Shown in pieces: positions 1 to 64,000 of a stretch of 64,000 bases of DNA (its first letter is position 1; every line of letters starts with the position of its first letter). The DNA is taken from assembly GCF_001244995.1 (NCBI RefSeq), contig NZ_LN869529.1, forward strand, positions 1,816,957 to 1,880,956, written 5' to 3'. The notes beneath the pieces were generated by a model that did no database searches, had not been told where the DNA came from, and saw only the letters and a list, made by a program, of their open reading frames with translations. Both the position numbers and the translations under genes were made by a program. This DNA comes from Intestinimonas massiliensis (ex Afouda et al. 2020). Its GTDB lineage: Bacteria > Bacillota > Clostridia > Oscillospirales > Oscillospiraceae.

Positions 1-197
1 CCGGGCAGAAGCTGGCCTTCGTGGGGGCCACCGGCGCGGGCAAGACCACCATCACCAACCTCATCAACCGCTTTTACGACATTGCCGACGGCAGGATCCG
101 CTACGACGGCATCAACAGGGCCGCCGGACAGATTGTCCGGCGGCCCTTCTGCATATGCTTCCTCAGTCAGTCCGCGGGTACCAGTTCCACGGTGTAG
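1..197 (+). pseudogene. Truncated ABC-transporter ATPase (nucleotide-binding domain stump)
   Basis: Reading from base 3, the frame encodes the start of an ABC exporter nucleotide-binding domain: a P-loop GATGAGKTT followed by NLINRFYD and IRYDGIN, as in MdlB/MsbA-type multidrug exporters. Similarity stops at about base 116, where a Q-loop should follow. The frame then runs through a perfect hairpin into unrelated codons and stops at 195-197. The Q-loop, LSGGQ signature, Walker B and H-loop are all absent, so no working ATPase can be made from this end. The 5' part lies outside the window. The cause may be a real deletion or an assembly junction. The family call is secure; the reason for the break is not. 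Confidence 0.7.
118..146. terminator. Perfect 13-bp hairpin between ABC stump and traB-like gene
   Basis: Arms 118-130 and 134-146 are exact inverted repeats around a 3-nt loop. Neither strand has a good T-run after the stem, so this is a strong structure but a weak classical terminator. It lies where the end of the minus-strand TraB gene would need one. The left arm begins exactly where ABC homology ends. Confidence 0.5.
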
Positions 198-1546
198 CCC
201 AGCTCGCGCAGGCCGGAGACGATACCGCCCGGGTCCACCATGTGGCCCGCGCCCACGGCCAGGAAGAAGGTATTCTCCCCCTCGGTCTCCAGGTACTCCG
301 CCGCCGCGGCGATCATGCCGGGGTCCCGCTCGGTAAACAGCTTGGAATTGAGCTCGTCGTCGCTGTTGAGGATGGCCTCCTTGCCGTAGACCTCCGCCAG
401 GGCGTTGGGGTCCCGGTCCTTCCAGGCGTCAAACATGGCGGCAATCTGCTCCTGCTGGGCCTGGGCCAGCGCCTGGGCCTCCTCGCTGGCCGTCTCGCCG
501 TTGAGCATCCCCTCGTACCCGGCCAGGCTGGCGTCCAGATAGGCCTCCTGGTACTCGGCGGACAGGCTGTCGAAGATGCCGCCCTGGAAGGCGTAGGTCT
601 CCACCGAGTCGATGGTCTTGCCCGCGTTCACCGCGTAGGCGTTGATATACATATCAATGGCCATGGCGTTGGTGCCGGTGGTGTCGTCCTGGAGGCTCAG
701 GACGCCGAAGGTGGAGGCCAGGGCCCAGGGCTTATATGCGTCAAAGCCGTTGGGCTCCATGCCCAGGCTCTCCGCCGCCGCCTGCACCCGCGCGTACAGC
801 TCCGGGCTGATGTGGTCGGCCAGGGTGGTGCCGTCGGAGTATACCTGGAGCTGGGCCAGCAGGGCCATGCCCTCCTGGTCGTTGAGATCCAGCTCGAAGC
901 TCACCACCTGGGAGGCGTCCAGGGCGTCCCGCACCGACTTGTGCAGGGGATAGACGTTGCTGCGGTCCATATGGATGGTGCCCAGCAGATAGAGGGTGTT
1001 GTCTCCGTTGACGGCCTTCCACAGCAGGCCCTTGGAGCCGGCGCCGTTGGCGTCATAGAGGGCGAGGATCAGCCGGTCGGCCATGACCATGGCCTCCTGA
1101 TAGGTACAGGTGCGCTCCAGGGCCAGATCGGCTCCGGTGCCCTTCACTACACCCAGGCCGGATAGAAAGGGGACGGGGCCCTCCTCCACACCGGAAAACG
1201 CATAGGCCGCCGCCTCTTGGTACAGGGCGTTGAGCACCCCACCCCGAGTGGTGTCGATCACCACAGGCGTCCCGCTCTCCCCGGCCGCCCGGGCGGGCAG
1301 ACCCAGCAGCGCCAGCTTGTCCGCCACAATGCCGGTCATATGCTCCAACTGTTCGTCCGTCACCGGGTCGAGCAGGTAGGTGGAATAGAAATCATCCAGC
1401 AGGCCCATGGCGTAGCTGTCCGCTACGGTATCGTAGGCCCAGGGGGAGATCTCCTGTATGCGGGTCTCTTCTCCCTCCGCCGCCAGAGCGGCCGGAGAGG
1501 CCAGCAGGCCCAGCACCAGCGTCAGGGCCAAAAGTCGTTTTTTCAT
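167..1546 (-). CDS. Secreted TraB/GumN-family protein with SLH-like N-terminal region
   Basis: The 459-residue product has a clear signal peptide ([23 protein letters not shown]). Residues about 30-150 contain two stretches resembling S-layer-homology repeats: [19 protein letters not shown], and GLGVVKGTG followed by [12 protein letters not shown] TraB/GumN domain follows, with the family signatures LLGTIHMD and, near the C-terminus, [17 protein letters not shown]. TraB/GumN proteins are putative metal-dependent peptidase-like (Tiki/TraB clan) proteins; the substrate here is unknown. The start follows AAGGAGG at good spacing. The SLH-like part suggests retention at the cell wall, which is inference. 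Confidence 0.8.
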
Positions 1547-1647
1547 ACGGTTCCCTCCTTTTCTGTAAAACCATTGTATAAGCAGGCGGACGGTTTATCA
1601 ACGGGTTGGTCCGATTTTTAAGGAAACCTTCACTTTTACCGAGAGCA

Positions 1648-1679
1648 GACCGCCCGCCGGGTTCCCCCGGCGGGCGGTC
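1648..1679 (-). terminator. GC-rich hairpin after the EF-G-like gene
   Basis: Fourteen-base arms at 1648-1661 and 1666-1679 form a perfect GC-rich hairpin 30 bases beyond the stop of the EF-G-like gene. No U-run follows on the minus strand, so its strength as an intrinsic terminator is uncertain. Confidence 0.5.
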
Positions 1680-1709
1680 CAACCTCTCTCATCTCTCTTG
1701 CAGGCTTGA

Positions 1710-3782
1710 TTACTCCTCGCCCGCCATGGCCTTGGCCTCGGCAATGGCCTTCTCCTGAGCCGCGGGGGGCGCCTCCTCGTAGCGCACGAAATGGAACACA
1801 AAGGAGCCCCGGCCCTGGGTCATGGAGCGCAGGTCGATGGCATAGCGGGTCATCTCGGCCATAGGCACCTCGGCCTCCACGATCTGGTTGCCCTCATGGT
1901 CGGGATTCATACCCATAACCCGACCCCGGCGCTTGTTCAGGTCACCGATGATGTCGCCCATATAGTTGTCGGGAATGGTGACCTTCAACTCGCCGATGGG
2001 CTCCAGCAGGACGGGGGATGCCTGAGGCATACCGGTCTTGTAGGCGATCTGCACGGCGGTCTTGAAGGCCATTTCGGAGGAGTCCACCGGGTGATAGGAG
2101 CCGTCGAACAGGGTGGCCTTCAGGTTGACCACCGGGTAGCCCGCCAGCACACCCTTGGTAACGGCCTCGCGCAGGCCCTTCTCCACGGCGGGGAAATAGT
2201 TCTTGGGCACGGAGCCGCCCACGACCTCCTCGCAGAACTCCAGCTCCTCCTGCTCGCCGGGCTCGAAGCGCATCCACACGTCGCCGAACTGGCCGTGGCC
2301 GCCGGTCTGCTTCTTGTGGCGGCCCTGGACCTCCACCTTTTTGCGGATCTTCTCGCGGTAGGGCACCCGGGGCTCGGTGAGCTCGGCGTCCACGCCGAAG
2401 CGGCTCTTGAGCCGGGAGAGGATAACGTCCATCTGCATGTCGCCGGTGCCGGAAACCACCATCTGGTGGGTCTCGGCGTTGTTGACCCAGTTGAAGGTCT
2501 GGTCCTCTTCGTTGAGGCGGGTCAGGCCGCTGGCGATCTTATCCTCCTGGCCCTTGGTCTTGGGCAGGATGGCCACGGAATAGCAGGGCTCGGGGAAGCG
2601 GATCCCCTCCAGCTTGACCACGTTACGGGCGTCGCAGAGGGTGTCGCCGGTCCTGACCTTGTCCATCTTGCCGATGGCGCCGATGTCGCCGCAGGAGAGC
2701 TTCTTGACCTCCTCGGTCTTTTTGCCCTTGACGAGATAGAGACGCCCCAGCTTTTCCGGATTGCCGGTGCGGGCGTTGACCATGGGCATGTCGGCTTCGA
2801 TGGTGCCGGAGACCACCTTGACGTAGGAGTACTTTCCGTATTGGTCGGAGACGGTCTTCCATACGAAGGCGGCGGGCACGGCGCCGGGGGAGACGGCGAA
2901 CTCCACCATCTCACCGTGGTCGTCCTCGCCCATCTCGGCGGGGCCCTCCAGGGGATTGGGGAGCAGGTTGACGATGTTGTCCAGCAGCATTTGGGTGCCC
3001 AGGCCGGAGAGCGCGGAGCCGCAGACCACGGGGAAGATGGACAGCTCCTTGACGCCGGTGTGCAGACCCTGGATCATCTCGGCGTAGGTGAACTCCTCGC
3101 CGTTGAAGTAGCGCTCCATGAGCTCCTCGCTGGTCTCGGCCACCGACTCCACCAGGGCGGTATAGAGCTCCTCCACCACGTCCTTCTTGTTGTCGGGGAT
3201 GGGGATCTCATGGCGCTTGCCGCCCTCGATGTCGTAGGCCCGCTTGTTGAGCACGTCGATGATGCCGATCACCTTCTTGTTCTCGTCCCAGATGGGGGCG
3301 ACCACGGGAGCCACGTTCTTGCCGAAGCGGTCCCGCAGGGTCTCGAAGGCGGAGTTGTAGTCGGAGTTCTCCTCGTCGGTCTTGGAGATATAGAGGATGC
3401 GGGGCAGCTTGCGGGCCTCGCAGTATTTCCACGCCTTTTCGGCGCCCACGCTCATGCCGCCCTTGGCGGAGCAGACGATGACGGCGGAGTCGGCCACCCG
3501 CAGGGCCTCCATGACCTCGCCGGAGAAGTCAAAATAGCCCGGTGTGTCCAGGATATTGATCTTGCAGCCCTTGTACTCAATGGGGGCCACCGCAGTGGAC
3601 AGCGAAATCTGACGGCGAATCTCCTCGGGATCGAAATCACAGACGGTATTTCCGTCGGGCACCTTGCCCAAGCGGTCAGTCCCGCCGGTGGAATACAGCA
3701 TACTCTCGGCCAGGGAAGTCTTTCCGTTTCCGCCGTGGCCCAACAGACAGACGTTACGGATGTTTTGCGCGGAATAGCTCAT
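1710..3782 (-). CDS. EF-G-like translational GTPase (EF-G paralogue)
   Basis: The 690-residue protein has the full five-domain EF-G layout: GTPase domain at about 1-280, beta-barrel domain II, and EF-G IV/V domains to the end. The nucleotide motifs differ from canonical EF-G. The P-loop is GHGGNGKTS rather than AHIDAGKTT, switch I reads RRQISLSTA instead of RGITI, DTPGYFDF is kept for G3, and G4 is SKTD rather than NKxD. This is the pattern of the EF-G-like/EF-G2 group (PRK12740 type) rather than housekeeping FusA. Its cellular role is not well defined; it probably acts on the ribosome. The start follows AAGGAG. It appears monocistronic. Confidence 0.88.
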   Translation of the reverse strand: MSYSAQNIRNVCLLGHGGNGKTSLAESMLYSTGGTDRLGKVPDGNTVCDFDPEEIRRQISLSTAVAPIEYKGCKINILDTPGYFDFSGEVMEALRVADSAVIVCSAKGGMSVGAEKAWKYCEARKLPRILYISKTDEENSDYNSAFETLRDRFGKNVAPVVAPIWDENKKVIGIIDVLNKRAYDIEGGKRHEIPIPDNKKDVVEELYTALVESVAETSEELMERYFNGEEFTYAEMIQGLHTGVKELSIFPVVCGSALSGLGTQMLLDNIVNLLPNPLEGPAEMGEDDHGEMVEFAVSPGAVPAAFVWKTVSDQYGKYSYVKVVSGTIEADMPMVNARTGNPEKLGRLYLVKGKKTEEVKKLSCGDIGAIGKMDKVRTGDTLCDARNVVKLEGIRFPEPCYSVAILPKTKGQEDKIASGLTRLNEEDQTFNWVNNAETHQMVVSGTGDMQMDVILSRLKSRFGVDAELTEPRVPYREKIRKKVEVQGRHKKQTGGHGQFGDVWMRFEPGEQEELEFCEEVVGGSVPKNYFPAVEKGLREAVTKGVLAGYPVVNLKATLFDGSYHPVDSSEMAFKTAVQIAYKTGMPQASPVLLEPIGELKVTIPDNYMGDIIGDLNKRRGRVMGMNPDHEGNQIVEAEVPMAEMTRYAIDLRSMTQGRGSFVFHFVRYEEAPPAAQEKAIAEAKAMAGEE

Positions 3783-3916
3783 AGTGGTTTCCTCTCCTTA
3801 CTTTTGGAAGATCGAGCGCCGCCTCTTGGAATGCGTCACTGTCTTAGTCATTATATATCAAGAATCGCCGGTTGACAACTGAAAATTTATAAATTTCCGC
3901 CACGCCGGCAAAAAAC

Positions 3917-3956
3917 AAAAGCCCCCGGACGGCCTATGGCCGTCCGGGGGCTTTTT
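3917..3956. terminator. Bidirectional intrinsic terminator
   Basis: Eighteen-base inverted repeats (3917-3934 and 3938-3955) surround a TAT loop and are flanked by A and T tracts. On the minus strand it ends the sigma/anti-sigma transcript and insulates the EF-G-like gene. Confidence 0.85.
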
Positions 3957-3961
3957 CCCGC

Positions 3962-4855
3962 TCATTCGACGGGGAGATAGCCGAGAACTTTGCCTGTCCC
4001 GCTGTCACAGACCACCCGCACGCAGTCATGGCCCGCGGGGTCGCCCAGGGTCACCACCCATTCGGACCCGTCCGGCCCGCCTGAGGTCCTGTCCTCCCAG
4101 ATCACGTCCGCCAGCTCCGCCTCGTCGATGGCGTCCACTGCCGCCTGTTCCGTGTCCACCGCGTTCTTCCGCTCCAGGTCAGAAGCCGCCAGCCAAGTCC
4201 GGCTGTTGTCCACCGCCGCCTGCTCCAGGCCGTCCGCGCCGGAGCCCGCCGTCTGGCTGTACTGGACGGGCAGGTCGCCTCCCGCCGCTCCGACGCCGTT
4301 CTTCTCCAGGCCCGGCGCCTCGGCCGGCTCGGGAGCGGGGGCGGCGCTGACCGCCGCGCTCTCCGTCCCGGCCCGATCCATGGCGCCCTCCATGATGGTA
4401 AAGGGCTGCCGCTCGGCCTGTCTCTCGTCCTCGGACACATCGGCGTAGGCCGACGGACTGGCCCCCGCCGCAGCCTGAGGGGCCGCTGCGGTGGAATTAC
4501 CGGACCCGCCGCCGGCAAAATAGCCCAGGCGCGCGGCCATACCGCCCCCCACCGCCACCACGGCAAAGACGGCGGCCAGCGCCGCCCAGGAGCGCCAGGT
4601 CCGGTTTTCTCTTTTTTTCGGCGGGAAGGGGACGACCTGCTCCGCCGCGATGCGGTCCATGACCGCCTGATGAAAGCCCGCGGGGACCTCCGCCTCTCCG
4701 GGCATCTCCCTCTGGAGCTGCCGGAGCTCCTTCGCCAGCGCCCGGCACTCCGCGCAGGCCGCCAGATGCGCGTCCAGCCTGCGCTGTTCCTCCGGCGTCA
4801 ACGCGCCGTCCAGGGCGGCGCTGATCCACTCCAGCGCCTGATCGCAGTCACACAT
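3962..4855 (-). CDS. Zinc-finger anti-sigma factor (zf-HC2) with PepSY-like extracellular tail
   Basis: The 297-residue membrane protein opens with an anti-sigma zinc finger (CDCDQALEWISAALDG and HLAACAEC), the ZAS motif that binds ECF sigma factors. One transmembrane helix follows at about residues 88-110. A low-complexity Ala/Gly/Ser linker leads to a C-terminal stretch (about 235-297, SEWVVTLGDPAGHDCVRVV) resembling a PepSY fold. It lies 53 bases after the sigma gene, so the two form a sigma/anti-sigma pair. Inferred role: hold the sigma factor at the membrane and release it on an envelope signal. SD GGAGGTGA supports the start. Confidence 0.82.
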   Translation of the reverse strand: MCDCDQALEWISAALDGALTPEEQRRLDAHLAACAECRALAKELRQLQREMPGEAEVPAGFHQAVMDRIAAEQVVPFPPKKRENRTWRSWAALAAVFAVVAVGGGMAARLGYFAGGGSGNSTAAAPQAAAGASPSAYADVSEDERQAERQPFTIMEGAMDRAGTESAAVSAAPAPEPAEAPGLEKNGVGAAGGDLPVQYSQTAGSGADGLEQAAVDNSRTWLAASDLERKNAVDTEQAAVDAIDEAELADVIWEDRTSGGPDGSEWVVTLGDPAGHDCVRVVCDSGTGKVLGYLPVE

Positions 4856-4908
4856 TGCAGGTCACCTCCTCTCGCGGCCTTTTCCGCTCGTTTGCTTCCG
4901 GGGGCCCG

Positions 4909-5517
4909 CTACGGCCCCTTCCCTCTTACAGACGCAATTCCCTCCAAAAGGTTCCCCTCGGATTCCAACGCTTTTCGCAGGGCCAGCCGGGCCCGGGCGA
5001 TGCGGGACTTGACCGTCCCGGGCTCCAGCTCCAGCACCTGGCCGATCTCGGCATAGCTCAGGCCGCTGACCTCACGCATGACCAGCACCTGCCGGTGCTC
5101 CTCCGAGAGCCTTTGCAGCCCGTCCCGGATGGCCCGCCGCAGCTCCTGCCGCTCCAGGTGCTGCTCGGGGGTAGAGCGCTGGTCGGGCAGCTCGGCCTGC
5201 CGCTCGCACGTCTCGTCGTCCAGGGAGACCGTCATGGACAGGCTCCGCCTTCGCTTCTCCCGGCGGAGAAAGTCGATGCAGGCGTTGGAGGCCAACCGGT
5301 AGAGCCAGGTGGCAAAGGAGCTCTCCCCCTGGAACCGATGCAGCCCCCGCCAGGCGTTAAGGAAGGCCTCCTGGGCCAGTTCGGCGGCGTCCTCCGGGCT
5401 GCCGGTCATGCGGAGGGCCAGATTATAGATACGCTTTTCGTTGTCGGTAACCAACTGGCCAAAGGCGTCCGGATCGCCTCTTTTGGCCCGTTCCACCAGC
5501 TCCTGTTCGGTTGCCAT
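4909..5517 (-). CDS. ECF RNA polymerase sigma factor (RpoE/SigW-like)
   Basis: The 202-residue product has sigma-70 region 2 (YNLALRMTGSPEDAAELAQEAFLNAW, with the -10-recognising FATWLYRLASNACIDFLRR) and region 4.2 (LSEEHRQVLVMREVSGLSYAEIGQVL, then GTVKSRIARAR). The start used is ATG 5515-5517, beginning MATEQELVERA; longer upstream reading is out of family. It sits 31 bases after dus and directly before its zinc-finger anti-sigma gene. It probably autoregulates, but no clear target promoter was identified in the window. Confidence 0.9.
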   Translation of the reverse strand: MATEQELVERAKRGDPDAFGQLVTDNEKRIYNLALRMTGSPEDAAELAQEAFLNAWRGLHRFQGESSFATWLYRLASNACIDFLRREKRRRSLSMTVSLDDETCERQAELPDQRSTPEQHLERQELRRAIRDGLQRLSEEHRQVLVMREVSGLSYAEIGQVLELEPGTVKSRIARARLALRKALESEGNLLEGIASVRGKGP

Positions 5518-5548
5518 CCGCGTCACCTGCCCTTCCGCGCTCCGTTTT

Positions 5549-6520
5549 TTACCGCAAATCCCGCTTAATGCCCTCGGTAATTCGATGGATCTCCTCCAGG
5601 GTGGACACCTGGCAGATCTGCTCTTTCCAGTAACCCGCATAGGGCACGCCCTTGAGATACCAGGCGTAGTGCTTCCGGGCCTCCAGACAGGCGATGTGCT
5701 CTCCCTTGTGGGCGGCGGAGAGCTCAAACTGCCGCACCGCCGTGTCGCACCGCTGGGCCAGGGGGGGCAGGGGGGGGACCTCCCGCCCCTCCAGAGCCGC
5801 CTTGGCCTGCTGGAACAGCCAGGGATTGCCGAAACAGCCCCGGCCCACCATGGCCAGGTCTGCCCCGGTGTACTTCAAAATGTGGACGGCGTCCGCGGCG
5901 GAGAAAATATCGCCGTTGGCGATGACCGGGATGGTCACCGCCTCCTTGACCGCCCTGATATAGTCCCAGTCGGCCCTTCCGGCGTACATCTGGGACTTGG
6001 TCCGGCCGTGGACGGCCACGGCGGCCACCCCAGCCTGCTCCATGGCCCGGGCCAGCTCCACGCAGTTGATGGAGCCCTTATCCCAGCCCAGGCGCATCTT
6101 TACGGTGACGGGCCTGCCGCCCGCCCCCCGGACCACCGCCTCAGCCACCCGGACGGCCTTGTCCGGGGTGCGCATCAGCCCCGAGCCGTCCCCGGAATTG
6201 GCCACCTTGGGCACCGGGCAGCCCATGTTGATGTCCAGGATGTCGGCGCCGGAGACCTCCCCGGCAATGGCGGCGGCCTCCTGCATACACCCCTCGTCGC
6301 TGCCGAAGAGCTGGGCGGCGGCGGGGTGCTCCCCTTCCCCCAGCTTGAGCAGAGGCAGGGACTTCTGATCCTGATAACACAGGGCCTTGGCGGACACCAT
6401 CTCGGTAACGGTATAGCCCGCCCCCAGCTCCCGGCAGATGGTACGGAAGGCTAGGTCGGTAACCCCAGCCATAGGGGCCAGGGCCAGTCTGGAATCAATG
6501 GTAACGTTGCCTATTTTCAC
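5549..6520 (-). CDS. dus: tRNA-dihydrouridine synthase
   Basis: This is an FMN-dependent reductase that converts uridine to dihydrouridine in tRNA D-loops. Family motifs are LAPMAGVTD near the N-terminus, DINMGCPVPKV with the catalytic cysteine of the conserved NxGCP signature, KMRLGWD, VAVHGRT and the flavin-phosphate site VIANGDI with GRGCFGNPWLF. GTG at 6518-6520 is preferred as start because GAGGG lies just upstream; a second GTG at 6530-6532 is also open. About 323 residues, normal for DusB-type proteins. It is first in line with the ECF sigma pair, as often seen in Clostridia. Confidence 0.93.
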   Translation of the reverse strand: MKIGNVTIDSRLALAPMAGVTDLAFRTICRELGAGYTVTEMVSAKALCYQDQKSLPLLKLGEGEHPAAAQLFGSDEGCMQEAAAIAGEVSGADILDINMGCPVPKVANSGDGSGLMRTPDKAVRVAEAVVRGAGGRPVTVKMRLGWDKGSINCVELARAMEQAGVAAVAVHGRTKSQMYAGRADWDYIRAVKEAVTIPVIANGDIFSAADAVHILKYTGADLAMVGRGCFGNPWLFQQAKAALEGREVPPLPPLAQRCDTAVRQFELSAAHKGEHIACLEARKHYAWYLKGVPYAGYWKEQICQVSTLEEIHRITEGIKRDLR

Positions 6521-6608
6521 GCTTTCCCTCACAATGTTTCAAATCTCTGCCTATGATACCACAAACCCGGATGTCCGGCAAGTGGCTCGGCCACTCTTCC
6601 AAAAAGAC

Positions 6609-6642
6609 CCCCGCGGCCTTGCTTTATCGCAAGGCCGCGGGG
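6609..6642 (-). terminator. Intrinsic terminator after marR
   Basis: Perfect 14-bp arms at 6609-6622 and 6629-6642, followed on the minus strand by TCTTTTT, end the MarR transcript before dus. Confidence 0.85.
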
Positions 6643-6675
6643 CATCTCTTCCATGGCTCAAATTTTGGTGGGCCG

Positions 6676-7164
6676 TCAAGTGGGGGCCTGGTTGCGGCTG
6701 CACAGACACGACAGGCATTGGAAAAGGACCTCCAGATCCCCGGTCGGAATGCCCCGGAGCGCCTCATCCGCTGCCTCGCGCACTGCGGCGGCGGCTTCCG
6801 AGCCCAGGCAGCTTCCCCGGATGGTCAAATCGACCCGTCTTTGCCTGCGGTCCTTCCGAAGTGGCCGGCGGGAGACGACCCCCTTCTCCTGGAGCTGCCT
6901 CAGATAGTTGGAGACCACCGAGCTGGTGTAGCCCAGCGCCTCCGAGAGGTTTGCGGGCGTGATTTTTTCTCGTCCCCGCAGGACCCGCAGGATGTTGTAC
7001 TCGCCCGGGGTAATGCCACAGGCGGCAAGGCGCCCGGCGGCGCGCCGGGTCATGGAGCGCTGCGCCAGTTGAAGCATGTCGTATATGCTGCTCGGCGGCG
7101 GCTGGATGCCCCCGCCTTCTGCTGCGGCCCGGCGGCCGCTTTCACAAAGCGCCTGCGTCTGCAT
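6676..7164 (-). CDS. MarR-family transcriptional regulator
   Basis: A 162-residue winged-helix regulator. The HTH lies at about residues 55-100 (ITPGEYNILRVLRG, NLSEALGYTSSVVSNYLRQL), followed by the beta-wing RRPLRKDRRQRRVDLT. A C-terminal dimerisation helix ends in LFQCLSCLCSRN, which has three clustered cysteines that might sense oxidants; this is inference. ATG 7162-7164 has AGGAGG at about 8 nt; an adjacent GTG is possible. It lies downstream of the nitroreductase on the same strand but behind a hairpin, so it may be separately transcribed. Confidence 0.82.
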   Translation of the reverse strand: MQTQALCESGRRAAAEGGGIQPPPSSIYDMLQLAQRSMTRRAAGRLAACGITPGEYNILRVLRGREKITPANLSEALGYTSSVVSNYLRQLQEKGVVSRRPLRKDRRQRRVDLTIRGSCLGSEAAAAVREAADEALRGIPTGDLEVLFQCLSCLCSRNQAPT

Positions 7165-7201
7165 CACGCTTTCCTCCTCCCCCCTCCCCCGCTGAAAAAC
7201 C

Positions 7202-7239
7202 AGCGCCCCCGCCGCAGACCGTTCCGCAGCAGGGGCGCT
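7202..7239 (-). terminator. Hairpin between nitroreductase and marR
   Basis: Arms AGCGCCCC (7202-7209) and GGGGCGCT (7232-7239) bracket a GC-rich loop just after the nitroreductase stop. There is no strong U-run, so it is a possible partial terminator. Confidence 0.45.
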
Positions 7240-7259
7240 TGGCCGGGGACCGTCTCTGC

Positions 7260-7799
7260 CTACATGCGATAGCGCAAGATCTCACAGACCTCTTTCCTTC
7301 TGGGCGGCACGGGTGATCCGTCGGGATAGCCGCAGGCCACCAGGGCGATGATCTCCTCGTCCTCCGGAAGCTCCACCTGGCGGGATACCCCGTCCTCGTC
7401 AAAGGACGCCAGAATACAGGTGCCCAGCCCCATGGCATGGGCGGCCAGGCAGATGTTCTGGCAGGCGACGCCGGTATCAAACATCTCCCAGGAGGAGCCC
7501 TTTGCCGTGGACGTGGTCCCATTCCTCTCATAGCCGGATCGCTTTTTGACAATGGACAGCACCAGCAGCAGAGGTGCATTGCCCACAATGCGGACGTTTT
7601 CCGGCGCCACCAGCGTCTCGGCGATGCGTTTGAGTTCGGCCTCGTTCTCCACGGCGGTATAGCGTACCGCCTTGCAGTTGTTCCACGACGGCGCCCAGCG
7701 GGCACAGTCGATGAGCTGCTCAATCTCGCTGCGACCCACCTTTTCAGGCTTGAATCGTCGAATACTGCGGCGGCGTCTGATGCACTCTAATACATCCAT
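7260..7799 (-). CDS. Nitroreductase-family FMN oxidoreductase
   Basis: The 179-residue protein starts CIRRRRSIRRFKPEKV, the FMN-phosphate-binding arginine motif of the NfsA/FRP fold. It continues with ARWAPSWNNCKAVR and has the C-terminal motif AAHAMGLGTCILASFDED. The family uses NAD(P)H to reduce nitro groups, quinones or enoates; the substrate is not predictable here. It begins 30 bases after the acyl-CoA dehydrogenase with SD AGGAGAGG, so it is probably the last gene of the CoA-pathway transcript. In that setting it may act on an electron carrier or enoate, but this is speculative. Confidence 0.85.
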   Translation of the reverse strand: MDVLECIRRRRSIRRFKPEKVGRSEIEQLIDCARWAPSWNNCKAVRYTAVENEAELKRIAETLVAPENVRIVGNAPLLLVLSIVKKRSGYERNGTTSTAKGSSWEMFDTGVACQNICLAAHAMGLGTCILASFDEDGVSRQVELPEDEEIIALVACGYPDGSPVPPRRKEVCEILRYRM

Positions 7800-7829
7800 A
7801 AGGGGTCCTCTCCTGTTCTCAAGAAAAGC

Positions 7830-8963
7830 TTACTTCATGACCTCGCGTGCGATGACCATCTTCTGGACCTCGGAGGTGCCCTCGTAGATGGGGACGATGC
7901 GTGCGTCGCGGTACATGCGCTCGATGGGGTAGTCCCGCATGTAGCCGTAGCCGCCGTGGATCTGAAGGGCCTTGTTGGTGACCCAGACGGCGTTCTCAGA
8001 GGCGTAGTATTTGCACATGGCGGCCAGCTTGGACAGCGGCTGGCCGTTGTCGGCGGCGACGGCGGCCTCCAGGATGAGGGCCTTGGCGGCCTCGGTGCGG
8101 GTGGCCATGTCGGCCAGATACCACTGCAGGCCCTGGTTCTTTCCGATGGGCTTGCCGAACTGGACCCGCTCGCCCATGTACTTGACGGAGGCGGCGATGG
8201 CGGCCTCGCAGATGCCCAGCGCCTGGGCGGCCATGCCGATCCGGCCGCCGTCCAGCGCCATCATGGCGATCTTGAAGCCTTCGCCCTCCTTGCCCACCAG
8301 GTTGCTGCGGGGGACCCGGCAGTCCTCAAAGATCAGCTCGGAGATATCCGCGCCCCGGATGCCCATCTTCTCTTCCCGCTTGCCCACGGTGAAGCCGGGG
8401 GTGCCCCGGTCCACCACGATGGCGGACATGCCCTTGACGCCCTTCTCCGGCTCGGTGAGGGCGATGACCACCACATAGTCGCCCTCGGTGGGGCCCATGT
8501 TGGAGATGAAGCACTTGCTGCCGTTGATGACGTAGTCGTCCCCGTCCACCACGGCCTTGGTCTTGGCCGCGGCGGCGTCGGAGCCGGCGCCCGCCTCGGT
8601 GAGGGCGAAGGCGCCGATCTTACCCTCCACGGCGGCGGTGAGGTACTTCTGCTTCTGCGCCTCGGTGCCGTGCTTGAGGAAGATGTCGTTGACCAGGGTA
8701 TGCACGGCGATGACCTCCGCGGTGCTGGCGCACTGCCGGGCCAGCTCGGAGACCACCAGCACCTTGCACACGGTGTCCAGACCGGGCCCGCCGTACTCCT
8801 CGGGGACGTTCAGGGCGGTGAAGCCGATCTCGGCCATCTTCTCGATGATCTCCTTGGGGATGCGCTCCTCCCGGTCGATCTCGGCGGCGATGGGGGCCAG
8901 CTCGGACTCCGCAAAGTCCCGGGCCAGTTGCTGGATCATCTGTTGATCTTCGGTAAATTGCAT
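7830..8963 (-). CDS. Acyl-CoA dehydrogenase (short-chain, butyryl/propionyl type)
   Basis: A 377-residue flavoprotein of normal family length. Visible features: N-terminal helical domain, the FAD/substrate signature FALTEAGAGSDAAAA at about 125-140, QFGKPIGKNQ, and the C-terminal GGYGYMRDYPIERMYRDARI followed by YEGTSEVQKM, whose Glu is the catalytic base. It lies 66 bases after the CoA-transferase gene, with SD AGGAGG. In context it would reduce acryloyl- or crotonyl-type CoA made by the ammonia-lyases, or run in reverse. No etfAB genes are nearby, so electron transfer would rely on flavoproteins encoded elsewhere. Confidence 0.92.
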   Translation of the reverse strand: MQFTEDQQMIQQLARDFAESELAPIAAEIDREERIPKEIIEKMAEIGFTALNVPEEYGGPGLDTVCKVLVVSELARQCASTAEVIAVHTLVNDIFLKHGTEAQKQKYLTAAVEGKIGAFALTEAGAGSDAAAAKTKAVVDGDDYVINGSKCFISNMGPTEGDYVVVIALTEPEKGVKGMSAIVVDRGTPGFTVGKREEKMGIRGADISELIFEDCRVPRSNLVGKEGEGFKIAMMALDGGRIGMAAQALGICEAAIAASVKYMGERVQFGKPIGKNQGLQWYLADMATRTEAAKALILEAAVAADNGQPLSKLAAMCKYYASENAVWVTNKALQIHGGYGYMRDYPIERMYRDARIVPIYEGTSEVQKMVIAREVMK

Positions 8964-9028
8964 CGTGATTCCTCCTGTTTCTCCGTCCGCCTTTGGGGCG
9001 GCCGCCGCTTCCCATACCGGCTCAACGG

Positions 9029-10225
9029 TTAGATGACGCCCTCTGCCCTCAGCGCCGTCTCCTGCTCCGGCGTGAGGCCAAAGACCTCCCGGTTGTGCTG
9101 CCCCAGCGTGGGAGCGGGCGTGTAGACGCCTCCGGGGGTCTTGGACAGCTTGGCTACCACGCCCTGGACGGGCATATCGCCCAGCAGGGGGTGGGGCGTT
9201 GGGGTGTGGACCAGCATCTCGCGGGCCTTAATGTGGGGATGCTCGATGGCCTCCTTCATGTTGAGGACCGGGCCACAGGGAATGGCCACCTCGTCCATCA
9301 TGGCCTCCAGCTCTTTTTTGGTGTACTGTCTGACCCAGCCCCGGATCAGGTCCTGAAGGTCGGGGATGTAATTTTTGCAGCGGAGATCGTTGGTCTTGTA
9401 GCGGGGGTCCTCCAACAGCTCGGTGTGGCCGATGAGTTTGCAGAATTTCTCCCACAGGCGGTCGTTGCCCACGCCCAAAGCCACAAAGCCATCCCTGCAG
9501 GGATAGATGTCGAAGGGGCAGATGGAGGGGTCTACGTTGCCGTTGCGCTCGGGGACGACGCCGTGCATGACATAGTGGGGGATGGCGTTCTCCAGCAGGG
9601 AGAAGATGGTGTCCACCATGGACACATCCACCATCTGGCCGACGCCGGTCTTCTCCCGCTCATACAGCGCCACCATGGCGCCCACGAACTGGTAGATACC
9701 GGACACGTGGTCCGCTACAGAGGGCCCTACCTTTACCGGATCGGTCTCCTTGAAGCCGGTGAGGTTTACCATGCCGCCCATGGACTGGGCCACGATGTCG
9801 TAGCAGGGGCGGTGGCCGATGGGGCTGGTCTGGCCAAAGCCGGAGCCCGAGACGTAGATGATCCTGGGATTGATCTTCTGGATGGTCTCGTAGTCCACCT
9901 TCAGCTTTTGGGTCACGCCGCCCTTGAAGTTCTCGCACAGGAAGTCGGCGTCCTTCACCAGTTCGTAGAGCATGTTCAGACCTTTTTCGGTCTTGAGGTT
10001 CAGAGTGACGCCCTTCTTGTTGCGGTTGTAGTTGGCAAAAAAGCCGCTCTCGCCGGTCTTCTCGTCTATGGGGCCCCAAGTGCGGCACTGCTCTCCGTCC
10101 GGGGTCTCGATCTTGATGACCTCTGCGCCGTAGTCTCCAAAAAACATGGTGCAGAAGGGTCCGCTCAGGGCGGTGGTCAGGTCGATCACCTTAAGGCCGT
10201 TCAGGGGCTTGTGATTGTTCGGCAC
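9029..10225 (-). CDS. Class III CoA-transferase (CaiB/BaiF family)
   Basis: About 398 residues. The start is GTG 10223-10225 (VPNNHKPLNGLKVIDLTTALSGP) because GGGAGG stands 9 nt upstream; a longer frame has no SD. Family marks are the N-terminal GLKVIDLTTALSGPF, GAEVIKIE, and LVKDADFLCENFKGG, where the Asp aligns with the aspartate that forms the acyl-enzyme anhydride. These enzymes move CoA between carboxylic acids. Eighteen bases separate it from the hotdog gene upstream. Inferred role: activate the incoming amino acid, or recycle CoA from the product thioester. Specificity cannot be read from sequence. Confidence 0.9.
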   Translation of the reverse strand: MPNNHKPLNGLKVIDLTTALSGPFCTMFFGDYGAEVIKIETPDGEQCRTWGPIDEKTGESGFFANYNRNKKGVTLNLKTEKGLNMLYELVKDADFLCENFKGGVTQKLKVDYETIQKINPRIIYVSGSGFGQTSPIGHRPCYDIVAQSMGGMVNLTGFKETDPVKVGPSVADHVSGIYQFVGAMVALYEREKTGVGQMVDVSMVDTIFSLLENAIPHYVMHGVVPERNGNVDPSICPFDIYPCRDGFVALGVGNDRLWEKFCKLIGHTELLEDPRYKTNDLRCKNYIPDLQDLIRGWVRQYTKKELEAMMDEVAIPCGPVLNMKEAIEHPHIKAREMLVHTPTPHPLLGDMPVQGVVAKLSKTPGGVYTPAPTLGQHNREVFGLTPEQETALRAEGVI

Positions 10226-10242
10226 GTTTCTTATCCTCCCGA

Positions 10243-10611
10243 TCAATAGGTCTCATAGACGAACTGAGTCACCGTACACAGGGGGGGATCGGCGAGCACG
10301 TCGATGGAGCTGGGGAAGGGGGGATCCTTGGGCACCTCTATGATCTTGTAAGCGCGGACCTCGATCAAAGACTTGTTGCCCTCGGTCTTTTTGATGCGGG
10401 CAATGTACTCCATGTAGTCGCCGGCGAACAGGGGCACATATAAGCGCACCTTCTTGACCTTCACACAGTGGCCGGTATTGCCGAAGGTCTTGGCCATCAG
10501 CCGGTTGGCGCAGTCGTTCATCAGGGTGATGCTCCGCGCGCCGTTGACCACCCCTCCGCCGTAAAATACGTCCCGATCCGACATTCTATATCTCATCGTC
10601 ACTGTTTCCAT
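10243..10611 (-). CDS. Hotdog-fold beta-aminoacyl-CoA ammonia-lyase-like protein, paralogue B
   Basis: A 122-residue hotdog protein of the 3-aminobutyryl-CoA/beta-alanyl-CoA ammonia-lyase family. It keeps the N-terminal signature RMSDRDVFYGGGVVNGARS and the GDYMEY strand. Where the complete paralogue at 17.5 kb has GDVGTELMVYVDGD and LFLGY, it has NDCANRLMAKTFGNTG. It also lacks the C-terminal KKDQRG tail and is shorter. It is the mirror image of paralogue A, which keeps what B has lost. SD AAGGAG lies 9 nt before ATG. The gene precedes the CoA-transferase and is separated from paralogue A by IS110. Family is fairly sure; activity alone is doubtful. Confidence 0.75.
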   Translation of the reverse strand: METVTMRYRMSDRDVFYGGGVVNGARSITLMNDCANRLMAKTFGNTGHCVKVKKVRLYVPLFAGDYMEYIARIKKTEGNKSLIEVRAYKIIEVPKDPPFPSSIDVLADPPLCTVTQFVYETY

Positions 10612-10644
10612 TCTATTGTTCTCCTTGTATTATAAAGTAGTAGT

Positions 10645-10864
10645 TATTAGAGCCCCTCTCCAAGGGCTATGTGCTACACTGTAAGGGATGCTGTGGATTG
10701 GTGTTGTCCTCCTACCAGAAGATGGTTTAAGAAAGGTTCCAACCACAGCCCTTTGCAGTTTTGTTAATCAGTTAAATACCGCCAGACGGTTTATGTGGAA
10801 CAAGGCTACAAGAGCAAAGTGTTCTGTGGAGCAGCATCACAATCTTACCGTTGGAGGTTTTATC
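10645..10864 (+). ncRNA. Candidate bridge-RNA region of the IS110 element
   Basis: In IS110-group elements a structured bridge RNA is made from the long non-coding end beside the transposase start; its loops pair with the target and donor DNA. This 220-nt stretch before ATG 10865 is the larger non-coding end, which favours the IS110 layout over IS1111. I did not fold it, and the position rests on family knowledge plus the lack of any other gene. Confidence 0.4.
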
Positions 10865-12043
10865 ATGGTAGTTTCTGTTGGCATTGATGTCTCAAAGGAC
10901 AAGCACGACTGCTTCATTCTCAACTCGGAAGGTGAAGTCCTGGCAGATGTGTTCACCATTCCCAACAACATGGATGGTTTTACCTGCCTGCTTCAGAAAA
11001 TCCGGGACTGCACCACATCCCAGGACAAAATAAGAGTAGGGCTTGAGGCGACCGGACATTACAGCTACAACATCCTTGGGTTTCTTCTTGACAACGGTCT
11101 GGCCACCTATGTCTTGAACCCTTTGCGCACCAATCTCTACAGGAAAAGTCTCAGCTTAAGAAAGACAAAGACTGACCGTGTGGATGCACGAACGATTGCA
11201 GCTATGCTTCTGTCCGATGTAGGCCTCAAGCCCTACACAGACACAGCATACCACAATGAGGAGCTAAAGTCACTCACAAGATACCGTTTCGACAAGGTGA
11301 AAGAACGAGCCAAACTGAAATGCTCTGTTTCCAGGCTGGTCTGCATCCTGTTCCCAGAGTTGGAAAATCTGGTACCGTCCCTCCATGGGGCTTCTGTCTA
11401 TGCCTTGCTGGAAGAGTTCCCTGGCGCCGTTCAGATCGCCGGGGCGCACCTGACACGACTGAAATCCCTTTTGACTGACGCCTCCAGAGGCCGTTACGGG
11501 CGGGACATGGCCCTGGACATCCGGGATGCTGCCAGGAATTCCATAGGCTCCAGAATGCCTGCCAAGTCCCTCGAATTGCAGCATACCATCCGGCTTATCC
11601 GGGAACTGGACGCTGAAATTGAGGAAATCGAAACAGAAATCCAAGCTATGATGGATGAACTGCACTCTCCGATCACGACCATTCCGGGCATTGGCTGTCG
11701 CATGGGGGCTATGATCCTTGCCGAGGTTGGGGACTTCTCCCGCTTTGAATCTCCCGACAAGCTGCTTGCCTATGCAGGGCTTTCACCATCGACCTACCAA
11801 TCCGGACAGCTCAAGAACTGCTATCCGCACATGGAAAAACGCGGCTCCAGATACCTTCGCTACGCCATTTACAACGCCACCAAGTATGTCTGCTTATGGG
11901 ACCCGGCCTTTGCGTCTTACCTTGCCAAGAAACGAGCGGAAGGCAAGCATTACAATGTTGCAATCTCCCACGCGGCCAAGAAACTGGTACGGCTCATCTT
12001 CGCTCTGGAGAAGTCCAGACAACCGTACCGTCTGGTAGCCTAA
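10865..12043 (+). CDS. IS110-family transposase (DEDD/bridge recombinase)
   Basis: The start is ATG 10865 (MVVSVGIDVSKDKHDCF), because GGAGG lies 9 nt upstream; the frame is open further but without SD. The 392-residue product has an N-terminal RuvC-like DEDD domain (GIDVSKDKHD, VGLEATGHY, KTDRVDARTIA). A coiled-coil middle follows. The C-terminal Transposase_20 domain has TTIPGIGCRMGAMILAE and YAGLSPSTYQSGQ, where the conserved catalytic serine is expected. The length is normal and I see no frameshift, so the element may be active. Confidence 0.93.
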   Translation: MVVSVGIDVSKDKHDCFILNSEGEVLADVFTIPNNMDGFTCLLQKIRDCTTSQDKIRVGLEATGHYSYNILGFLLDNGLATYVLNPLRTNLYRKSLSLRKTKTDRVDARTIAAMLLSDVGLKPYTDTAYHNEELKSLTRYRFDKVKERAKLKCSVSRLVCILFPELENLVPSLHGASVYALLEEFPGAVQIAGAHLTRLKSLLTDASRGRYGRDMALDIRDAARNSIGSRMPAKSLELQHTIRLIRELDAEIEEIETEIQAMMDELHSPITTIPGIGCRMGAMILAEVGDFSRFESPDKLLAYAGLSPSTYQSGQLKNCYPHMEKRGSRYLRYAIYNATKYVCLWDPAFASYLAKKRAEGKHYNVAISHAAKKLVRLIFALEKSRQPYRLVA

Positions 12044-12180
12044 CTTACTCTTGCTGGCATCCGGGGTCCTAACGGACCTCTACTTTGATATACTTTTTTT
12101 GAACCATCTGTTTTTGTACCACCGCCATTCATTTTGGGGGTTGACTTCTAATAGTTAATCTTTCTGATATAACGTTACGT

Positions 12181-12657
12181 CTACATCTCGCAGTCGTCTT
12201 CGGGGAAGTCCTCCAGAGGACGCCAGGGATTCTCCACCAGGCCGTCGGGCTGCTCGCCGCGCTGCAGGTGCTTCTTCACCACCAGGCGGACGTTGCCCTC
12301 GGTGCAGAGCACCGGCTTGTCAAACCAGACCATATCGCCGGGCTTGCAGTCGGTCCGGCCGGCGCGGGCGGCGGGGGTGGCCAGCTTATACACCTCGATA
12401 CGGCAGTCGCGTGAAGTGCCTCCCACATGGGTCATGGTGGCCTTATATTCCATCATGTCCCCCACAAATACATCCTCGTAGATTTCTACGTCGTGATAGC
12501 CCAGGCACAGAGACTCGTCGCCGTCGTTGAGGATCATCTGCTCGGTCTCCACGTCGCCGATGAAGTCGAACTGACGGCCAAATGGCACCAGTCCGTCCGG
12601 ATTATTGGCGTCCGCCGTGGTCATGTTGTAGCTCAGATAAGATATCTTTCTTGCCAT
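12181..12657 (-). CDS. Hotdog-fold beta-aminoacyl-CoA ammonia-lyase-like protein, paralogue A
   Basis: The 158-residue protein aligns almost without gaps to the full-length lyase at 17.5 kb through GDVETEQMILNDGDESLCLGYHDV, GDMMEY and VKKHLQRGEQ. The region matching HYVGGLVNGAR is replaced by NNPDGLVPFGRQ. It therefore keeps the DGD/LGY block and tail but lacks the Tyr-Gly-Gly-VNGA block, the reverse of paralogue B. An acidic C-terminal extension (FPEDDCEM) is extra. It follows the BrnQ carrier gene by 30 bases on the minus strand. IS110 now separates it from paralogue B. Likely a subunit of a heteromeric lyase; this is inference. Confidence 0.72.
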   Translation of the reverse strand: MARKISYLSYNMTTADANNPDGLVPFGRQFDFIGDVETEQMILNDGDESLCLGYHDVEIYEDVFVGDMMEYKATMTHVGGTSRDCRIEVYKLATPAARAGRTDCKPGDMVWFDKPVLCTEGNVRLVVKKHLQRGEQPDGLVENPWRPLEDFPEDDCEM

Positions 12658-12687
12658 GATGCTTGTTCCTCCTTAAAAATGGTCAAT

Positions 12688-14052
12688 TTATGCGTCCGCT
12701 GCGCTTTTCAGAGGGGGATCCGTCTGTTTTTCCCGGTAGGCAAACCAACCAATGATGAAAGCCAGGATGGTAAAGGGCACCCAAGCCAGGGACACGTCGG
12801 CAAAGGGGAGCTTCAGATAGAGATCGCAAATCCCGCCGGGATTGGCGTCAAGTTTTACAAAGTATTTCCATATCATATCCAGAGCGCCGAATATCACTGA
12901 GGCATACATCGCCCAGCGTGCGGCCAGCGTCTGCCGGGGGGACATGGCGTTGGGGCACAGCGCGTAGTAGAGCACCAGCACGATAGCGGGGGGATAGATA
13001 CCGTCCAGGATGGGGCCCAGCAGAGAGAGAATGTTGGTCAGGCCCAGGCTGCCGAAGATGATGCTCAGGACTACCATAATCAGTGACCACTGCTTGTAAT
13101 TGAGTCTTTCATGACTCACTTCCACGAAAAACTCAGCGCAGCCGGAGGTCATGCCGATGGCGGTGGTCAGGGCGGCCAGGAAGAGCGCCATGGAGAAGAG
13201 GATCCCGCCCACCTTGCCATACAAGATGGCAGCCACGGCGGTGTAAAGGGCCGTGTAGCTCAGATCCAGCGTACCGCCGGTGTTGGCCCCGATGATCATA
13301 TGGGCCAGGTGGGTGCAGCTTAGCATGGCCAGACCCACAATGCCCACGCGGACCATGTTCTTGCTCATGCGATCATGGGCGACGCCCTTGTTCTCCAGGG
13401 TTTTGAGGATCACCACGCCGAAGATGAGGGCGCACAGGATCTCCGCGGTGGCGTAGCCGTTGGTGAAGCCGTAAGCGAAGGCGTTGCCCTCATAGGACTT
13501 CGCCACCGGCGCGGCAATGGGATTGAGCAGTCCCTTTCCGACCACGGCCACCACAATGATCAGCAAAATGGGGAACAGGATGGCGGAGATGCGGTCCATG
13601 GCCTTTCCGGGGTTGGCCAGGAAGAAGTAGGTCACAATATAGAATAGAATGGTGAAGATGATGAGGGGCAGCTTGGAAGTGGGGTTGAGCCCAAATGCCT
13701 GGACGATGGAATCCCAGGAAGCCGCGCTCATACGGGGGATGGCGTAGAGGGGCCCCAGCACCACGATGGTCAGGCAGGTAAAGAACGCTCCAAAGCGGTT
13801 CCCAACGAGCCGGCCGGTCATTTGACTGTAGGATTGGTTGGATTTTGCCAGCGCGACATAGGCGACCAGCACCAGCAGGATGGCAGTGATGAAGGCTCCG
13901 ATGAAGGCCAGCGGCCAGGAGCTTCCGCTCTCTTTGCCCCAGTTCATGGGCCACACCATACTGGATGCGCCAAAATGCATGGAAAACAGGGCTCCGCCGG
14001 TCATAAACAGGGCTACGGGGTTCAGGTCTCCGTGTTTGTTCAGACTGCTCAA
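12688..14052 (-). CDS. brnQ: BrnQ-type branched-chain amino acid:cation symporter
   Basis: A 454-residue polytopic protein with about 12 hydrophobic segments. The N-terminal signature GGALFSMHFGASSMVWPMNWG and the PRMSAASWDSIVQAF loop belong to the LIVCS family, which imports Leu/Ile/Val with Na+ or H+. The start is TTG 14050-14052, with GGGAGG eight nt upstream. It heads the minus-strand gene series and is divergent from a MerR gene. Given the neighbours, the real substrate may be another small aliphatic amino acid such as beta-alanine or aminobutyrate; that is inference from context only. Confidence 0.82.
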   Translation of the reverse strand: MSSLNKHGDLNPVALFMTGGALFSMHFGASSMVWPMNWGKESGSSWPLAFIGAFITAILLVLVAYVALAKSNQSYSQMTGRLVGNRFGAFFTCLTIVVLGPLYAIPRMSAASWDSIVQAFGLNPTSKLPLIIFTILFYIVTYFFLANPGKAMDRISAILFPILLIIVVAVVGKGLLNPIAAPVAKSYEGNAFAYGFTNGYATAEILCALIFGVVILKTLENKGVAHDRMSKNMVRVGIVGLAMLSCTHLAHMIIGANTGGTLDLSYTALYTAVAAILYGKVGGILFSMALFLAALTTAIGMTSGCAEFFVEVSHERLNYKQWSLIMVVLSIIFGSLGLTNILSLLGPILDGIYPPAIVLVLYYALCPNAMSPRQTLAARWAMYASVIFGALDMIWKYFVKLDANPGGICDLYLKLPFADVSLAWVPFTILAFIIGWFAYREKQTDPPLKSAADA

Positions 14053-14354
14053 ATAACATTCCTCCCTTGTTTGCCTTTTTGTGGATGTCCGCGAACAATT
14101 CGTATGCTAGCCGTTACAGCAGATGGAAAGTCAACTCTTTTTTACGTAAAAATAAATGGTGAGTTTCCAAACTATTTCCAGAAGTCTCCTGTTGCAGTAG
14201 GGTTCTTTTGTGGATTTTTATCTTAGGAATATTAATTTATTGGAAAATTTGTTATTGAAACACACAGAAAATATGGATATTATATATTATAAATTATGTA
14301 AAGAGGCATGGCACTTCCCCGCAATACTTCGACCGACCGTAAGGAGGGATTTCT
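14053..14354. other. AT-rich divergent regulatory region between brnQ and merR
   Basis: Three hundred bases without a gene. It is much more AT-rich than its surroundings, especially 14130-14310. It contains the predicted brnQ promoter and the SD GGAGGG that fixes the MerR GTG start. It is the likely operator site for the adjacent MerR protein. Confidence 0.6.
14104..14134 (-). promoter_or_regulatory. MerR-type promoter for brnQ (19-bp spacer)
   Basis: On the minus strand TTGACT (14134-14129) and TAGCAT (14109-14104) are 19 bp apart. This over-long spacing is typical of promoters that MerR proteins activate by DNA distortion. The spacer includes the imperfect dyad GCTGTAACGGC. The predicted start lies about 45 nt before the brnQ TTG. 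Confidence 0.5.
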
Positions 14355-15248
14355 GTGGTTCCCGAAGACGACTGCTACTCTATCGGAAAGGTTGCCGGAC
14401 TGTGCAACACCCCTGTAAAAACGCTGCGGTATTACGATGAAATCGGTCTGCTCAAGCCCACGTACCGCCGTGAGGAGAGCAATTACCGCTATTACAGCAA
14501 GGAACAAATGAACACGCTGCTGGTGATTCGCCGTCTGCGTGCCCTCGGTTTTAATCTCAAGGAGGTTCAAAGCCTGATCGAGGACACCAGTCTGGACTTT
14601 ATCGAGAGCATGATGACTGCTAAGCAGGCAGAGCTCAACGAGGAAATCCGCATGCTTCAGGCCAAGCAGCAGACCATCTCCTCTCTGTTGGGCCGGGTCC
14701 GGCTGGGCCGCGAGATCATGGCGCAGCATCGCTCGGAGGTAGGGCCGGACCTGTCCCGGCACTCCACCCCCATTCAAGTCGAGTACATACCCGAAGGACA
14801 ATTGCTTTACTCCCGCCAGCTTATGAAGCAGTACCGCAATGCGGACGTCTCCTTCTCCCGTTGGATTGACATTCTGGAGCAATGCACCGCCCTGGGCATC
14901 CCGCTGGAGAGCCCTATCATTGTCACCTTTTATGGGGAGCTGCTGGGGCAGTTCCTAATGAAGGACTGTGATGTGGAATTCGGTGTGCTCATTGGGCAGA
15001 ACGCCGTATTGCCCGAGATTGAGAATGTGCGCAGTTGGGGCGGCACCTATGCAGCCACCGTCTATCACGTCGGGAAATACAGCGATATCGTCCGGAGCTA
15101 CATCACCCTTCTGCAGTGGATTAACCAGCACGGCTGCGAGGTGCTGGGCCCCCCCGCGGAACGGTTCATCATCTCTCCCCTGGAGGTAAAGGACGAGGGA
15201 CAGCATATCGTTCAGATCCTCATCCCCATCCGGCGCCCTGCCGCATGA
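14355..15248 (+). CDS. MerR-family regulator with GyrI-like effector domain (1)
   Basis: The 297-residue activator has an N-terminal MerR winged helix (YSIGKVAGLCNTPVKTLRYYDEIGLLKP) and then NYRYYSKEQMNTL. A dimerisation coiled coil spans about 75-120. The C-terminal GyrI/BmrR-like ligand pocket covers about 130-295. GTG 14355 is the start, with GGAGGG in front. It is divergent from brnQ, so control of the amino-acid/CoA cluster is the natural prediction. A close paralogue lies at 16.4-17.4 kb beside the complete ammonia-lyase gene. The effector is unknown; a pathway metabolite or CoA ester is possible. Confidence 0.85.
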   Translation: MVPEDDCYSIGKVAGLCNTPVKTLRYYDEIGLLKPTYRREESNYRYYSKEQMNTLLVIRRLRALGFNLKEVQSLIEDTSLDFIESMMTAKQAELNEEIRMLQAKQQTISSLLGRVRLGREIMAQHRSEVGPDLSRHSTPIQVEYIPEGQLLYSRQLMKQYRNADVSFSRWIDILEQCTALGIPLESPIIVTFYGELLGQFLMKDCDVEFGVLIGQNAVLPEIENVRSWGGTYAATVYHVGKYSDIVRSYITLLQWINQHGCEVLGPPAERFIISPLEVKDEGQHIVQILIPIRRPAA

Positions 15249-15492
15249 CCCGGGTTCTCCGCCATGCTCTCCGTTTGTCCGACAGATTGCCCCGGGAAGG
15301 CTGTAACGTCTTTTCAGGGCAATCTTCTTTTTTTACCCCTCTAGCCTGTCGAATCCGGAACCCTTCCATTTGCTGGAGTGTTTTTTGAAAATTGCACGGC
15401 GGGACGGTTGCAATCCATCGACATCCCATTGACCCTCTTGCAACTGGACCCGTTATAATAGCAGTGGATTCTTCAGGTCAGGAGGTACAATT

Positions 15493-16335
15493 GTGAATCA
15501 AACAAAGAAAGCCATGCTCACGATGCTGCTCACTGCCTTCTTGTGGAGTCTGGCGGGCGTCTTTATCAAACTGATTGAAATGGATGCGCTAGCCATCGTC
15601 TGCATGCGAAGCTTTGCAGCCTCACTGACTATGCTGTTTTTCATACGCCGCCAAAAACTTCCGTGGTCCTGGCCTATGTTGGGCGGCGCACTTTCCTATA
15701 TGGCCTTTACTTACTGCATCATCCTTTCCACCAAACTCACCACCTCGGCCACCGCCGTGATGATGCAGTACACCGCCCCGATCTATGTGGCCTTTTTCTC
15801 CTGGATGATCCTCAACGAGCGGGTCCGCCGCTCGGACTGGGTGTGTCTAGCCGTGGTGCTGGGCGGCATGTGCCTTTTCTTTCTGGATAAAATGGGCGGC
15901 GGCAGTATTCTTGGAAACGTCATTGCGCTGGGCAATGGCATCTCCTTCGCCCTTCTCTCCATCTTTCTACGCTTCCAAAAAGGCGGACACCCTGAGCAAT
16001 CCATCTTCCTGGGCGGCTTTCTCGCCTTTCTTATCGGCATTCCCTTCACTGTCCGGTCCTTTCAGTCTCAACTTCCCTCCCCCCGTGACATCGCTGTTCT
16101 TGTAATCGCCGGTATCGTAGTCACGATGGGTTACCGACTTTTCACCGAAGCCTCCAAGAGTCTGACCGCCCTGCAAACCGTGATGCTGCCTATTATCGAC
16201 CCTATTCTCAATCCCGTTTGGGTGTTCCTGGCCGTGGGCGAACGACCCGGCGCTGTCTCTCTTTGCGGCGGCGGCATTGTGCTGGCTGCCATCACCATCC
16301 GTTCCCTCCTGCTCATTCGCTCCCCGCAGCCCTAA
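15493..16335 (+). CDS. EamA/DMT-family transporter
   Basis: The 280-residue, ten-helix permease contains two EamA repeats (about 5-135 and 145-275), with typical segments LLTAFLWSLAGVFIKL, TSATAVMMQYTAPIYVAFFSWMIL and LTALQTVMLPIIDPILNPVWVFLAVGE. EamA proteins mostly export amino acids or other metabolites. GTG 15493 follows AGGAGG by 7 nt. It stands 244 bases after MerR 1 and convergent with MerR 2. Within this locus it could export an end-product or excess amino acid, but the substrate cannot be deduced. Confidence 0.85.
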   Translation: MNQTKKAMLTMLLTAFLWSLAGVFIKLIEMDALAIVCMRSFAASLTMLFFIRRQKLPWSWPMLGGALSYMAFTYCIILSTKLTTSATAVMMQYTAPIYVAFFSWMILNERVRRSDWVCLAVVLGGMCLFFLDKMGGGSILGNVIALGNGISFALLSIFLRFQKGGHPEQSIFLGGFLAFLIGIPFTVRSFQSQLPSPRDIAVLVIAGIVVTMGYRLFTEASKSLTALQTVMLPIIDPILNPVWVFLAVGERPGAVSLCGGGIVLAAITIRSLLLIRSPQP

Positions 16336-16403
16336 GACGCAGAAGCGGCCCGCTGCATGGCGGCAGGCCCTTGACCCCCAACATTCGTTCCATCCGCAAA
16401 AGC

Positions 16404-16440
16404 AAGAGAAGCCGTCGTCCTGCCAACGCCGGCTTCTCTT
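16404..16440 (-). terminator. Terminator hairpin between eamA and merR 2
   Basis: Arms AAGAGAAGCCG (16404-16414) and CGGCTTCTCTT (16430-16440) lie between two convergent genes and probably serve both. Confidence 0.65.
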
Positions 16441-16443
16441 GGT

Positions 16444-17370
16444 TTAGATGGCGTTCTCCTCCATCGGCCTTTGGGGTGGCCGTTTCTTCCCCTGCTTCTC
16501 TTCTCTGCGCTCCGTCTCCTGGACCGGAATAATAATTTTGGTGATATGTTCTTCTTCCTTGTTGACATCCACCGGGGAGACGATGTATTCCTCCGAGATG
16601 GGGCCGGCCACCTCATAGCCATGCTCGGAAAGCCATTTGATCGTCTTGACATGGCTCTGGATGATCTCTTCGTTTCGGCCGATATGCAGGGCGGTCACCG
16701 CCCGGAAGCCGCCGAACTGCTTGAAAATGGGCAAGTCCTGGTGTTCGTTTACCTCGATGCTGATCTCCAGGTCGCAGTCCACCTTAAAAAACTGCTCCAG
16801 CGGTTTGTTGTGATAGGTCAGGATCACCGGCCCTTTTACCCGCAGATTGTGCTTGGATACCATCTTGAACAGTTCAAACCATCGGTCTACCGACACGTCG
16901 CTGTTTTTATAGTTCTTCTTGATCCGCCGGGTAAACAGCACCTCGCAGGCTGGGATGTCCTCCACCTGTATCTCCTCCGTGCTCCAGCTCTCCCGCCCCG
17001 CCGACAGTACGGTCTGCCCCCTGGCCAGACGGTTGAGCAGGGTCTGTCCCTCCTCGTACTGACCGTTCAGCGTCTCGATGGTCTGGCCGATCTCCTCCAG
17101 CCGCGCCTGGATGCTTCGGGTCATTGCCGCCGTATCCTGTCCGCAGACAATCTCCCGGACCTCCTTCAGCGGAATGCCCAGCAGCTTTAATTTCCGGATG
17201 ATGAACAGCGTCAGCAGCTGCTCCTGGGAGTAGTAGCGGTAATGATTGTCGTCCTTCCGGTGACTCGGGACCAAAAGGCCGATCTTATCATAATACCGCA
17301 GGGTCCTGACAGGGACGTTGCACAACGTGGACACCTTGCCGATGGAGTATTGATTTTTTTCCTCTGCCAT
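16444..17370 (-). CDS. MerR-family regulator with GyrI-like effector domain (2)
   Basis: A 308-residue paralogue of the regulator at 14.4 kb, with the same architecture. The MerR HTH (YSIGKVSTLCNVPVRTLRYYDKIGLL) is followed by HYRYYSQEQL, a coiled coil and a GyrI-like ligand domain ending in KIIIPVQE. A basic tail rich in Arg, Lys and Gln (about 290-308) is extra. It is downstream of and co-directional with the complete ammonia-lyase gene, separated by a strong terminator. That two sibling regulators flank the lyase genes suggests they respond to related ligands. Confidence 0.85.
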   Translation of the reverse strand: MAEEKNQYSIGKVSTLCNVPVRTLRYYDKIGLLVPSHRKDDNHYRYYSQEQLLTLFIIRKLKLLGIPLKEVREIVCGQDTAAMTRSIQARLEEIGQTIETLNGQYEEGQTLLNRLARGQTVLSAGRESWSTEEIQVEDIPACEVLFTRRIKKNYKNSDVSVDRWFELFKMVSKHNLRVKGPVILTYHNKPLEQFFKVDCDLEISIEVNEHQDLPIFKQFGGFRAVTALHIGRNEEIIQSHVKTIKWLSEHGYEVAGPISEEYIVSPVDVNKEEEHITKIIIPVQETERREEKQGKKRPPQRPMEENAI

Positions 17371-17467
17371 ACCGTCTCGTCCTTTCGACGTTTAATTTCC
17401 TTGTTTTTCCAGTATAGCACAATCGTTCCATGCGCACAACGGCTTTTTTATGCCGGACGCTGTCCGT

Positions 17468-17509
17468 ATAAAAAGAAAGAGCGGACCGCGGTCCGCTCTT
17501 TCTTTTTAT
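17468..17509. terminator. Strong bidirectional terminator after acl
   Basis: Twenty-base perfect inverted repeats with a 2-nt loop (17468-17487 and 17490-17509) and T/A flanks end the ammonia-lyase message. Confidence 0.85.
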
Positions 17510-17514
17510 GAAAC

Positions 17515-17967
17515 TTACTCGCCGCGATGCTTTCGGTTGCTGTAAGAGGACTCGGTGGGTCCGCGCTGGTCCTTTTTGGCGATGAACAGGCTGCCGGTGG
17601 CGGTGCCGCACAGAATGGGAGGCTCGCAGGCGGTGGCGGCCGTATGCGCGATGCCGGTCATGTCGGCGCCGGTGCGGTCCAGCATGGTGGCAACCTTCCA
17701 GGCCTCAAACTTGCACTTGTAGGACTGGTTGCCGACCTCGATGATCTCGCCGGTATACTCCATGAAGTCGCCCTCGTAGACGGGGGCCGTGAACTTGATG
17801 TCCTCATAGCCCAGGAACAGGGAGATGTCGCCGTCCACATAGACCATCAGCTCGGTGCCGACGTCGCCCCACTGATTCACGATACGGGCGCCGTTCACCA
17901 GCCCGCCCACATAGTGACAGTCCTTGGAGCTCATCATCAGATGATGTACGACTTTCTTACCAACCAT
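17515..17967 (-). CDS. acl: Beta-alanyl-CoA:ammonia lyase-like hotdog enzyme
   Basis: The 150-residue protein looks like the Clostridium propionicum beta-alanyl-CoA:ammonia lyases (Acl) and the lysine-pathway 3-aminobutyryl-CoA lyase (Kal). Shared elements are HYVGGLVNGARIVNQWGDVG, YVDGDISLFLGYEDI, APVYEGDFMEY and the C-terminal FIAKKDQRGPTESS. The enzyme removes ammonia from a beta-aminoacyl-CoA to give the enoyl-CoA, acryloyl-CoA in the Acl case. It carries every motif that paralogues A and B each only half retain. SD AAAGGAGG precedes ATG. It is monocistronic, with MerR 2 downstream. The exact substrate (beta-alanine or 3-aminobutyrate) is not settled by sequence. Confidence 0.82.
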   Translation of the reverse strand: MVGKKVVHHLMMSSKDCHYVGGLVNGARIVNQWGDVGTELMVYVDGDISLFLGYEDIKFTAPVYEGDFMEYTGEIIEVGNQSYKCKFEAWKVATMLDRTGADMTGIAHTAATACEPPILCGTATGSLFIAKKDQRGPTESSYSNRKHRGE

Positions 17968-18565
17968 TGTTAAGATCCTCCTTTTAATTATGTGAGTTTT
18001 TTGCGCCTGGAAAGGTTTGTTTTCCTTTTCTCAACCTGTCACTTATTTTAGGAGATACCCTAAATGGATGGTCAACCGGAAGATGAAAAAAAGTTTTCCG
18101 CAAAACGGGCCCAAAAGTCAAAAAGGTTCCGTATGGGGGAGGGTTTTCATTTTTCCGATTCTTGCCGCCTTTGCCCGCAAAACAGGTACATTCAGCCAAA
18201 TGGACGGCCAATTCTGCCCCTGTATCTTGTGTCTTTCCATAATTTTATGGCAGGGTTTTTTGCTGACTTCCCATATGACCCGTTTTCCGTTCTCACATCC
18301 CTTCCGTCCCGGAGCAGGGCCCTGGGTGCAGCGGTCATGGCCGCCGAGGCTGTCTTGGTCCTGCGTGGCTCTTGCTTCATGCTGCCGGAGTGCGTCCTCC
18401 TGGCCCCCGGCTCCGCCCCCCACCTGGTCCTGCTGAAATAGCCCGCCGCCTTTCCACGTTTTTCCTTTTCCATCCATCCGGTCAGCCACATTCCGACTAT
18501 ATATTTCCATTTATTGGATTATACTGTCTCTACTACCTTTCGGGATACATAGGAGGAGACAGACC
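17968..18565. other. 598-bp region with no convincing gene
   Basis: It lies between the acl start and spoIIE. Near the left edge are the acl SD and an AT-rich stretch with GGAAA/TTTCC arms that could hold its promoter. A 125-codon open frame at 18064-18441 (+) follows AGGAG, but its composition is unconvincing and I do not recognise it. Just before spoIIE there is a TATACT hexamer and the SD AGGAGGAG. No tRNA or riboswitch was recognised. Confidence 0.5.
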
Positions 18566-20923
18566 ATGGCGGCAAACGGAGGATTGAAAATGAAAGCGGC
18601 CCGGGCCCGGGAGGACCTGGCTCGGACGGGACGGCTGGTGCTGCGGGCGCCGGCGCTGGTCCGGGGAGCGGAGTGCGCCATCCGCTTCCTGCTGGGGGCC
18701 ATGCTGGCCGGTGCGGAGATCTTCGGCGGCTGGGCCCCCTTCGGTCTGGCGCTGGTGGGCTGCTCCGGTTCGGGGCTGGACGGCTTCTGCGCCCTGGTGG
18801 GGGCGGCCTTCGGCTACCTGTCCTTTCTAGGGCTCACGGCGGGACTGCGCTACGTGGCGGCGGCGATTCTCATCTTTTCGGTGTCCTTTGCCTTCTACGA
18901 TATCCGGCTCTACAAGCGGGTGTGGTTCATGCCCCTGGTGTCCTCCCTTCTCAACGGCGCCACCGGCTTCGTCTACCTGGCGGACAGCCGGTGGGACGCC
19001 CCCCAGGTCATCTTTTTCGGCACCGAGCTGCTGCTCACCGGGGCGGCCTGTTACTTCTACCGGGTGGCCTTCTCCCCCTGGACGGGCAGGCGGGAGGAGG
19101 GGAGCCTCTCCTCCCGGCAGGTCATCAGCCTGATGATCCTGGCGGGCACCGTCCTCATCTCCCTGGCCCAGTTCACCATTCTGGGGGACCTGATCTCCCT
19201 GGGCCGCATCGCCGCCGCCCTGGGCGTAATGGTGATCGCCTCCCAGGGGGGGCTGGAGATCGGGGCTGCCGCCGGGGTGGCCGCCGGGCTGTGCATGGAT
19301 ATCGCCGTGGGGGCTCCTGGAGCCTGCACCGTCTCCTTCGGCCTGTCGGGGCTGGTGACGGGCATGTTCTGCCGGCAGGGCCGGCTCTTGGCCGCCGTGG
19401 CCTATATCCTGACCAACGCCGTCACGGTGCTGTGGAGCTGGGAGGCGGGCCTCCGCCTGGCCCTGCTGTACGAAGTGTTCGCCGCCTCGGTGCTCTTCCT
19501 GCTGCTGCCGGACAAGCTCACCCGCCGGGTGGGGGCCCTGCTGACCCGCGAGGGGTCGTCCGACACGGCGGACCGGGCCATGGCCTATGTGCGCAGCAAG
19601 CTTCTGGAGACCTCCGGGGCCTTTCAGGAGCTCTACGCCACCCTGCGCAGCTCCTTCCGCCGGCCCGGTCCCAACGACGGCAACACCGCCGCCATCTTCG
19701 ACCGGGCGGCGGGCCGGGTGTGCCGCCGCTGCGCGCTGCGGGACGCTTGCTGGCAGCGGGACTATGTCTCTACCTTCAACGCTCTCAATGACGCCCTGCC
19801 CGCCATGGTAGACCGGGGCCGGGGCCAGGCTTCGGATTTTCCCCTCCATTTCACCAGCCGCTGTCTGCACTTTCCCCAGTTCCTCTCCGCTGCCAACGAG
19901 GAGCTCACCGCCCTGCTCGCCCGCCGCCAGTACCAGGCCCGGCTCCAGGAGAGCCGGGGGGCGGTGTGCCGCCAGTACGCCGAGCTGGCCCATGTCCTGG
20001 GAAATGCGGCGGCGGAGCTGTCCGCCGAGCTGGTCCCCGACCCGGCCCGGGAAAAGAAGCTACGAGGCCACCTCACCGCCCTGGGCCTGGAGGGAAACGC
20101 CAGCGTCTACTACGACGAGGCGGGGCACCTGCGGGCCGAGCTGGAGGGCCCCGACCTGTCCGCCCTGACGGAGCCCAAGGAGCGCAAGGCCCTCTCCGCC
20201 CTGCTGGGACTTCCCCTGCGGGAGCCCGAGTATACCGGCAGCGGAGCGCTGGACAAGGTGGTGTTCACCCAGGCCGAGCCTCTGATGGCGGTGGCGGGGG
20301 TGGCCGCCCGGCAGAAGGACGGCGAGACGGTGAGCGGCGACGCGGGGGCCTGGTTCCGCACCGACGCGGGGCTTCTGTATATCCTGCTGTGCGACGGCAT
20401 GGGCAGCGGGCCGGAGGCCAGCCGGGAGAGCAGCACGGCCATCCGGCTGCTGGAGCGTTTTTTGAAGGCGGGGGTAGAGGCGGAGGCTGCCCTGCGCACC
20501 CTGAACTCCGCTTTGGCCCTGCGGGGCGAAGAGGAGGGGGGCTTCACCACGGTGGATCTGCTCCAGATCGACCTGTTTACCGGCCAGTCGGCCCTCTACA
20601 AATTCGGCGCCGCCCCCACCTATGTCCGCAAGGGGGACACGGTGAGCAAGCTGTCCGGCAGCGCGCTGCCCGCGGGCCTGGTGGACGGGGACGGGGTATC
20701 CCCCGACGTGACCCGGCTGGACCTGGAGGCGGGGGACACGGTGGTGCTGGTCAGCGACGGGGTGACCGGCGGACGGCCGGACCTGTGGCTGCGGGAGACA
20801 GTGTCAGCCTTCGGCGGGGAGAGTCCCAAGGATCTGGCCCGCTCCCTTATCGACGCCCAGGAGGCGCCTGGCTCCGACGACCGCACCGCCCTGGTGGTGC
20901 GGCTGGAGCGCCGAAAGCTCTAG
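18566..20923 (+). CDS. spoIIE: Stage II sporulation protein E, serine phosphatase
   Basis: A 785-residue protein with about ten N-terminal transmembrane helices (residues 40-325), a central coiled regulatory region containing a cysteine cluster (GRVCRRCALRDACWQ), and a C-terminal PP2C phosphatase domain (about 560-785). The PP2C domain has the metal-site motifs LLCDGMGSGPEASRES, TVDLLQIDLFTG and VSDGV. SpoIIE dephosphorylates SpoIIAA, releasing sigma F in the forespore, and acts at the polar septum. Start after GGAGGAG. This gene marks the organism as a spore former. Length is close to the B. subtilis protein (827). Confidence 0.93.
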   Translation: MAANGGLKMKAARAREDLARTGRLVLRAPALVRGAECAIRFLLGAMLAGAEIFGGWAPFGLALVGCSGSGLDGFCALVGAAFGYLSFLGLTAGLRYVAAAILIFSVSFAFYDIRLYKRVWFMPLVSSLLNGATGFVYLADSRWDAPQVIFFGTELLLTGAACYFYRVAFSPWTGRREEGSLSSRQVISLMILAGTVLISLAQFTILGDLISLGRIAAALGVMVIASQGGLEIGAAAGVAAGLCMDIAVGAPGACTVSFGLSGLVTGMFCRQGRLLAAVAYILTNAVTVLWSWEAGLRLALLYEVFAASVLFLLLPDKLTRRVGALLTREGSSDTADRAMAYVRSKLLETSGAFQELYATLRSSFRRPGPNDGNTAAIFDRAAGRVCRRCALRDACWQRDYVSTFNALNDALPAMVDRGRGQASDFPLHFTSRCLHFPQFLSAANEELTALLARRQYQARLQESRGAVCRQYAELAHVLGNAAAELSAELVPDPAREKKLRGHLTALGLEGNASVYYDEAGHLRAELEGPDLSALTEPKERKALSALLGLPLREPEYTGSGALDKVVFTQAEPLMAVAGVAARQKDGETVSGDAGAWFRTDAGLLYILLCDGMGSGPEASRESSTAIRLLERFLKAGVEAEAALRTLNSALALRGEEEGGFTTVDLLQIDLFTGQSALYKFGAAPTYVRKGDTVSKLSGSALPAGLVDGDGVSPDVTRLDLEAGDTVVLVSDGVTGGRPDLWLRETVSAFGGESPKDLARSLIDAQEAPGSDDRTALVVRLERRKL

Positions 20924-20927
20924 AATT

Positions 20928-20966
20928 AAGGACCGCCCCGGATGCGTGCATCCAGGGCGGTCCTTG
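20928..20966. terminator. Terminator between convergent spoIIE and DUF1576 genes
   Basis: Arms around AAGGACCGCCC and GGGCGGTCCTT form a hairpin that overlaps the ends of both genes and is flanked by AAT/ATT pairs. Confidence 0.8.
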
Positions 20967-20968
20967 AT

Positions 20969-22324
20969 TCAAATAAATTCCTGGGGCGGGCCGGGCTCCC
21001 GTTCGGGGTCGGGGGGCTGGTCCCGCTCGGTGGGCTCCGGAGAGTCCTCCTGGAAGATACGGGCCTCGTCCCGCTGCTGCAGGTCCGGATTGCGGCGGCG
21101 GGCGACGGCGGTGATGGTGGGATAGAGCACGATGGCCACCAGGCCGCCGGAAAAGCCGTTGTTGTAGAGGTTCACCCCCATGTGGACCACACCGGCCTGG
21201 AGCACCACGGCGGAGTGGAGGAACCCGGCCAGCACGCCGTAGGGCCAGCCAAAGACCCCGGCGATGGGGGCCAGGGTGGTGCCGAAGAGGCCGGCGAGCT
21301 GAAGGGCAGGAGAGTTGACATTGTAGTGGAGGAAGGTGCCGCCGAGAGAGACGCCGCACATGACGGGCAGGATGTTGGCGGCGTGCTTGCCGTAGGCGGA
21401 AAATCCGATGACGGTGAGGATGCCGCCCAGGGTGGCGCCGTTCAGGTCGCCCCCGATGAGCAGGATGTACGCGGTGGCCACCAGGCCGTTGACCCCCATG
21501 TTGATGAGGACGGGGGCAGCGCCGAACATACGCAGGTAGTCGCTGGGGGCACGGCCGGAGGTAAGGAGCAGGCGGCGGTAGCCGGCCCATGCGGCCCAGG
21601 CGGGCTTGCCGCACAGGAACAATCCTGAAAAAATGAGAACGCCGCACAGGATGCACAGGGCCGCGGTGAATTTCGTGTTGTAGCCGGTGGCCCAGTACAT
21701 GACCTTCTCGGGGGAGTCTCCAGCGGCGGTGAGGATGGGGACGATCATCATAGCCAGCATGCCGCAGGCAAAGCCCATGTTATAGAGGTTCATGCCGTTC
21801 TGGACCTTGTAGGTATAGGCCGACAGAGAGGGCAGCACACCTCCGATGACCATGCCCATGAGGACGCCCACCAGGAGGTTGGCGTGCTGGCTGCCCAGAG
21901 CCATGTAGCTGATGAGGGGCGACAGGGCGGTGGCCATAAGGGCCACATTGACGTGCTGACCAAAGGGCTCCCTGCGGCGCCTGGCATAGGTCCAGGTGCC
22001 CAGGATGATGGGCCAGATGTTGGCAATGTTCTTGCCGAAGAGGGAAAAGCCGGACATCAGGCCGATGAGGGCAATGGTGAAGCCGTTGAGGGGGTCTTTG
22101 CAGAGATAGAGGATGACGGTGCTGACCAGAGTCACCAGGGCGGAGTTGACCAAGGCGGCCCCCGGTCCGGCGATCTGGACATAGTCGGTGATGAGCACAT
22201 CCTGCATCGTGATGATTTTGACCAGTCCCGGCAGGATGTTGGCCGGATGGTCCAGAATCACCGCCGTCAGCAGCTCAGCAGCGATAAACAGCAGGATAAA
22301 TTTATACATTTTCTGGTATCGCAT
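20969..22324 (-). CDS. DUF1576-type multi-pass membrane protein
   Basis: A 451-residue integral membrane protein with about 11-12 hydrophobic helices and glycine-rich loops (GFSLFGKNIANIWPIILGTW, and GFSAYGKHAANILPVMCGV). The two copies of the pattern GF S.(F/Y) GK..ANI .P indicate an internal duplication, as in many secondary transporters. I recognise it as the DUF1576 family, which has no assigned function; assignment is from memory. The start is ATG 22322-22324. A short acidic, proline-rich cytoplasmic tail follows the last helix. It lies 50 bases after ribF on the same strand and may be the last gene of the translation operon. Confidence 0.7.
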   Translation of the reverse strand: MRYQKMYKFILLFIAAELLTAVILDHPANILPGLVKIITMQDVLITDYVQIAGPGAALVNSALVTLVSTVILYLCKDPLNGFTIALIGLMSGFSLFGKNIANIWPIILGTWTYARRRREPFGQHVNVALMATALSPLISYMALGSQHANLLVGVLMGMVIGGVLPSLSAYTYKVQNGMNLYNMGFACGMLAMMIVPILTAAGDSPEKVMYWATGYNTKFTAALCILCGVLIFSGLFLCGKPAWAAWAGYRRLLLTSGRAPSDYLRMFGAAPVLINMGVNGLVATAYILLIGGDLNGATLGGILTVIGFSAYGKHAANILPVMCGVSLGGTFLHYNVNSPALQLAGLFGTTLAPIAGVFGWPYGVLAGFLHSAVVLQAGVVHMGVNLYNNGFSGGLVAIVLYPTITAVARRRNPDLQQRDEARIFQEDSPEPTERDQPPDPEREPGPPQEFI

Positions 22325-22373
22325 GGAGCGGGTCCCCCCTCTTACCTGTGGGATGCCAGAGTCCGGCGCCTTT

Positions 22374-23282
22374 TTATTGCGCCTTGAATGCGGCAAAGTA
22401 ATCTCGCGTCTGCTGGGCGTTGCGCATGACCTCTTCCCGCAGGGCGTCCAGGGAGGGGAACTTTCGCTCCCCCCGCAGGCGCCGGAAGAATTCCATGCGG
22501 ATGGTCTGCCCGTACAGGTCGCCTTGGAAATCCAAAATATAGCCCTCCACGCTGACGGAGTCCCCGTCGTCCACGGTGGGGCGCATGCCGATGTTGGTCA
22601 CCGCCGGGCGGCTGTCCCCGTTCTCAAACCACACCCGGGTGGCGTACACCCCGTAGGCCGGCACCAGCACGCCGGGGGGAAAGTGGAGATTCACCGTGGG
22701 GAAGCCCAGGGTGGAGCCCAGCTTCTTGCCGTGGGCCACCCGGTCGGTAAGCACGTGGGGGTGGCCCAAAAATGCGTCGGCCCGCTCCATCTCGCCCTGG
22801 GCGATGAGGGTGCGGATGTAGGTGGAGGAGATGGTGATCCCCTCCTTTTCGATCTTAGGGATGATGTCGCAGCCCACCCCCAGCGCGGCGCATTTCTCTG
22901 CCAGGCGCCGGGGATTGCCCTCCCCCTTGTAGCCGAAATGGAAATCGTGGCCGGCCACCACATGGACAGCCCCCTGCTCCTTCACCAGGTATTCCGTGAT
23001 GAAGTCCTCCCAGGGCATCCGCATCATGCTGTCGAAGTGGGCCACGATAATCTCCCGAATGCCGTACAGGCGGCGCATCAGATCGGCCCGGTCGGCCGCC
23101 GAGTTGATCAGCGGCGTGACCGCCCCGGTGATGCGGCTGCCCGGATGGGCGTCGAATGTAAAAGCGGTGGGGACCGCCTCCAGCGCGGCGGCCTTCTCCC
23201 GCACCCGGCTCAGCAGAGCGCCGTGGCCGGTGTGTACCCCGTCAAAAAAGCCCAGGGCGATGACTCGTTTGGTATCGTTCAA
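22374..23282 (-). CDS. ribF: Bifunctional riboflavin kinase/FAD synthetase
   Basis: A 302-residue enzyme making FMN and FAD from riboflavin. The N-terminal adenylyltransferase domain has VIALGFFDGVHTGH, and AGHDFHFGYKGEG with ISSTYIR. The C-terminal kinase domain has GFPTVNLHFPPG, YGVYATRVW and VTNIGMRPTV. TTG 23280-23282 is chosen as start because GAGGG stands 7 nt upstream and the family begins near here. It is downstream of truB in the usual Firmicutes order. Confidence 0.93.
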   Translation of the reverse strand: MNDTKRVIALGFFDGVHTGHGALLSRVREKAAALEAVPTAFTFDAHPGSRITGAVTPLINSAADRADLMRRLYGIREIIVAHFDSMMRMPWEDFITEYLVKEQGAVHVVAGHDFHFGYKGEGNPRRLAEKCAALGVGCDIIPKIEKEGITISSTYIRTLIAQGEMERADAFLGHPHVLTDRVAHGKKLGSTLGFPTVNLHFPPGVLVPAYGVYATRVWFENGDSRPAVTNIGMRPTVDDGDSVSVEGYILDFQGDLYGQTIRMEFFRRLRGERKFPSLDALREEVMRNAQQTRDYFAAFKAQ

Positions 23283-23319
23283 GGTCGTTCCCTCGTTTCT
23301 GTTGCAGATATCTGCGGGT

Positions 23320-24204
23320 TCAGACCTCATAAAAGCTCTTGATGGTCTTTAAGGTCCCCCGCTCCAGCCGGCCCAGCATGAGAAACGCCCCGCCCGGCCC
23401 GTAGACTCGGTAGGTACCGTCCCCCCCGGCGGCCCGGATGGACCCGCCGTTGCGAACCCGCTTCTCCCCCGCTTCGTCTACGGTGAGGGCGGGATAGCCG
23501 CCAAAGTAGGCGTCCACCGGGAGGAGCAGCCGCTCCGCCTCTCCCCGGTCCGCCGCGGCCAGCACATCCTCCAGCCGGACGGCCCGGTCCAGCCCAAACC
23601 CGGCGGCCTGGGTCCGCCGCAGCCCGGCCAGCGCCGCGCCGCAGCCCAGGGCCTGTCCCAAGTCGTGACACAAGGTGCGGATGTAGGTCCCCTTGGAGCA
23701 GAGCACCCGCAGCCGGTACTCCCCGGCCTCCGGGTCGCCCCCCTCCAGCAGCTCCAGGGCGTGAATGGTCACGGGCCGGGCCCTGCGCTCCACCTCCTTG
23801 CCCTTCCGGGCCAGCTCGTAGAGCTTCTTCCCCCCCACCTTGACGGCGGAGTACATGGGTGGCACCTGGAGGATCTCCCCCCGAAAGGGGGCCAGAGCGG
23901 CCTCCACCTCTGTCCGACCGGCGGTGACCGGTCTGGTCTCCAGCACAGTCCCGGTCCGATCCTGGGTATTGGTGATGACCCCCAGTTTTATATCCGCAAT
24001 ATATTCCTTATTGGACTCGCTGGCGAACTCCACCGCCCGGGTGGCCCGGCCCACAAAGACGGGGAGCACCCCTGTGGCCATGGGGTCCAGGGTCCCGGCG
24101 TGGCCGATGCGCTTTTCGTGGAAGGCCCCCCGCAGCTTGGCGCAGACGTCCATGCTGGTCCACTCGGAGGGCTTGTCGATGACAAGAATACCGTTAGCCG
24201 CCAT
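23320..24204 (-). CDS. truB: tRNA pseudouridine-55 synthase
   Basis: The 294-residue enzyme converts U55 to pseudouridine in the T-loop of tRNAs. Motifs seen: GILVIDKPSEWTSMDV, KRIGHAGTLDPMATGVLPV with the catalytic Asp of the GTLD signature, and the S1/PUA-side RVLCSKGTYIRTLCHDLG. It overlaps the end of nrnA by 11 bases, showing tight coupling in the operon. Confidence 0.95.
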   Translation of the reverse strand: MAANGILVIDKPSEWTSMDVCAKLRGAFHEKRIGHAGTLDPMATGVLPVFVGRATRAVEFASESNKEYIADIKLGVITNTQDRTGTVLETRPVTAGRTEVEAALAPFRGEILQVPPMYSAVKVGGKKLYELARKGKEVERRARPVTIHALELLEGGDPEAGEYRLRVLCSKGTYIRTLCHDLGQALGCGAALAGLRRTQAAGFGLDRAVRLEDVLAAADRGEAERLLLPVDAYFGGYPALTVDEAGEKRVRNGGSIRAAGGDGTYRVYGPGGAFLMLGRLERGTLKTIKSFYEV

Positions 24205-25147
24205 GCTGCACCGTCCGGATGGCCTTTAAGATCTCCCGCTTAGCGTCGTCCACGCCGCCCCAAACGGTGCATCCCGCTGCGGCGGCATGTCCGCCGCCCC
24301 CCAGCAGGGAGCAGACCCGGGTGGCGTTGAGCCCGCCGTCCACGGTGCGGACGGAGAGCTTGCACTCCCCGGGCTGGAGCTCCCGGATGGTGACGGAAGT
24401 CTCCACCCCCTCCAGTTGTCCCAGGAAGGCGGCGATGTCCTCGGCGTCCCGCTCATCGGCACCCAGCCTGGCCATGTCCTCCAGGGAGATGGCGGTGACC
24501 GCCAGCTTTCCCCCGTCGTAGAGGTCCATGTTGGCCACGATGAGGGCCTCCAGGCGGAAACGCTTGTAGCTCTTGGTGCGGAAGTGGCGCTTGTTGGCGG
24601 CCTGATAGTCAATGCCCGTCTCCATGAGGGCGGCGGCTACCCGGTGGGTGGCGGGCGTGGTGTTGCCGTACATGAAGCAGCCGGTGTCGGTGGACACGGC
24701 CACATAGAGGGGCAGGGCCGTCTCCGGCCGGAGCTGGCCCAGCTCCCGCACCACGTCGTACATCAGCTCGCCGCAGGCAGCCCTAGACGGGTCCACGCAG
24801 CTTTCTTTGGCAAAGCCCTCGTAGGAGGGGTGGTGGTCAAAGGCGAAGTCGATGCCCCGCTCCAGCCATCGCTCCCCCCGGGGGGTGAACAGTCCCCGCC
24901 CGGCGATGTCCACCGACACCACCACGTCCGGCTCCGCCTCGTCGGGGGCCAGATAGGGCTCCAGATAGGGGGCAAACAGGTCGGTGGCGTCCTCGTTGGG
25001 TAGGACCCAGGCGGTTTTTCCCAGGCCCCGCAGGGCGGCGCAGAGCCCCGCCGCACACCCCACCGTGTCCCCGTCGGGGCGGCGGTGGGTCAGGATGAGG
25101 ACGTGATCTCGCTGGTTCAGCCAGGCGGCTGCCTCTTGATAGTTCAT
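24194..25147 (-). CDS. nrnA: DHH-family nanoRNase/pAp phosphatase
   Basis: A 317-residue DHH/DHHA1 phosphoesterase that degrades short RNA oligomers and 3'-phosphoadenosine-5'-phosphate. Metal-binding motifs: LTHRRPDGDTVGCA, VVSVDIA, FDHHPSYEGFA and VAVSTDTGCFMYGNTT. The DHHA1 RNA-binding end has GGGGHAAAAGCTVWG. Gene order infB-rbfA-nrnA-truB-ribF is the standard Firmicutes arrangement, and spacing to rbfA is 35 bases. Confidence 0.93.
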   Translation of the reverse strand: MNYQEAAAWLNQRDHVLILTHRRPDGDTVGCAAGLCAALRGLGKTAWVLPNEDATDLFAPYLEPYLAPDEAEPDVVVSVDIAGRGLFTPRGERWLERGIDFAFDHHPSYEGFAKESCVDPSRAACGELMYDVVRELGQLRPETALPLYVAVSTDTGCFMYGNTTPATHRVAAALMETGIDYQAANKRHFRTKSYKRFRLEALIVANMDLYDGGKLAVTAISLEDMARLGADERDAEDIAAFLGQLEGVETSVTIRELQPGECKLSVRTVDGGLNATRVCSLLGGGGHAAAAGCTVWGGVDDAKREILKAIRTVQHGG

Positions 25148-25182
25148 GCTTATGTTCCCCTCACTCGCCTGCCTGCGGCGCT

Positions 25183-25521
25183 TTATTTCTCCAGGTCGTG
25201 GATGATCTCCAGAATGCGGGCCCCCTCGGCGATGGAGTCGTCGGGGGTAAAGGTGAGCTCCGGGGTATACCGGAGCTGGAGGGCCCGGCCCAGCTCCCGC
25301 CGCAGGTAGCCCGCGGCGGATTTGAGGCCCTTGACCACCTCGTGCACGTCCCCCTTGTCCAGCACGCTGACATAGACCTTGGCGTACTTGAGGTCGGGGG
25401 TGGTGTCCACGGCGGTGATGGAGATGAGGCCCTTGACCCGGGGGTCCTTGACGGTGCGGATCAGGGCGGACAGCTCCCGCTGGATCTCTTCATTGATGCG
25501 TCCAATGCGATTACTTGCCAT
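25183..25521 (-). CDS. rbfA: Ribosome-binding factor A
   Basis: The 112-residue KH-like protein binds the 30S subunit and supports 16S rRNA 5'-end maturation. It opens MASNRIGRINEEIQRELSALI and contains VKDPRVKGLISITAVD, AKVYVSVL and the C-terminal ELTFTPDDSI typical of RbfA. ATG 25519-25521 is the start because GAGGAG lies 7 nt upstream. Confidence 0.95.
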   Translation of the reverse strand: MASNRIGRINEEIQRELSALIRTVKDPRVKGLISITAVDTTPDLKYAKVYVSVLDKGDVHEVVKGLKSAAGYLRRELGRALQLRYTPELTFTPDDSIAEGARILEIIHDLEK

Positions 25522-25542
25522 AAAAGTTCTCCTCAAATAAAC

Positions 25543-25570
25543 ACAGGGGGATGCCGCGGCACCCCCCTGT
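25543..25570 (-). terminator. Intra-operon hairpin between infB and rbfA
   Basis: Arms ACAGGGGG and CCCCCTGT close a stem just before the rbfA SD. Only GTTTATTT follows on the minus strand, so it may reduce read-through or stabilise the mRNA rather than fully stop it. The whole 217-nt infB-rbfA gap is GC-rich with further potential stems. Confidence 0.45.
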
Positions 25571-25737
25571 ATCGCCGAAGGCGATCAAAATCAAATCTGC
25601 TTTTGGGAAATCCACTTTCCGCAAAAACACCTCGACCCGGCCCAAACGGGGCCGAAACCGGGGGTATCGGACCGCCGTGCCGGGGTCACCCGGCGCGGCG
25701 GCACAGATCCGGAGGGATGGGACGCCCCCGGAGCCCG

Positions 25738-28089
25738 TTAGGGCAGGATCTGCTCCATGAGGAAGGCCTCGATGACGTCGCCCTCCTTGATGTCCTGGAA
25801 CTTTTCAAAGGTGATGCCGCACTCATAGCCTGCGGCCACCTCCTTCACGCTGTCCTTGAAGCGCTGCAGGGAGGCGATGGCGCCGTCGTAGATCACGATG
25901 TTGTCCCGCAGCAGGCGCATCTGGGCGTTGCGCTGCATCTTGCCGTTGGTCACATAGCAGCCGGCCACCATGCCCACGCCGGTGATCCGGAACACGCTGC
26001 GGACCTCGGCCTGACCCAGCTCCACTTCCTTGAACTTGGGCGCCAGCATGCCCTTCATGGCGGTCTCAATCTCGTTGATGCAGTCGTAAATGACCCGGTA
26101 CATGCGCATATCCACGTGGTCCCGGGCGGCGATGTCCTTGGCGTTGTTGTCGGGGCGGACGTTGAAGCCCACGATGATGGCGTTGGAGGTGGCGGCCAGC
26201 ATGACGTCCGACTCGCTGACGGCGCCCACGGCGCAGTGGATGACCCGCACCCGGACCTCCTCGTTGGAGAGCTTCTCCAGGGAGGACTTGACGGCCTCGG
26301 CGGAGCCCTGGACGTCGGCCTTGACGATGATGTTCAGGTCCTTCATCTCGCCCTGCTTGATCTGGCTGAACAGGTCCTCCAGGGAGACCTTCTGGTTCTG
26401 GGGCCCGGCGGCCTGGACCTTCTGCTCGTGCTTGCGCTGCTCCACCAGTTCCCGGGCCATGCGCTCGTCGGCCACGGCGTGGAAGTCGTCGCCGGCGCCG
26501 GGCACCTCGCCCATACCGATGATCTCCACGGGCACGGAGGGTCCGGCCGTCTCCACCCGCTCGCCCTGAGCGTTGGTCATGGCCCGGACGCGGCCTACGG
26601 CGGTACCGGCGATGATGACGTCGCCCTGGTGCAGGGTGCCGTTCTGGACCAGCAGGGTGGCCACGGGCCCGCGGCCCTTGTCCAGCTTGGCCTCGATGAC
26701 GGCGCCGTGGGCGGTGCGGTTGGGGTTTGCCTTGAGCTCCTTCATCTCGGCGGTGAGGATGACCATCTCCAGCAGCTCCTGGATGCCCTGGCCGGTCTTG
26801 GCGGAGATGGGGCAGATGACGGTCTCGCCGCCCCACTCCTCGGGCACCAGCTCGTAGGCGGTGAGCTGTTCCTTGATGCGCTCGGGGTTGGCCTCGGGCT
26901 TATCCATCTTGTTGATGGCCACGATGATGGGAATGCCGGCGGCCTTGGCGTGGTTGATGGACTCCACAGTCTGGGGCATGATGCCGTCGTCGGCGGCCAC
27001 CACCAGGATGGCGATATCGGTGACCATGGCGCCCCGGGCGCGCATGGCGGTAAAGGCTTCGTGGCCGGGGGTGTCCAGGAAGGTGATGGGCTGGCCCTTC
27101 ACCTGGACCTGGTAGGCACCGATGTGCTGGGTGATGCCGCCGGCCTCGCCCGAGACCACATTGGCGTTGCGGATATAGTCCAGCAGGGAGGTCTTGCCGT
27201 GGTCCACATGGCCCATGACCACCACCACGGGGGCGCGGGGCTCCAGGTCCTCGGCCTTGTCCTCGGCGGTGTCGATGAGCTTCTCCTCAATGGTGACGAT
27301 GACCTCCTTCTCCACCTTGCAGCCCAGCTCCTCGGCGATGATGGAGGCGGTGTCGAAGTCGATGATGTCGCTGAGAGAGGCCATAACGCCGTTTTTGATG
27401 AGGCACTTGACCACCTCGGCGCCGGTCTTTTTCATGCGGGAGGCCAGCTCGCCCACGCCGATCTCGTCGGGGATCTTGACCACCAGGGGGTGCTTCTTGG
27501 CGATCTCGGCCTGGAGGCGGCGCATCTTTTCCTGCTCCTCCTGCCGGCGCTTGCTGCCCTGGAAACCGCCGCCCCGGCGCTGGTTCCGGCCCTGGAACTT
27601 CTGCTTGCCGCCCTGCATCTGGTTGGTCTTGCCGGCGGCCAGCTTCTCCAGCCGCTCGTCGTACTTCTCCAGGTTCACGTTGCCGCCCTTGCGGGTATCC
27701 ACCACCTTTTTTTCCGGCACGCGGGTGGCGGGACGACCGGCGGACGGCTGAGCGCTCTGCCCCGCCGGCTGGCCCTGGGGCTGCTGGGCCGGACGGGCCG
27801 GCTGCTGGGGCCTGCCCTGGGGAGCCGCCTGCTTCTGGGGCGCGGGAGCGGCGGGCTTCTGGGCCGGCTTGGGCTCCCGGTAGACGTCGGCGTAGATGCT
27901 CTCGATGCTGTCCACCGGGTGGTGTTGGGTCAGATAGTCAAAGAGGATGGCCAGCTCGCCGTCCTCCAGCACCTGCATGTGGTTCTTGGGGGTCTTGGCG
28001 TATTTCGTCAGGATGTCAGTGATCTCCTTGGTGCCCAGGTTAAAGTCCTTGGCCACCTCGTGCACGCGGTACTTGATTAAGCTACTCAA
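25738..28089 (-). CDS. infB: Translation initiation factor IF-2
   Basis: About 783 residues. It brings fMet-tRNA to the 30S subunit and promotes subunit joining. An N-terminal domain ([19 protein letters not shown]) is followed by a Pro/Gln/Ala-rich linker (about 80-170). The G domain has [23 protein letters not shown] and NKMD. Domains II-IV follow, with [16 protein letters not shown] at the end. TTG 28087-28089 is the likely start: GGAGGG stands 7 nt upstream, whereas the in-frame ATG five codons earlier overlaps that SD. Confidence 0.95.
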
Positions 28090-28368
28090 ATAAAATCCCT
28101 CCATTGGTCGTGGCGGGGATCACTCCAATACGGAAATGCGAAAGCCGGGGGCTTTCGCCCTTACGTATTGAAGCGATCCGCTCAAGTTTGATGGTTCACA
28201 CACCGCTCCAGCGGTCTCATTTACTGTTTTTCACGTCACTTGACGCCCTCCTTCAGAAGCGGACATGCTCCATGGACCATGCGCCGCCTGCGCTCCGGCC
28301 GCTTCCCGTGGGAATCCCGTTCCCCGCGCGCCCCTCTCCGCCCGGCGGGGGTTGGAGGCGAAGCGGCA

Positions 28369-28926
28369 TCATGCCTTGTCCCGGTCTCCGGGACCCTTCT
28401 TGGGGACTTTGGGCCTGCCCGGATGCTTCTCCCCGGGCTTTTGGGCGGCCAGCCTGGCCTCCGCCCCACTCAGGGCCTTTCCGTCCTTCGTGGGCGCAAC
28501 CCAGGGTTTGCGCTTTCCCAGCCTCAGGTTCTTCTCGTGCCGGCGCTGCTCCTGCTGGCGGCGGAGGACCTTCTCCGCCTTTTTGCCCAGTTGTTCATAG
28601 GCGGGGCCATACCGCTCCGGATCGGCGGCGGCCAGTTTCTTCACCAGGGAGGCGGCCAGGCCCGCGTCGGTGAGGGCCAGCATGGCGCAGGACGCCCGTC
28701 CCACGGCGCCGCCCAGCTCGGCCTTGGTGTAGGGCACGGCGAGCCACAGTACATTGCCCGCCTCGCCGAAGTGGCCCGCCCGGCGGGCGGTGTTGGCGGC
28801 GGCGTCGCAGGCCAGCAGGATGACCCTGGCCTGGCGGGCCCGGGCGGCGGCCCCGACGGGCTCTTCCCCGACCTCCAAGCGGCCCGCCTTTTTGGCGATG
28901 CCCAGGAGGTGCAGCGTGTTATCCAT
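28369..28926 (-). CDS. L7Ae/YlxQ-type ribosomal protein with long basic tail
   Basis: Residues 1-100 form an L7Ae/L30e fold (LHLLGIAKKAGRLEVGEEP, ARVILLACDAAANTARRAGHFG), the YlxQ/RplGA protein found between ylxR and infB in Firmicutes. It is expected to bind kink-turn-like RNA. About 85 extra residues, rich in Lys, Arg and Gln (QQEQRRHEKNLRLGKRKP onward), extend it to 185; typical YlxQ proteins are about 100. ATG 28924-28926 lies 8 bases inside the ylxR end, so the two are translationally coupled. Confidence 0.88.
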   Translation of the reverse strand: MDNTLHLLGIAKKAGRLEVGEEPVGAAARARQARVILLACDAAANTARRAGHFGEAGNVLWLAVPYTKAELGGAVGRASCAMLALTDAGLAASLVKKLAAADPERYGPAYEQLGKKAEKVLRRQQEQRRHEKNLRLGKRKPWVAPTKDGKALSGAEARLAAQKPGEKHPGRPKVPKKGPGDRDKA

Positions 28927-29194
28927 TCGGCTCTCCCTCCTGCATCTGCCCCTCCAGGGCGGCATAGACCTCCTCGGGCAGGGGCGTGGAAAAGGCCCGC
29001 TCCAGGGCCCTGGACTTTTTGGCCCGGGCCAGGCAGTCCGGCGCCGGACAGAGGTAGGCCCCCCGGCCGGGCTTTTTGCCCTTGAAATCCAGGGAGACCT
29101 CTCCCTCGGGGGAGCGGACCACCCGGATGAGCTCCCGTTTGGACTTCATCTCCCGGCAGCCCACGCACTGGCGCATGGGGATCTTTTTCGGCAT
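28919..29194 (-). CDS. ylxR: YlxR-family RNA-binding protein (RnpM)
   Basis: The 91-residue protein begins KKIPMRQCVGCREMKSKRELIRVVR, the family signature with its Cys-x2-Cys, and continues with FKGKKPGRGAYLCPAPDC. In Bacillus the homologue modulates RNase P and is called RnpM; other members are proposed nucleoid or transcription factors. It lies between nusA and the L7Ae gene as in other Firmicutes. Confidence 0.93.
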   Translation of the reverse strand: MPKKIPMRQCVGCREMKSKRELIRVVRSPEGEVSLDFKGKKPGRGAYLCPAPDCLARAKKSRALERAFSTPLPEEVYAALEGQMQEGEPNG

Positions 29195-29233
29195 AAGCCG
29201 TCACCTCTCCCTTTCCATTCTGGGAATCTGCAC

Positions 29234-30403
29234 TTATTCCTCGTCCACGGGGAGTTCGGCGGGCTCCTCCTCGTCCATGACCACCATATCCTCCTCGGGC
29301 TCAGGGAGCTCGCCGGGGTCGGAAACGGGCTTGATATCGATCTTGAAGCCGGTGAGCTTGGCGGCCAGGCGGGCGTTCTGGCCCTCCTTGCCGATGGCCA
29401 GAGAGAGCTGGTCGTCGGGCACGATGACCCGGCAGCTCTTGCCGTCGGGGAAGAGGTCCACGCTGACCACGTCGGCGGGGGACAGCGCGGCGGCCACATA
29501 GGCGGCGGAGTCGTCGCTGTACTTGATAATGTCCACCTTTTCGCCGTGGAGCTCCTCGACGATGTTGCCCACCCGCTGGCCGCCGGGGCCGACGCAGGCG
29601 CCGATGGGGTCCACGTTCTCGTCGGCGGACCAGACGGCGATCTTGGTGCGGCTGCCGGCCTCCCGGGCGATGGACTTGACCTCCACGGTGCCATCGTAGA
29701 TCTCGGGGATCTCCAGCTCGAACAGGCGCTTGACCAGGCCGGGATGGGTGCGGGAGATGAGGACCTGGGGCCCGCGGGTGGACCGGCGGACCTCCACCAC
29801 ATAGACCTTGAGGCGGTCGCCCTCCCGGATGGCCTCGCCGCGGACCTGCTCGCCGGGGGCGAGGAAGGCCTCGGTGATCTCGCTGCCGGAGCCGATGCGC
29901 AGGGAGGCGGCGCCGGAGCGGGGGTCGACGCGAGTGACGATGCCGGTGAGGATCTCGTGCTCCTTGGAGTTGAACTCATCGTAGACCATGCCCCGCTCGG
30001 CCTCGCGGATGCCCTGAATGATAACCTGACGGGCGGTCTGGGCGGCGATGCGGCCGAAATTCTTGGTCTTGACCTCGATGCGGACCACGTCGCCGAGCTG
30101 GGCGTGGGGCAGCTTTTCCCGAGCCTCCTCCAGGGAGATCTCGGCGGCGGGATTGTCCACCGTCTCCACCACGTCCTTTTTGATGTACATGCGTACATCG
30201 CCCTTTTCGGGGTCGGCCCGGACCTCGATGTTGTCCCCGGCGCCCTCATGGTCCCGCTTGTAGGCGGAGGCCAGGGCCTGGGTGATCTTCTCCATCATAT
30301 ACCCCGAGGGGATGCCCTTCTCCTTTTCGATCTGGGCAATGGCGGCGAAAAATTCCTTGCCGTCGCTCTCGCTGCTGGCGGCCTTTGCGTTTTTTCTCGG
30401 CAT
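29234..30403 (-). CDS. nusA: Transcription termination/antitermination factor NusA
   Basis: A 389-residue RNA polymerase-associated factor. The N-terminal RNAP-binding domain is followed by an S1 domain (LTGIVTRVDPRSGAA), then KH1 and KH2 (VDPIGACVGPGGQRVGNIVEEL; LSLAIGKEGQNARLAAKLTG). An acidic tail ends the protein, and the C-terminal AR domains of E. coli NusA are absent, as usual in Firmicutes. It follows rimP by 18 bases. Confidence 0.95.
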   Translation of the reverse strand: MPRKNAKAASSESDGKEFFAAIAQIEKEKGIPSGYMMEKITQALASAYKRDHEGAGDNIEVRADPEKGDVRMYIKKDVVETVDNPAAEISLEEAREKLPHAQLGDVVRIEVKTKNFGRIAAQTARQVIIQGIREAERGMVYDEFNSKEHEILTGIVTRVDPRSGAASLRIGSGSEITEAFLAPGEQVRGEAIREGDRLKVYVVEVRRSTRGPQVLISRTHPGLVKRLFELEIPEIYDGTVEVKSIAREAGSRTKIAVWSADENVDPIGACVGPGGQRVGNIVEELHGEKVDIIKYSDDSAAYVAAALSPADVVSVDLFPDGKSCRVIVPDDQLSLAIGKEGQNARLAAKLTGFKIDIKPVSDPGELPEPEEDMVVMDEEEPAELPVDEE

Positions 30404-30421
30404 AATCGTCTATCTCCTTAC

Positions 30422-30877
30422 TCAAAAGGTCACATGCAGTCTTACCTGCGCCACATCTTTTTTCTCCAGAAGGGTGTCCGTCCCGTCGAGCTCCACCGTC
30501 ACGTCCCCGTCGTCGTATCCCTTCAGGGTCCCGGTGAGCTCCTTGCGCCCTTCCCGGGCCCGGTAAAGCCGCACGTCCACCGGCTCGCCCCGGAAGCGGG
30601 CGAAGTGCTCCGGCCTCTTGAGGACCCGGTCCGCCCCGGCGGAGGAGACCTCCAGGGTGTAGGAGCCCTCGATGGGGTCGGCCTCGTCCAGCGCGTCGGA
30701 CAGGGGGCGTGACACGGCCTCGCAGTCGTTGATGGACACGCCGCCCTCCCGGTCGATGTAGACCCGGAGGTACCACTCCCCCGCCTCTTTCACATATTCC
30801 ACATCCCAGAGCGTGCAGCCGCAGGCCTCCACGATGGGGGCGGCCAGCCCGGCGGCGATCTCGGTCACTTTCGGCAT
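30422..30877 (-). CDS. rimP: Ribosome maturation factor RimP
   Basis: The 151-residue factor supports 30S assembly. Visible signatures are IVEACGCTLWDVEYVKEAGEWYLRVYIDREGGV and YTLEVSSAGADRVLKRPEHFARF. ATG 30875-30877 is preferred over an ATG nine codons earlier because GGAGGG lies 6 nt before it. It is the first gene of the rimP-nusA-ylxR-infB-rbfA-nrnA-truB-ribF operon. Confidence 0.93.
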   Translation of the reverse strand: MPKVTEIAAGLAAPIVEACGCTLWDVEYVKEAGEWYLRVYIDREGGVSINDCEAVSRPLSDALDEADPIEGSYTLEVSSAGADRVLKRPEHFARFRGEPVDVRLYRAREGRKELTGTLKGYDDGDVTVELDGTDTLLEKKDVAQVRLHVTF

Positions 30878-30932
30878 TCCATTCCCTCCGGTAAGATATC
30901 CCATAATTTTACAGATCCGTTTTTTTCAATAA

Positions 30933-30958
30933 GAAAGAGCGGGGCGTGCCCCACTCTT
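30933..30958 (-). terminator. Terminator after the ABC importer operon
   Basis: GAAGAGTGGGGC and GCCCCGCTCTTTC form a near-perfect minus-strand hairpin followed by TTTCTT. It separates the importer genes from rimP. Confidence 0.7.
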
Positions 30959-31006
30959 CACGGATACGTACACTGGTAGTATACGCAGTATATCACAAAA
31001 GTGTCC

Positions 31007-31612
31007 TCATTGCAAGGGTTTTCCACGAATTTGCAGCACTTTGAGGGGCGGGCCGTCCAAATAGACCACGGTGTCTGCCAGGGACAGGGTGTGCCTCTCG
31101 TGGGCGGCGAGAAGAACGGGGATCCCGGCGGCCCGCACCGCCGCCATCAGGGCCTCGGCCCGGGGGGCGTCTACGCCGGTGAAGGGCTCGTCCAGCAGGA
31201 GGTATCTCCGCCCCAGCGCCAGGGCCCGGACCAGGGCCAGCCGCCGGGCCATGCCGCCGGACAGAGCGGCGGGGAGGTGTTCTTGCTCCCCGGTCAGGCC
31301 GGCCAGCGCCAGCAGCCGGGCCGCCTCGTCCCGGCGGGGGCGGGGCAGCACGTCGGTGAGCTGCTGCTCCACCGTCCGCCAGGGCAGCAGGCGGTTTTCC
31401 TGGAAGAGCAGGGCGGTCTCCTCCGGCGCCAGCCCCAGCACCCGGCCGCTCTCCGGCCTCTGGAGCCCGGAGAGCACCCGCAGCAGGGTGGTCTTGCCGC
31501 ACCCCGAGGGGCCGGACAGGGCGGTGACGCCCGTATCCGGCAGCTCCAGCGAGAAGCCGTCCAGCACTTGTTTGCCGCCGAAGGCGACGCTCAGGTCCTC
31601 GATGCGGATCAT
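31007..31612 (-). CDS. ABC importer ATPase (SsuB/TauB-like)
   Basis: A 201-residue ATPase of the nitrate/sulfonate/taurine class: Walker [11 protein letters not shown]-loop [11 protein letters not shown], signature [16 protein letters not shown] and Walker [15 protein letters not shown], then the H-loop AAHERHT. It is about 40-50 residues shorter than usual because the part after the H-loop is missing. It overlaps the permease stop by four bases (ATGA), so the pair is coupled. Confidence 0.9.
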
Positions 31613-32361
31613 GGCCGCCTTCCCCCTTCCAGCCCCTCCGCCCGCCGGAGCAGTCCGCCCACCGCCCATTCCAGCAGAAAGCTCAGGGCGATGACCACCA
31701 GGGTCCAGGCGAAGAGGGAGGGGGTCTCCAGATAGTATTTGGTGTTGTAGATCTGCGTGCCGATGGCGTTCTGGGGCTGGCAGAGCACCTCGGCGGCCAC
31801 CCCCGCCTTCCAGGCCAGGCCCAGGGCGGTACGGCAGCCGCTGGCGAAGTAGGGCAGCACGGAGGGGATGTAGATCCGCCGCAGGGTCCTGCCCCGCCCG
31901 AAGCCGTAGGCCCGGGCGAGCTCCAAAAGCTGGGGGTCGGTCTCGGCGATGCCCCGGGTGACGTTGCCCCACACCACCGGCAGCACCATGAGGGCGGAGA
32001 TGAGCCCCGGCACCCGGCCCCGCTCCACCCACAGGTAGACCAGCAGGATGAAGGAGGCCACGGGGGTGGCCCGGACCACCTTGACGGCGGGGGTGAGCAC
32101 CCAGTCCAGCAGGGGGACCCAGGCGGTGAGCCCGGCCAGCAGGGCGCCCAGCGCCACCCCCAGCAGCAGTCCGCCGAAGATGCGCAGCAGAGAGGCCAGG
32201 GCCGTCTGCCAGAATACGGCGCCGGCCGCCAGCTCCAGCAGGCGGCGGCCCACCGCCGCCGGGCCCGGCAGCAGCAGCTCCTGCCCCACGGCGGCGGCGG
32301 CAAGCTGCCACACCCCCAGCCAGAAGAGCACTGGGAGAAGGACCCTTCCAATGCGTCTCAT
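31609..32361 (-). CDS. ABC importer permease (SsuC/TauC-like)
   Basis: The 250-residue inner-membrane protein has about six helices and the cytoplasmic EAA-type loop [21 protein letters not shown] that docks on the ATPase. The N-terminal [27 protein letters not shown] is typical of the aliphatic sulfonate/nitrate permeases. It sits between the binding-protein and ATPase genes. Confidence 0.9.
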
Positions 32362-32400
32362 GGCGGTACCTCCTTCCCCTGCGCGCCGGTCCCCGCGCCT

Positions 32401-33447
32401 TTATTCGAAATAGAAGCCGTCGTCGGGGATGCTCCCTCCGAGGGCGTCGGGGTTGGCGGCGGAGAGCACCTCAAAATACCCCTGGATGGCGTCGGCCATG
32501 TCCACCTTCCCGGTGATACACACCAGAGAGCACTTGGGGATGGCCAGCTCGGCGATCTTGGCCTTGGGAGTGATCCCGTACTGGGCCACCAGCTCAGAGG
32601 CGGCGGCGGGGTCTCCCTTGACGTACTCCACCGAGGCGGCGTAGTCCGCCAGGAAGTTTTCCACCGCCTCAGGGTGCTCCTGAGCGAAGGCCGTGCGCAC
32701 GGCGATGCAGGTCATGGTCAGGTGGCTGCCGTTGTTGAGGCCGTCCCACTCGGCGGACAGGTCCAGAGCCTCCCGCACGTCGGGGTTGCTCATCTGAATG
32801 GCGGTGGCGGCGGGGACGGGCATCATGCACAGCCTGGCCTCGCCGGAGACCATGAGGGCGGAGACCTCGTCGGCGGTCTTCCACTGGATGTCCACCTCGG
32901 CGGGGTCCACCCCGTTCTCGGTGAGCAGGTAGTTGAGCACGTACTCGGGGTTGGCGCCCTGGCCGGTGGCGTAGAGGGTCTGGCCCTTCAGGTCGGCCAT
33001 GGACTGGACGGTGTTCCCGTTCTCCAGAATGTAGAGGACCCCCAGGCCGCTGACGGCGGCGATCTGGATGCCGCCGTTGGTCTTGTTGTAGAGGTTGGCG
33101 GCCACGTTGGAGGCCACGGCGGCGATGTCCAGGCTGCCGCTGGACAGTCCGGCCACAATCTCGGTGTTGTCGGCCATAATGCTGTAGGCATAGTCGTTGG
33201 CGGTCTCCCCGGCGTCGCTGTCGGCCAGGAGCTTGGCAGCGCCCACGCCGCTGGGTCCCTTGAGAACAGCCAGGTTAACGGTCTGCTTCTCCGCCGGAGC
33301 GGTCTCAGACGGGGTGGGGGTGGGCGTCACGGTCTGGCTGGGGGTGGGGGAAGGGGACTGACTCCCGCTCCCGCCGGTGCAGCCGGCCAGCAGGCCGGCG
33401 GTCAGGGCCAGCGCCAGGCCCAGGGCAAGAATCTTGCTTCTTTTCAT
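32401..33447 (-). CDS. ABC importer substrate-binding lipoprotein
   Basis: A 348-residue lipoprotein: signal peptide with lipobox LLAGCTG, a Ser/Thr/Pro linker (about 25-55), then a periplasmic-binding fold of the NMT1/SsuA type ([69 protein letters not shown]). Members bind nitrate, sulfonates, thiamine precursors or other small anions; the ligand here is not evident. It is the first gene of the three-gene operon and lies 26 bases after a Crp/Fnr gene. Confidence 0.87.
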
Positions 33448-33473
33448 GTGGGTTTCCTCCTTGATTTCGGCTT

Positions 33474-34142
33474 TTACGCCTGACTTTGCCGGAGCAGGGC
33501 CTCCCGGTCGGCGGTCTGGACCAGCTTTCCCGTCCGCCGGATGGCCCCCGCGCCCTCCAGGACCTCAAAGGCCCGGTAGAGAGAGGCCCGGCTCACGTCC
33601 AGCCGCTGGGCCAGCTCAGTGGCGGTGCACGTCACCGCCCTCCCTTCGCTACCCTCGCTGAGCAGATAGCGGGCCAGCTTGCCCACGGCCCCGGGCCCGG
33701 TGAGCCCCTCGATCTTCCGGTTCAGGAAATGGATGCGCTCGGAGAGATAGCGGATGTAGTTGGCGCACGCCGCGGGGGATTCGGCCATGAGCCGACTCAC
33801 CAGCTCCTGGGGGAAAAAGGCCACGGCGCAATCCTCCAGGGCAGTGATGGTGGTCTCATAGCGGGTCCGCTGGTTGTAGAGGGCGGCCGCCCCGAACAGA
33901 TCACCCCGCTCCAGGGTGCTGACCACCAGCTCCCCCTTGGTGACCCGGGCCCTGCCCTCCAGCAGCACCCCCAGGCTGCGCCGAAAATGCCCAGGGCTGT
34001 AAATCACGTCCCCCCGCTGGTAGTTCTCCCGGGTACACAGGGGGTCCTGGACGGCCCGCCGGACCGTCTCCCACTCCAGTCCCTGGAACAGGAAGGTCCC
34101 GGCCAGCAGCTCCAGCTCCCGGGGATTCCATTCTGGCCGCAT
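33474..34142 (-). CDS. Crp/Fnr-family transcriptional regulator
   Basis: The 222-residue protein has a cyclic-nucleotide-binding-like beta-barrel (about 15-120; VIYSPGHFRRSLGVLLEGRARVTKG, LERGDLFGAAALYN) and a C-terminal Crp-type HTH (VTCTATELAQRLDVSRASLYRAFEVLE). There is no N-terminal cysteine cluster like that of Fnr. It is the first gene before the importer operon and probably controls it. The GDLFGAAALY stretch aligns with the cAMP pocket, but ligand use is unknown. Confidence 0.88.
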   Translation of the reverse strand: MRPEWNPRELELLAGTFLFQGLEWETVRRAVQDPLCTRENYQRGDVIYSPGHFRRSLGVLLEGRARVTKGELVVSTLERGDLFGAAALYNQRTRYETTITALEDCAVAFFPQELVSRLMAESPAACANYIRYLSERIHFLNRKIEGLTGPGAVGKLARYLLSEGSEGRAVTCTATELAQRLDVSRASLYRAFEVLEGAGAIRRTGKLVQTADREALLRQSQA

Positions 34143-34252
34143 CGTCGCTTTCCTCCGTTTTGTCTCATTTGAGACACTTTAAGAGTTTAGTCTTTTTGAT
34201 AACCAATGTCAAGGCATCTGCATAGGATATTTTGGAAATGGAGGTAACGCCG

Positions 34253-34582
34253 ATGCCTAAGAATTGTTCCAAGGACCGCCCGCCGGTGTGGTCGGTGCCG
34301 GGCCCGCTGCCCGGCGGGGATGTCCGCGCCGGAGGCCGCGTCTCCTCCGCCCCGTCGTTCTCCCCGGCGGAGGAGGCCGCCGCCCGCCGGGCGCGGCTGG
34401 AGGATATGCCCATGTGCCGCTACAGCCACCCCATCCCCACAGCCACCTGCACCGAGGAGTCCGAGGTGGCCTGTCTGCTGCAATGGCAGAACGGGCTGCT
34501 GTGCGAGCTGCTGGGCACGGTCAACGCACTGCTGGCCCTGGGTCTGGGCCGCCCGCCGCAGGACCCGCCGTCCTGCCCCTGA
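34253..34582 (+). CDS. Small hypothetical protein
   Basis: A 109-residue product that I do not recognise. GGAGGT 7 nt before ATG 34253 supports translation, and it has its own terminator. It is rich in Pro and Ala with five cysteines, and the C-terminal third is amphipathic (CLLQWQNGLLCELLGTVNALLAL), perhaps a short helical pair. It lies divergent from the Crp/Fnr gene, so it might be a target of that regulator; this is inference. Confidence 0.6.
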   Translation: MPKNCSKDRPPVWSVPGPLPGGDVRAGGRVSSAPSFSPAEEAAARRARLEDMPMCRYSHPIPTATCTEESEVACLLQWQNGLLCELLGTVNALLALGLGRPPQDPPSCP

Positions 34583-34629
34583 AAAGCCGCATGACGCCCC
34601 GGCCGTGAAGCCGGGGCGTCATGCGGTTT
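34582..34629. terminator. Strong bidirectional terminator
   Basis: A roughly 20-bp stem (GCCGCATGACGCCCCGGC against GCCGGGGCGTCATGCGGT) with A and T flanks separates the small ORF from folA. Confidence 0.85.
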
Positions 34630-35119
34630 ATGTTGAGCTTCCGATCCTCCGATAGGTCACGTAGCGAAAGGGTAGGCCCCCCTCCTCCAGGGGCGGCTCC
34701 TCCGCCTCCACCGCCCAGTCCTCCCGGGCGTCCAGGTCCGGGAACCAGGTGTCCGCCCCGGGGAAAACGGCGTCGATCTTGGTCACGTAGGCCCGGTCGC
34801 ACCAGGGCAGCAGAGCCCGATAGACGCTGCCTCCGCCAATGACGAACGCATCGGCGGGGGCGACCGCCAGCAGGGTCTCCAGGCTGGAAAAGACCTCCGC
34901 CCCCTGGGGGCGGAAGTCCGGCTTCCCGGAGAGCACCAAGTTCCTTCGTCCGGGCAGGGGCCGCCCGCCGGGGAACGTCGCCAGGGTCCTGCGGCCCAGG
35001 ATCACCGTATGGGCGGTGGTCAGGGCTTTGAAGCGCTTGAGGTCCGCCTTGAGGTAGGCCAGTTGGTCCCCGTCCCTGCCAATGGCCCAGTTCCGGTCTA
35101 CGGCTGCGATGAGCTGCAC
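34628..35119 (-). CDS. folA: Dihydrofolate reductase
   Basis: A 163-residue enzyme that regenerates tetrahydrofolate after thymidylate synthesis. It opens VQLIAAVDRNWAIGRDGDQLAY, and has VILGRRTLATFPGGRPLPGRRN and the NADPH loop AFVIGGGSVYRALLPWCDRAYVTKI. GTG 35117-35119 is the start, with AAGGAG upstream. A separate promoter and a long GC-rich leader come first, and thyA lies farther upstream on the same strand. Confidence 0.93.
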   Translation of the reverse strand: MQLIAAVDRNWAIGRDGDQLAYLKADLKRFKALTTAHTVILGRRTLATFPGGRPLPGRRNLVLSGKPDFRPQGAEVFSSLETLLAVAPADAFVIGGGSVYRALLPWCDRAYVTKIDAVFPGADTWFPDLDAREDWAVEAEEPPLEEGGLPFRYVTYRRIGSST

Positions 35120-35427
35120 GGTCCTCTCTCCTTCCGATGCAGGCCCCGGAACCATGCGCAAACACACCTTCCGTCCGGGAAGCTGTCCTTGCGCGCGGTC
35201 CCGACCCGGGTGCGCCGCCGAATGGTGCCAGACGGGGAGGCAGGAGCCGGAGGCTCCCCCCGGCATCCCCCGCTCCGGTCGGTCGGCGCCGGCGTAGCCG
35301 GGCCTTCCCATCGGGCGCGGGGACGGGCGGTCTCCCCCCTGTCCTCGCCGTCTGGTCCTCGGTTGGCAAAGCCGACGCGTCTGCCTCGGGTCGGCTTTGC
35401 CGGTATTGGTAGCACCAATGAGGTCTT
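35120..35427 (-). promoter_or_regulatory. Long GC-rich structured leader of folA
   Basis: About 308 nt between the predicted transcript start and the folA GTG. It contains several potential stems: ATTGGT/ACCAAT near the 5' end, GGCAAAGCCGAC/GTCGGCTTTGCC next, then GC-rich repeats in 35150-35340. No coding frame is convincing. I could not match it to the THF riboswitch or another class by eye. Confidence 0.45.
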
Positions 35428-35433
35428 GCCTAC

Positions 35434-35462
35434 AAGATACCACAGATATTGGTGAGTGTCAA
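35434..35462 (-). promoter_or_regulatory. Sigma-A promoter for folA
   Basis: TTGACA (35462-35457), a 17-bp spacer and TATCTT (35439-35434) on the minus strand make a near-consensus promoter about 315 bases before folA. Confidence 0.75.
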
Positions 35463-35531
35463 CAATTTTTTGTCTGTTTTTGGCCTGGAACTCCGTTTTT
35501 TTGTCCTCCGGCCTGACCGGTTTTTCTACTT

Positions 35532-36362
35532 TTACACCGCCACGGGAATCTTTTCCTCCAGCGTGTGGGCCCGGTAGCCCTCCAGCTTCAGATCGTCCCG
35601 GGTGAAGGCGTAGAAGTCGGTAACGGCGGGGTCCAGCACCAGCGCGGGGGCGGGATAGGGCTCCCGGGCGATGATCTCCTCCACAATGGGCACATGCCGG
35701 TCATAGATGTGGGCGTCGGCAATGACGTGGACCAGCTCCCCCGCCTCCAGGCCGGAGACCTGGGCGAGCATGTGGACCAGGGCGGCGTACTGCATCACAT
35801 TCCAGCCGTTGGCGGTGAGCATGTCCTGGGAGCGCTGGTTGAGCACGGCGTTGAGGGTCCGGCCGCTGACATTGAAGGTCACCGACCAGGCGCAGGGGTA
35901 GAGGGCCATCTCGCTCAGGTCGTGGTGGTTGTAGAGGCTGGTGAGGATGCGCCGGGAGGCCGGGTTGTGCTTTAGGTCGTAGAGCACCCGGTCCACCTGG
36001 TCGAACTCCCCCTCGGGATAGCGGTGCTTCACCCCGAGCTGATAGCCGTAGGCCTTGCCGATGGAGCCGCTCTCGTCGGCCCAGGCGTCCCAGATATGGC
36101 TGTTCAGGTCGTGGATGCTGCTGGACTTTTTCTGCCAGATCCAGAGCAGCTCGTCCAGGGCGCTTTTGAAGGCCATCCTGCGGATGGTCTGGATGGGGAA
36201 CTCCTCCCGCAGGTCGTAGCGGTTGACGATGCCGAATTTCTTCACCGTGTGGGCCGGCGTCCCGTCCTCCCACCGGGGGCGGACGTTCTGGTCGGTGTCC
36301 CACACGCCGTGGGCCAGGATATCCCGGCAATTTTCGATAAAAAGCTGATCTGCCCGGCTCAT
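35532..36362 (-). CDS. thyA: Thymidylate synthase
   Basis: The 276-residue enzyme methylates dUMP to dTMP using methylene-tetrahydrofolate, which it oxidises to dihydrofolate. Motifs include RKF-like KKFGIVNRYDLREEFP, HDLNSHIWDAWADESG, ALYPCAWSVTFNVSGRTLNAVLNQRSQDM with the active-site cysteine in LYPCAW, and HVIADAHIYDRHV. It stands upstream of folA, which recycles its folate product. Confidence 0.94.
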   Translation of the reverse strand: MSRADQLFIENCRDILAHGVWDTDQNVRPRWEDGTPAHTVKKFGIVNRYDLREEFPIQTIRRMAFKSALDELLWIWQKKSSSIHDLNSHIWDAWADESGSIGKAYGYQLGVKHRYPEGEFDQVDRVLYDLKHNPASRRILTSLYNHHDLSEMALYPCAWSVTFNVSGRTLNAVLNQRSQDMLTANGWNVMQYAALVHMLAQVSGLEAGELVHVIADAHIYDRHVPIVEEIIAREPYPAPALVLDPAVTDFYAFTRDDLKLEGYRAHTLEEKIPVAV

Positions 36363-36549
36363 AATGCGCCTCCTGTCCCGCTGAGGGCGATTTGTTCACT
36401 ATCATAGCACATTTTTGCCTCGCCGTGAAGTCCTTTTTGTGGCTTTTAGAATATGGACTTTCCCGTAAAATCCCCTATAATATACTATTGTTGTCCCATT
36501 TTTTCGCTTGCGACTTATTCGGATACTAAATATTCCGTCGGAGGTCACC

Positions 36550-37107
36550 ATGGAGGAGAAGCCCAAGTTTCATCTGCCCGGCGTGGGCCTGCGCAACCTC
36601 AAGGCGGCCTTTTCCGCCGCCCTGTGCGCCGCCCTCTACTTTCTCATCGGCCGGAACCCCACCTTTGCCTGCATCGGCGCCGTCTACGGCATGGGCAGCG
36701 ACATGGGCGACTCCTGGAAGCAGGGGGGCAACCGTCTCATCGGCACCGTCATCGGCGGCTTTTTGGGTATGGCCCTGTTCTGGCTCTACCGGGTCCTCAA
36801 CCCCTCCGGGGAAACGCGGGTCCTCCTGGTCCCCCTGCTGGCCCTGGGTGTGGTGGTGCTCATCGTGCTGGCCCAAATGTTCCAGTGGCCCACAGCGGTG
36901 CAGCCGGGCAGTGTGGTGTTGTGCATCATCCTCTTCAACACCCCGGTGGACACCTACGTCAGCTACGCCCTCAACCGCATGGTGGACACCGGCGTGGGCG
37001 TCATCTTCTCCATGCTCATCAACTACCTGCTCCCCCGGGAGCGGCTGGAGCCCTGGCTGGAAAAGCTGCGGGGCAGCTCCGGTCGGGTCCAGAGCGGTGA
37101 GAGCTGA
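36550..37107 (+). CDS. FUSC/aromatic acid exporter-like membrane protein
   Basis: The 185-residue protein has four to five hydrophobic helices in the N-terminal three quarters (GLRNLKAAFSAALCAALYFLIG, GTVIGGFLGMALFWLYRV, LLALGVVVLIVLAQMFQW). It matches the half-sized FUSC/ArAE-type membrane domain seen in many Firmicutes. No large cytoplasmic domain follows. ATG 36550 has GGAGGT in front. The substrate is unknown. Confidence 0.72.
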   Translation: MEEKPKFHLPGVGLRNLKAAFSAALCAALYFLIGRNPTFACIGAVYGMGSDMGDSWKQGGNRLIGTVIGGFLGMALFWLYRVLNPSGETRVLLVPLLALGVVVLIVLAQMFQWPTAVQPGSVVLCIILFNTPVDTYVSYALNRMVDTGVGVIFSMLINYLLPRERLEPWLEKLRGSSGRVQSGES

Positions 37108-37119
37108 ACTTTCTCATAC

Positions 37120-37154
37120 AAACGCCGCGGAAGCAAAGGCTTCCGCGGCGTTTT
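37120..37154. terminator. Bidirectional intrinsic terminator
   Basis: AAACGCCGCGGAAGC and GCTTCCGCGGCGTTTT around an AAAG loop end the FUSC-like gene and the convergent hypothetical operon. Confidence 0.85.
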
Positions 37155-37160
37155 CCGGTC

Positions 37161-38042
37161 CTACAGGGACAAAAAGATTCCCTCCAAATCGTTGTGCGGC
37201 AGGGCGGCGCGGACCCGGGGCCACAGCCGGGCGGCGGCGGCCTCCACGTACCATGCCGTCCCCCGGTCCAGAGCCAGTCCGCCGCTGAGGGTGCGCCCGG
37301 CAGCGCGGAGCTCCCTTTCCCCCGCCTCTGCGGGCAGGGCCCGCAGCCGTCCGGCCAGCCGTGCCCGCCCCTCCGACGGCAGAGCCAGGTCCAGCGGGTC
37401 CAGCCCCAGCAGGGTGCGCCCCAGAGCGTTGACGGCCACCGGCTCGAACAGGTTGATATGCAGGCCCCGGTAGTCCGGGCAGGAGCCCTCCAGCACCCGG
37501 ACCACCGCACGCCGGTCAAAGCAGTTCAGAAACCGGCTCTCCGCCAGCAGGCGGGACAGCCAGGAAATCAGGTAGTCCACCCCCAGCAGCCTCTCCGGCG
37601 CTGGGAGGCAGAGTTGATAGTCAATGTCGCCGGGCACCTCATGGGCGAAAAAGCGGCGGTCATACCGGCGCCAGAAGGCTCCGATGCCTGCCAGCGTATC
37701 GGTCAAGGAGCGGTTCTCGATCCGGGGCCGGGCAATACAGGCCGCCTGCCACAGCCGCCTAGCCTGTGCCGTCCGCTTCTCCAGCGCGGCCTGCTCCCGG
37801 CGGAAGGCCTCCTCCAGGGGTTCCCGGAGCAGAGGCCGGGGGTCGGCGGGCCGCTCCCGCCCCTCCAGACCCAGCACATACCGCAGGGAGCACAGCAGCT
37901 CGGCGGCGGTCTCCCGGGGCAGGGAGCTGTCCCCCGCGGCATAGCGGCGGCACTGGTCCGCCAGCAGTCCGGCCAGCCGCTCCTGAAGCGTCAGCAGCTC
38001 CGCCGCCGACCATCCGGCGCAGGTCAGCTCAGCCGTCGTCAT
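37161..38042 (-). CDS. Uncharacterised protein of a two-gene pair (DUF6179-like?)
   Basis: A 293-residue soluble protein, rich in Arg, Leu and Ala, without signal or membrane segments. Central motifs are FFAHEVPGDIDYQLCLPAPE and LGVDYLISWLSRLLAESRFLNCFD. I recall a similar gene of gut Clostridia annotated DUF6179 but cannot confirm it. ATG 38040-38042 overlaps the upstream gene by 14 bases. That overlap and the shared strand argue for a joint function with the preceding gene. No function can be assigned. Confidence 0.65.
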   Translation of the reverse strand: MTTAELTCAGWSAAELLTLQERLAGLLADQCRRYAAGDSSLPRETAAELLCSLRYVLGLEGRERPADPRPLLREPLEEAFRREQAALEKRTAQARRLWQAACIARPRIENRSLTDTLAGIGAFWRRYDRRFFAHEVPGDIDYQLCLPAPERLLGVDYLISWLSRLLAESRFLNCFDRRAVVRVLEGSCPDYRGLHINLFEPVAVNALGRTLLGLDPLDLALPSEGRARLAGRLRALPAEAGERELRAAGRTLSGGLALDRGTAWYVEAAAARLWPRVRAALPHNDLEGIFLSL

Positions 38043-38484
38043 CGGCATCCCCCTCCCCGCCCCGCAGCTCCCGGCACAGCCGGTCCAGAGCGGTGCCGCC
38101 CAGATACTCCAGACTCCCCTGCGCCGGGCCGTCGAAGGCCTTACGCATGGCCGCCAGGAGTGCGTCATCGGTGAGCCGCCCCAGGGACTCATTCTTATAA
38201 TAGTAGAAGAGGTCCTGGAGCTCCGCCAGGGTATCGGCATAATTGTCGGGGGCCAGCCAGGGGGAGTCGTAAAATGCGTAGATCAGCTCGGGGAGGATTC
38301 CCTCCCCAAATTCCCCCCGGCCGGTGTCCCGCAGGGCGGCGGCGCGCCGCTCCAACAGGCGGGTGATCTCTCCCTCTGACAGGGTCAGACCCGCCCGTTC
38401 CGTCACCCGGCTGCACGCCCGCAGGCCCGCCGCCCCGTCCGTCCGCCGGAGGGGCAGGGCCGCCAGAGAAAAACAGTCCTCCAT
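38029..38484 (-). CDS. Uncharacterised small protein of the same pair (DUF6323-like?)
   Basis: A 151-residue protein with an acidic tail (GGEGDADDDG) and the motif ERAGLTLSEGEITRLLERRAAALRDTGR. It looks all-helical and cytoplasmic. Its end overlaps the start of the next gene, so the two are translationally coupled. It may belong to a clostridial DUF6323-like family; this is recall, not a search. Confidence 0.62.
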   Translation of the reverse strand: MEDCFSLAALPLRRTDGAAGLRACSRVTERAGLTLSEGEITRLLERRAAALRDTGRGEFGEGILPELIYAFYDSPWLAPDNYADTLAELQDLFYYYKNESLGRLTDDALLAAMRKAFDGPAQGSLEYLGGTALDRLCRELRGGEGDADDDG

Positions 38485-38572
38485 GCTTCATCACCTCATA
38501 TTCTTCTTACACCCTGGGCGGCGCAAGTACAAGACTGGACTTTTGTCCGGTTTTGTGGTAATATAAGAGCAG

Positions 38573-38619
38573 AAAACGCGGGAGAAAGTTTGGCCTTGCC
38601 AAACTTTCTCCCGCGTTTT
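38573..38619. terminator. Very strong bidirectional terminator
   Basis: Twenty-two-base perfect arms (38573-38594 and 38598-38619) with T/A ends separate the hypothetical pair from the flippase-like gene. Confidence 0.88.
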
Positions 38620-38622
38620 TAT

Positions 38623-39732
38623 TCAGATCATGGGGGGCACCGCCGGTCTGGGCAGAGACCCCCGGGGCCGCTCCCGCTGGGTCCGGAGGGGACTGGGAGA
38701 GGGTTCCAGTCCCCTCCGGCGGGCGCGCAGATGGACGGTCAGGGTGACACCGCCGCTGATGAGGAGGAAGGCGTAAAAGCTGATGCCCCGGGAGACCAGG
38801 ACCGCCGGCGTCACCAGGGCGGGACCGAAGAAGTGGGTAAAGGCCGTCAGGGCCACCCCCTCGGAGGCCCCCACCGCCCCCGGCAGAGGCAGGGAGCCCA
38901 CCGCCAGATTCACCAGGGCCTGGGTGCCCACGATCTGGAGGAAGGATGCCTCCCGAAGGCCGAAGCCCCGGTACACCAGATAGGGCACGGCATACAAGGC
39001 GGTGAGCTGGAGGGCGGTCAGCGCCAGCAGGGCGGGCAGCAGGGGCAGATTGCGCTTCAGGCACTCCGCCCCCCGGCGGTATTCCGCCATCTGCCGCTCC
39101 AGCTTCTCCCGCAGCTCGGCCTCCCGGCGGACCAGCCGCAGCCGCACCAGCAGACCCAGCACGCCCCCCGTCAGCCGCGCGGCGGCGTTGGGGAGGAACA
39201 TCATGCAAAGCATCCCGGCGGTGAGGACCGCCAGCACCGCGCCGCCGTACAGCAGGAGCAGCCCCACCCCTGTCCCCAGGCCCTGGTGGGTCCGGGACAG
39301 GCCGAAGAAGGCCGCCGCCGCGTAGAGCAGGGTCACCACCTGGTAGCACACGGCGATGAGCATCATGTTGAGCGAGCCGTGGGCGGCGGGCACCCCGTCC
39401 TTGGACATATAGTAGATCTGGGCGGGCTGTCCCCCGGTGGAGGAAGGGGTGATGGAGCTGACATAGAAACCGGCGAAGGAGTAGCCCAGGCATTGGCGGT
39501 AGGTGACCTTATGGCCCAGCCGGCCCAGGATCAGGCGGGAGCACATGGCCTCGCAGCCCACGAAGGCCGTCATCAGCCCCAGGCCGCCGGGCACACACCA
39601 GATCCTGACCTGCCGCAGCGCCGCCCCGAGGCTGGACAGGGGCTGGCGGCTGAGGAGGAACCAGGCGGTGCCCCCGATGAGGGCTAGCATCAGCAACAGG
39701 CTCAGCCGGCTTTTCCGGTCATTCACGCGCAT
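38623..39732 (-). CDS. Flippase-like membrane protein (LPG synthase TM domain, UPF0104)
   Basis: The 369-residue protein has eight to nine membrane helices and the AglD/MprF-transmembrane signature (LGYSFAGFYVSSITPSSTGGQPAQIYYMSKDG, NLAVGSLPLPGAVGASEGV). It lacks the soluble lysyl-transfer domain of full-length MprF. Such proteins are thought to flip or remodel lipids. It overlaps the glycolipid glycosyltransferase gene upstream by 10 bases, so both probably act on membrane glycolipid. Confidence 0.85.
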   Translation of the reverse strand: MRVNDRKSRLSLLLMLALIGGTAWFLLSRQPLSSLGAALRQVRIWCVPGGLGLMTAFVGCEAMCSRLILGRLGHKVTYRQCLGYSFAGFYVSSITPSSTGGQPAQIYYMSKDGVPAAHGSLNMMLIAVCYQVVTLLYAAAAFFGLSRTHQGLGTGVGLLLLYGGAVLAVLTAGMLCMMFLPNAAARLTGGVLGLLVRLRLVRREAELREKLERQMAEYRRGAECLKRNLPLLPALLALTALQLTALYAVPYLVYRGFGLREASFLQIVGTQALVNLAVGSLPLPGAVGASEGVALTAFTHFFGPALVTPAVLVSRGISFYAFLLISGGVTLTVHLRARRRGLEPSPSPLRTQRERPRGSLPRPAVPPMI

Positions 39733-40814
39733 ACCCCCTCGGACTGAATCAGCGCGGAGAGCCGGCGGGCCAGAGCGTCACCCTCCAGCCGGCCCTTCAG
39801 CGCGCGCATATTGCGGCTCATGCGTTCCAGCGCCCGGTCGTCGTACAGCAGCCGCTTGATGGCCTCGATGCAGGCCTCCGGCTCCTTGGATGCCGTCCGG
39901 CCGATCTGATACCGGGTGATGAACCGGGCGTTGTTGATCTCCTGCTGCAAAAAAGGCTCCCAGGCCAGGATGGGCAGCTCGGAGGTGATGGTCTCAAACA
40001 GGGTGATGCCGCCGGGCTTGGACAGCAGCAGGTCGGCCCGGGCCATGTACTCGTACACCTTGTCGGTAAAGCCCAGCACCTCGATGTGCCCGTATCTGCC
40101 GTGGAGCCGGTCGTATAGCTTCTGGTTGCCCCCGGTGATGAGGGTCGTCCGGACGCCAGGCAGGGCGTCCAGCGCCTCGTAAAAGCTGTCCTTTCGGGGC
40201 AGCAGGCCCAGGCCGCCGCCCATAATGAGCAGCCGCCGCTCCCGCTCGCCGCCCCGCCGGGGCGGGGCCTGGAACTCCGGCTTCACCGGGATGCCGGTGA
40301 CCAGAATTCTCTCCGGCTCCACGCCCTTTTCCACCAGGGCGTCCCGGATGTCGGGGGCCCCCACCAGGTAGCAGTCGGTGCCCTCGTTGAGCCACTCCGA
40401 GTGGGAGGTCAGGTCGGTGACGCAGGTGACCAGGGGCACCGCCGCGCCGGTCTCCCGCTTGTAGTCGGCCATCAGTTGGGCGCAGGTGGGGTGGGTGCAC
40501 ACCACCGCGTCGGGCCGCCGCTGGGCCAGCAGCTCCAGCAGCTTGTCTTGAAAGTAGCTCTCAAAGGGCGGCTTGGTCTTAATGGTGATGTTCTCCGTAC
40601 ATTTATAATAGGTGTTGTAAAGGCCGCTGCCCAGGGTCACCAGCAGGGAAAACCCCTTATACAGCGCGTCGGATGCGTCGGGCATGGCATAGGCAAAAAA
40701 GTCCTCCACCTCCACCCGCGCGTCGGGGAAGGCGCGCAGCAGACGCTGCCGCAGGGACTGGGAGGCAGACCAATGTCCCATGCCGAATTTTCCCGTCAGG
40801 ATCAGAATGTTCAT
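39723..40814 (-). CDS. MGDG synthase/diacylglycerol glucosyltransferase-like enzyme
   Basis: A 363-residue GT-B glycosyltransferase. The N-terminal half has LILTGKFGMGHWSASQSLRQRL and VCTHPTCAQLMADYKR, the MGDG_synth family signature. The C-terminal donor-binding half has VTGIPVKPEF, LGFTDKVYEYMARADLLLSKPGGITLFE and LPILAWEPFLQQEINN. Related enzymes (UgtP, MGD) add glucose or galactose to diacylglycerol and supply glycolipid anchors. Coupled to the flippase-like gene by overlap. Confidence 0.85.
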   Translation of the reverse strand: MNILILTGKFGMGHWSASQSLRQRLLRAFPDARVEVEDFFAYAMPDASDALYKGFSLLVTLGSGLYNTYYKCTENITIKTKPPFESYFQDKLLELLAQRRPDAVVCTHPTCAQLMADYKRETGAAVPLVTCVTDLTSHSEWLNEGTDCYLVGAPDIRDALVEKGVEPERILVTGIPVKPEFQAPPRRGGERERRLLIMGGGLGLLPRKDSFYEALDALPGVRTTLITGGNQKLYDRLHGRYGHIEVLGFTDKVYEYMARADLLLSKPGGITLFETITSELPILAWEPFLQQEINNARFITRYQIGRTASKEPEACIEAIKRLLYDDRALERMSRNMRALKGRLEGDALARRLSALIQSEGVCA

Positions 40815-40914
40815 GGCTGTTCCCCCTTTCTATGTTATCCAGTATATCGGCCTTTTCTTTAGAAAATCGGGGGGCAATCCTTAACATTGCATTAAGATTT
40901 CTGTGCAGCCCGCT

Positions 40915-41439
40915 TCAGACCCTCTGAAAGCCATCCACCGGCTCCGGCCCGCACACCGCCGCCCGCCAGCCAGGGCCGCCGAAACTCTGGAACCCCAGGC
41001 CGTCCAGCCCGGCGGACATCCCCGGCTCCAGCAGCGGCACCCGCAGATGCTCCGGCCGCCGGTCCAGGCCCCGGCCGTCCTGCTTGGCCAGGGCCTCCTT
41101 CAGGGTCCACAGGGTGTAGAAATCCTCCCAGCGGCTTCCCCGCCCCCGGAACCAGGCCAGCTCCTGCGCCGACAGCGCCCGCAGCAGGGCCTCCCGCCGG
41201 GGCCGCACCGCCTCCACGTCCGCCCCCACCGGGCCGTCCCCCAGCGCGCACAGGGCCCAGGGCCCGCTGTGACTCAGGCTGAAGCAGAGCTCCGGCCGGT
41301 CCGGGAAATAGGGCTTTCCCCCGGGCGCCCGCTCCACAGCCGGCATCTGCTCCAGGCCTCGGTCCGCCAGGGCGCGCTCCAGCAGCGCCCAGGCGTCTAT
41401 TTTTCCGTCCGCCGTGCGGGAGAGATAGAGCCGCAGCAC
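40915..41439 (-). CDS. 4'-phosphopantetheinyl transferase (Sfp type)
   Basis: The 174-residue enzyme transfers phosphopantetheine from CoA to carrier proteins. It contains FSLSHSGPWALCALGDGPVGADVEAVRP (metal-site Asp and Glu) and WEDFYTLWTLKEALAKQDGRGL. Sfp enzymes usually have 210-240 residues; this one is at the short end and lacks part of the N-terminal half. GTG 41437-41439 follows a GGGGG run. No carrier-protein biosynthetic cluster lies nearby, so it may serve fatty-acid ACP or a distant locus. Confidence 0.83.
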   Translation of the reverse strand: MLRLYLSRTADGKIDAWALLERALADRGLEQMPAVERAPGGKPYFPDRPELCFSLSHSGPWALCALGDGPVGADVEAVRPRREALLRALSAQELAWFRGRGSRWEDFYTLWTLKEALAKQDGRGLDRRPEHLRVPLLEPGMSAGLDGLGFQSFGGPGWRAAVCGPEPVDGFQRV

Positions 41440-41723
41440 ACTGCCGCCCCCTTTCTTCTGATTATGGCTTCCTTTTCCTATATTTAACCCTATTTCCCCG
41501 GGAAAAACAACGGTCTGCCGGTATCTTCCCGGTAAATTTTCGGAGAACCCCGCCCATGAGCCGCAGTCTCTCCCGGCCCAGCCTGGAATGGAAGGCCCAT
41601 CCATTTGCTTTTTAGGTGGGTCATGGGGTAAAATGTTCCTGTACGCCTTAAGCAGTTCTTAATCAATTCCCCTCTTGGGGCTTAAAACTCTGTTGTTATG
41701 ATACCACATAAGGAGTGAGCGCG

Positions 41724-42419
41724 TTGTATCACATTCTCATCTGCGACGACGACCGGGATATCGTCTCCGCCCTGGACATCTACCTCACCAGCGAGGGCTA
41801 CAAGACCTACCACGCCTACGACGGTCTGGAGGCCCTGAAGCTGGTGGAGGAGCACGACATCCACCTGATCCTCATGGACGTGATGATGCCGCGCCTGGAC
41901 GGCATCCGGGCCACCGCCAAGCTGCGGGAGAGCACAAATATCCCCATCATCCTGCTCACCGCCAAGAGCGAGGACTCCGACAAGGTGCTGGGTCTCAACA
42001 TCGGGGCGGACGACTATGTCACCAAGCCCTTCAACCCCATCGAGGTCCTGGCCCGGGTCAAGTCTCAGCTCCGGCGGTACACCACCCTGGGTGGCCGCCC
42101 GAAGGAGGACGACGCGCTGCTCTTCCGCAACGGCGGCATCGTGCTGGACGACGGGGCCAAGTCGGTGAGCGTGGACGGCGAGCCGGTCAACCTCACCCCC
42201 ATCGAATACAACATCCTCCTCCTGCTGATGAAAAACCCCGGCCGGGTCTTCTCCACCGGCCAGATCTATGAGCTGGTGTGGAACGATCCCTCTCTGGGCT
42301 CGGAAAACACCGTGGCCGTCCACATCCGCCACCTGCGGGAAAAGATCGAGATCGACCCCGCCAACCCCCGGTACGTCAAGGTGGTGTGGGGTCTGGGGTA
42401 CAAGATGGAAAAGCAATGA
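41724..42419 (+). CDS. OmpR-family response regulator
   Basis: The 231-residue protein has a receiver domain with ICDDDRD, phospho-acceptor in LILMDVMMPRLDG, ILLTAKSED and the Lys of DYVTKPF. A winged-helix effector domain has FSTGQIYELVWND and ENTVAVHIRHLREKIE. TTG 41724 is the likely start because AAGGAG (41710-41715) is 8 nt before it; the GTG three codons earlier overlaps that SD. A kinase gene follows after 24 bases. Confidence 0.93.
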   Translation: MYHILICDDDRDIVSALDIYLTSEGYKTYHAYDGLEALKLVEEHDIHLILMDVMMPRLDGIRATAKLRESTNIPIILLTAKSEDSDKVLGLNIGADDYVTKPFNPIEVLARVKSQLRRYTTLGGRPKEDDALLFRNGGIVLDDGAKSVSVDGEPVNLTPIEYNILLLLMKNPGRVFSTGQIYELVWNDPSLGSENTVAVHIRHLREKIEIDPANPRYVKVVWGLGYKMEKQ

Positions 42420-42443
42420 TTCCTCGCACAAGGGAGTGATCCG

Positions 42444-44552
42444 ATGAACAAAAAGCGCGCCGGTCCCCTGCGCCGCACCCTGCGGGCCCTTCTCTGTCTG
42501 GCGGTCACCGCCGCCGCCTTCTGGACCGGTCTGTTCACCATGTCCCGGTGGGACGACCTCTGGTCCGGGGGGGACTATATCAGCAGCTACAGCGTCTACG
42601 GCCCCCTGCAGCGCTACTCCCACCAGGCAGAGGAGCTGGAACGGCTGTGCCTGAAGCAGCGGTGGGACGGCGCGCTCAACTACGCCGACCAGCAGCGGCT
42701 GGAGCAGTTGAAGAAAAACCTCTCCCCCGCCGCCACCAACTACCGCTTTGAGATCCACGACCAGAGCGGCACGCTGCTCTACTCCAACCTGCCCGACGGA
42801 GAGAGCATGGATTCCGCCGCCGCCGTCCAGCTCAGCGAGAATACCCTCACCCAGGGCGAGGATCTGCGCGGCAGCGACTACGTCATCTATGAGTCCGACA
42901 CGGGCCGCAACATCCTGATGGCCTGCACCGGCGGGACGGAGGACGCCTTCGTCCGCTGCGACCCGGCGGAGACGCCGGGCTGGTACAATCGGTACGGCTG
43001 GCTCTCCGACGGGGAGGACTGGCTGGAGTACCACTCCGACCGGGACAGCCGGGTCCAGACCGCCTCCGTCACCCTGCAGGAGGGGGTCCGCTGGCCCTTC
43101 ACCGTGGAGGACGCCTTCGTGGAGGACGCCCGGGACTATCAGGAATCCCAAACCTACCTGCCCGCCATCGCCGCCGCGGCCGCCGTCACCACGCTGCTTT
43201 CGGCGTGGCTGCTCTTCCGTTTCTGCCGGGGGGCCGGCTGGCGCCGGGAGCAGGAGGGACTGTACCTCGACTGGCAGGACCGGGTCCCCTTCGACCTCTA
43301 TCTGGGAGCCAGCTTCCTCATCCTAATCCTGCTGCTGGGGGCGGGGGACTCGGTGGCCTGGAGCTTCAATCAGGGCTCCGACCGCCCCGCCGCCTATGTG
43401 GGGCTGGGCTTCTTCACCGTCCTCATCGACGCGCTGGTCCTGGCCCTGCTCCACACCCTGGCCGTGCGCATCAAGGCCCGGACCCTGCTGCACAACACCC
43501 TGATCGGGCGTCTCTGCGCCTGGCTGGGCCGGTTTTTCCAGCCCGTGGCCGCCAACTGGCACGTCACCAGGCGTCCTGTGCTCACCTTTCTGCTCTATGT
43601 GCTCATCACCGTGGTCACCATTCCCACCGTAGTGCTGGTGCCGGTGTGGCAGGGCTTCGTGCTGTGGTGCCTGTGCCGCTGGGTCCGCCAGTGGCGTGCC
43701 ATCCGGGAGGGCACTGGACGCATCGTGGGGGGGGACCCCGACTGCCGCATCAGCACGGACAAAATGTTCCCCGACCTGAAAGAGCACGCCGGGCAGCTCA
43801 ATGACCTGGGCAGCGCCATCAACACCGCCGTGGACGAACGCATGAAGTCGGAGCGGTTCAAGACCGAGCTCATCACCAACGTCTCCCACGATCTTAAAAC
43901 TCCCCTTACCTCTATCATCAACTACGTGGACCTGCTGAAAAAGGAGGACATCCCCAACCCCAAGGCCCAGGAGTATATCGAGGTGCTAGAGCGCAAGAGC
44001 CAGCGGCTCAAGAAGCTCACCGAAGACCTGGTGGAGGCCTCCAAGGCGTCCGCGGGGACCCTGTCGGTGGTCCGGGAAAGGCTGGGCTTTACCCAACTCC
44101 TGGACCAGGCGCTGGGGGAGTACGAAGAGAAGTTCCGGGCCGCCGGCCTCACCCCCATCCTCACCAGTCCCGACCACGAGCTCTGCGTGGAGGCCGATGG
44201 GCGGCATCTGTGGCGGGTCATCGACAACCTGCTGGGCAACTGCTGCAAGTACGCCATGCCGGGCACTCGGGTCTATCTGGATGTGAAAGCCTGGGACGGC
44301 AGCGTCGCTCTGTCGGTGAAGAATATCTCCAGGAATCCTCTCAACATCCCGCCGGACCAGCTCATGGAGCGGTTCGTCCGGGGCGACGTCTCCCGGACCA
44401 CCGAGGGCTCCGGCCTGGGGCTGTCCATTGCCCGCAGTCTCACCGAGCTCCAGGGCGGCGCCTTCCGCCTGGATATCGACGGGGACCTGTTCAAGGCCGT
44501 GGTGACCTTCCCCGAGTACCGAGAGTCTCTCCCCCAGCCCGGGGCAGAGTAG
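42444..44552 (+). CDS. Membrane sensor histidine kinase
   Basis: The 702-residue kinase has an N-terminal helix (about 10-32), an extracellular sensor region (35-230), then further helices (about 240-400), giving an unusually large membrane part. After this come the H-box TNVSHDLKTPLTSIINYVDLL and the ATPase domain with NLLGNCCKYAMPG, and GSGLGLSIARSL. It should phosphorylate the upstream regulator. The signal is unknown. The five or so helices in the middle resemble VanS/LytS-like multi-helix sensors rather than simple two-helix types. SD AGGGAG. Confidence 0.92.
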   Translation: MNKKRAGPLRRTLRALLCLAVTAAAFWTGLFTMSRWDDLWSGGDYISSYSVYGPLQRYSHQAEELERLCLKQRWDGALNYADQQRLEQLKKNLSPAATNYRFEIHDQSGTLLYSNLPDGESMDSAAAVQLSENTLTQGEDLRGSDYVIYESDTGRNILMACTGGTEDAFVRCDPAETPGWYNRYGWLSDGEDWLEYHSDRDSRVQTASVTLQEGVRWPFTVEDAFVEDARDYQESQTYLPAIAAAAAVTTLLSAWLLFRFCRGAGWRREQEGLYLDWQDRVPFDLYLGASFLILILLLGAGDSVAWSFNQGSDRPAAYVGLGFFTVLIDALVLALLHTLAVRIKARTLLHNTLIGRLCAWLGRFFQPVAANWHVTRRPVLTFLLYVLITVVTIPTVVLVPVWQGFVLWCLCRWVRQWRAIREGTGRIVGGDPDCRISTDKMFPDLKEHAGQLNDLGSAINTAVDERMKSERFKTELITNVSHDLKTPLTSIINYVDLLKKEDIPNPKAQEYIEVLERKSQRLKKLTEDLVEASKASAGTLSVVRERLGFTQLLDQALGEYEEKFRAAGLTPILTSPDHELCVEADGRHLWRVIDNLLGNCCKYAMPGTRVYLDVKAWDGSVALSVKNISRNPLNIPPDQLMERFVRGDVSRTTEGSGLGLSIARSLTELQGGAFRLDIDGDLFKAVVTFPEYRESLPQPGAE

Positions 44553-44693
44553 CGAAAGGACTGCGCCGCAGAGCATTGTGGAGGGGGGCAGGCTGATTTT
44601 TCAGCCTGCCCCCCTTTCCTTTTACCAGCAGCCAACCCTGAACCGCCGCCAAAGGCAGGGCCGTCTGCCGTTCCCTCCAAAAATTACAATGCA

Positions 44694-44741
44694 AAAACGA
44701 GAGGTCTTACAGCTTTTCAAAGGCTGTAAGACCTCTCGTTT
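44694..44741. terminator. Strong hairpin terminator of tRNA-Leu(CAG)
   Basis: A nearly 20-bp stem (AAACGAGAGGTCTTACAGC with its complement) with T-runs on both sides stops the minus-strand tRNA and the plus-strand kinase transcript. Confidence 0.88.
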
Positions 44742-44829
44742 TGGTGCGCGAGGCGGGACTTGAACCCGCACGTGCGTAATGCACACTAGAACCTGAATCT
44801 AGCGAGTCTGCCAATTCCACCACTCGCGC
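44742..44829 (-). tRNA. tRNA-Leu (anticodon CAG)
   Basis: The minus strand folds into a long-variable-arm tRNA: acceptor GCGCGAG pairs with CTCGCGC, discriminator A and encoded CCA. The anticodon stem CTAGA/TCTAG holds loop TTCAGGT, giving CAG for the CUG codon, heavily used in this GC-rich genome. The T-arm has GGTTCAAGTCC. Confidence 0.95.
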
Positions 44830-45016
44830 ACACCGCTGCGCCCTGTTCAGCGCGAAAATTATAATACCATGTGCTTATCCGGATGTCAATACCTTCTTCG
44901 ACTTTTTTGCAAAAAAGAAAATGGGGAGCGGCAGGGCATCCAGAAAAAATCAGGTTGACAAAAAGAGAAGAGGCCGCTATAATAATCAGGCAGTCTTTTT
45001 CTAACAGGCTGTTTAT

Positions 45017-45101
45017 GCGGCTGTGCTGGAACTGGTAGACAGGCACGTTTGAGGGGCGTGTGTTTCACGACGTACGGGTTCAAGTCCCGTCAGCCGCACC
45101 A
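45017..45101 (+). tRNA. tRNA-Leu (anticodon GAG)
   Basis: Acceptor GCGGCTG pairs with CAGCCGC, followed by A and encoded CCA. The anticodon stem CACGT/GCGTG carries loop TTGAGGG, giving GAG for CUC/CUU. It has the long variable arm of class II tRNAs and the T-arm GGGTTCAAGTCCC. It is oriented opposite to the tRNA-Leu(CAG) gene 187 bases away. Confidence 0.95.
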
Positions 45102-45107
45102 TCAGCA

Positions 45108-45150
45108 GGACCCTGGAAGCCTTGTGTTTGCAAGGTTTTCGGGGTCTTTT
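45108..45150 (+). terminator. Terminator after tRNA-Leu(GAG)
   Basis: GACCCTGGAAGCCTTG pairs with CAAGGTTTTCGGGGTC, followed by TTTTCGTTTT. The rest of the 315-base gap to 45416 holds only short unconvincing open frames. Confidence 0.8.
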
Positions 45151-45416
45151 CGTTTTGTCGTTCCTATATGCTTTCTCCCAGCCTCTAAATAATGTCTACG
45201 GAATAAACCGCCAAGCGGTCGATTCGTGTGGCCACTGCCGCATAATTTGATCGGAAGGCAGGCGCCAATGGTGTCTCCGCGGATGATCTGCCAATCCAGG
45301 TAAAACAACGCACGCCTCCAATCCCGGGGGATACAAAATTAAGCTGTATGAAACGCCTCCGGTGTGATATAGTAGACCCACACAAGGAAATCCTGTATCA
45401 CATCGGAGGTATTTTT

Positions 45417-46319
45417 ATGTACGACATCATCATTGTGGGCGCGGGGCCGGCCGGCCTAACGGCCGCGCTCTATGCCCGGAGGGCGGGCCACACCGTCCTC
45501 ATCCTGGAGGGAGGCGTCCCCGGCGGCCAGGCCGCCACTACTCCCAACGTGGAAAACTGGCCGGGCACACCCGCCATCGGCGGAGCCGACTTCGCCATGA
45601 ACCTGTACCAGCAGGTCCAGGACCTGGGGGCGGAGGTCGCCTTCGCCGCCGTCACCGGCCTGCGGGACGAAGGAGCGGTCAAGACAGTGCTGGCCGGGGA
45701 GCAAGCCTTTCAGGGCCGGGCGGTCATCCTGGCCAACGGCGTCCGCCGCCGGAAGCTGGACGTTCCCGGCGAGGCGCGGCTGGCGGGCAGCGGCGTTTCC
45801 TACTGTGCCACCTGCGACGGCGGCTTTTTCCGGGGCCGGAATGTAGCCGTGATCGGCGGCGGCAACACCGCGCTGGAGGACGCCGTCTATCTCTCCGCTC
45901 TCTGTCCCACGGTATGGCTCATCCACCGCCGGAACCAGTTCCGGGCGGAACGGCACCTCATCGACGCTTTGGCGGGCAAGGACAATATCAAGTTTCTGAT
46001 GGAGCACCGGGTGCTGGAGATTCGGGGCGATCACCAGGTGGAGGCCTTACGCCTGGTCGGGCCAGAGGGTGAGACTACCCTGCCGGTGGCGGGGGTATTC
46101 GCCGCCGTGGGCCTCATTCCCGACAACGCCCCCTTCTCCCCTCCGGTGGAGCTGGACCAGGGCGGCTATATCCGTTCTGGCGAGGACTGCGCCACCAACG
46201 TGCCCGGCGTGTTCGCCGCCGGGGATACCCGCACCAAGGACCTGCGGCAGTTGGTCACCGCCGCCGCCGACGGGGCCGCCGCCGCCAGCCGGGCGGGGCA
46301 GTACCTGGGCCTCCGGTAA
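45417..46319 (+). CDS. Thioredoxin reductase-like flavoprotein
   Basis: The 300-residue protein starts MYDIIIVGAGPAGLTAALYARR (FAD site), then has the redox disulfide SYCATCDGGFF (CATC), the NAD(P)H site VIGGGNTALEDAVYLS and the C-terminal FAD motif GVFAAGDTRTKDLRQLVTAAADG. It matches TrxB in size and motif order. ATG 45417 follows GGAGGT by 6 nt. No thioredoxin gene is adjacent. Confidence 0.9.
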   Translation: MYDIIIVGAGPAGLTAALYARRAGHTVLILEGGVPGGQAATTPNVENWPGTPAIGGADFAMNLYQQVQDLGAEVAFAAVTGLRDEGAVKTVLAGEQAFQGRAVILANGVRRRKLDVPGEARLAGSGVSYCATCDGGFFRGRNVAVIGGGNTALEDAVYLSALCPTVWLIHRRNQFRAERHLIDALAGKDNIKFLMEHRVLEIRGDHQVEALRLVGPEGETTLPVAGVFAAVGLIPDNAPFSPPVELDQGGYIRSGEDCATNVPGVFAAGDTRTKDLRQLVTAAADGAAAASRAGQYLGLR

Positions 46320-46322
46320 CCC

Positions 46323-46364
46323 AAAAATGCGGGGCCCTCAACACCTTGAGGGCCCCGCATTTTT
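46323..46364. terminator. Bidirectional terminator between trxB-like and murC
   Basis: Nineteen-base perfect arms with A5 and T5 ends (46323-46341, 46346-46364). Confidence 0.88.
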
Positions 46365-46368
46365 CCCT

Positions 46369-47742
46369 TCATTCGCCCCGGACTAGGGCCTCTCCCGCGG
46401 TGTAGATGTCTCCGGCCCCCACGGTGAGAATCAGGTCTCCGGGCCGGGCCAGCTCCCGCAGCCGGGCGGTCACCTCGGGCAGCGTGGCATAATATTCCGC
46501 GCCGGGGATCTGCTCCGCCAGGTCCCGGGAGGAGATGCCGATGTCGTTGGTCTCCCGGGCGGCAAAGATCTCCGCCAGGAGGGTCACGTCCGGCTTTTTC
46601 AGCACCTCCGCAAAGTCGTCGAACAGGGCGGCGGTGCGGGTATAGGTGTGGGGCTGGAAGGCGCAGATCACCCGCTCGTACCCCAGGGTGCGGGCGGTAT
46701 CCAGCAGGGCCTTCAGCTCGCCGGGGTGGTGGGCGTAGTCGTCAAAGACCTCCGCCCCATGGAAGCTGCCCTTGTGCTCCAGGCGGCGGCCCGCCCCCCG
46801 AAAGGCGTTCAGCCCCTCCTCCACCGCCCGGGCGGGGACCCCCAGGGCGATGGACGCGGCGGCGGCGGCCAGGGCGTTTTTCACATTGTGAACCCCCGGC
46901 ACCCGCAGGGATACATGGGCAAAGGTCTCCCCCCGGTACACCACGTCGAAGGCGGGCAGGCCCCTTTCCCAGATCAGACCTGCCGCGTGGACGTCCCCCG
47001 CCTCCAGGCCAAAGGTGGTGACGGGGCGGCTCTCCCCCTCCAGGGTGCGCATGGTGTTGGCGTCGTCCCGGTTGGCGATGATGCGCCCGCCCTCGGGCAC
47101 CCGGTCGGCAAAGCGCCGGAAGGAGTGCTCCACATCCTCCAGATCCTTGAAAAAGTCCAGGTGGTCCGCCTCGATGTTCAGGATGACCGCCACCGTGGGG
47201 AAGAAGGACAAAAAGGAGTTGCAGTACTCGCAGGACTCCAGGATGATGGTCTCCCCCCGACCCACCCGGTGTCCCGCCCCCAGCAGGGGCAGAGTGCCTC
47301 CGATCATCACCGTGGGGTCCAGTCCGGCGGCCATGATGATGTGGGTGCACATGGAGGTGGTGGTAGTCTTTCCGTGGGTGCCCGAGATGCACAGGGCGTT
47401 GCGATAGTGCTTCATGATGGAGCCCCAGGCCTGGGCCCGCTCAAAGACGGGGATGCCCGCCTCCCGGGCGGCGGCGATCTCGGGGTTGACGTCGTGGACG
47501 GCGGCGGTGCGGATGACCAGCTCGGCCCCCGCCACGTTCTCCGCCCGGTGGCCTACGGTGACGTGGATACCCAAGGAGCGCAGATGCTCCACTGTGGCGC
47601 TGTCGTGCATATCGGAGCCGGTGATGACCATGCCCGCACCGTGGAGGACTTCCGCCAGCGGGGACATGGATACGCCGCCGACGCCCACCAGGTGGGCCCG
47701 GCGGCCGGGCTTGATGTAATCGTCAATGTTCAAAACCGTCAT
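46369..47742 (-). CDS. murC: UDP-N-acetylmuramate-L-alanine ligase
   Basis: The 457-residue ligase adds L-alanine to UDP-MurNAc in peptidoglycan synthesis. It shows the UDP-binding start HLVGVGGVSMSPLAEVLHGAG, the ATP loop ISGTHGKTTTTSM, CEYCNSFL, NIEADHLDFF, and the C-terminal DDYAHHPGELKALL. It is a single gene here, not part of a mur cluster. The start ATG has only a weak SD. Confidence 0.95.
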   Translation of the reverse strand: MTVLNIDDYIKPGRRAHLVGVGGVSMSPLAEVLHGAGMVITGSDMHDSATVEHLRSLGIHVTVGHRAENVAGAELVIRTAAVHDVNPEIAAAREAGIPVFERAQAWGSIMKHYRNALCISGTHGKTTTTSMCTHIIMAAGLDPTVMIGGTLPLLGAGHRVGRGETIILESCEYCNSFLSFFPTVAVILNIEADHLDFFKDLEDVEHSFRRFADRVPEGGRIIANRDDANTMRTLEGESRPVTTFGLEAGDVHAAGLIWERGLPAFDVVYRGETFAHVSLRVPGVHNVKNALAAAAASIALGVPARAVEEGLNAFRGAGRRLEHKGSFHGAEVFDDYAHHPGELKALLDTARTLGYERVICAFQPHTYTRTAALFDDFAEVLKKPDVTLLAEIFAARETNDIGISSRDLAEQIPGAEYYATLPEVTARLRELARPGDLILTVGAGDIYTAGEALVRGE

Positions 47743-47853
47743 GGGGTTTACACACCCTTTGTTTGAGATTATAATGCAGGGGAAATCAAAATATTATATC
47801 TCCATTATAGACGTTAGGCAAGTAAAAGATACCAGCGAGAGGGGGAAAACGGG

Positions 47854-48849
47854 ATGGACCTGCCCAACTGGCCGGCCCCGGTGGCGGCGTGCTGCGGCAC
47901 GCTGCGCCGGGCGGGGTATGAGGCCTGCCCGGTGGGGGGGTGCGTCCGGGACCTGTTGCTGGGCCGCGCCCCCGGCGACTGGGACATCGCCACCTCCGCC
48001 CGGCCCGAGGCCGTGACGGCCCTGTTTGAACGCACCGTGCCCACCGGCCTGAAGCACGGCACCGTCACGGTGCTGCTGGGCGGCATGGCCCTGGAGGTCA
48101 CCACCTTCCGCGGGGAAAGCGGCTACTCCGACGGGCGGCACCCGGACCGCGTCACCTTTGGCGTGGGGCTCCGGGAGGACCTGGCCCGCCGGGATTTCAC
48201 CATCAACGCCATGGCCCTGGCCCCGGACGGATCGGTGCTCGACCCCTTCGACGGCCGGGCCGACCTGGCCCGCCGCCTCATCCGCTGTGTGGGAGAGCCG
48301 GAGCGCCGCTTTACCGAGGACGCCCTGCGGATGCTGCGGGCGGTGCGCTTCGCCGCCCAGCTCGGTTTTTCCCTGGAGGCGCGGACTGCCGCCGCCCTGG
48401 CCTCCTGTGCCCCCCTGCTGGAGCGGGTCTCCGGCGAACGCATCCGCGCCGAGCTGGAGAAGACCCTCCTCTCTCCCCACCCTAGTCTGGCCGCCCTGCC
48501 GGTGGAGCTGGGAATGCTGGTGCGCTTCGGGGCCCCCGCCCGGCAGGTGGAGCTGTCGGCTCTGGCGGCCCTGCCCGCCACGCCCGCCCACCGTTGGGGC
48601 GCCTTCTGTGCCGCCACGGGGCTGGACATTACCCGGCTGCCGGTGGAGCGGGCTCTGCGCCGGGCGGTACTCCATCCGGAGGACCGGGAGCTGGCCGCCC
48701 TGGCCGTCACCGGCCGGGACCTGTACGACCTGGGCCTGCGGGGCGGGGACATCGGCCGGACCCGCTGGGCCCTGCTGGAGCACGTGCGGGCCCATCCGGG
48801 GGACAACCAGCGGGAGTTCCTGCTCTCCTTGGCAAAAGAACGGACCTGA
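47854..48849 (+). CDS. cca: CCA-adding enzyme/poly(A) polymerase-type nucleotidyltransferase
   Basis: The 331-residue class II nucleotidyltransferase has VGGCVRDLLLGRAPGDWDIATSARPE, with the metal-binding DWD, RRDFTINAMALAPDG, and EPERRFTEDALRMLRAVRFAAQLGF. It repairs or adds the 3'-CCA of tRNAs. It is slightly short for a full CCA enzyme with its HD tail. SD GGGGGAAAACGGG. Its end overlaps the terminator stem shared with the tetR gene. Confidence 0.9.
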   Translation: MDLPNWPAPVAACCGTLRRAGYEACPVGGCVRDLLLGRAPGDWDIATSARPEAVTALFERTVPTGLKHGTVTVLLGGMALEVTTFRGESGYSDGRHPDRVTFGVGLREDLARRDFTINAMALAPDGSVLDPFDGRADLARRLIRCVGEPERRFTEDALRMLRAVRFAAQLGFSLEARTAAALASCAPLLERVSGERIRAELEKTLLSPHPSLAALPVELGMLVRFGAPARQVELSALAALPATPAHRWGAFCAATGLDITRLPVERALRRAVLHPEDRELAALAVTGRDLYDLGLRGGDIGRTRWALLEHVRAHPGDNQREFLLSLAKERT

Positions 48850-48871
48850 CCGACGTCAGGTCCGTTCTTTT
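48834..48871. terminator. Terminator at the cca/tetR convergence
   Basis: Seventeen-base arms (AAAAGAACGGACCTGAC and complement) overlap the last codons of cca and end both genes. Confidence 0.85.
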
Positions 48872-49467
48872 GCCGCCGTTTTCTGGAAAAACCCGGTAAA
48901 AAGCTGATAGTCCTCCTCCATTTTAGGCAACAATCGATAGGAATAGTTGTGCAATACCCAGTCGATCACCACGCCCCGGAAGTGCCGGTAGCAGAAGTCG
49001 GCCACCCACTCCGGGCTGCGTCCCGAGGCCAGGATGCCCTCCCGCTGGGCCTGGCGGAAGCACTCTACCATGGCTCGCAGCGTGTACCGGGAAGAATCCA
49101 TGGACTGCGTAGTGGGGTCGGTGATCCGGCGCACATAGTAGCGCCCCGTCAGCTCGCCGCCCTCCTCCTCCATGAACCGGGCATAGGCCGACAGGATGTG
49201 CCCCAGGCGCTCCGCCGGCTCGTCCGCCTCATGGCCGCGGAGGGCCGCCTCCATATAGTCATCCAGGGGGGCAAAGCCCTTGTTGAGCAGGGATTCCTTG
49301 GAGGGGAAGTGGTGGTAAAAGGCCCCGGTGGTGATACCCGCCTGCTTGCAGATGTCCCGGATGGACACCTTGTCAAAGCCCCGTTCCCGCATGAGGGTCA
49401 GAGCCGCCTGGAGAATGTTCCGCTCGGTCTGGCGGGCCTGGGCCTGGCGCCGTTGTGCATAGCTCAT
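48856..49467 (-). CDS. TetR-family repressor
   Basis: The 203-residue protein has a TetR DNA-binding domain (RNILQAALTLMRERGFDKVSIRDICKQAGITTGAFYHHFPSKESLL) and a helical ligand domain. ATG 49465-49467 is the start, with AAAGGA 7 nt upstream; earlier in-frame starts lie in the promoter. A palindrome covers the divergent degV promoter, so it probably represses degV and itself. The inducer is unknown; DegV neighbours suggest a fatty-acid-like ligand, but this is speculative. Confidence 0.88.
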   Translation of the reverse strand: MSYAQRRQAQARQTERNILQAALTLMRERGFDKVSIRDICKQAGITTGAFYHHFPSKESLLNKGFAPLDDYMEAALRGHEADEPAERLGHILSAYARFMEEEGGELTGRYYVRRITDPTTQSMDSSRYTLRAMVECFRQAQREGILASGRSPEWVADFCYRHFRGVVIDWVLHNYSYRLLPKMEEDYQLFTGFFQKTAAKERT

Positions 49468-49487
49468 GTTTTTTCCTTTCCGGGCGG

Positions 49488-49516
49488 TTGACATTCGCCC
49501 CTCCATGCCCTATAAT
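49488..49516 (+). promoter_or_regulatory. Consensus sigma-A promoter for degV
   Basis: TTGACA at 49488-49493, a 17-bp spacer and TATAAT at 49511-49516. The -35 hexamer lies within the tetR 5' region. Confidence 0.85.
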
Positions 49517-49517
49517 T

Positions 49518-49534
49518 ACATAACAATGTTATGT
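49518..49534. promoter_or_regulatory. Palindromic TetR operator
   Basis: ACATAAC-AAT-GTTATGT, perfect 7-bp arms around 3 nt, starts just after the degV -10 and covers its expected start point. It is the expected target of the divergent TetR protein. Confidence 0.75.
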
Positions 49535-49589
49535 GACTATTATAAGACAAGGGCTTTCCCCTGTCAAGAGATGGAGAAGTGATGCTCGT

Positions 49590-50453
49590 ATGGCTCCCCG
49601 CAAAATCGCGCTGCTGACCGATTCCTGCGCCGATCTCTCCCCCCAGTTGGCGGAGGAAAACCACATCCATGTGGTGCCCCTGCACATCCGCTGCGCCGAT
49701 GGGGAATACCGGGACGGAGTGGACATCCACCCCGCCGACATCTACGCCAGGCTCCGCTCCGGCGAGCTGCCCAAGACCTCTCTCCCCGCCGGGGAGGACA
49801 TCACCGGCGCCTTCGACCGCATCGCCGCGGAGGGGTACGACGGGGTCATCGCCGTCATGCTCTCCAGCGGCCTGTCCGGCACCTATAATATGACCCGGCT
49901 GCTGGCCGAGGAGCGCCGCGATCTGGAAATCAAGGTCTACGACTCGGTGAGCGGGGCCCTGGGTATGGGCATGACCCTGCTCCAGCTTGCCGAGGACCTG
50001 CGCTCCGGCGCCTCCTGGCGGGAGCTGACCCACAGACGGGTGCCCTATCTCATCCAGAGCACCTTTCCCTTCTTCTCGGTGGACACCCTGGAGTACCTGC
50101 TCAAGGGCGGTCGCATCGGCAAGGTCACCGCCATGGCGGGCACCATGCTCCAGATCAAGCCCCTCATCACCTTCGCCCCCGACGGGCAGCTCCAGTCCAT
50201 CGCCAAGGTCCGAGGGCGCAGACAGGTTCAGGATAAGCTCATCGACCTGGTGGTCAAATCCTGCGGCAGCCACAAAAAGTACAACCTGGCCGTGGCCAAC
50301 GGCGGGGCCCCTGAGGAGATGGCCCAGCTCAAGGAGAAGCTGAAGGCCGCCCTGCCCCACTACGACCACGTGTGGGAGGGCGAGATCGACGGCACCCTCA
50401 GCGTCTACATCGGCTCCGGCGTGCTGGGCGCCGCGGTACAGGTACTGGACTGA
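49590..50453 (+). CDS. DegV-family fatty-acid-binding protein
   Basis: The 287-residue DegV protein has the N-terminal KIALLTDSCADLSP, GVDIHPADIYARL, LPKTSLPAGED and VIAVMLSSGLSGTYN motifs of the FakB/DegV fold. FakB members present fatty acids to the FakA kinase for incorporation into phospholipid. ATG 49590 follows GGAGAAG. It is alone and under the predicted TetR operator. No fakA gene is in the window. Confidence 0.9.
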   Translation: MAPRKIALLTDSCADLSPQLAEENHIHVVPLHIRCADGEYRDGVDIHPADIYARLRSGELPKTSLPAGEDITGAFDRIAAEGYDGVIAVMLSSGLSGTYNMTRLLAEERRDLEIKVYDSVSGALGMGMTLLQLAEDLRSGASWRELTHRRVPYLIQSTFPFFSVDTLEYLLKGGRIGKVTAMAGTMLQIKPLITFAPDGQLQSIAKVRGRRQVQDKLIDLVVKSCGSHKKYNLAVANGGAPEEMAQLKEKLKAALPHYDHVWEGEIDGTLSVYIGSGVLGAAVQVLD

Positions 50454-50575
50454 ATGGCCCAAAGCGCGGTGCGGCCTTCCGCCCGCAATCGCTGGCACCA
50501 GGGAACCCCCATGGTAAACCGCACATCGCCCGCGGACCGCGGGTGAGATGTTCCGGAATTTTTCCTTCCGGCGCA

Positions 50576-50613
50576 AAAACCCCGGAGCGGACGGCGGTCC
50601 GCTCCGGGGTTTT
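50576..50613. terminator. Bidirectional terminator between degV and clpB
   Basis: AAAACCCCGGAGCGGAC and its complement around GGCG, with T-run. It serves clpB (minus) and degV (plus). Confidence 0.85.
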
Positions 50614-50641
50614 CTTCGTCTTTCAGGTCCGTCCGCCGTAC

Positions 50642-53251
<2,610 letters not shown>

Positions 53252-53290
53252 AGGTCTGTACGCTCCTTTCGTGGGGCGAAAAATTTGGGA

Positions 53291-53325
53291 TAAAAAATGG
53301 GGCGCCGGCCGCGGGCCGGCGCCCC
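53291..53325 (-). terminator. Terminator between hsp20 and clpB
   Basis: GGGGCGCCGGCC and complement with 3-nt loop, followed on the minus strand by ATTTTTTATC. Read-through may still reach clpB. Confidence 0.8.
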
Positions 53326-53359
53326 ACGCTCTGGGGAACGGACTGTCAACGCTGGGGGG

Positions 53360-53788
53360 TTACTCAATGGCGATCCTGCGGGTCTCCGGCACGGCGGGGA
53401 CGGTCTTGGGCAGGTTCAGGGTCAGGATGCCGTTGCTGTAGGCGGCGGTGATGCCGTTTTCGTCGATGCCCGTGACGTCGAAGCTGCGGCGGAAAGAGCC
53501 GTACCGGCGCTCCCGGCGGATATACTGGCCTTTCTCGTCCTTGTCCTCCTTCTCCTCCTTGTGCTGGGCGGAGATGGTCAGGATGCCGTCCTTCACATCC
53601 AGGGAGATGTCCTCCTTGTCAAAGCCGGGCAGCTCGGCTTCTAAAACGAACTTGTCGTCCGCATCCTTGATGTCGGTGCGGAAGGCGGGAAGATTGGCGC
53701 TGCTGTTGCCGAAGAACTTACGCTCAAAGTTGTCGAACACATCAAAGAAATTGTCCTCGTGACGCTCAAACGGAACCATACCAAACAT
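53360..53788 (-). CDS. hsp20: Small heat-shock protein (Hsp20/IbpA family)
   Basis: The 142-residue holdase has an alpha-crystallin domain (about 35-130: DIKDADDKFVLEAELPGFDKEDI, DGILTISAQHKEE, RRYGSFRRSFDVTGIDENGITAAYSNGILTLNLPK). The final NGILTLNLPK is the family signature. It binds unfolding proteins and hands them to ClpB/DnaK. A perfect CIRCE element lies 200 bases upstream. Confidence 0.94.
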   Translation of the reverse strand: MFGMVPFERHEDNFFDVFDNFERKFFGNSSANLPAFRTDIKDADDKFVLEAELPGFDKEDISLDVKDGILTISAQHKEEKEDKDEKGQYIRRERRYGSFRRSFDVTGIDENGITAAYSNGILTLNLPKTVPAVPETRRIAIE

Positions 53789-53990
53789 AATGGAAAACTC
53801 CTTTCACAATACAAAAGACGATGTTAGCAATCAAATGATTCTTGTGCTAAAACCTGACGTTTTTCATGGCGACCATCCTCTTTCCGGGAATCAAACCCGC
53901 CTCCGGGCCATTCCCTTCTCTTTATTTCTGAGCTTAGTATAGTGTGATTCTGTGAACAAATATACAATAAATTATGTCCAGATTGTAAAC

Positions 53991-54017
53991 TTAGCACTCT
54001 ATACGTAAGAGTGCTAA
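53991..54017. promoter_or_regulatory. CIRCE element (HrcA operator)
   Basis: TTAGCACTC (53991-53999), a 9-nt spacer and GAGTGCTAA (54009-54017) match the CIRCE consensus exactly. On the minus strand TTTACA follows at 53989-53984 as a possible -35 for hsp20, so HrcA should repress it. The aminotransferase start is 79 bases away on the other side and might also be affected. Confidence 0.93.
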
Positions 54018-54095
54018 GTTCGGATTACCTCTTTTCTTTTTTGCTTTGCCGTGCTACAATGTGGTCAATCTTTTCAGGACACGGAGGTCACAGCA

Positions 54096-55292
54096 ATGAG
54101 CAATCTGCCGCAGGACCTGGTGCAGATGGGCACCAAACGAAACATCATGCGGGAAATCCGGGAATATGGACTGCTCCGCGCCCGGGAGGTCGGGGCGGAG
54201 AACGTGCTGGATTTCTCTCTGGGCAATCCCTCCGTGGCCCCTCCGGCCCAGGTGAACGACACCATCCGGGCCATCCTGGACTCGCCCGAGGGGGCCTCCA
54301 TCCACGGCTATACCACCGCCCAGGGCGATTGGTCCGTCCGGCAGGCCCTGGCGGACTCCCTGTCCCGCCGCTTCGGCGGGAGCTACGGGCCCGGCGACCT
54401 GTACCTGACGGTGGGGGCGGCGGCGGCTCTGTGCTGCTGCTTCCGGGCCCTGGCCTGCCCCGGCGACGAGTTCGTCCTCTTCGCCCCCTTCTTCACCGAA
54501 TATACCTACTTCGTCTCCGGCAACGGCGGCAAGCCGGTGGTGGTCCCCCCGGACTACGCCACCTTCCAGCCCGACCTGACCGCCTTCGAGTCCGCCGTCG
54601 GCCCCCGTACCAAGGGCGTGGTGGTCAACTCCCCCAACAACCCCTCCGGCGTGGTCTACTCCGCCGACACCCTCCGGGCCATCGCCGCCATCCTCCGGCG
54701 CAAGGCCGCCGCTTACGGCCACCCCATCTACCTCATCTCCGACGAGCCCTACCGGGAGATCGTCTTTGCCGGCTTCTCCGCCCCCTGGCTGCCCGATTTC
54801 TACGACGACACTCTGGTGTGCTATTCCTATTCCAAGTCCCTATCCCTGCCCGGTGAGCGCATCGGCTATATCCTGGTCCCCCCCGCCGCCGCGGAGCACG
54901 ACGCGCTCTATGCCGCCGTCTGCGGGGCCGGCCGGGTGCTGGGCTACGTCAACGCCCCCAGCCTGTTCCAGCGGGTGGCCGCCGCCTGCGACGGGCTCAC
55001 CGCCGACCTCACCGTCTACCAGACCAACCGGGACCTGCTCTACCACGGCCTGACCGGCATGGGCTACACCTGCATGGAGCCCGGCGGCACCTTCTACCTG
55101 CTGCTCCAGTCTCCCGAGCCCGACGCCGCCGCCTTCTGCCAGCGGGCCCGGGAGTACGACCTGCTCTTCCCCCCCACCGACGACTTCGCCTGCCCCGGCT
55201 GGTGCCGCATCGCCTTCTGCACCTCCACCAAAACGGTCCAAAGGGCCCTACCCGTCTTTGAACGGCTGGCCAAGGAATACGGACTGTCATAA
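54096..55292 (+). CDS. Class I/II PLP-dependent aminotransferase
   Basis: The 398-residue enzyme has the fold I PLP motifs: FSLGNPSVAPPAQV, VVNSPNNPSGVVYS, LISDEPYREIVF and the Schiff-base lysine in SYSKSLSLPGERIGY. It resembles aspartate/aromatic-type aminotransferases; substrate is not fixed by sequence. ATG 54096 has GGAGG upstream. Its only near neighbour in the same direction is a terminator, so it is monocistronic. Confidence 0.88.
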   Translation: MSNLPQDLVQMGTKRNIMREIREYGLLRAREVGAENVLDFSLGNPSVAPPAQVNDTIRAILDSPEGASIHGYTTAQGDWSVRQALADSLSRRFGGSYGPGDLYLTVGAAAALCCCFRALACPGDEFVLFAPFFTEYTYFVSGNGGKPVVVPPDYATFQPDLTAFESAVGPRTKGVVVNSPNNPSGVVYSADTLRAIAAILRRKAAAYGHPIYLISDEPYREIVFAGFSAPWLPDFYDDTLVCYSYSKSLSLPGERIGYILVPPAAAEHDALYAAVCGAGRVLGYVNAPSLFQRVAAACDGLTADLTVYQTNRDLLYHGLTGMGYTCMEPGGTFYLLLQSPEPDAAAFCQRAREYDLLFPPTDDFACPGWCRIAFCTSTKTVQRALPVFERLAKEYGLS

Positions 55293-55301
55293 AATAAGAA
55301 A

Positions 55302-55335
55302 AACAGAGCCGGACAGCAAGCTGTCCGGCTCTGTT
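55302..55335. terminator. Bidirectional terminator
   Basis: AACAGAGCCGGACAG and its complement around a short loop, between the aminotransferase and the convergent ECF gene. Confidence 0.85.
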
Positions 55336-55343
55336 CCTCCGTC

Positions 55344-55916
55344 TCAGGCGGTTTTCAGGCTCAGTCCGCTGCGGCGCAGCGCCGCCCGCAGGGCGATGCA
55401 CAGGGGCGGGGCGGCGATGATGGCCACCGCGGCGTTGAAGATGGAGGCGGGGAACTTCAGAGGCAGGGCGGCCAGGGCCACCATGGGCTGGAGCCCCTCC
55501 ACCAGGACGCCGTCGTAGGCCACGCTCTTGAAGAAGTAGAGGATGTAGTAGGCCACGCAACCCAGCACGGCCCCCAGCAGGCATCTGGGGTAGGCCAGCT
55601 TCTCGTCGTTGACATACCGGGCCACCACCAGGCCCGCCACCGTACCCATCAGACCCTTGGTGAGAAGGGTGATCCAGCACTCGGCGGCGTAGAGGGGGTT
55701 GGTTAGGTCATAGAGGGCGGAGCCCAGGCCGGAGGCCAAGCCGCCGATGGGGCCCAGCAGCAGGCCCGACAGGCAGCAGACGATGTTGGCCAGGGTGAAG
55801 GAGGTCCGGCCTCCGATGGCGATGGGCATGATGATGCGGGCATAGTTGCTGGCAAAGACCAACGCGGTCATCATCCCCAGGAAGGCCAGCTTCCGGGTGG
55901 TAAAACGCTGTTTCAT
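55344..55916 (-). CDS. ECF transporter S-component
   Basis: The 190-residue membrane protein has six helices and begins MKQRFTTRKLAFLGMMTALVFASNYARI, a typical ECF vitamin-binding start. Further, FTLANIVCCLSGLLLGPIGGLASGLGSALYDL fits the family substrate-binding layout. S-components bind one vitamin or precursor and dock on a shared EcfAA'T module, not present here. The vitamin is unknown. ATG 55914-55916 is the start, after AGGGAG; a longer reading has no SD. Confidence 0.82.
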   Translation of the reverse strand: MKQRFTTRKLAFLGMMTALVFASNYARIIMPIAIGGRTSFTLANIVCCLSGLLLGPIGGLASGLGSALYDLTNPLYAAECWITLLTKGLMGTVAGLVVARYVNDEKLAYPRCLLGAVLGCVAYYILYFFKSVAYDGVLVEGLQPMVALAALPLKFPASIFNAAVAIIAAPPLCIALRAALRRSGLSLKTA

Positions 55917-56002
55917 AATGCACACTCCCTTGATCGTTTGGTTGCGTTTCTCTCTGCATGTTCCGTGGAAAGAAACCCGGTTGGGTTTCTTCATCGGACC
56001 TC

Positions 56003-56030
56003 ATTATAGCAGAAACTGACTATAGTTCAA
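56003..56030 (-). promoter_or_regulatory. Promoter of the ECF S-component gene
   Basis: TTGAAC (56030-56025), 16 bp and TATAAT (56008-56003). The 80-nt leader contains hairpin AAGAAACCC/GGGTTTCTT at 55970-55992 with no T-run; no riboswitch class was recognised. Confidence 0.7.
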
Positions 56031-56145
56031 ATGCCAGATTCAGAAAATTTGATAAGGTCAGTTTGGGCCATAGTGGACAGGACCGGCGGGGTGTGCTACA
56101 ATAAAAACAATATGAATCGCTGACCGGGAGGGGGCGCGGAGAGCA

Positions 56146-56523
56146 ATGGAACTGCAAAGGCTGAAAAAGATCGTGACGGCGGCGCTGATCACCTGGTCCT
56201 TTCTGGCCGTAGGCCTGTCAGCGGCTTGGTCTCTGGGGACTCCGGCGGTCCAAACCCTCCGCATCCCCGTCGAGAGCCTCTATTTGGAAGTGGGGGACAC
56301 GGTGCATCTCCCGGTGGAGGGGACCACCGTCGACGGCAGTCCCGCCTCCGCCAAGGCTCTGGAGCAGCTAGAGCTGTGCTGGCATGCCGACTTCGACGAC
56401 GGCGTCGCCGTGATTCACGCCACCGGGGCGCTGCACGCCTGCCGCCCCGGCCTGGGGAATGTGTGGGTGGAGAGCCGGGACGGGAGGCTCTCCGCCCGGC
56501 CCATTACGGTATACATTCAATAA
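56146..56523 (+). CDS. Small exported protein with Ig-like (BIG2-like) region
   Basis: A 125-residue protein: one N-terminal hydrophobic helix (about 12-28, KKIVTAALITWSFLAVGLSAAWSL) as signal or anchor, then a beta-rich domain (VQTLRIPVESLYLEVGDTVHLP and later GVAVIHATGAL, VWVESRDGR). The pattern resembles bacterial Ig-like domains of group 2. SD GGGAGGGGG lies rather far from ATG 56146. A promoter TGGACA-17-TACAAT precedes it. Function unknown. Confidence 0.6.
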   Translation: MELQRLKKIVTAALITWSFLAVGLSAAWSLGTPAVQTLRIPVESLYLEVGDTVHLPVEGTTVDGSPASAKALEQLELCWHADFDDGVAVIHATGALHACRPGLGNVWVESRDGRLSARPITVYIQ

Positions 56524-56529
56524 AAAGAG

Positions 56530-56808
56530 ACGGGGGAGGGCCGATGGCCCTCCCCCGTTTCAGGCTGTCGAAAAAACCTCCTGGAGAAGAGCCTCGCAGA
56601 GTTCCGTCGTCCGCAGACGGCGGAAGGAAAGGAAGCTCCGTCATTTTCGGCGACATGCGCGTCGGAAATGACACCTCTCATGACGGACAGGGCGACTTTT
56701 CTGCAAGAATCGAGTCCTGTCCGTCATGCATCTCTCTGTCGAAAAAGGCCAAAGGCCTTTTTCGACAAGCTGAGACGGGGGAGGGCCGATGGTCCTCCCC
56801 CGTTTTTT
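56530..56808. repeat. Block of nested hairpins, first and last copies nearly identical
   Basis: Stem ACGGGGGAGGGCC-GAT-GGCCCTCCCCCGT at 56530-56558 recurs at 56775-56803 with one base changed. Between them lie GTCATTTTCGGCGAC/GTCGGAAATGAC (56640-56672), a 13-bp stem CATGACGGACAGG/CCTGTCCGTCATG (56679-56728) and TGTCGAAAAAGGCC/GGCCTTTTTCGACA (56737-56766). The element resembles REP/BIME-like intergenic repeats. It lies between the exported-protein gene and the uraA stop. Confidence 0.7.
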
Positions 56809-56816
56809 GTATCCGC

Positions 56817-58202
56817 TCAGTACCGGCCCATGTCGGCGGAACGGCCCTCCGTAACATCGGTCCCGAACTCGTAGTCCTTTCCAGGGAGGACGGCGTTGAG
56901 GGCGATGCCCGCAATGGCGGCGATGGCCAGCGCGGTCAGAGTGATGTGGGCCTCGCCCACCGCAAAGGTAATGCCGCCGGAGAAGCCCAGACCGCATACC
57001 AGGATGACGGCAGCGATGATCAGGTTGCGGGAGTTGGTAAAGTCCACCCGGTTCTCCACCACATTGCGCACGCCGATGGCGGAGATCATGCCGTACAGGA
57101 TGAAGGACACGCCGCCGATGATGGCGGTGGGGATGGAGTTGACCAGGGCGGCAAAGGCGGGGGAGAAGGACAGCACCACGGCATAGAGCGCCGCCAGCCG
57201 GACCACCTTGGGGTCGTAGACCCGGGAGAGGACCAGCACGCCGGTGTTCTCGCCGTAGGTGGTGTTGGCCGGGCCGCCGAACAGGCCGGCCAGGGAGGTG
57301 GCGATGCCGTCGCCGATGAGGGTGCGGTGGAGGCCGGGATTCTCGATGAAATTTTCGCCCACGGTGGCGGAGATGGCGGACATGTCCCCGATATGCTCCA
57401 TCATGGCGGCGATGGCGATGGGGGCCATGACCAGGATGGCGGTCAGGTCAAATTTGGCCACGCTGCCGCTGAATTCGGTGACAAAGGGCTGGAAGCCCAG
57501 GAGCTGGGCCTTGGTCACGGCGGAGAAGTCCATGAGGGGGACCAGCTCGCCGGCGGCGTTGACGGCGGTGGCGCCCATGGCGTTGGCGGCGAGGGCCACC
57601 AGGTAGGGGATCACCACGCCCAGCAGGATGGGGATGATCTTGATCATGCCCCTGCCCCAGATGTTGGCGACCACGATGACGGCGATGGACAGAATGGCCA
57701 GCCACCAGCAGGAGGAGGCGTTGGTGACGGCAGAGGGGGCCAGGGACAGGCCGATGAGGATGATCATGGGCCCGGTGACCACCGGCGGCAGGAAGCGCAT
57801 GACCTTTTTGACGCCCACAGCCTTGATGACGGCGGCCAGCACCACATACAGCAGGCCGGCCACCACGATACCGCCGCAGGCATACTGGAGCTTCTCGCCC
57901 GCCTCCATAGCGGCGTACCGCCCGGCGTCCAGCTTGGCCATGGCCTGGAAGCCGCCCAGGTAGGCAAAGGAGGACCCCAGGAAAGCGGGGACCTTCAGCT
58001 TGGTACAGACATGGAAGAACAAGGTGCCGATCCCGGCGAAAAACAGGGTGGTCTGGATGGACAGAGGCAGGCCGTAGCTCTGGACCAGGATGGGGACCAG
58101 CACGGTGGCGCCGAACATGGCGAACATGTGCTGCAGGCCCAGGATCAGCATCTTGGGCAGGCCGAGCTGCCGGGCGTCGCGGATGGGTTCATTGGTGTTC
58201 AT
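56817..58202 (-). CDS. uraA: Uracil:proton symporter
   Basis: The 461-residue NCS2 permease has 14 helical segments. Typical parts: LGLQHMFAMFGATVLVPIL at the N-terminus, SFAYLGGFQAMAK, MEHIGDMSAISATVGENFIE and GGPANTTYGENTGVLVLSRV, which carry the substrate-site glutamate residues of UraA/XanQ. The UraA-like GDM/NTTYGENTG set favours uracil over xanthine. ATG 58200-58202 with AAGGAGA is the start; extra codons upstream lack an SD. A leader-peptide attenuator lies in front. Confidence 0.9.
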   Translation of the reverse strand: MNTNEPIRDARQLGLPKMLILGLQHMFAMFGATVLVPILVQSYGLPLSIQTTLFFAGIGTLFFHVCTKLKVPAFLGSSFAYLGGFQAMAKLDAGRYAAMEAGEKLQYACGGIVVAGLLYVVLAAVIKAVGVKKVMRFLPPVVTGPMIILIGLSLAPSAVTNASSCWWLAILSIAVIVVANIWGRGMIKIIPILLGVVIPYLVALAANAMGATAVNAAGELVPLMDFSAVTKAQLLGFQPFVTEFSGSVAKFDLTAILVMAPIAIAAMMEHIGDMSAISATVGENFIENPGLHRTLIGDGIATSLAGLFGGPANTTYGENTGVLVLSRVYDPKVVRLAALYAVVLSFSPAFAALVNSIPTAIIGGVSFILYGMISAIGVRNVVENRVDFTNSRNLIIAAVILVCGLGFSGGITFAVGEAHITLTALAIAAIAGIALNAVLPGKDYEFGTDVTEGRSADMGRY

Positions 58203-58258
58203 GTCGTCTCTCCTTCTCTCTTCTCTCTTGCGTCTGGCCCGCATTTGGGCAAAAAAAA

Positions 58259-58279
58259 GACAATCACCACGTGATTGTC
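58259..58279 (-). terminator. Attenuator terminator in the uraA leader
   Basis: On the minus strand GACAATCAC-GTG-GTGATTGTC is followed by eight T. It lies 57 bases before the uraA start and begins inside the stop codon of the leader peptide. Confidence 0.8.
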
Positions 58280-58355
58280 AACAAAAACAAGGAGAAAGGG
58301 AGGAATCCGCCTCCCGCAGCAGTCGGTCGTTCGTCAGCAGCCCGAACACAAGCAT
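58278..58355 (-). CDS. uraA leader peptide (25 codons)
   Basis: ATG 58353-58355, with AAGGAG/GGGGAAGG directly upstream, opens a 25-residue frame MLVFGLLTNDRLLREADSSL followed by SPCFC. Its last codons run through a U-rich stretch, and its UGA overlaps the first bases of the terminator stem. This is the arrangement of the E. coli pyrL/pyrBI attenuator. No similarity to a stable protein is seen; it is probably translated for regulation only. Confidence 0.6.
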   Translation of the reverse strand: MLVFGLLTNDRLLREADSSLSPCFC

Positions 58356-58380
58356 CCTCTCCTTCCCCACATTTCGTTTT

Positions 58381-58409
58381 ATGATACCAGAACCCACAGC
58401 CCAATGCAA
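58381..58409 (-). promoter_or_regulatory. Promoter of the uraA leader transcript
   Basis: TTGCAT (58409-58404), 17-bp spacer and TATCAT (58386-58381). It places the start about 20 nt before the leader-peptide ATG. Confidence 0.72.
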
Positions 58410-58592
58410 GAGGGAATTTTTCTTTTTTGTGCTTTTGGCTCCGGGCCCTCCAGGCCGCACAAAAGGGGCCGTCCCCAGTTCCCTCCGGCTTGGCGGTTGT
58501 GTTGATTGACTTTTTTTCCGAGACTGGGTAGACTATAGGTAATTTTTATTCATTTTTATCCACTCTGTTTTGCAGGAAAGGACGGATCTGCC

Positions 58593-59852
58593 TTGAAACA
58601 GCCCTTTGTCACTCCGGATCAGCTCCGGGCCATCACCGCCCGCTACCCCACCCCCTTCCACCTCTACGACGAGAAGGGCATCCGGGAAACCGCCCGGAAG
58701 CTGCAGGCGGCCTTTGCCTGGACCCCCGGCTTCCGGGAGTATTTTGCCGTCAAGGCCCCCCCCCCCCCCGCCATTTTGAAGCTCCTCCGGGAGGAGGGCT
58801 GCGGCGTCGACTGCTCCTCCCTCACCGAGCTGATGCTCTCCGACCGCTGCGGGTTCACCGGCGGGGAGATCATGTTCTCCTCCAACGAGACTCCGGCGGA
58901 GGAGTTCCAACTGGCCGCCAAGCTGGGGGCCACCATCAACCTGGACGACTTCACTCTCATCGACGGCCTCCAGGACGCCATCGGCTATATCCCCGAAACC
59001 ATCTCCTGCCGGTTCAACCCCGGCGGCGTATTCCAGTTGGGCGCCTCCAAGGAGGGCTTCCAGGTTATGGACACCCCCGGCGACTCCAAGTACGGCTTCA
59101 CCCGGGAGCAGCTCTTCGAAGGCTTCCGGAAGCTGAAGGCCATGGGGGCCAAGCGCTTCGGCATCCACGCCTTTTTGGCCTCCAACACCCTGTCCAACGA
59201 CTACTACCCCGCCCTGGCGGGCATTCTCTTTCAGCTCGCCGTGGACCTGGAGCGGGAGACCGGAGCCGACGTGGCTTTCATCAACCTGTCCGGCGGCGTA
59301 GGCATTCCCTACCGCCCCGACCAGCCGGAAAACGACATCATGGCCATCGGCGCGGGGGTGCGGGACCAGTACGAGTCCATCCTGGTCCCCGCCGGGATGG
59401 GAGACGTGGCCATTTTCACCGAGCTGGGCCGCTATCTGCTGGGCCCCAACGGCTGTCTGGTCACCACCGCCATCCGCGAAAAGCACACCTATAAGGAGTA
59501 TATCGGCGTGGACGCCTGCGCCGCCAACCTGATGCGCCCAGCCATGTACGGCGCCTATCACCACATCACCGTCATGGGCAAGGAGGACGCCCCCTGCGAC
59601 CACAAGTACGACGTGGTGGGCTCCCTGTGCGAGAACAACGACAAATTTGCCATTGACCGGCTGCTGCCCCGGATCGACCGGGGGGACCTGCTGGTCCTCC
59701 ACGACACCGGCGCCCATGGCTTCTCCATGGGCTACAACTACAACGGCAAGCTGCGCTCCGCTGAGCTGCTCCTCCAGGCGGACGGCGGCGTCCGGCTCAT
59801 CCGCCGGGCCGAGACCCCGGAGGATTACTTTGCCACCATGGTCTTTGACTGA
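58593..59852 (+). CDS. lysA: Diaminopimelate decarboxylase (fold III)
   Basis: The 419-residue enzyme makes lysine from meso-diaminopimelate. Residues YFAVKA (K54) hold the PLP lysine, followed here by four prolines from a poly-C tract where family members have KANPNPA or similar. Further motifs: GCGVDCSSLTELML, SCRFNPGG, GIHAFLASNTL, and HDTGAHGFSMGYNYNGKLR at the C-terminus. The start is TTG 58593 after AAAGGA. A related arginine-type decarboxylase is less likely because of GAHGFSMGYNYN. Monocistronic with its own terminator. Confidence 0.86.
   Translation: MKQPFVTPDQLRAITARYPTPFHLYDEKGIRETARKLQAAFAWTPGFREYFAVKAPPPPAILKLLREEGCGVDCSSLTELMLSDRCGFTGGEIMFSSNETPAEEFQLAAKLGATINLDDFTLIDGLQDAIGYIPETISCRFNPGGVFQLGASKEGFQVMDTPGDSKYGFTREQLFEGFRKLKAMGAKRFGIHAFLASNTLSNDYYPALAGILFQLAVDLERETGADVAFINLSGGVGIPYRPDQPENDIMAIGAGVRDQYESILVPAGMGDVAIFTELGRYLLGPNGCLVTTAIREKHTYKEYIGVDACAANLMRPAMYGAYHHITVMGKEDAPCDHKYDVVGSLCENNDKFAIDRLLPRIDRGDLLVLHDTGAHGFSMGYNYNGKLRSAELLLQADGGVRLIRRAETPEDYFATMVFD
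58756..58769 (+). repeat. 14-C homopolymer tract inside lysA
   Basis: Fourteen consecutive C encode Pro-Pro-Pro-Pro right after the PLP-lysine motif. A gain or loss of one C would frameshift the gene near codon 56. Confidence 0.9.
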
Positions 59853-59932
59853 CCGCCGCAGGCCCTCCGGCTGCGCTGCTCCGGAGCCCTCTTCCCCCGA
59901 AGGGCAGCGCCGCCCGCCGCCATAAGAAATGA

Positions 59933-59965
59933 AGCCTCCTTTCAAAAGAAAGGAGGCTCTTTCCT
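59933..59965 (+). terminator. Terminator of lysA
   Basis: AGCCTCCTTTC/GAAAGGAGGCT followed by CTTTCCTTTCTT. Confidence 0.85.
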
Positions 59966-60053
59966 TTCTTGTGCGTTTCCTCCATACCGCCCGGCCGCCC
60001 GGGCGGAAAACCATGTGCTTTGTGACAAGAATTGCAATTTCATCTAAATTCGA

Positions 60054-60082
60054 TTGCAAAACCTTGCCCGACCGCATATAAT
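60054..60082 (+). promoter_or_regulatory. Promoter of pyruvate carboxylase
   Basis: TTGCAA (60054-60059), 17-bp spacer and TATAAT (60077-60082), giving a leader of roughly 120 nt with a GC-rich patch (60110-60150). No BirA operator or known riboswitch was seen. Confidence 0.75.
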
Positions 60083-60209
60083 AAAATTATCAAATTAAAA
60101 TTGGGATAAGGCGCCAGCAGGGGCCGCCAGGCTGTGGGGCGGGCGGTTTTGTCCGTTCCCTTTTGTTGGTAACGTGTCTGGCTTTTGAATGAAAGGAAGG
60201 ATGCAGAAA

Positions 60210-63200
60210 GTGTCAGAATGCAATTTCAAGAAGGTCTTGGTTGCAAACCGCGGCGAGATCGCCATCCGGGTGTTCCGGGCCTGCTACGACCTGGGGCTCC
60301 ACACGGTGGCCATGTACTCCAACGAGGACACCTACGCCCTGTTCCGCACCAAGGCGGACGAAGCCTATCTGATCGGTGAGAACAAGTCTCCCCTGGGGGC
60401 CTATCTGGACATCCCCGCCATCCTCGACCTGGCCAGGCGCCGGGGCGTGGACGCCATCCACCCCGGGTACGGCTTCCTGTCCGAGAACGCTGACTTTGCC
60501 CGGGCCTGCGAGGCGGCGGGGATCAACTTTGTCGGCCCCCCCTCCCACATCCTGGCCCAGATGGGCGACAAGCTGGCCGCCAAGGCCACGGCCATCGCCT
60601 GCAATGTGCCCACCATCCCCGGCTCTACCGAGCCCCTGAAGGACGCCGACGACGCGGTGGCCCGGGCAGTGAGCTATGGCTTCCCCATCATCCTCAAGGC
60701 TGCCGCCGGCGGCGGCGGGCGCGGCATGCGCCGCTGCGACAACGAGGAGGAGGTCCGCCTCCAGTTCCAGCTCGTCAAGAATGAGGCCAAAAAGGCCTTC
60801 GGCAACGAGGACATCTTCATCGAGAAGTTCCTGGTGGAGCCCAAGCACATCGAGGTCCAGATCCTGGCCGACCAGCACGGCAACGTCTATCACCTGGGGG
60901 AGCGGGACTGCTCCCTCCAGCGCCGCTACCAGAAGGTGGTGGAGTTCGCCCCCGCCTGGAGCGTCCCCAAGGATACCATTGAACGGCTGCGGGCCGACGC
61001 GGTGAAGATCGCCCGCCACGTGGGCTACATCAACGCCGGCACCGTGGAGTTTCTGGTGGACCGGAACGGCAGCCACTACTTCATTGAGATGAACCCCCGG
61101 ATTCAGGTGGAGCACACCGTCACCGAGATGGTCACCGGCATCGACCTGGTCCGGGCCCAGATCCTCATCGCCGAGGGCCTGCCCATGTCCGACCCCCGCA
61201 TCGGCCTGACCTGCCAGGAGGACCTGCACATCAACGGCTACGCCATCCAGTGCCGGGTGACCACCGAGGACCCGCGGAATAACTTCGCTCCCGACACCGG
61301 CAAGATCACCGCCTACCGCTCCGGCGGCGGCTTCGGCGTGCGGCTGGACGGCGGCAACGCCTATGCCGGCGCGGTCGTCTCCCCCTACTATGACTCGCTG
61401 CTGGTTAAAGTCACCGCCTGGGACAACACCTTTCAGGGGGCCTGCCGCCGGGCAACCCGCGCCATCAGCGAGGAGCACGTCCGGGGCGTCAAGACCAACA
61501 TTCCCTTTGTCACCAACATCCTCACCCACCCCACCTTTCACGCCGGCAAGTGCCACACCAAGTTCATCGACGACACGCCGGAGCTCTTCGACATCGACAC
61601 CGGCCGGGACCGCGCCACCAAGGTCCTGAAATACATCGCGGAGATCCAGGTCCAGAACCCCTCCGCCGAGCGCAGGCAGCTGGACGTCCCCCGGTTCCCG
61701 CCCTATGAGAACACCCCGCCCAAGTGCACGGGCCTCAAGCAGGTGCTGGACCAGGGCGGCCCCGAGGCCGTCAAGCAGTGGGTGCTGGACCAGAAGAAGC
61801 TGCTGGTCACCGACACCACCATGCGCGACGCCCACCAGTCGCTGCTGTCCACCCGGATGCGTACCCGGGACCTGGTGAAGGGGGCCGAGGGCACCGCCGA
61901 GATTCTCAACGACTGCTTCTCCCTGGAAATGTGGGGCGGCGCCACCTTCGACGTGGCCTACCGCTTCCTCCACGAGTCTCCCTGGGAACGGCTGGACCTG
62001 CTGCGGGCCAAGATCCCCAACATCCCCTTCCAGATGCTCCTGCGGGGCGCCAACGCCGTGGGCTACACCAACTACCCCGACAACCTGATCCGGGAATTTG
62101 TCAAGGAGTCCGCCGTCTCCGGCATCGACGTGTTCCGGGTCTTTGACTCGCTGAACTGGCTTCCCGGCATGGAGGTTGCCATGGACGAGGTCCTCAAGCA
62201 GAACAAGCTGCTGGAGGCCACCATCTGCTATACCGGCGACGTGCTGGACCCCAAGCGGGACAAATACACCCTGGACTACTACGTCCGGATGGCCAAGGAG
62301 CTGGAGAAGCGGGGGGCCCATCTGCTGTGCATCAAGGACATGTCCGGTCTGCTGAAGCCATACGCCGCCAAAAAGCTGGTGACGGCCCTCAAGCAGGAGG
62401 TGGGCCTGCCCATCCACCTGCACACCCACGACACCTCCGGCAACCAGGTGGCCGCCCTGCTGATGGCCGCCGAGGCCGGGGTGGACATCGTGGACGCCGC
62501 CATCGACTCCATGGCCTCCATGACCAGCCAGCCCTCTCTCAACGCCGTGGTCACCGCCCTGAAGGGTCAGGACCGCGACACCGGCCTGGACCCCGACAAG
62601 CTGCAAAAGCTGTCCGACTACTGGGCCGACGTGCGCCTGCGCTACGCCGCCTTTGAGGCGGGCATCAAGAACCCCTCCACCGACATCTACCGCTATGAGA
62701 TGCCTGGCGGCCAGTACACCAACCTGAAAAGCCAGGTGGAGAGCCTGGGCCTGGGCCACCAGTTTGAGGACGTCAAGGAGATGTACAAGGCGGTCAACGA
62801 CATGCTGGGGGACATCGTCAAGGTGACGCCGTCCTCCAAGATGGTGGGCGACCTGGCCATCTTCATGGTGCAGAACGGCCTGACCCCGGACAACATCGTG
62901 GAAAAGGGCGCCGCCCTCACCTTCCCCGACTCGGTGGTAAGCTACTTCAAGGGCATGATGGGCCAGCCCGCCTGGGGCTTCCCCGAGGACCTGCAGAAGG
63001 TGGTTCTCAAGGGCGAGGCGCCCATCACCTGCCGCCCGGGCGAGCTGCTGCCCCCGGTGGACTTCGAGGCCGTGGAGAAGAAGATGCGCGCCTTCATGGG
63101 CGACGACCGGATCAACCGCCGGGCCATGGTGTCCTACTGCCTGTACCCCAAGGTGTACGAGGAATACCGCAAGCACCGCAAGGAGTACGGCTACATCATG

Positions 63201-63650
63201 CGCATGGGCTCCCATGTGTTCTTCAACGGCATGGCTCTGGGCGAAACCAACAAGATCAACATTGAGGACGGCAAGACCCTGGTCATCAAATACCTGGGCC
63301 TGGGCGATCTGAACGAGGACGGCACCCGCAACGTCCAGTTCGAGCTCAACGGCATGCGCCGTGAGATCGCCGTGCCCGACCCCCACGCCGACGTGCAGAC
63401 CCACACCGTAGCGCTGGCCGACCCGGAGGATAAGAGCCAGGTGGGCGCCTCCATCCCCGGTATGGTGTCCAAGGTCAGCGTCCAGCCCGGCGACGCCGTG
63501 GAGGAAAATCAGGTCATCGCCGTCATCGAGGCCATGAAGATGGAGACCTCGGTGGTGGCGCGTATGGCCGGCGTCATCGACCAGGTGCTGGTCAGGGAGG
63601 GCTCGTCCGTCAAGGCCGGCGAGCTGCTCATGACCATCAAGGTAAAGTAA
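60210..63650 (+). CDS. pyc: Pyruvate carboxylase
   Basis: About 1146 residues. It uses biotin and ATP to form oxaloacetate from pyruvate. Domains in order: biotin carboxylase with KVLVANRGEIAIRVFRAC, AAGGGGRGMRR and FIEMNPRIQVEH (residues 1-460); carboxyltransferase with LVTDTTMRDAHQSLLSTRMRT and HTHDTSGNQ (about 535-830); and the C-terminal biotinyl domain with biotin-lysine in VIEAMKMETSV. GTG 60210 is preferred, with AAGGAAGG 9 nt upstream; ATG 60201 and 60189 are also in frame. It supplies oxaloacetate for amino acids and the reductive branch. Confidence 0.95.
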   Translation: MSECNFKKVLVANRGEIAIRVFRACYDLGLHTVAMYSNEDTYALFRTKADEAYLIGENKSPLGAYLDIPAILDLARRRGVDAIHPGYGFLSENADFARACEAAGINFVGPPSHILAQMGDKLAAKATAIACNVPTIPGSTEPLKDADDAVARAVSYGFPIILKAAAGGGGRGMRRCDNEEEVRLQFQLVKNEAKKAFGNEDIFIEKFLVEPKHIEVQILADQHGNVYHLGERDCSLQRRYQKVVEFAPAWSVPKDTIERLRADAVKIARHVGYINAGTVEFLVDRNGSHYFIEMNPRIQVEHTVTEMVTGIDLVRAQILIAEGLPMSDPRIGLTCQEDLHINGYAIQCRVTTEDPRNNFAPDTGKITAYRSGGGFGVRLDGGNAYAGAVVSPYYDSLLVKVTAWDNTFQGACRRATRAISEEHVRGVKTNIPFVTNILTHPTFHAGKCHTKFIDDTPELFDIDTGRDRATKVLKYIAEIQVQNPSAERRQLDVPRFPPYENTPPKCTGLKQVLDQGGPEAVKQWVLDQKKLLVTDTTMRDAHQSLLSTRMRTRDLVKGAEGTAEILNDCFSLEMWGGATFDVAYRFLHESPWERLDLLRAKIPNIPFQMLLRGANAVGYTNYPDNLIREFVKESAVSGIDVFRVFDSLNWLPGMEVAMDEVLKQNKLLEATICYTGDVLDPKRDKYTLDYYVRMAKELEKRGAHLLCIKDMSGLLKPYAAKKLVTALKQEVGLPIHLHTHDTSGNQVAALLMAAEAGVDIVDAAIDSMASMTSQPSLNAVVTALKGQDRDTGLDPDKLQKLSDYWADVRLRYAAFEAGIKNPSTDIYRYEMPGGQYTNLKSQVESLGLGHQFEDVKEMYKAVNDMLGDIVKVTPSSKMVGDLAIFMVQNGLTPDNIVEKGAALTFPDSVVSYFKGMMGQPAWGFPEDLQKVVLKGEAPITCRPGELLPPVDFEAVEKKMRAFMGDDRINRRAMVSYCLYPKVYEEYRKHRKEYGYIMRMGSHVFFNGMALGETNKINIEDGKTLVIKYLGLGDLNEDGTRNVQFELNGMRREIAVPDPHADVQTHTVALADPEDKSQVGASIPGMVSKVSVQPGDAVEENQVIAVIEAMKMETSVVARMAGVIDQVLVREGSSVKAGELLMTIKVK

Positions 63651-63674
63651 GAACGGCTTGCCCAGCGCATATGC

Positions 63675-63716
63675 AAAGCCCCCTGCTCGATCCTGGGATC
63701 GAGCAGGGGGCTTTTT
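63675..63716. terminator. Bidirectional terminator after pyc
   Basis: AAAGCCCCCTGCTCGATCC and complement around TG, followed by T5. Confidence 0.88.
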
Positions 63717-63744
63717 GCCCGCAGGGCCCCCGCGTCCCTATGTT

Positions 63745-64000
63745 CTATATTCCTCCGCCACTCAGATCATATTTTCCCGTGATCTCTTCCCCGGCGGCGT
63801 TCCACAGGGTCACCGGACCCAGGTCCAAACGATCGGATTCCATGCGGTTGTCGATCTCCGCAGAGACAAGAAAGCGCTCTTTTTGCGGAAGTTCCAGGCG
63901 GTACCGCAACCCATCCGGCGCAACGGTGATATTTGCAATCTGCCGTCCCGTGTTTCTTCCGCCATAGAGCAGGTACTTTCTGCCGCCGCTATGCGCATGA
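63745..64000 (-). CDS. C-terminal end of an unknown protein (runs past the window)
   Basis: On the minus strand a frame continues in from beyond the window edge and stops at 63745-63747. Its 84 residues include AHSGGRKYLLYGGRNTG, ITVAPDGLRYRLELPQ and the end YDLSGGGI. It is beta-rich, like an exported or lipoprotein-type domain, but I do not recognise it. Codon use matches neighbouring genes, and the strong terminator sits at its end, so it is probably real. Confidence 0.6.
   Translation of the reverse strand, partial: HAHSGGRKYLLYGGRNTGRQIANITVAPDGLRYRLELPQKERFLVSAEIDNRMESDRLDLGPVTLWNAAGEEITGKYDLSGGGI

Follow-up and report, generated by a model that had tools for sequence, protein, structure and literature searches.

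A predicted island for reductive beta-amino-acid fermentation in Intestinimonas massiliensis, with an Acl orthologue and a putative heteromeric hotdog lyase

The window analysed here, 64,000 nucleotides of the Intestinimonas massiliensis genome, carries a gene cluster that we consider quite likely to be an acquired island for the reductive fermentation of beta-alanine, and perhaps of another beta-amino acid too (3-aminoisobutyrate, for example). Ammonia would be eliminated by two different lyases, one a complete homomer of the Acl type, the other a heteromer of a large and a small hotdog chain (HdL and HdS). Such a reductive route was the core of the original prediction, and it is now well supported by an Acl orthologue, an AcrC-like reductase, a CoA-transferase from a lyase-linked clade, a recurrent BrnQ-type carrier and a conserved nitroreductase-family gene (ntr). 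Profile scans recover every gene named in that prediction, in position and in family (Table 1), but an IS110 element and an EamA-type reading frame had been overlooked. In the proposed scheme, BrnQ would bring in the beta-amino acid and the class III CoA-transferase (CaiB) would shift CoA onto it from propionyl- or acetyl-CoA; a hotdog lyase would then remove ammonia to give acryloyl-CoA (or methacrylyl-CoA), and the AcrC-like flavoenzyme would reduce the enoyl-CoA with electrons from the cell's general ETF. Propionyl-CoA would hand its CoA to the next substrate as propionate exits, and the MerR/GyrI-type regulators would respond to the substrate or its CoA ester.

Table 1. Features of the locus in window coordinates.
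Feature	Coordinates	Strand	Remarks
Segment between dusB and SpoIIE-like gene	6600..18500		approximate extent of the apparently acquired DNA
ntr, nitroreductase-family FMN protein	7260..7799	-	PF00881
AcrC-like acyl-CoA dehydrogenase (acryloyl-CoA reductase-like)	7830..8963	-	NF042972, 583 bits
Class III CoA-transferase, putative beta-amino acid:CoA transferase	9029..10246	-	PF02515
HdS, small hotdog subunit	10243..10611	-	Asn-Gly kept; Glu39 and Asp47 equivalents missing
IS110-family element, inserted between hdL and hdS	10622..12165		ends from genome copies
IS110 transposase, antisense to catabolic operon	10688..12043	+	NF033542, 217 bits (cut-off 140)
HdL, large hotdog subunit	12181..12657	-	Glu39 and Asp47 kept; Gly26 equivalent missing
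BrnQ-type carrier, putative beta-amino-acid importer	12688..14052	-	TIGR00796, 247.5 bits (cut-off 243.4)
MerR/GyrI-type regulator 1	14355..15248	+	family profiles
EamA-type membrane protein, putative	15493..16335	+	ORF; family judged by eye from translation
MerR/GyrI-type regulator 2	16444..17370	-	homologue beside caiB in 17/31 Acl loci
Beta-alanyl-CoA:ammonia lyase (Acl orthologue)	17515..17967	-	E 3e-73 to 4mtu

The Acl gene is a close orthologue of the beta-alanyl-CoA:ammonia lyase of C. propionicum: its product is 80.3% identical to PDB entry 4mtu over the full length (residues 1-147) and keeps the tabulated family-invariant residues (4mtu His18, Tyr19, Asn25, Gly26, Asp35, Glu39 and Asp47), with ammonia elimination as its predicted reaction. 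The three hotdog proteins had been taken for equivalent lyases, a view that does not hold, as the other two are distant relatives (HdL and HdS match 4mtu at E 1.2e-16 and 1.3e-9, respectively) that resemble halves of one enzyme; the residue split described below rules out that the three are interchangeable. Kal, the 3-aminobutyryl-CoA ammonia lyase of lysine fermentation, belongs to the same hotdog family (NF052388), whereas all three window proteins score under that model's cut-off of 160 bits (115 for Acl, 65.9 for HdL and 65.1 for HdS); because the latter two lie so far below it, we infer lyase chemistry for them. The genome's two Kal genes above that cut-off (C7:1581669 and 1595332) stand outside the window, one of them ~0.23 Mb away with KCE, KamA, the lysine 5,6-aminomutase beta subunit and KamC, and with KAL, KCE and KamA thus located elsewhere the lysine pathway is rejected for this locus.

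Structural models of both HdL and HdS find 4mtu as their best Foldseek match (E 2.8e-11 and 7.9e-6), the HdS model being of modest confidence (pLDDT 68). Neither chain holds the complete Acl/Kal residue set, HdL having also lost His18-Tyr19. In counts that take in tandem duplicates, Glu39 and Asp47 are present in 34/34 L-type chains and Gly26 in 0/34, whereas Asn25-Gly26 is kept in 33/33 S-type chains and Asp47 in 0/33. Eight of these S-type chains, each of them hd2-type, retain Glu39, so it is Gly26 and Asp47 that carry the split. An S-type gene adjoins hdL in 15 of 16 relatives, the sixteenth being truncated by a contig end. Since each chain misses invariant residues that the other keeps, HdL and HdS are predicted to form a heteromeric lyase, in which HdS would give the helix-cap Asn-Gly for thioester binding and HdL the acidic residues, so that each site would need both chains; going by searches of the open-access literature, such a design looks new. 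The pair could instead catalyse another beta-elimination or hydration of a CoA ester, for example dehydration of 3-hydroxypropionyl-CoA, which would fit the distant KAL/Acl scores, the loss of His18-Tyr19 and Gly26 from HdL, and a locus (L076) where TRAP-type genes, named by eye, replace BrnQ; we regard this as improbable given the recurrent linkage of the pair to PreTA and HydA, a route that yields beta-amino acids, and the CoA-transferase clade common to HdL-linked members and Acl.

That CoA-transferase matches PF02515, and its motif Asp, which we take to be catalytic, is conserved in 27/27 CoA-transferase rows. It falls into one clade (100/100) with eight CoA-transferases linked to HdL and with the L036 enzyme, which is linked to acl; it lies apart from 17 acl-linked enzymes, with which it shares 44-48% identity. 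The union of a class III CoA-transferase with such a lyase had been put forward as a new combination, an idea overturned both by the genomes and by the literature: of 31 Acl loci, a set without C. propionicum itself, 18 have a class III enzyme next to acl, among them that of Anaerotignum neopropionicum, and published work already employs a CoA-transferase for beta-alanine, Act, together with acl2, PMC13067684 reporting C. propionicum Act as the only enzyme tried in yeast to give significant activity, with C. propionicum Pct marginal. In A. neopropionicum, a lyase 96.5% identical to C. propionicum Acl2 is encoded beside a 43.8-kDa CoA-transferase; elsewhere (L192) the order is caiB-acl-acrC. 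Act is given as 42 kDa in PMC13042692, whose main text names no source organism. Size and linkage in the A. neopropionicum locus thus suggest that Act is the acl-linked class III enzyme, and CoA transfer to beta-alanine is predicted for the window's enzyme.

One close counterpart already described is the beta-alanine fermentation of C. (Anaerotignum) propionicum (Act, Acl1/Acl2, AcrABC), which the window resembles in its Acl, its AcrC-like reductase, the size of its CoA-transferase (44.9 kDa) and, as in Anaerotignum, a MerR-type regulator linked to acl-caiB; the homologues of regulator 2 in Acl loci are 45-70% identical to it. The window differs in the clade of its CoA-transferase, in the extra HdL-HdS pair, in BrnQ and in having no adjacent etfAB. 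CoA-dependent deamination of a beta-amino acid is also a feature of the Pseudomonas beta-valine pathway (BvaA/BvaB1/BvaB2), in which, according to PMC4619459, a ligase replaces the transferase and the enoyl-CoA hydratase-like BvaB1 and BvaB2 each deaminate beta-valinyl-CoA.

The putative reductase scores best on the AcrC model NF042972 (583.2 bits, short of the 640 cut-off; next family 345.1). It shares 57-65% identity with the acrC homologues of L076, L098 and L099, which are accompanied by etfAB, and just 43-44% with those of L102, L104 and L179. No dedicated EtfAB lies near the window's gene; the genome's best AcrA match reaches 261 bits against a cut-off of 600, and AcrA passes in G313, G717 and L099. 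At the operon's end, ntr is 71% identical to the last gene of the operon in L176, L177 and L178 (the family of G580); it was not found in the stretches of the first eight HdL relatives, and among curated models it comes nearest, with low scores, to BluB and malonic semialdehyde reductase. Its conservation in those three operons would fit a locus fed by 3-nitropropionate, with the nitroreductase forming beta-alanine for the other genes to ferment, and the review PMC4777734 describes reduction of 3-nitropropionate to beta-alanine by Denitrobacterium detoxificans and, in mixed rumen microbes, a quick metabolism of beta-alanine to unidentified products. According to the same review, however, no anaerobe other than D. 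detoxificans is known to reduce nitroalkanes appreciably, and with ntr present in only 3/16 HdL relatives' stretches and its best models pointing elsewhere, we hold this source of substrate to be very improbable.

The cluster appears to be an acquired island, possibly disrupted by the insertion element. The matches to dusB and the SpoIIE-like gene end 150-220 bp apart in five of seven same-genus stretches fetched, namely those showing both flanks, and 12 kb apart in the window; the island is missing from all five, although several congener genomes are incomplete (74-85%). A further stretch (L170), with ~10 kb upstream of the SpoIIE-like gene visible, shows neither dusB nor island genes. The GC content of the cluster genes is 55-66%, that of the IS110 element 51% and that of five sampled flanking genes 63-70%. 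The element occurs in five near-identical copies in the genome and, antisense in this isolate, may lower expression of hdS-caiB-acrC-ntr or even have put half of the operon out of action. Its orientation, together with the five island-free congeners, could even indicate an island in decay, with hdS-caiB-acrC-ntr silenced and Acl and BrnQ left without their CoA-transferase; this seems unlikely to us, as the operon's reading frames are open on either side of the element and an AAGGAG stands ahead of hdS at the junction.

The relatives of HdL, which come from draws of 16-400 genomes and are not a census, suggest where its substrate arises in other anaerobes. In the window's own family, 40/400 genomes match HdL at E <=0.001, and besides its own only G313 exceeds 44% identity; G918, G923 and G945 (41-45%, hd2- or Acl-like) and G830 (34%) are left out of the 16 relatives. 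The G313 locus has TRAP-type genes and no BrnQ, so its substrate may differ. PreA (dihydropyrimidine dehydrogenase) is encoded in 12 of the 16 HdL genomes and lies <=~12 kb from hdL in eight; PreT, PreA and HydA share a stretch with hdL in seven, five of which add an M20 amidohydrolase (these pyrimidine-gene families were profile-scanned for L099). In the class draw, PreA occurs in 6/7 HdL genomes and 16/383 others (Fisher p 1.1e-7, the two class draws being treated as the same 391 genomes, as size and handles agree), a test that overstates independence because 13/16 relatives, and 5/7 in the test, belong to one family (f65). Carrying PreA does not by itself establish the pathway, since two of 14 control genomes, E. 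coli among them, pass its cut-off. The linkage nonetheless points to pyrimidine fermentation to propionate in these relatives, where reductive pyrimidine degradation (PreTA/PydA, HydA/PydB, PydC) adjoins the HdL-HdS-CaiB module, and this connection too looks new from searches of the open-access literature; the continuations from beta-alanine named in PMC7332683 run through an aminotransferase and malonic semialdehyde, or to acetyl-CoA.

The window's genome, by contrast, is without PreA in a genome-wide search (best match 155 bits, cut-off 335). Its dihydropyrimidinase (TIGR02033, 542 bits at C6:765209, cut-off 393) is not counted as evidence of pyrimidine fermentation because it has no PreA companion and its neighbours look unrelated; the model discriminates little, being passed by 9/10 genomes searched. 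On the import side, brnQ is found in 8/16 HdL relatives' stretches, and a brnQ-hdL-hdS-caiB core with acrC-etfB-etfA recurs in L098, L099, L176, L177 and L178. The division into pyrimidine-fed and import-fed loci is not strict, as five PreA-positive genomes (G580, G787, G915, G916 and G926) nevertheless have brnQ with hdL.

The thymine branch offers one division of labour between the two lyases, with HdL-HdS serving 3-aminoisobutyrate, Acl serving beta-alanine, and methacrylyl-CoA then reduced to isobutyryl-CoA. The pyrimidine route gives both beta-amino acids, both lyase types stand in the window, and, beside pyrimidine genes, HdL-HdS is accompanied by an Acl-like gene in L104 and by a second pair in L099. 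Yet the stretches of five loci (L101, L102, L179, L180 and L182) combine pyrimidine genes with a single lyase pair; beta-alanine formed from uracil would presumably be a main substrate there, and this assignment strikes us as somewhat unlikely. More broadly, we advance as plausible, though short of probable, a joint reading in which HdL-HdS is an obligate heteromer with its site split over paralogues, CaiB-AcrC-EtfAB is the unrecognised second half of anaerobic pyrimidine fermentation, and the window is an import-fed version, possibly also fed by 3-nitropropionate via the nitroreductase. Uracil would then pass through dihydrouracil, beta-alanine and acryloyl-CoA to propionate, and thymine to isobutyrate, the two reductions turning pyrimidines into an electron sink.

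If true, these proposals would account for the fate of uracil and thymine carbon past beta-alanine in some anaerobes and would tie nucleic-acid breakdown to the formation of propionate (and isobutyrate). They would also extend a small enzyme family, for which a PDB search returned one solved sequence, 4mtu, by a second, heteromeric architecture, and they put forward CoA-transferases, importers and regulators for beta-amino acids as candidates open to direct testing.

Every gene that the original prediction had named for a reductive β-amino-acid locus is present in the window, with its family borne out by family searches. The minus-strand genes follow one another leftward, with a 4-base overlap between hdS and caiB, while merR1 and an EamA-type gene have the opposite orientation.

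Features of the locus in leftward order, window coordinates
Feature	Position	Strand	Remark
acl	17515-17967	minus	first
merR2	16444-17370	minus	second, after acl
brnQ	12688-14052	minus	after merR2
hdL	12181-12657	minus	after brnQ; then the IS110 element
IS110 element	10622-12165		transposase antisense to operon; one of five near-identical copies
hdS	10243-10611	minus	beyond the IS110 element
caiB	9029-10246	minus	after hdS
acrC-like	7830-8963	minus	after caiB
ntr	7260-7799	minus	last

The acl product matches the C. propionicum β-alanyl-CoA:ammonia lyase (Acl; PDB 4mtu), and a pattern-based scan of a collection with one genome per species (84,980 species) yielded 31 Acl loci, of which 15 carry an Anaerotignum/Neoanaerotignum or Lachnospiraceae label. 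In 18 of the 31, a match to a class III CoA-transferase comes 77-173 bp after that of acl, and a MerR2 homologue adjoins it in 17; the CoA-transferase-bearing loci include that of A. neopropionicum (L038), with an Acl 96.5% identical to 4mtu and a 43.8-kDa CoA-transferase. The combination of lyase, class III CoA-transferase and MerR regulator is thus nothing unusual in the genus to which C. propionicum belongs. From published engineering work, PMC13042692, whose main text names no source organism, describes Act, a 42-kDa β-alanine CoA-transferase that was combined with acl2 in vitro, acetyl-CoA being added. The pairing of lyase and class III CoA-transferase, initially put forward as a new combination, is not one. 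Among the enzymes tried in yeast, the accessible text of PMC13067684 reports the β-alanine CoA-transfer step as supported only by C. propionicum Act and not by its propionate CoA-transferase, Pct.

A second recurrent acl context was also observed, in which acl or an Acl-like gene lies near three conserved genes resembling, by eye, 2-oxoacid:ferredoxin oxidoreductase subunits (stretches L016, L018, L019, L025 and L028, and L080 and L083 of genome G129); no caiB-type CoA-transferase was found in these stretches. G129, from the window's family, holds about ten Acl-like copies or fragments (L077-L083; identity to the window Acl 34-62%), of which some sit at contig ends and some are identical. Clostridium sp. 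MD294 strain ASF356 has three acl loci (L023, L025, L027) that together hold five acl copies; the CoA-transferase and MerR2 homologue occur at just one of these loci. In the window's own genome, lysine fermentation genes (KAL, KCE, KamA, lysine 5,6-aminomutase beta, KamC) and a second KAL lie outside the window, on contig C7 at ~1.575-1.603 Mb (L086, L087).

The large and small hotdog proteins, HdL and HdS, are distantly related to Acl (E 1.2e-16 and 1.3e-9, respectively), and PDB searches with their AlphaFold models return 4mtu first for both. In an alignment in 4mtu numbering (22 Acl/Kal, 34 L-type and 33 S-type rows, including tandem copies), Gly26 is retained by 22/22 Acl/Kal, 0/34 L-type and 33/33 S-type chains, Asp47 by 21/22, 34/34 and 0/33, and Glu39 by 22/22, 34/34 and 8/33. 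In the models the hotdog helix (residues 26-45 in HdL, 24-43 in HdS) has the Gly26 position at its N-terminus and contains that of Glu39. In hotdog enzymes both chains of a dimer contribute residues to the site, which lies at their interface, and together with the residue split this leads us to predict that HdL and HdS form a heteromer in which each pair has one working site. The more Acl-like hd2 pairs show the same Gly26/Asp47 split, and in a tree predating the addition of the last loci the S-type chains (hdS and hd2S) fall into one group (support 100/100) and the L-type chains (hdL and hd2L) into another (100/99); the division is therefore old, and the two partners have remained together. 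Pairs of hd2L and hd2S with complementary Gly26/Asp47 loss were observed in L099 (17811-18690), L105, L106 and L184-L191, standing with caiB, acrC and etfAB in L185 and L187 and adjoining hydA and an M20 gene in L099 and L191. Among the titles and abstract starts returned by full-text searches of open-access papers, none described a heteromeric Acl/Kal lyase.

Sampled draws gave HdL relatives at ~50% identity or more in 16 other genomes, of which one belongs to the window's family, seven were added by the class draw and eight by the family of G580. An S-type gene adjoins hdL in 15 of the 16, the last stretch (L183) ending at a contig edge; in L103 and L180-L182 the query that scores highest on this neighbour is hd2S. 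The stretches further contain caiB (15/16), an acrC homologue of 43-65% identity (14/16), etfA with etfB (11/16), brnQ (8/16) and ntr (3/16). The closest gene order, acrC-etfB-etfA-brnQ-hdL-hdS-caiB, is seen in L098 and L099, and recurs in L176, L177 and L178, where a second hdL-hdS pair and ntr are added; one sub-type has Ntr as a conserved component. In L180 (10146-11325) the caiB homologue is broken into two overlapping parts that are read in different frames, owing either to a frameshift or to an error of assembly, and the HdL-HdS locus of G313 (L076) has genes identified by eye as TRAP-type transporters and a butyryl-CoA:acetate CoA-transferase (TIGR03948, above its cut-off) between hdS and acrC.

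The dusB and SpoIIE-like matches lie 150-220 bp apart in the five of seven fetched same-genus stretches that have both genes and 12 kb apart in the window; of the other two, L174 stops near the gene and L170 comprises ~10 kb upstream, free of dusB and island genes. The ten congeners gave no Acl-level match, only one match of 43-46% identity in seven and none in three, and the one placed in the tree (from G008) groups with Kal. GC content is 55-66% in the cluster genes and 51% in IS110, vs. 63-70% in five sampled flanking genes. IS110 ends 10 bases from the hdS start and 15 from the hdL end; an AAGGAG at its edge gives hdS a plausible ribosome-binding site, and polar effects on the operon are possible. 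At this hdS-facing end (10618-10640) the suitably spaced AAGGAG follows a TATAAT, from which a transcription start would land about at AAGGAG.

PreT/PreA and HydA are encoded around hdL in seven of the 16 stretches (L099, L101, L102, L104, L179, L180, L182), and PreA lies ~12 kb from hdL on the same contig in L100/L157, bringing the linked total to eight. An M20 amidohydrolase, consistent with N-carbamoyl-β-alanine amidohydrolase, accompanies them in L099, L101, L104, L180 and L182; the M20-type peptidase of L102 is from a different subfamily, none was found in the L179 stretch, and L182 has, within one stretch, candidates for all the steps leading from uracil to propionyl-CoA. Across whole genomes, 12 of the 16 relatives have a PreA above the cut-off; in the class draw it occurs in 6/7 HdL genomes vs. 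16/383 others (Fisher p 1.1e-7, with relatedness of genomes a caveat), though its presence in E. coli, a control genome, means that PreA alone proves nothing. The four PreA-negative relatives have brnQ in the operon (G717, G914, G955) or TRAP-type genes (G313), five PreA-positive ones also carry brnQ, and a genome-wide search of the window's genome, where BrnQ is present, found no PreA above cut-off. The module therefore appears to exist in two forms, pyrimidine-fed and import-fed, without a strict boundary between them, and the window carries the latter.

PydAc and PreTA-HydA are described in PMC7332683 and PMC11036815, whose accessible text contains no continuation via acryloyl-CoA; the titles and abstract starts from full-text searches of open-access papers likewise gave no description of pyrimidine fermentation by way of acryloyl-CoA. 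A role for Ntr on 3-nitropropionate is only a suggestion; Denitrobacterium reduces this compound to β-alanine (PMC4777734). In the proposed route, β-alanine would be imported via BrnQ, charged with CoA by CaiB and stripped of ammonia by Acl and/or HdL-HdS; AcrC with general ETF would then reduce acryloyl-CoA, and CoA would be handed back from propionyl-CoA through CaiB. In the pyrimidine-fed form, the two reductions, of uracil and of acryloyl-CoA, would turn the base into an electron sink.
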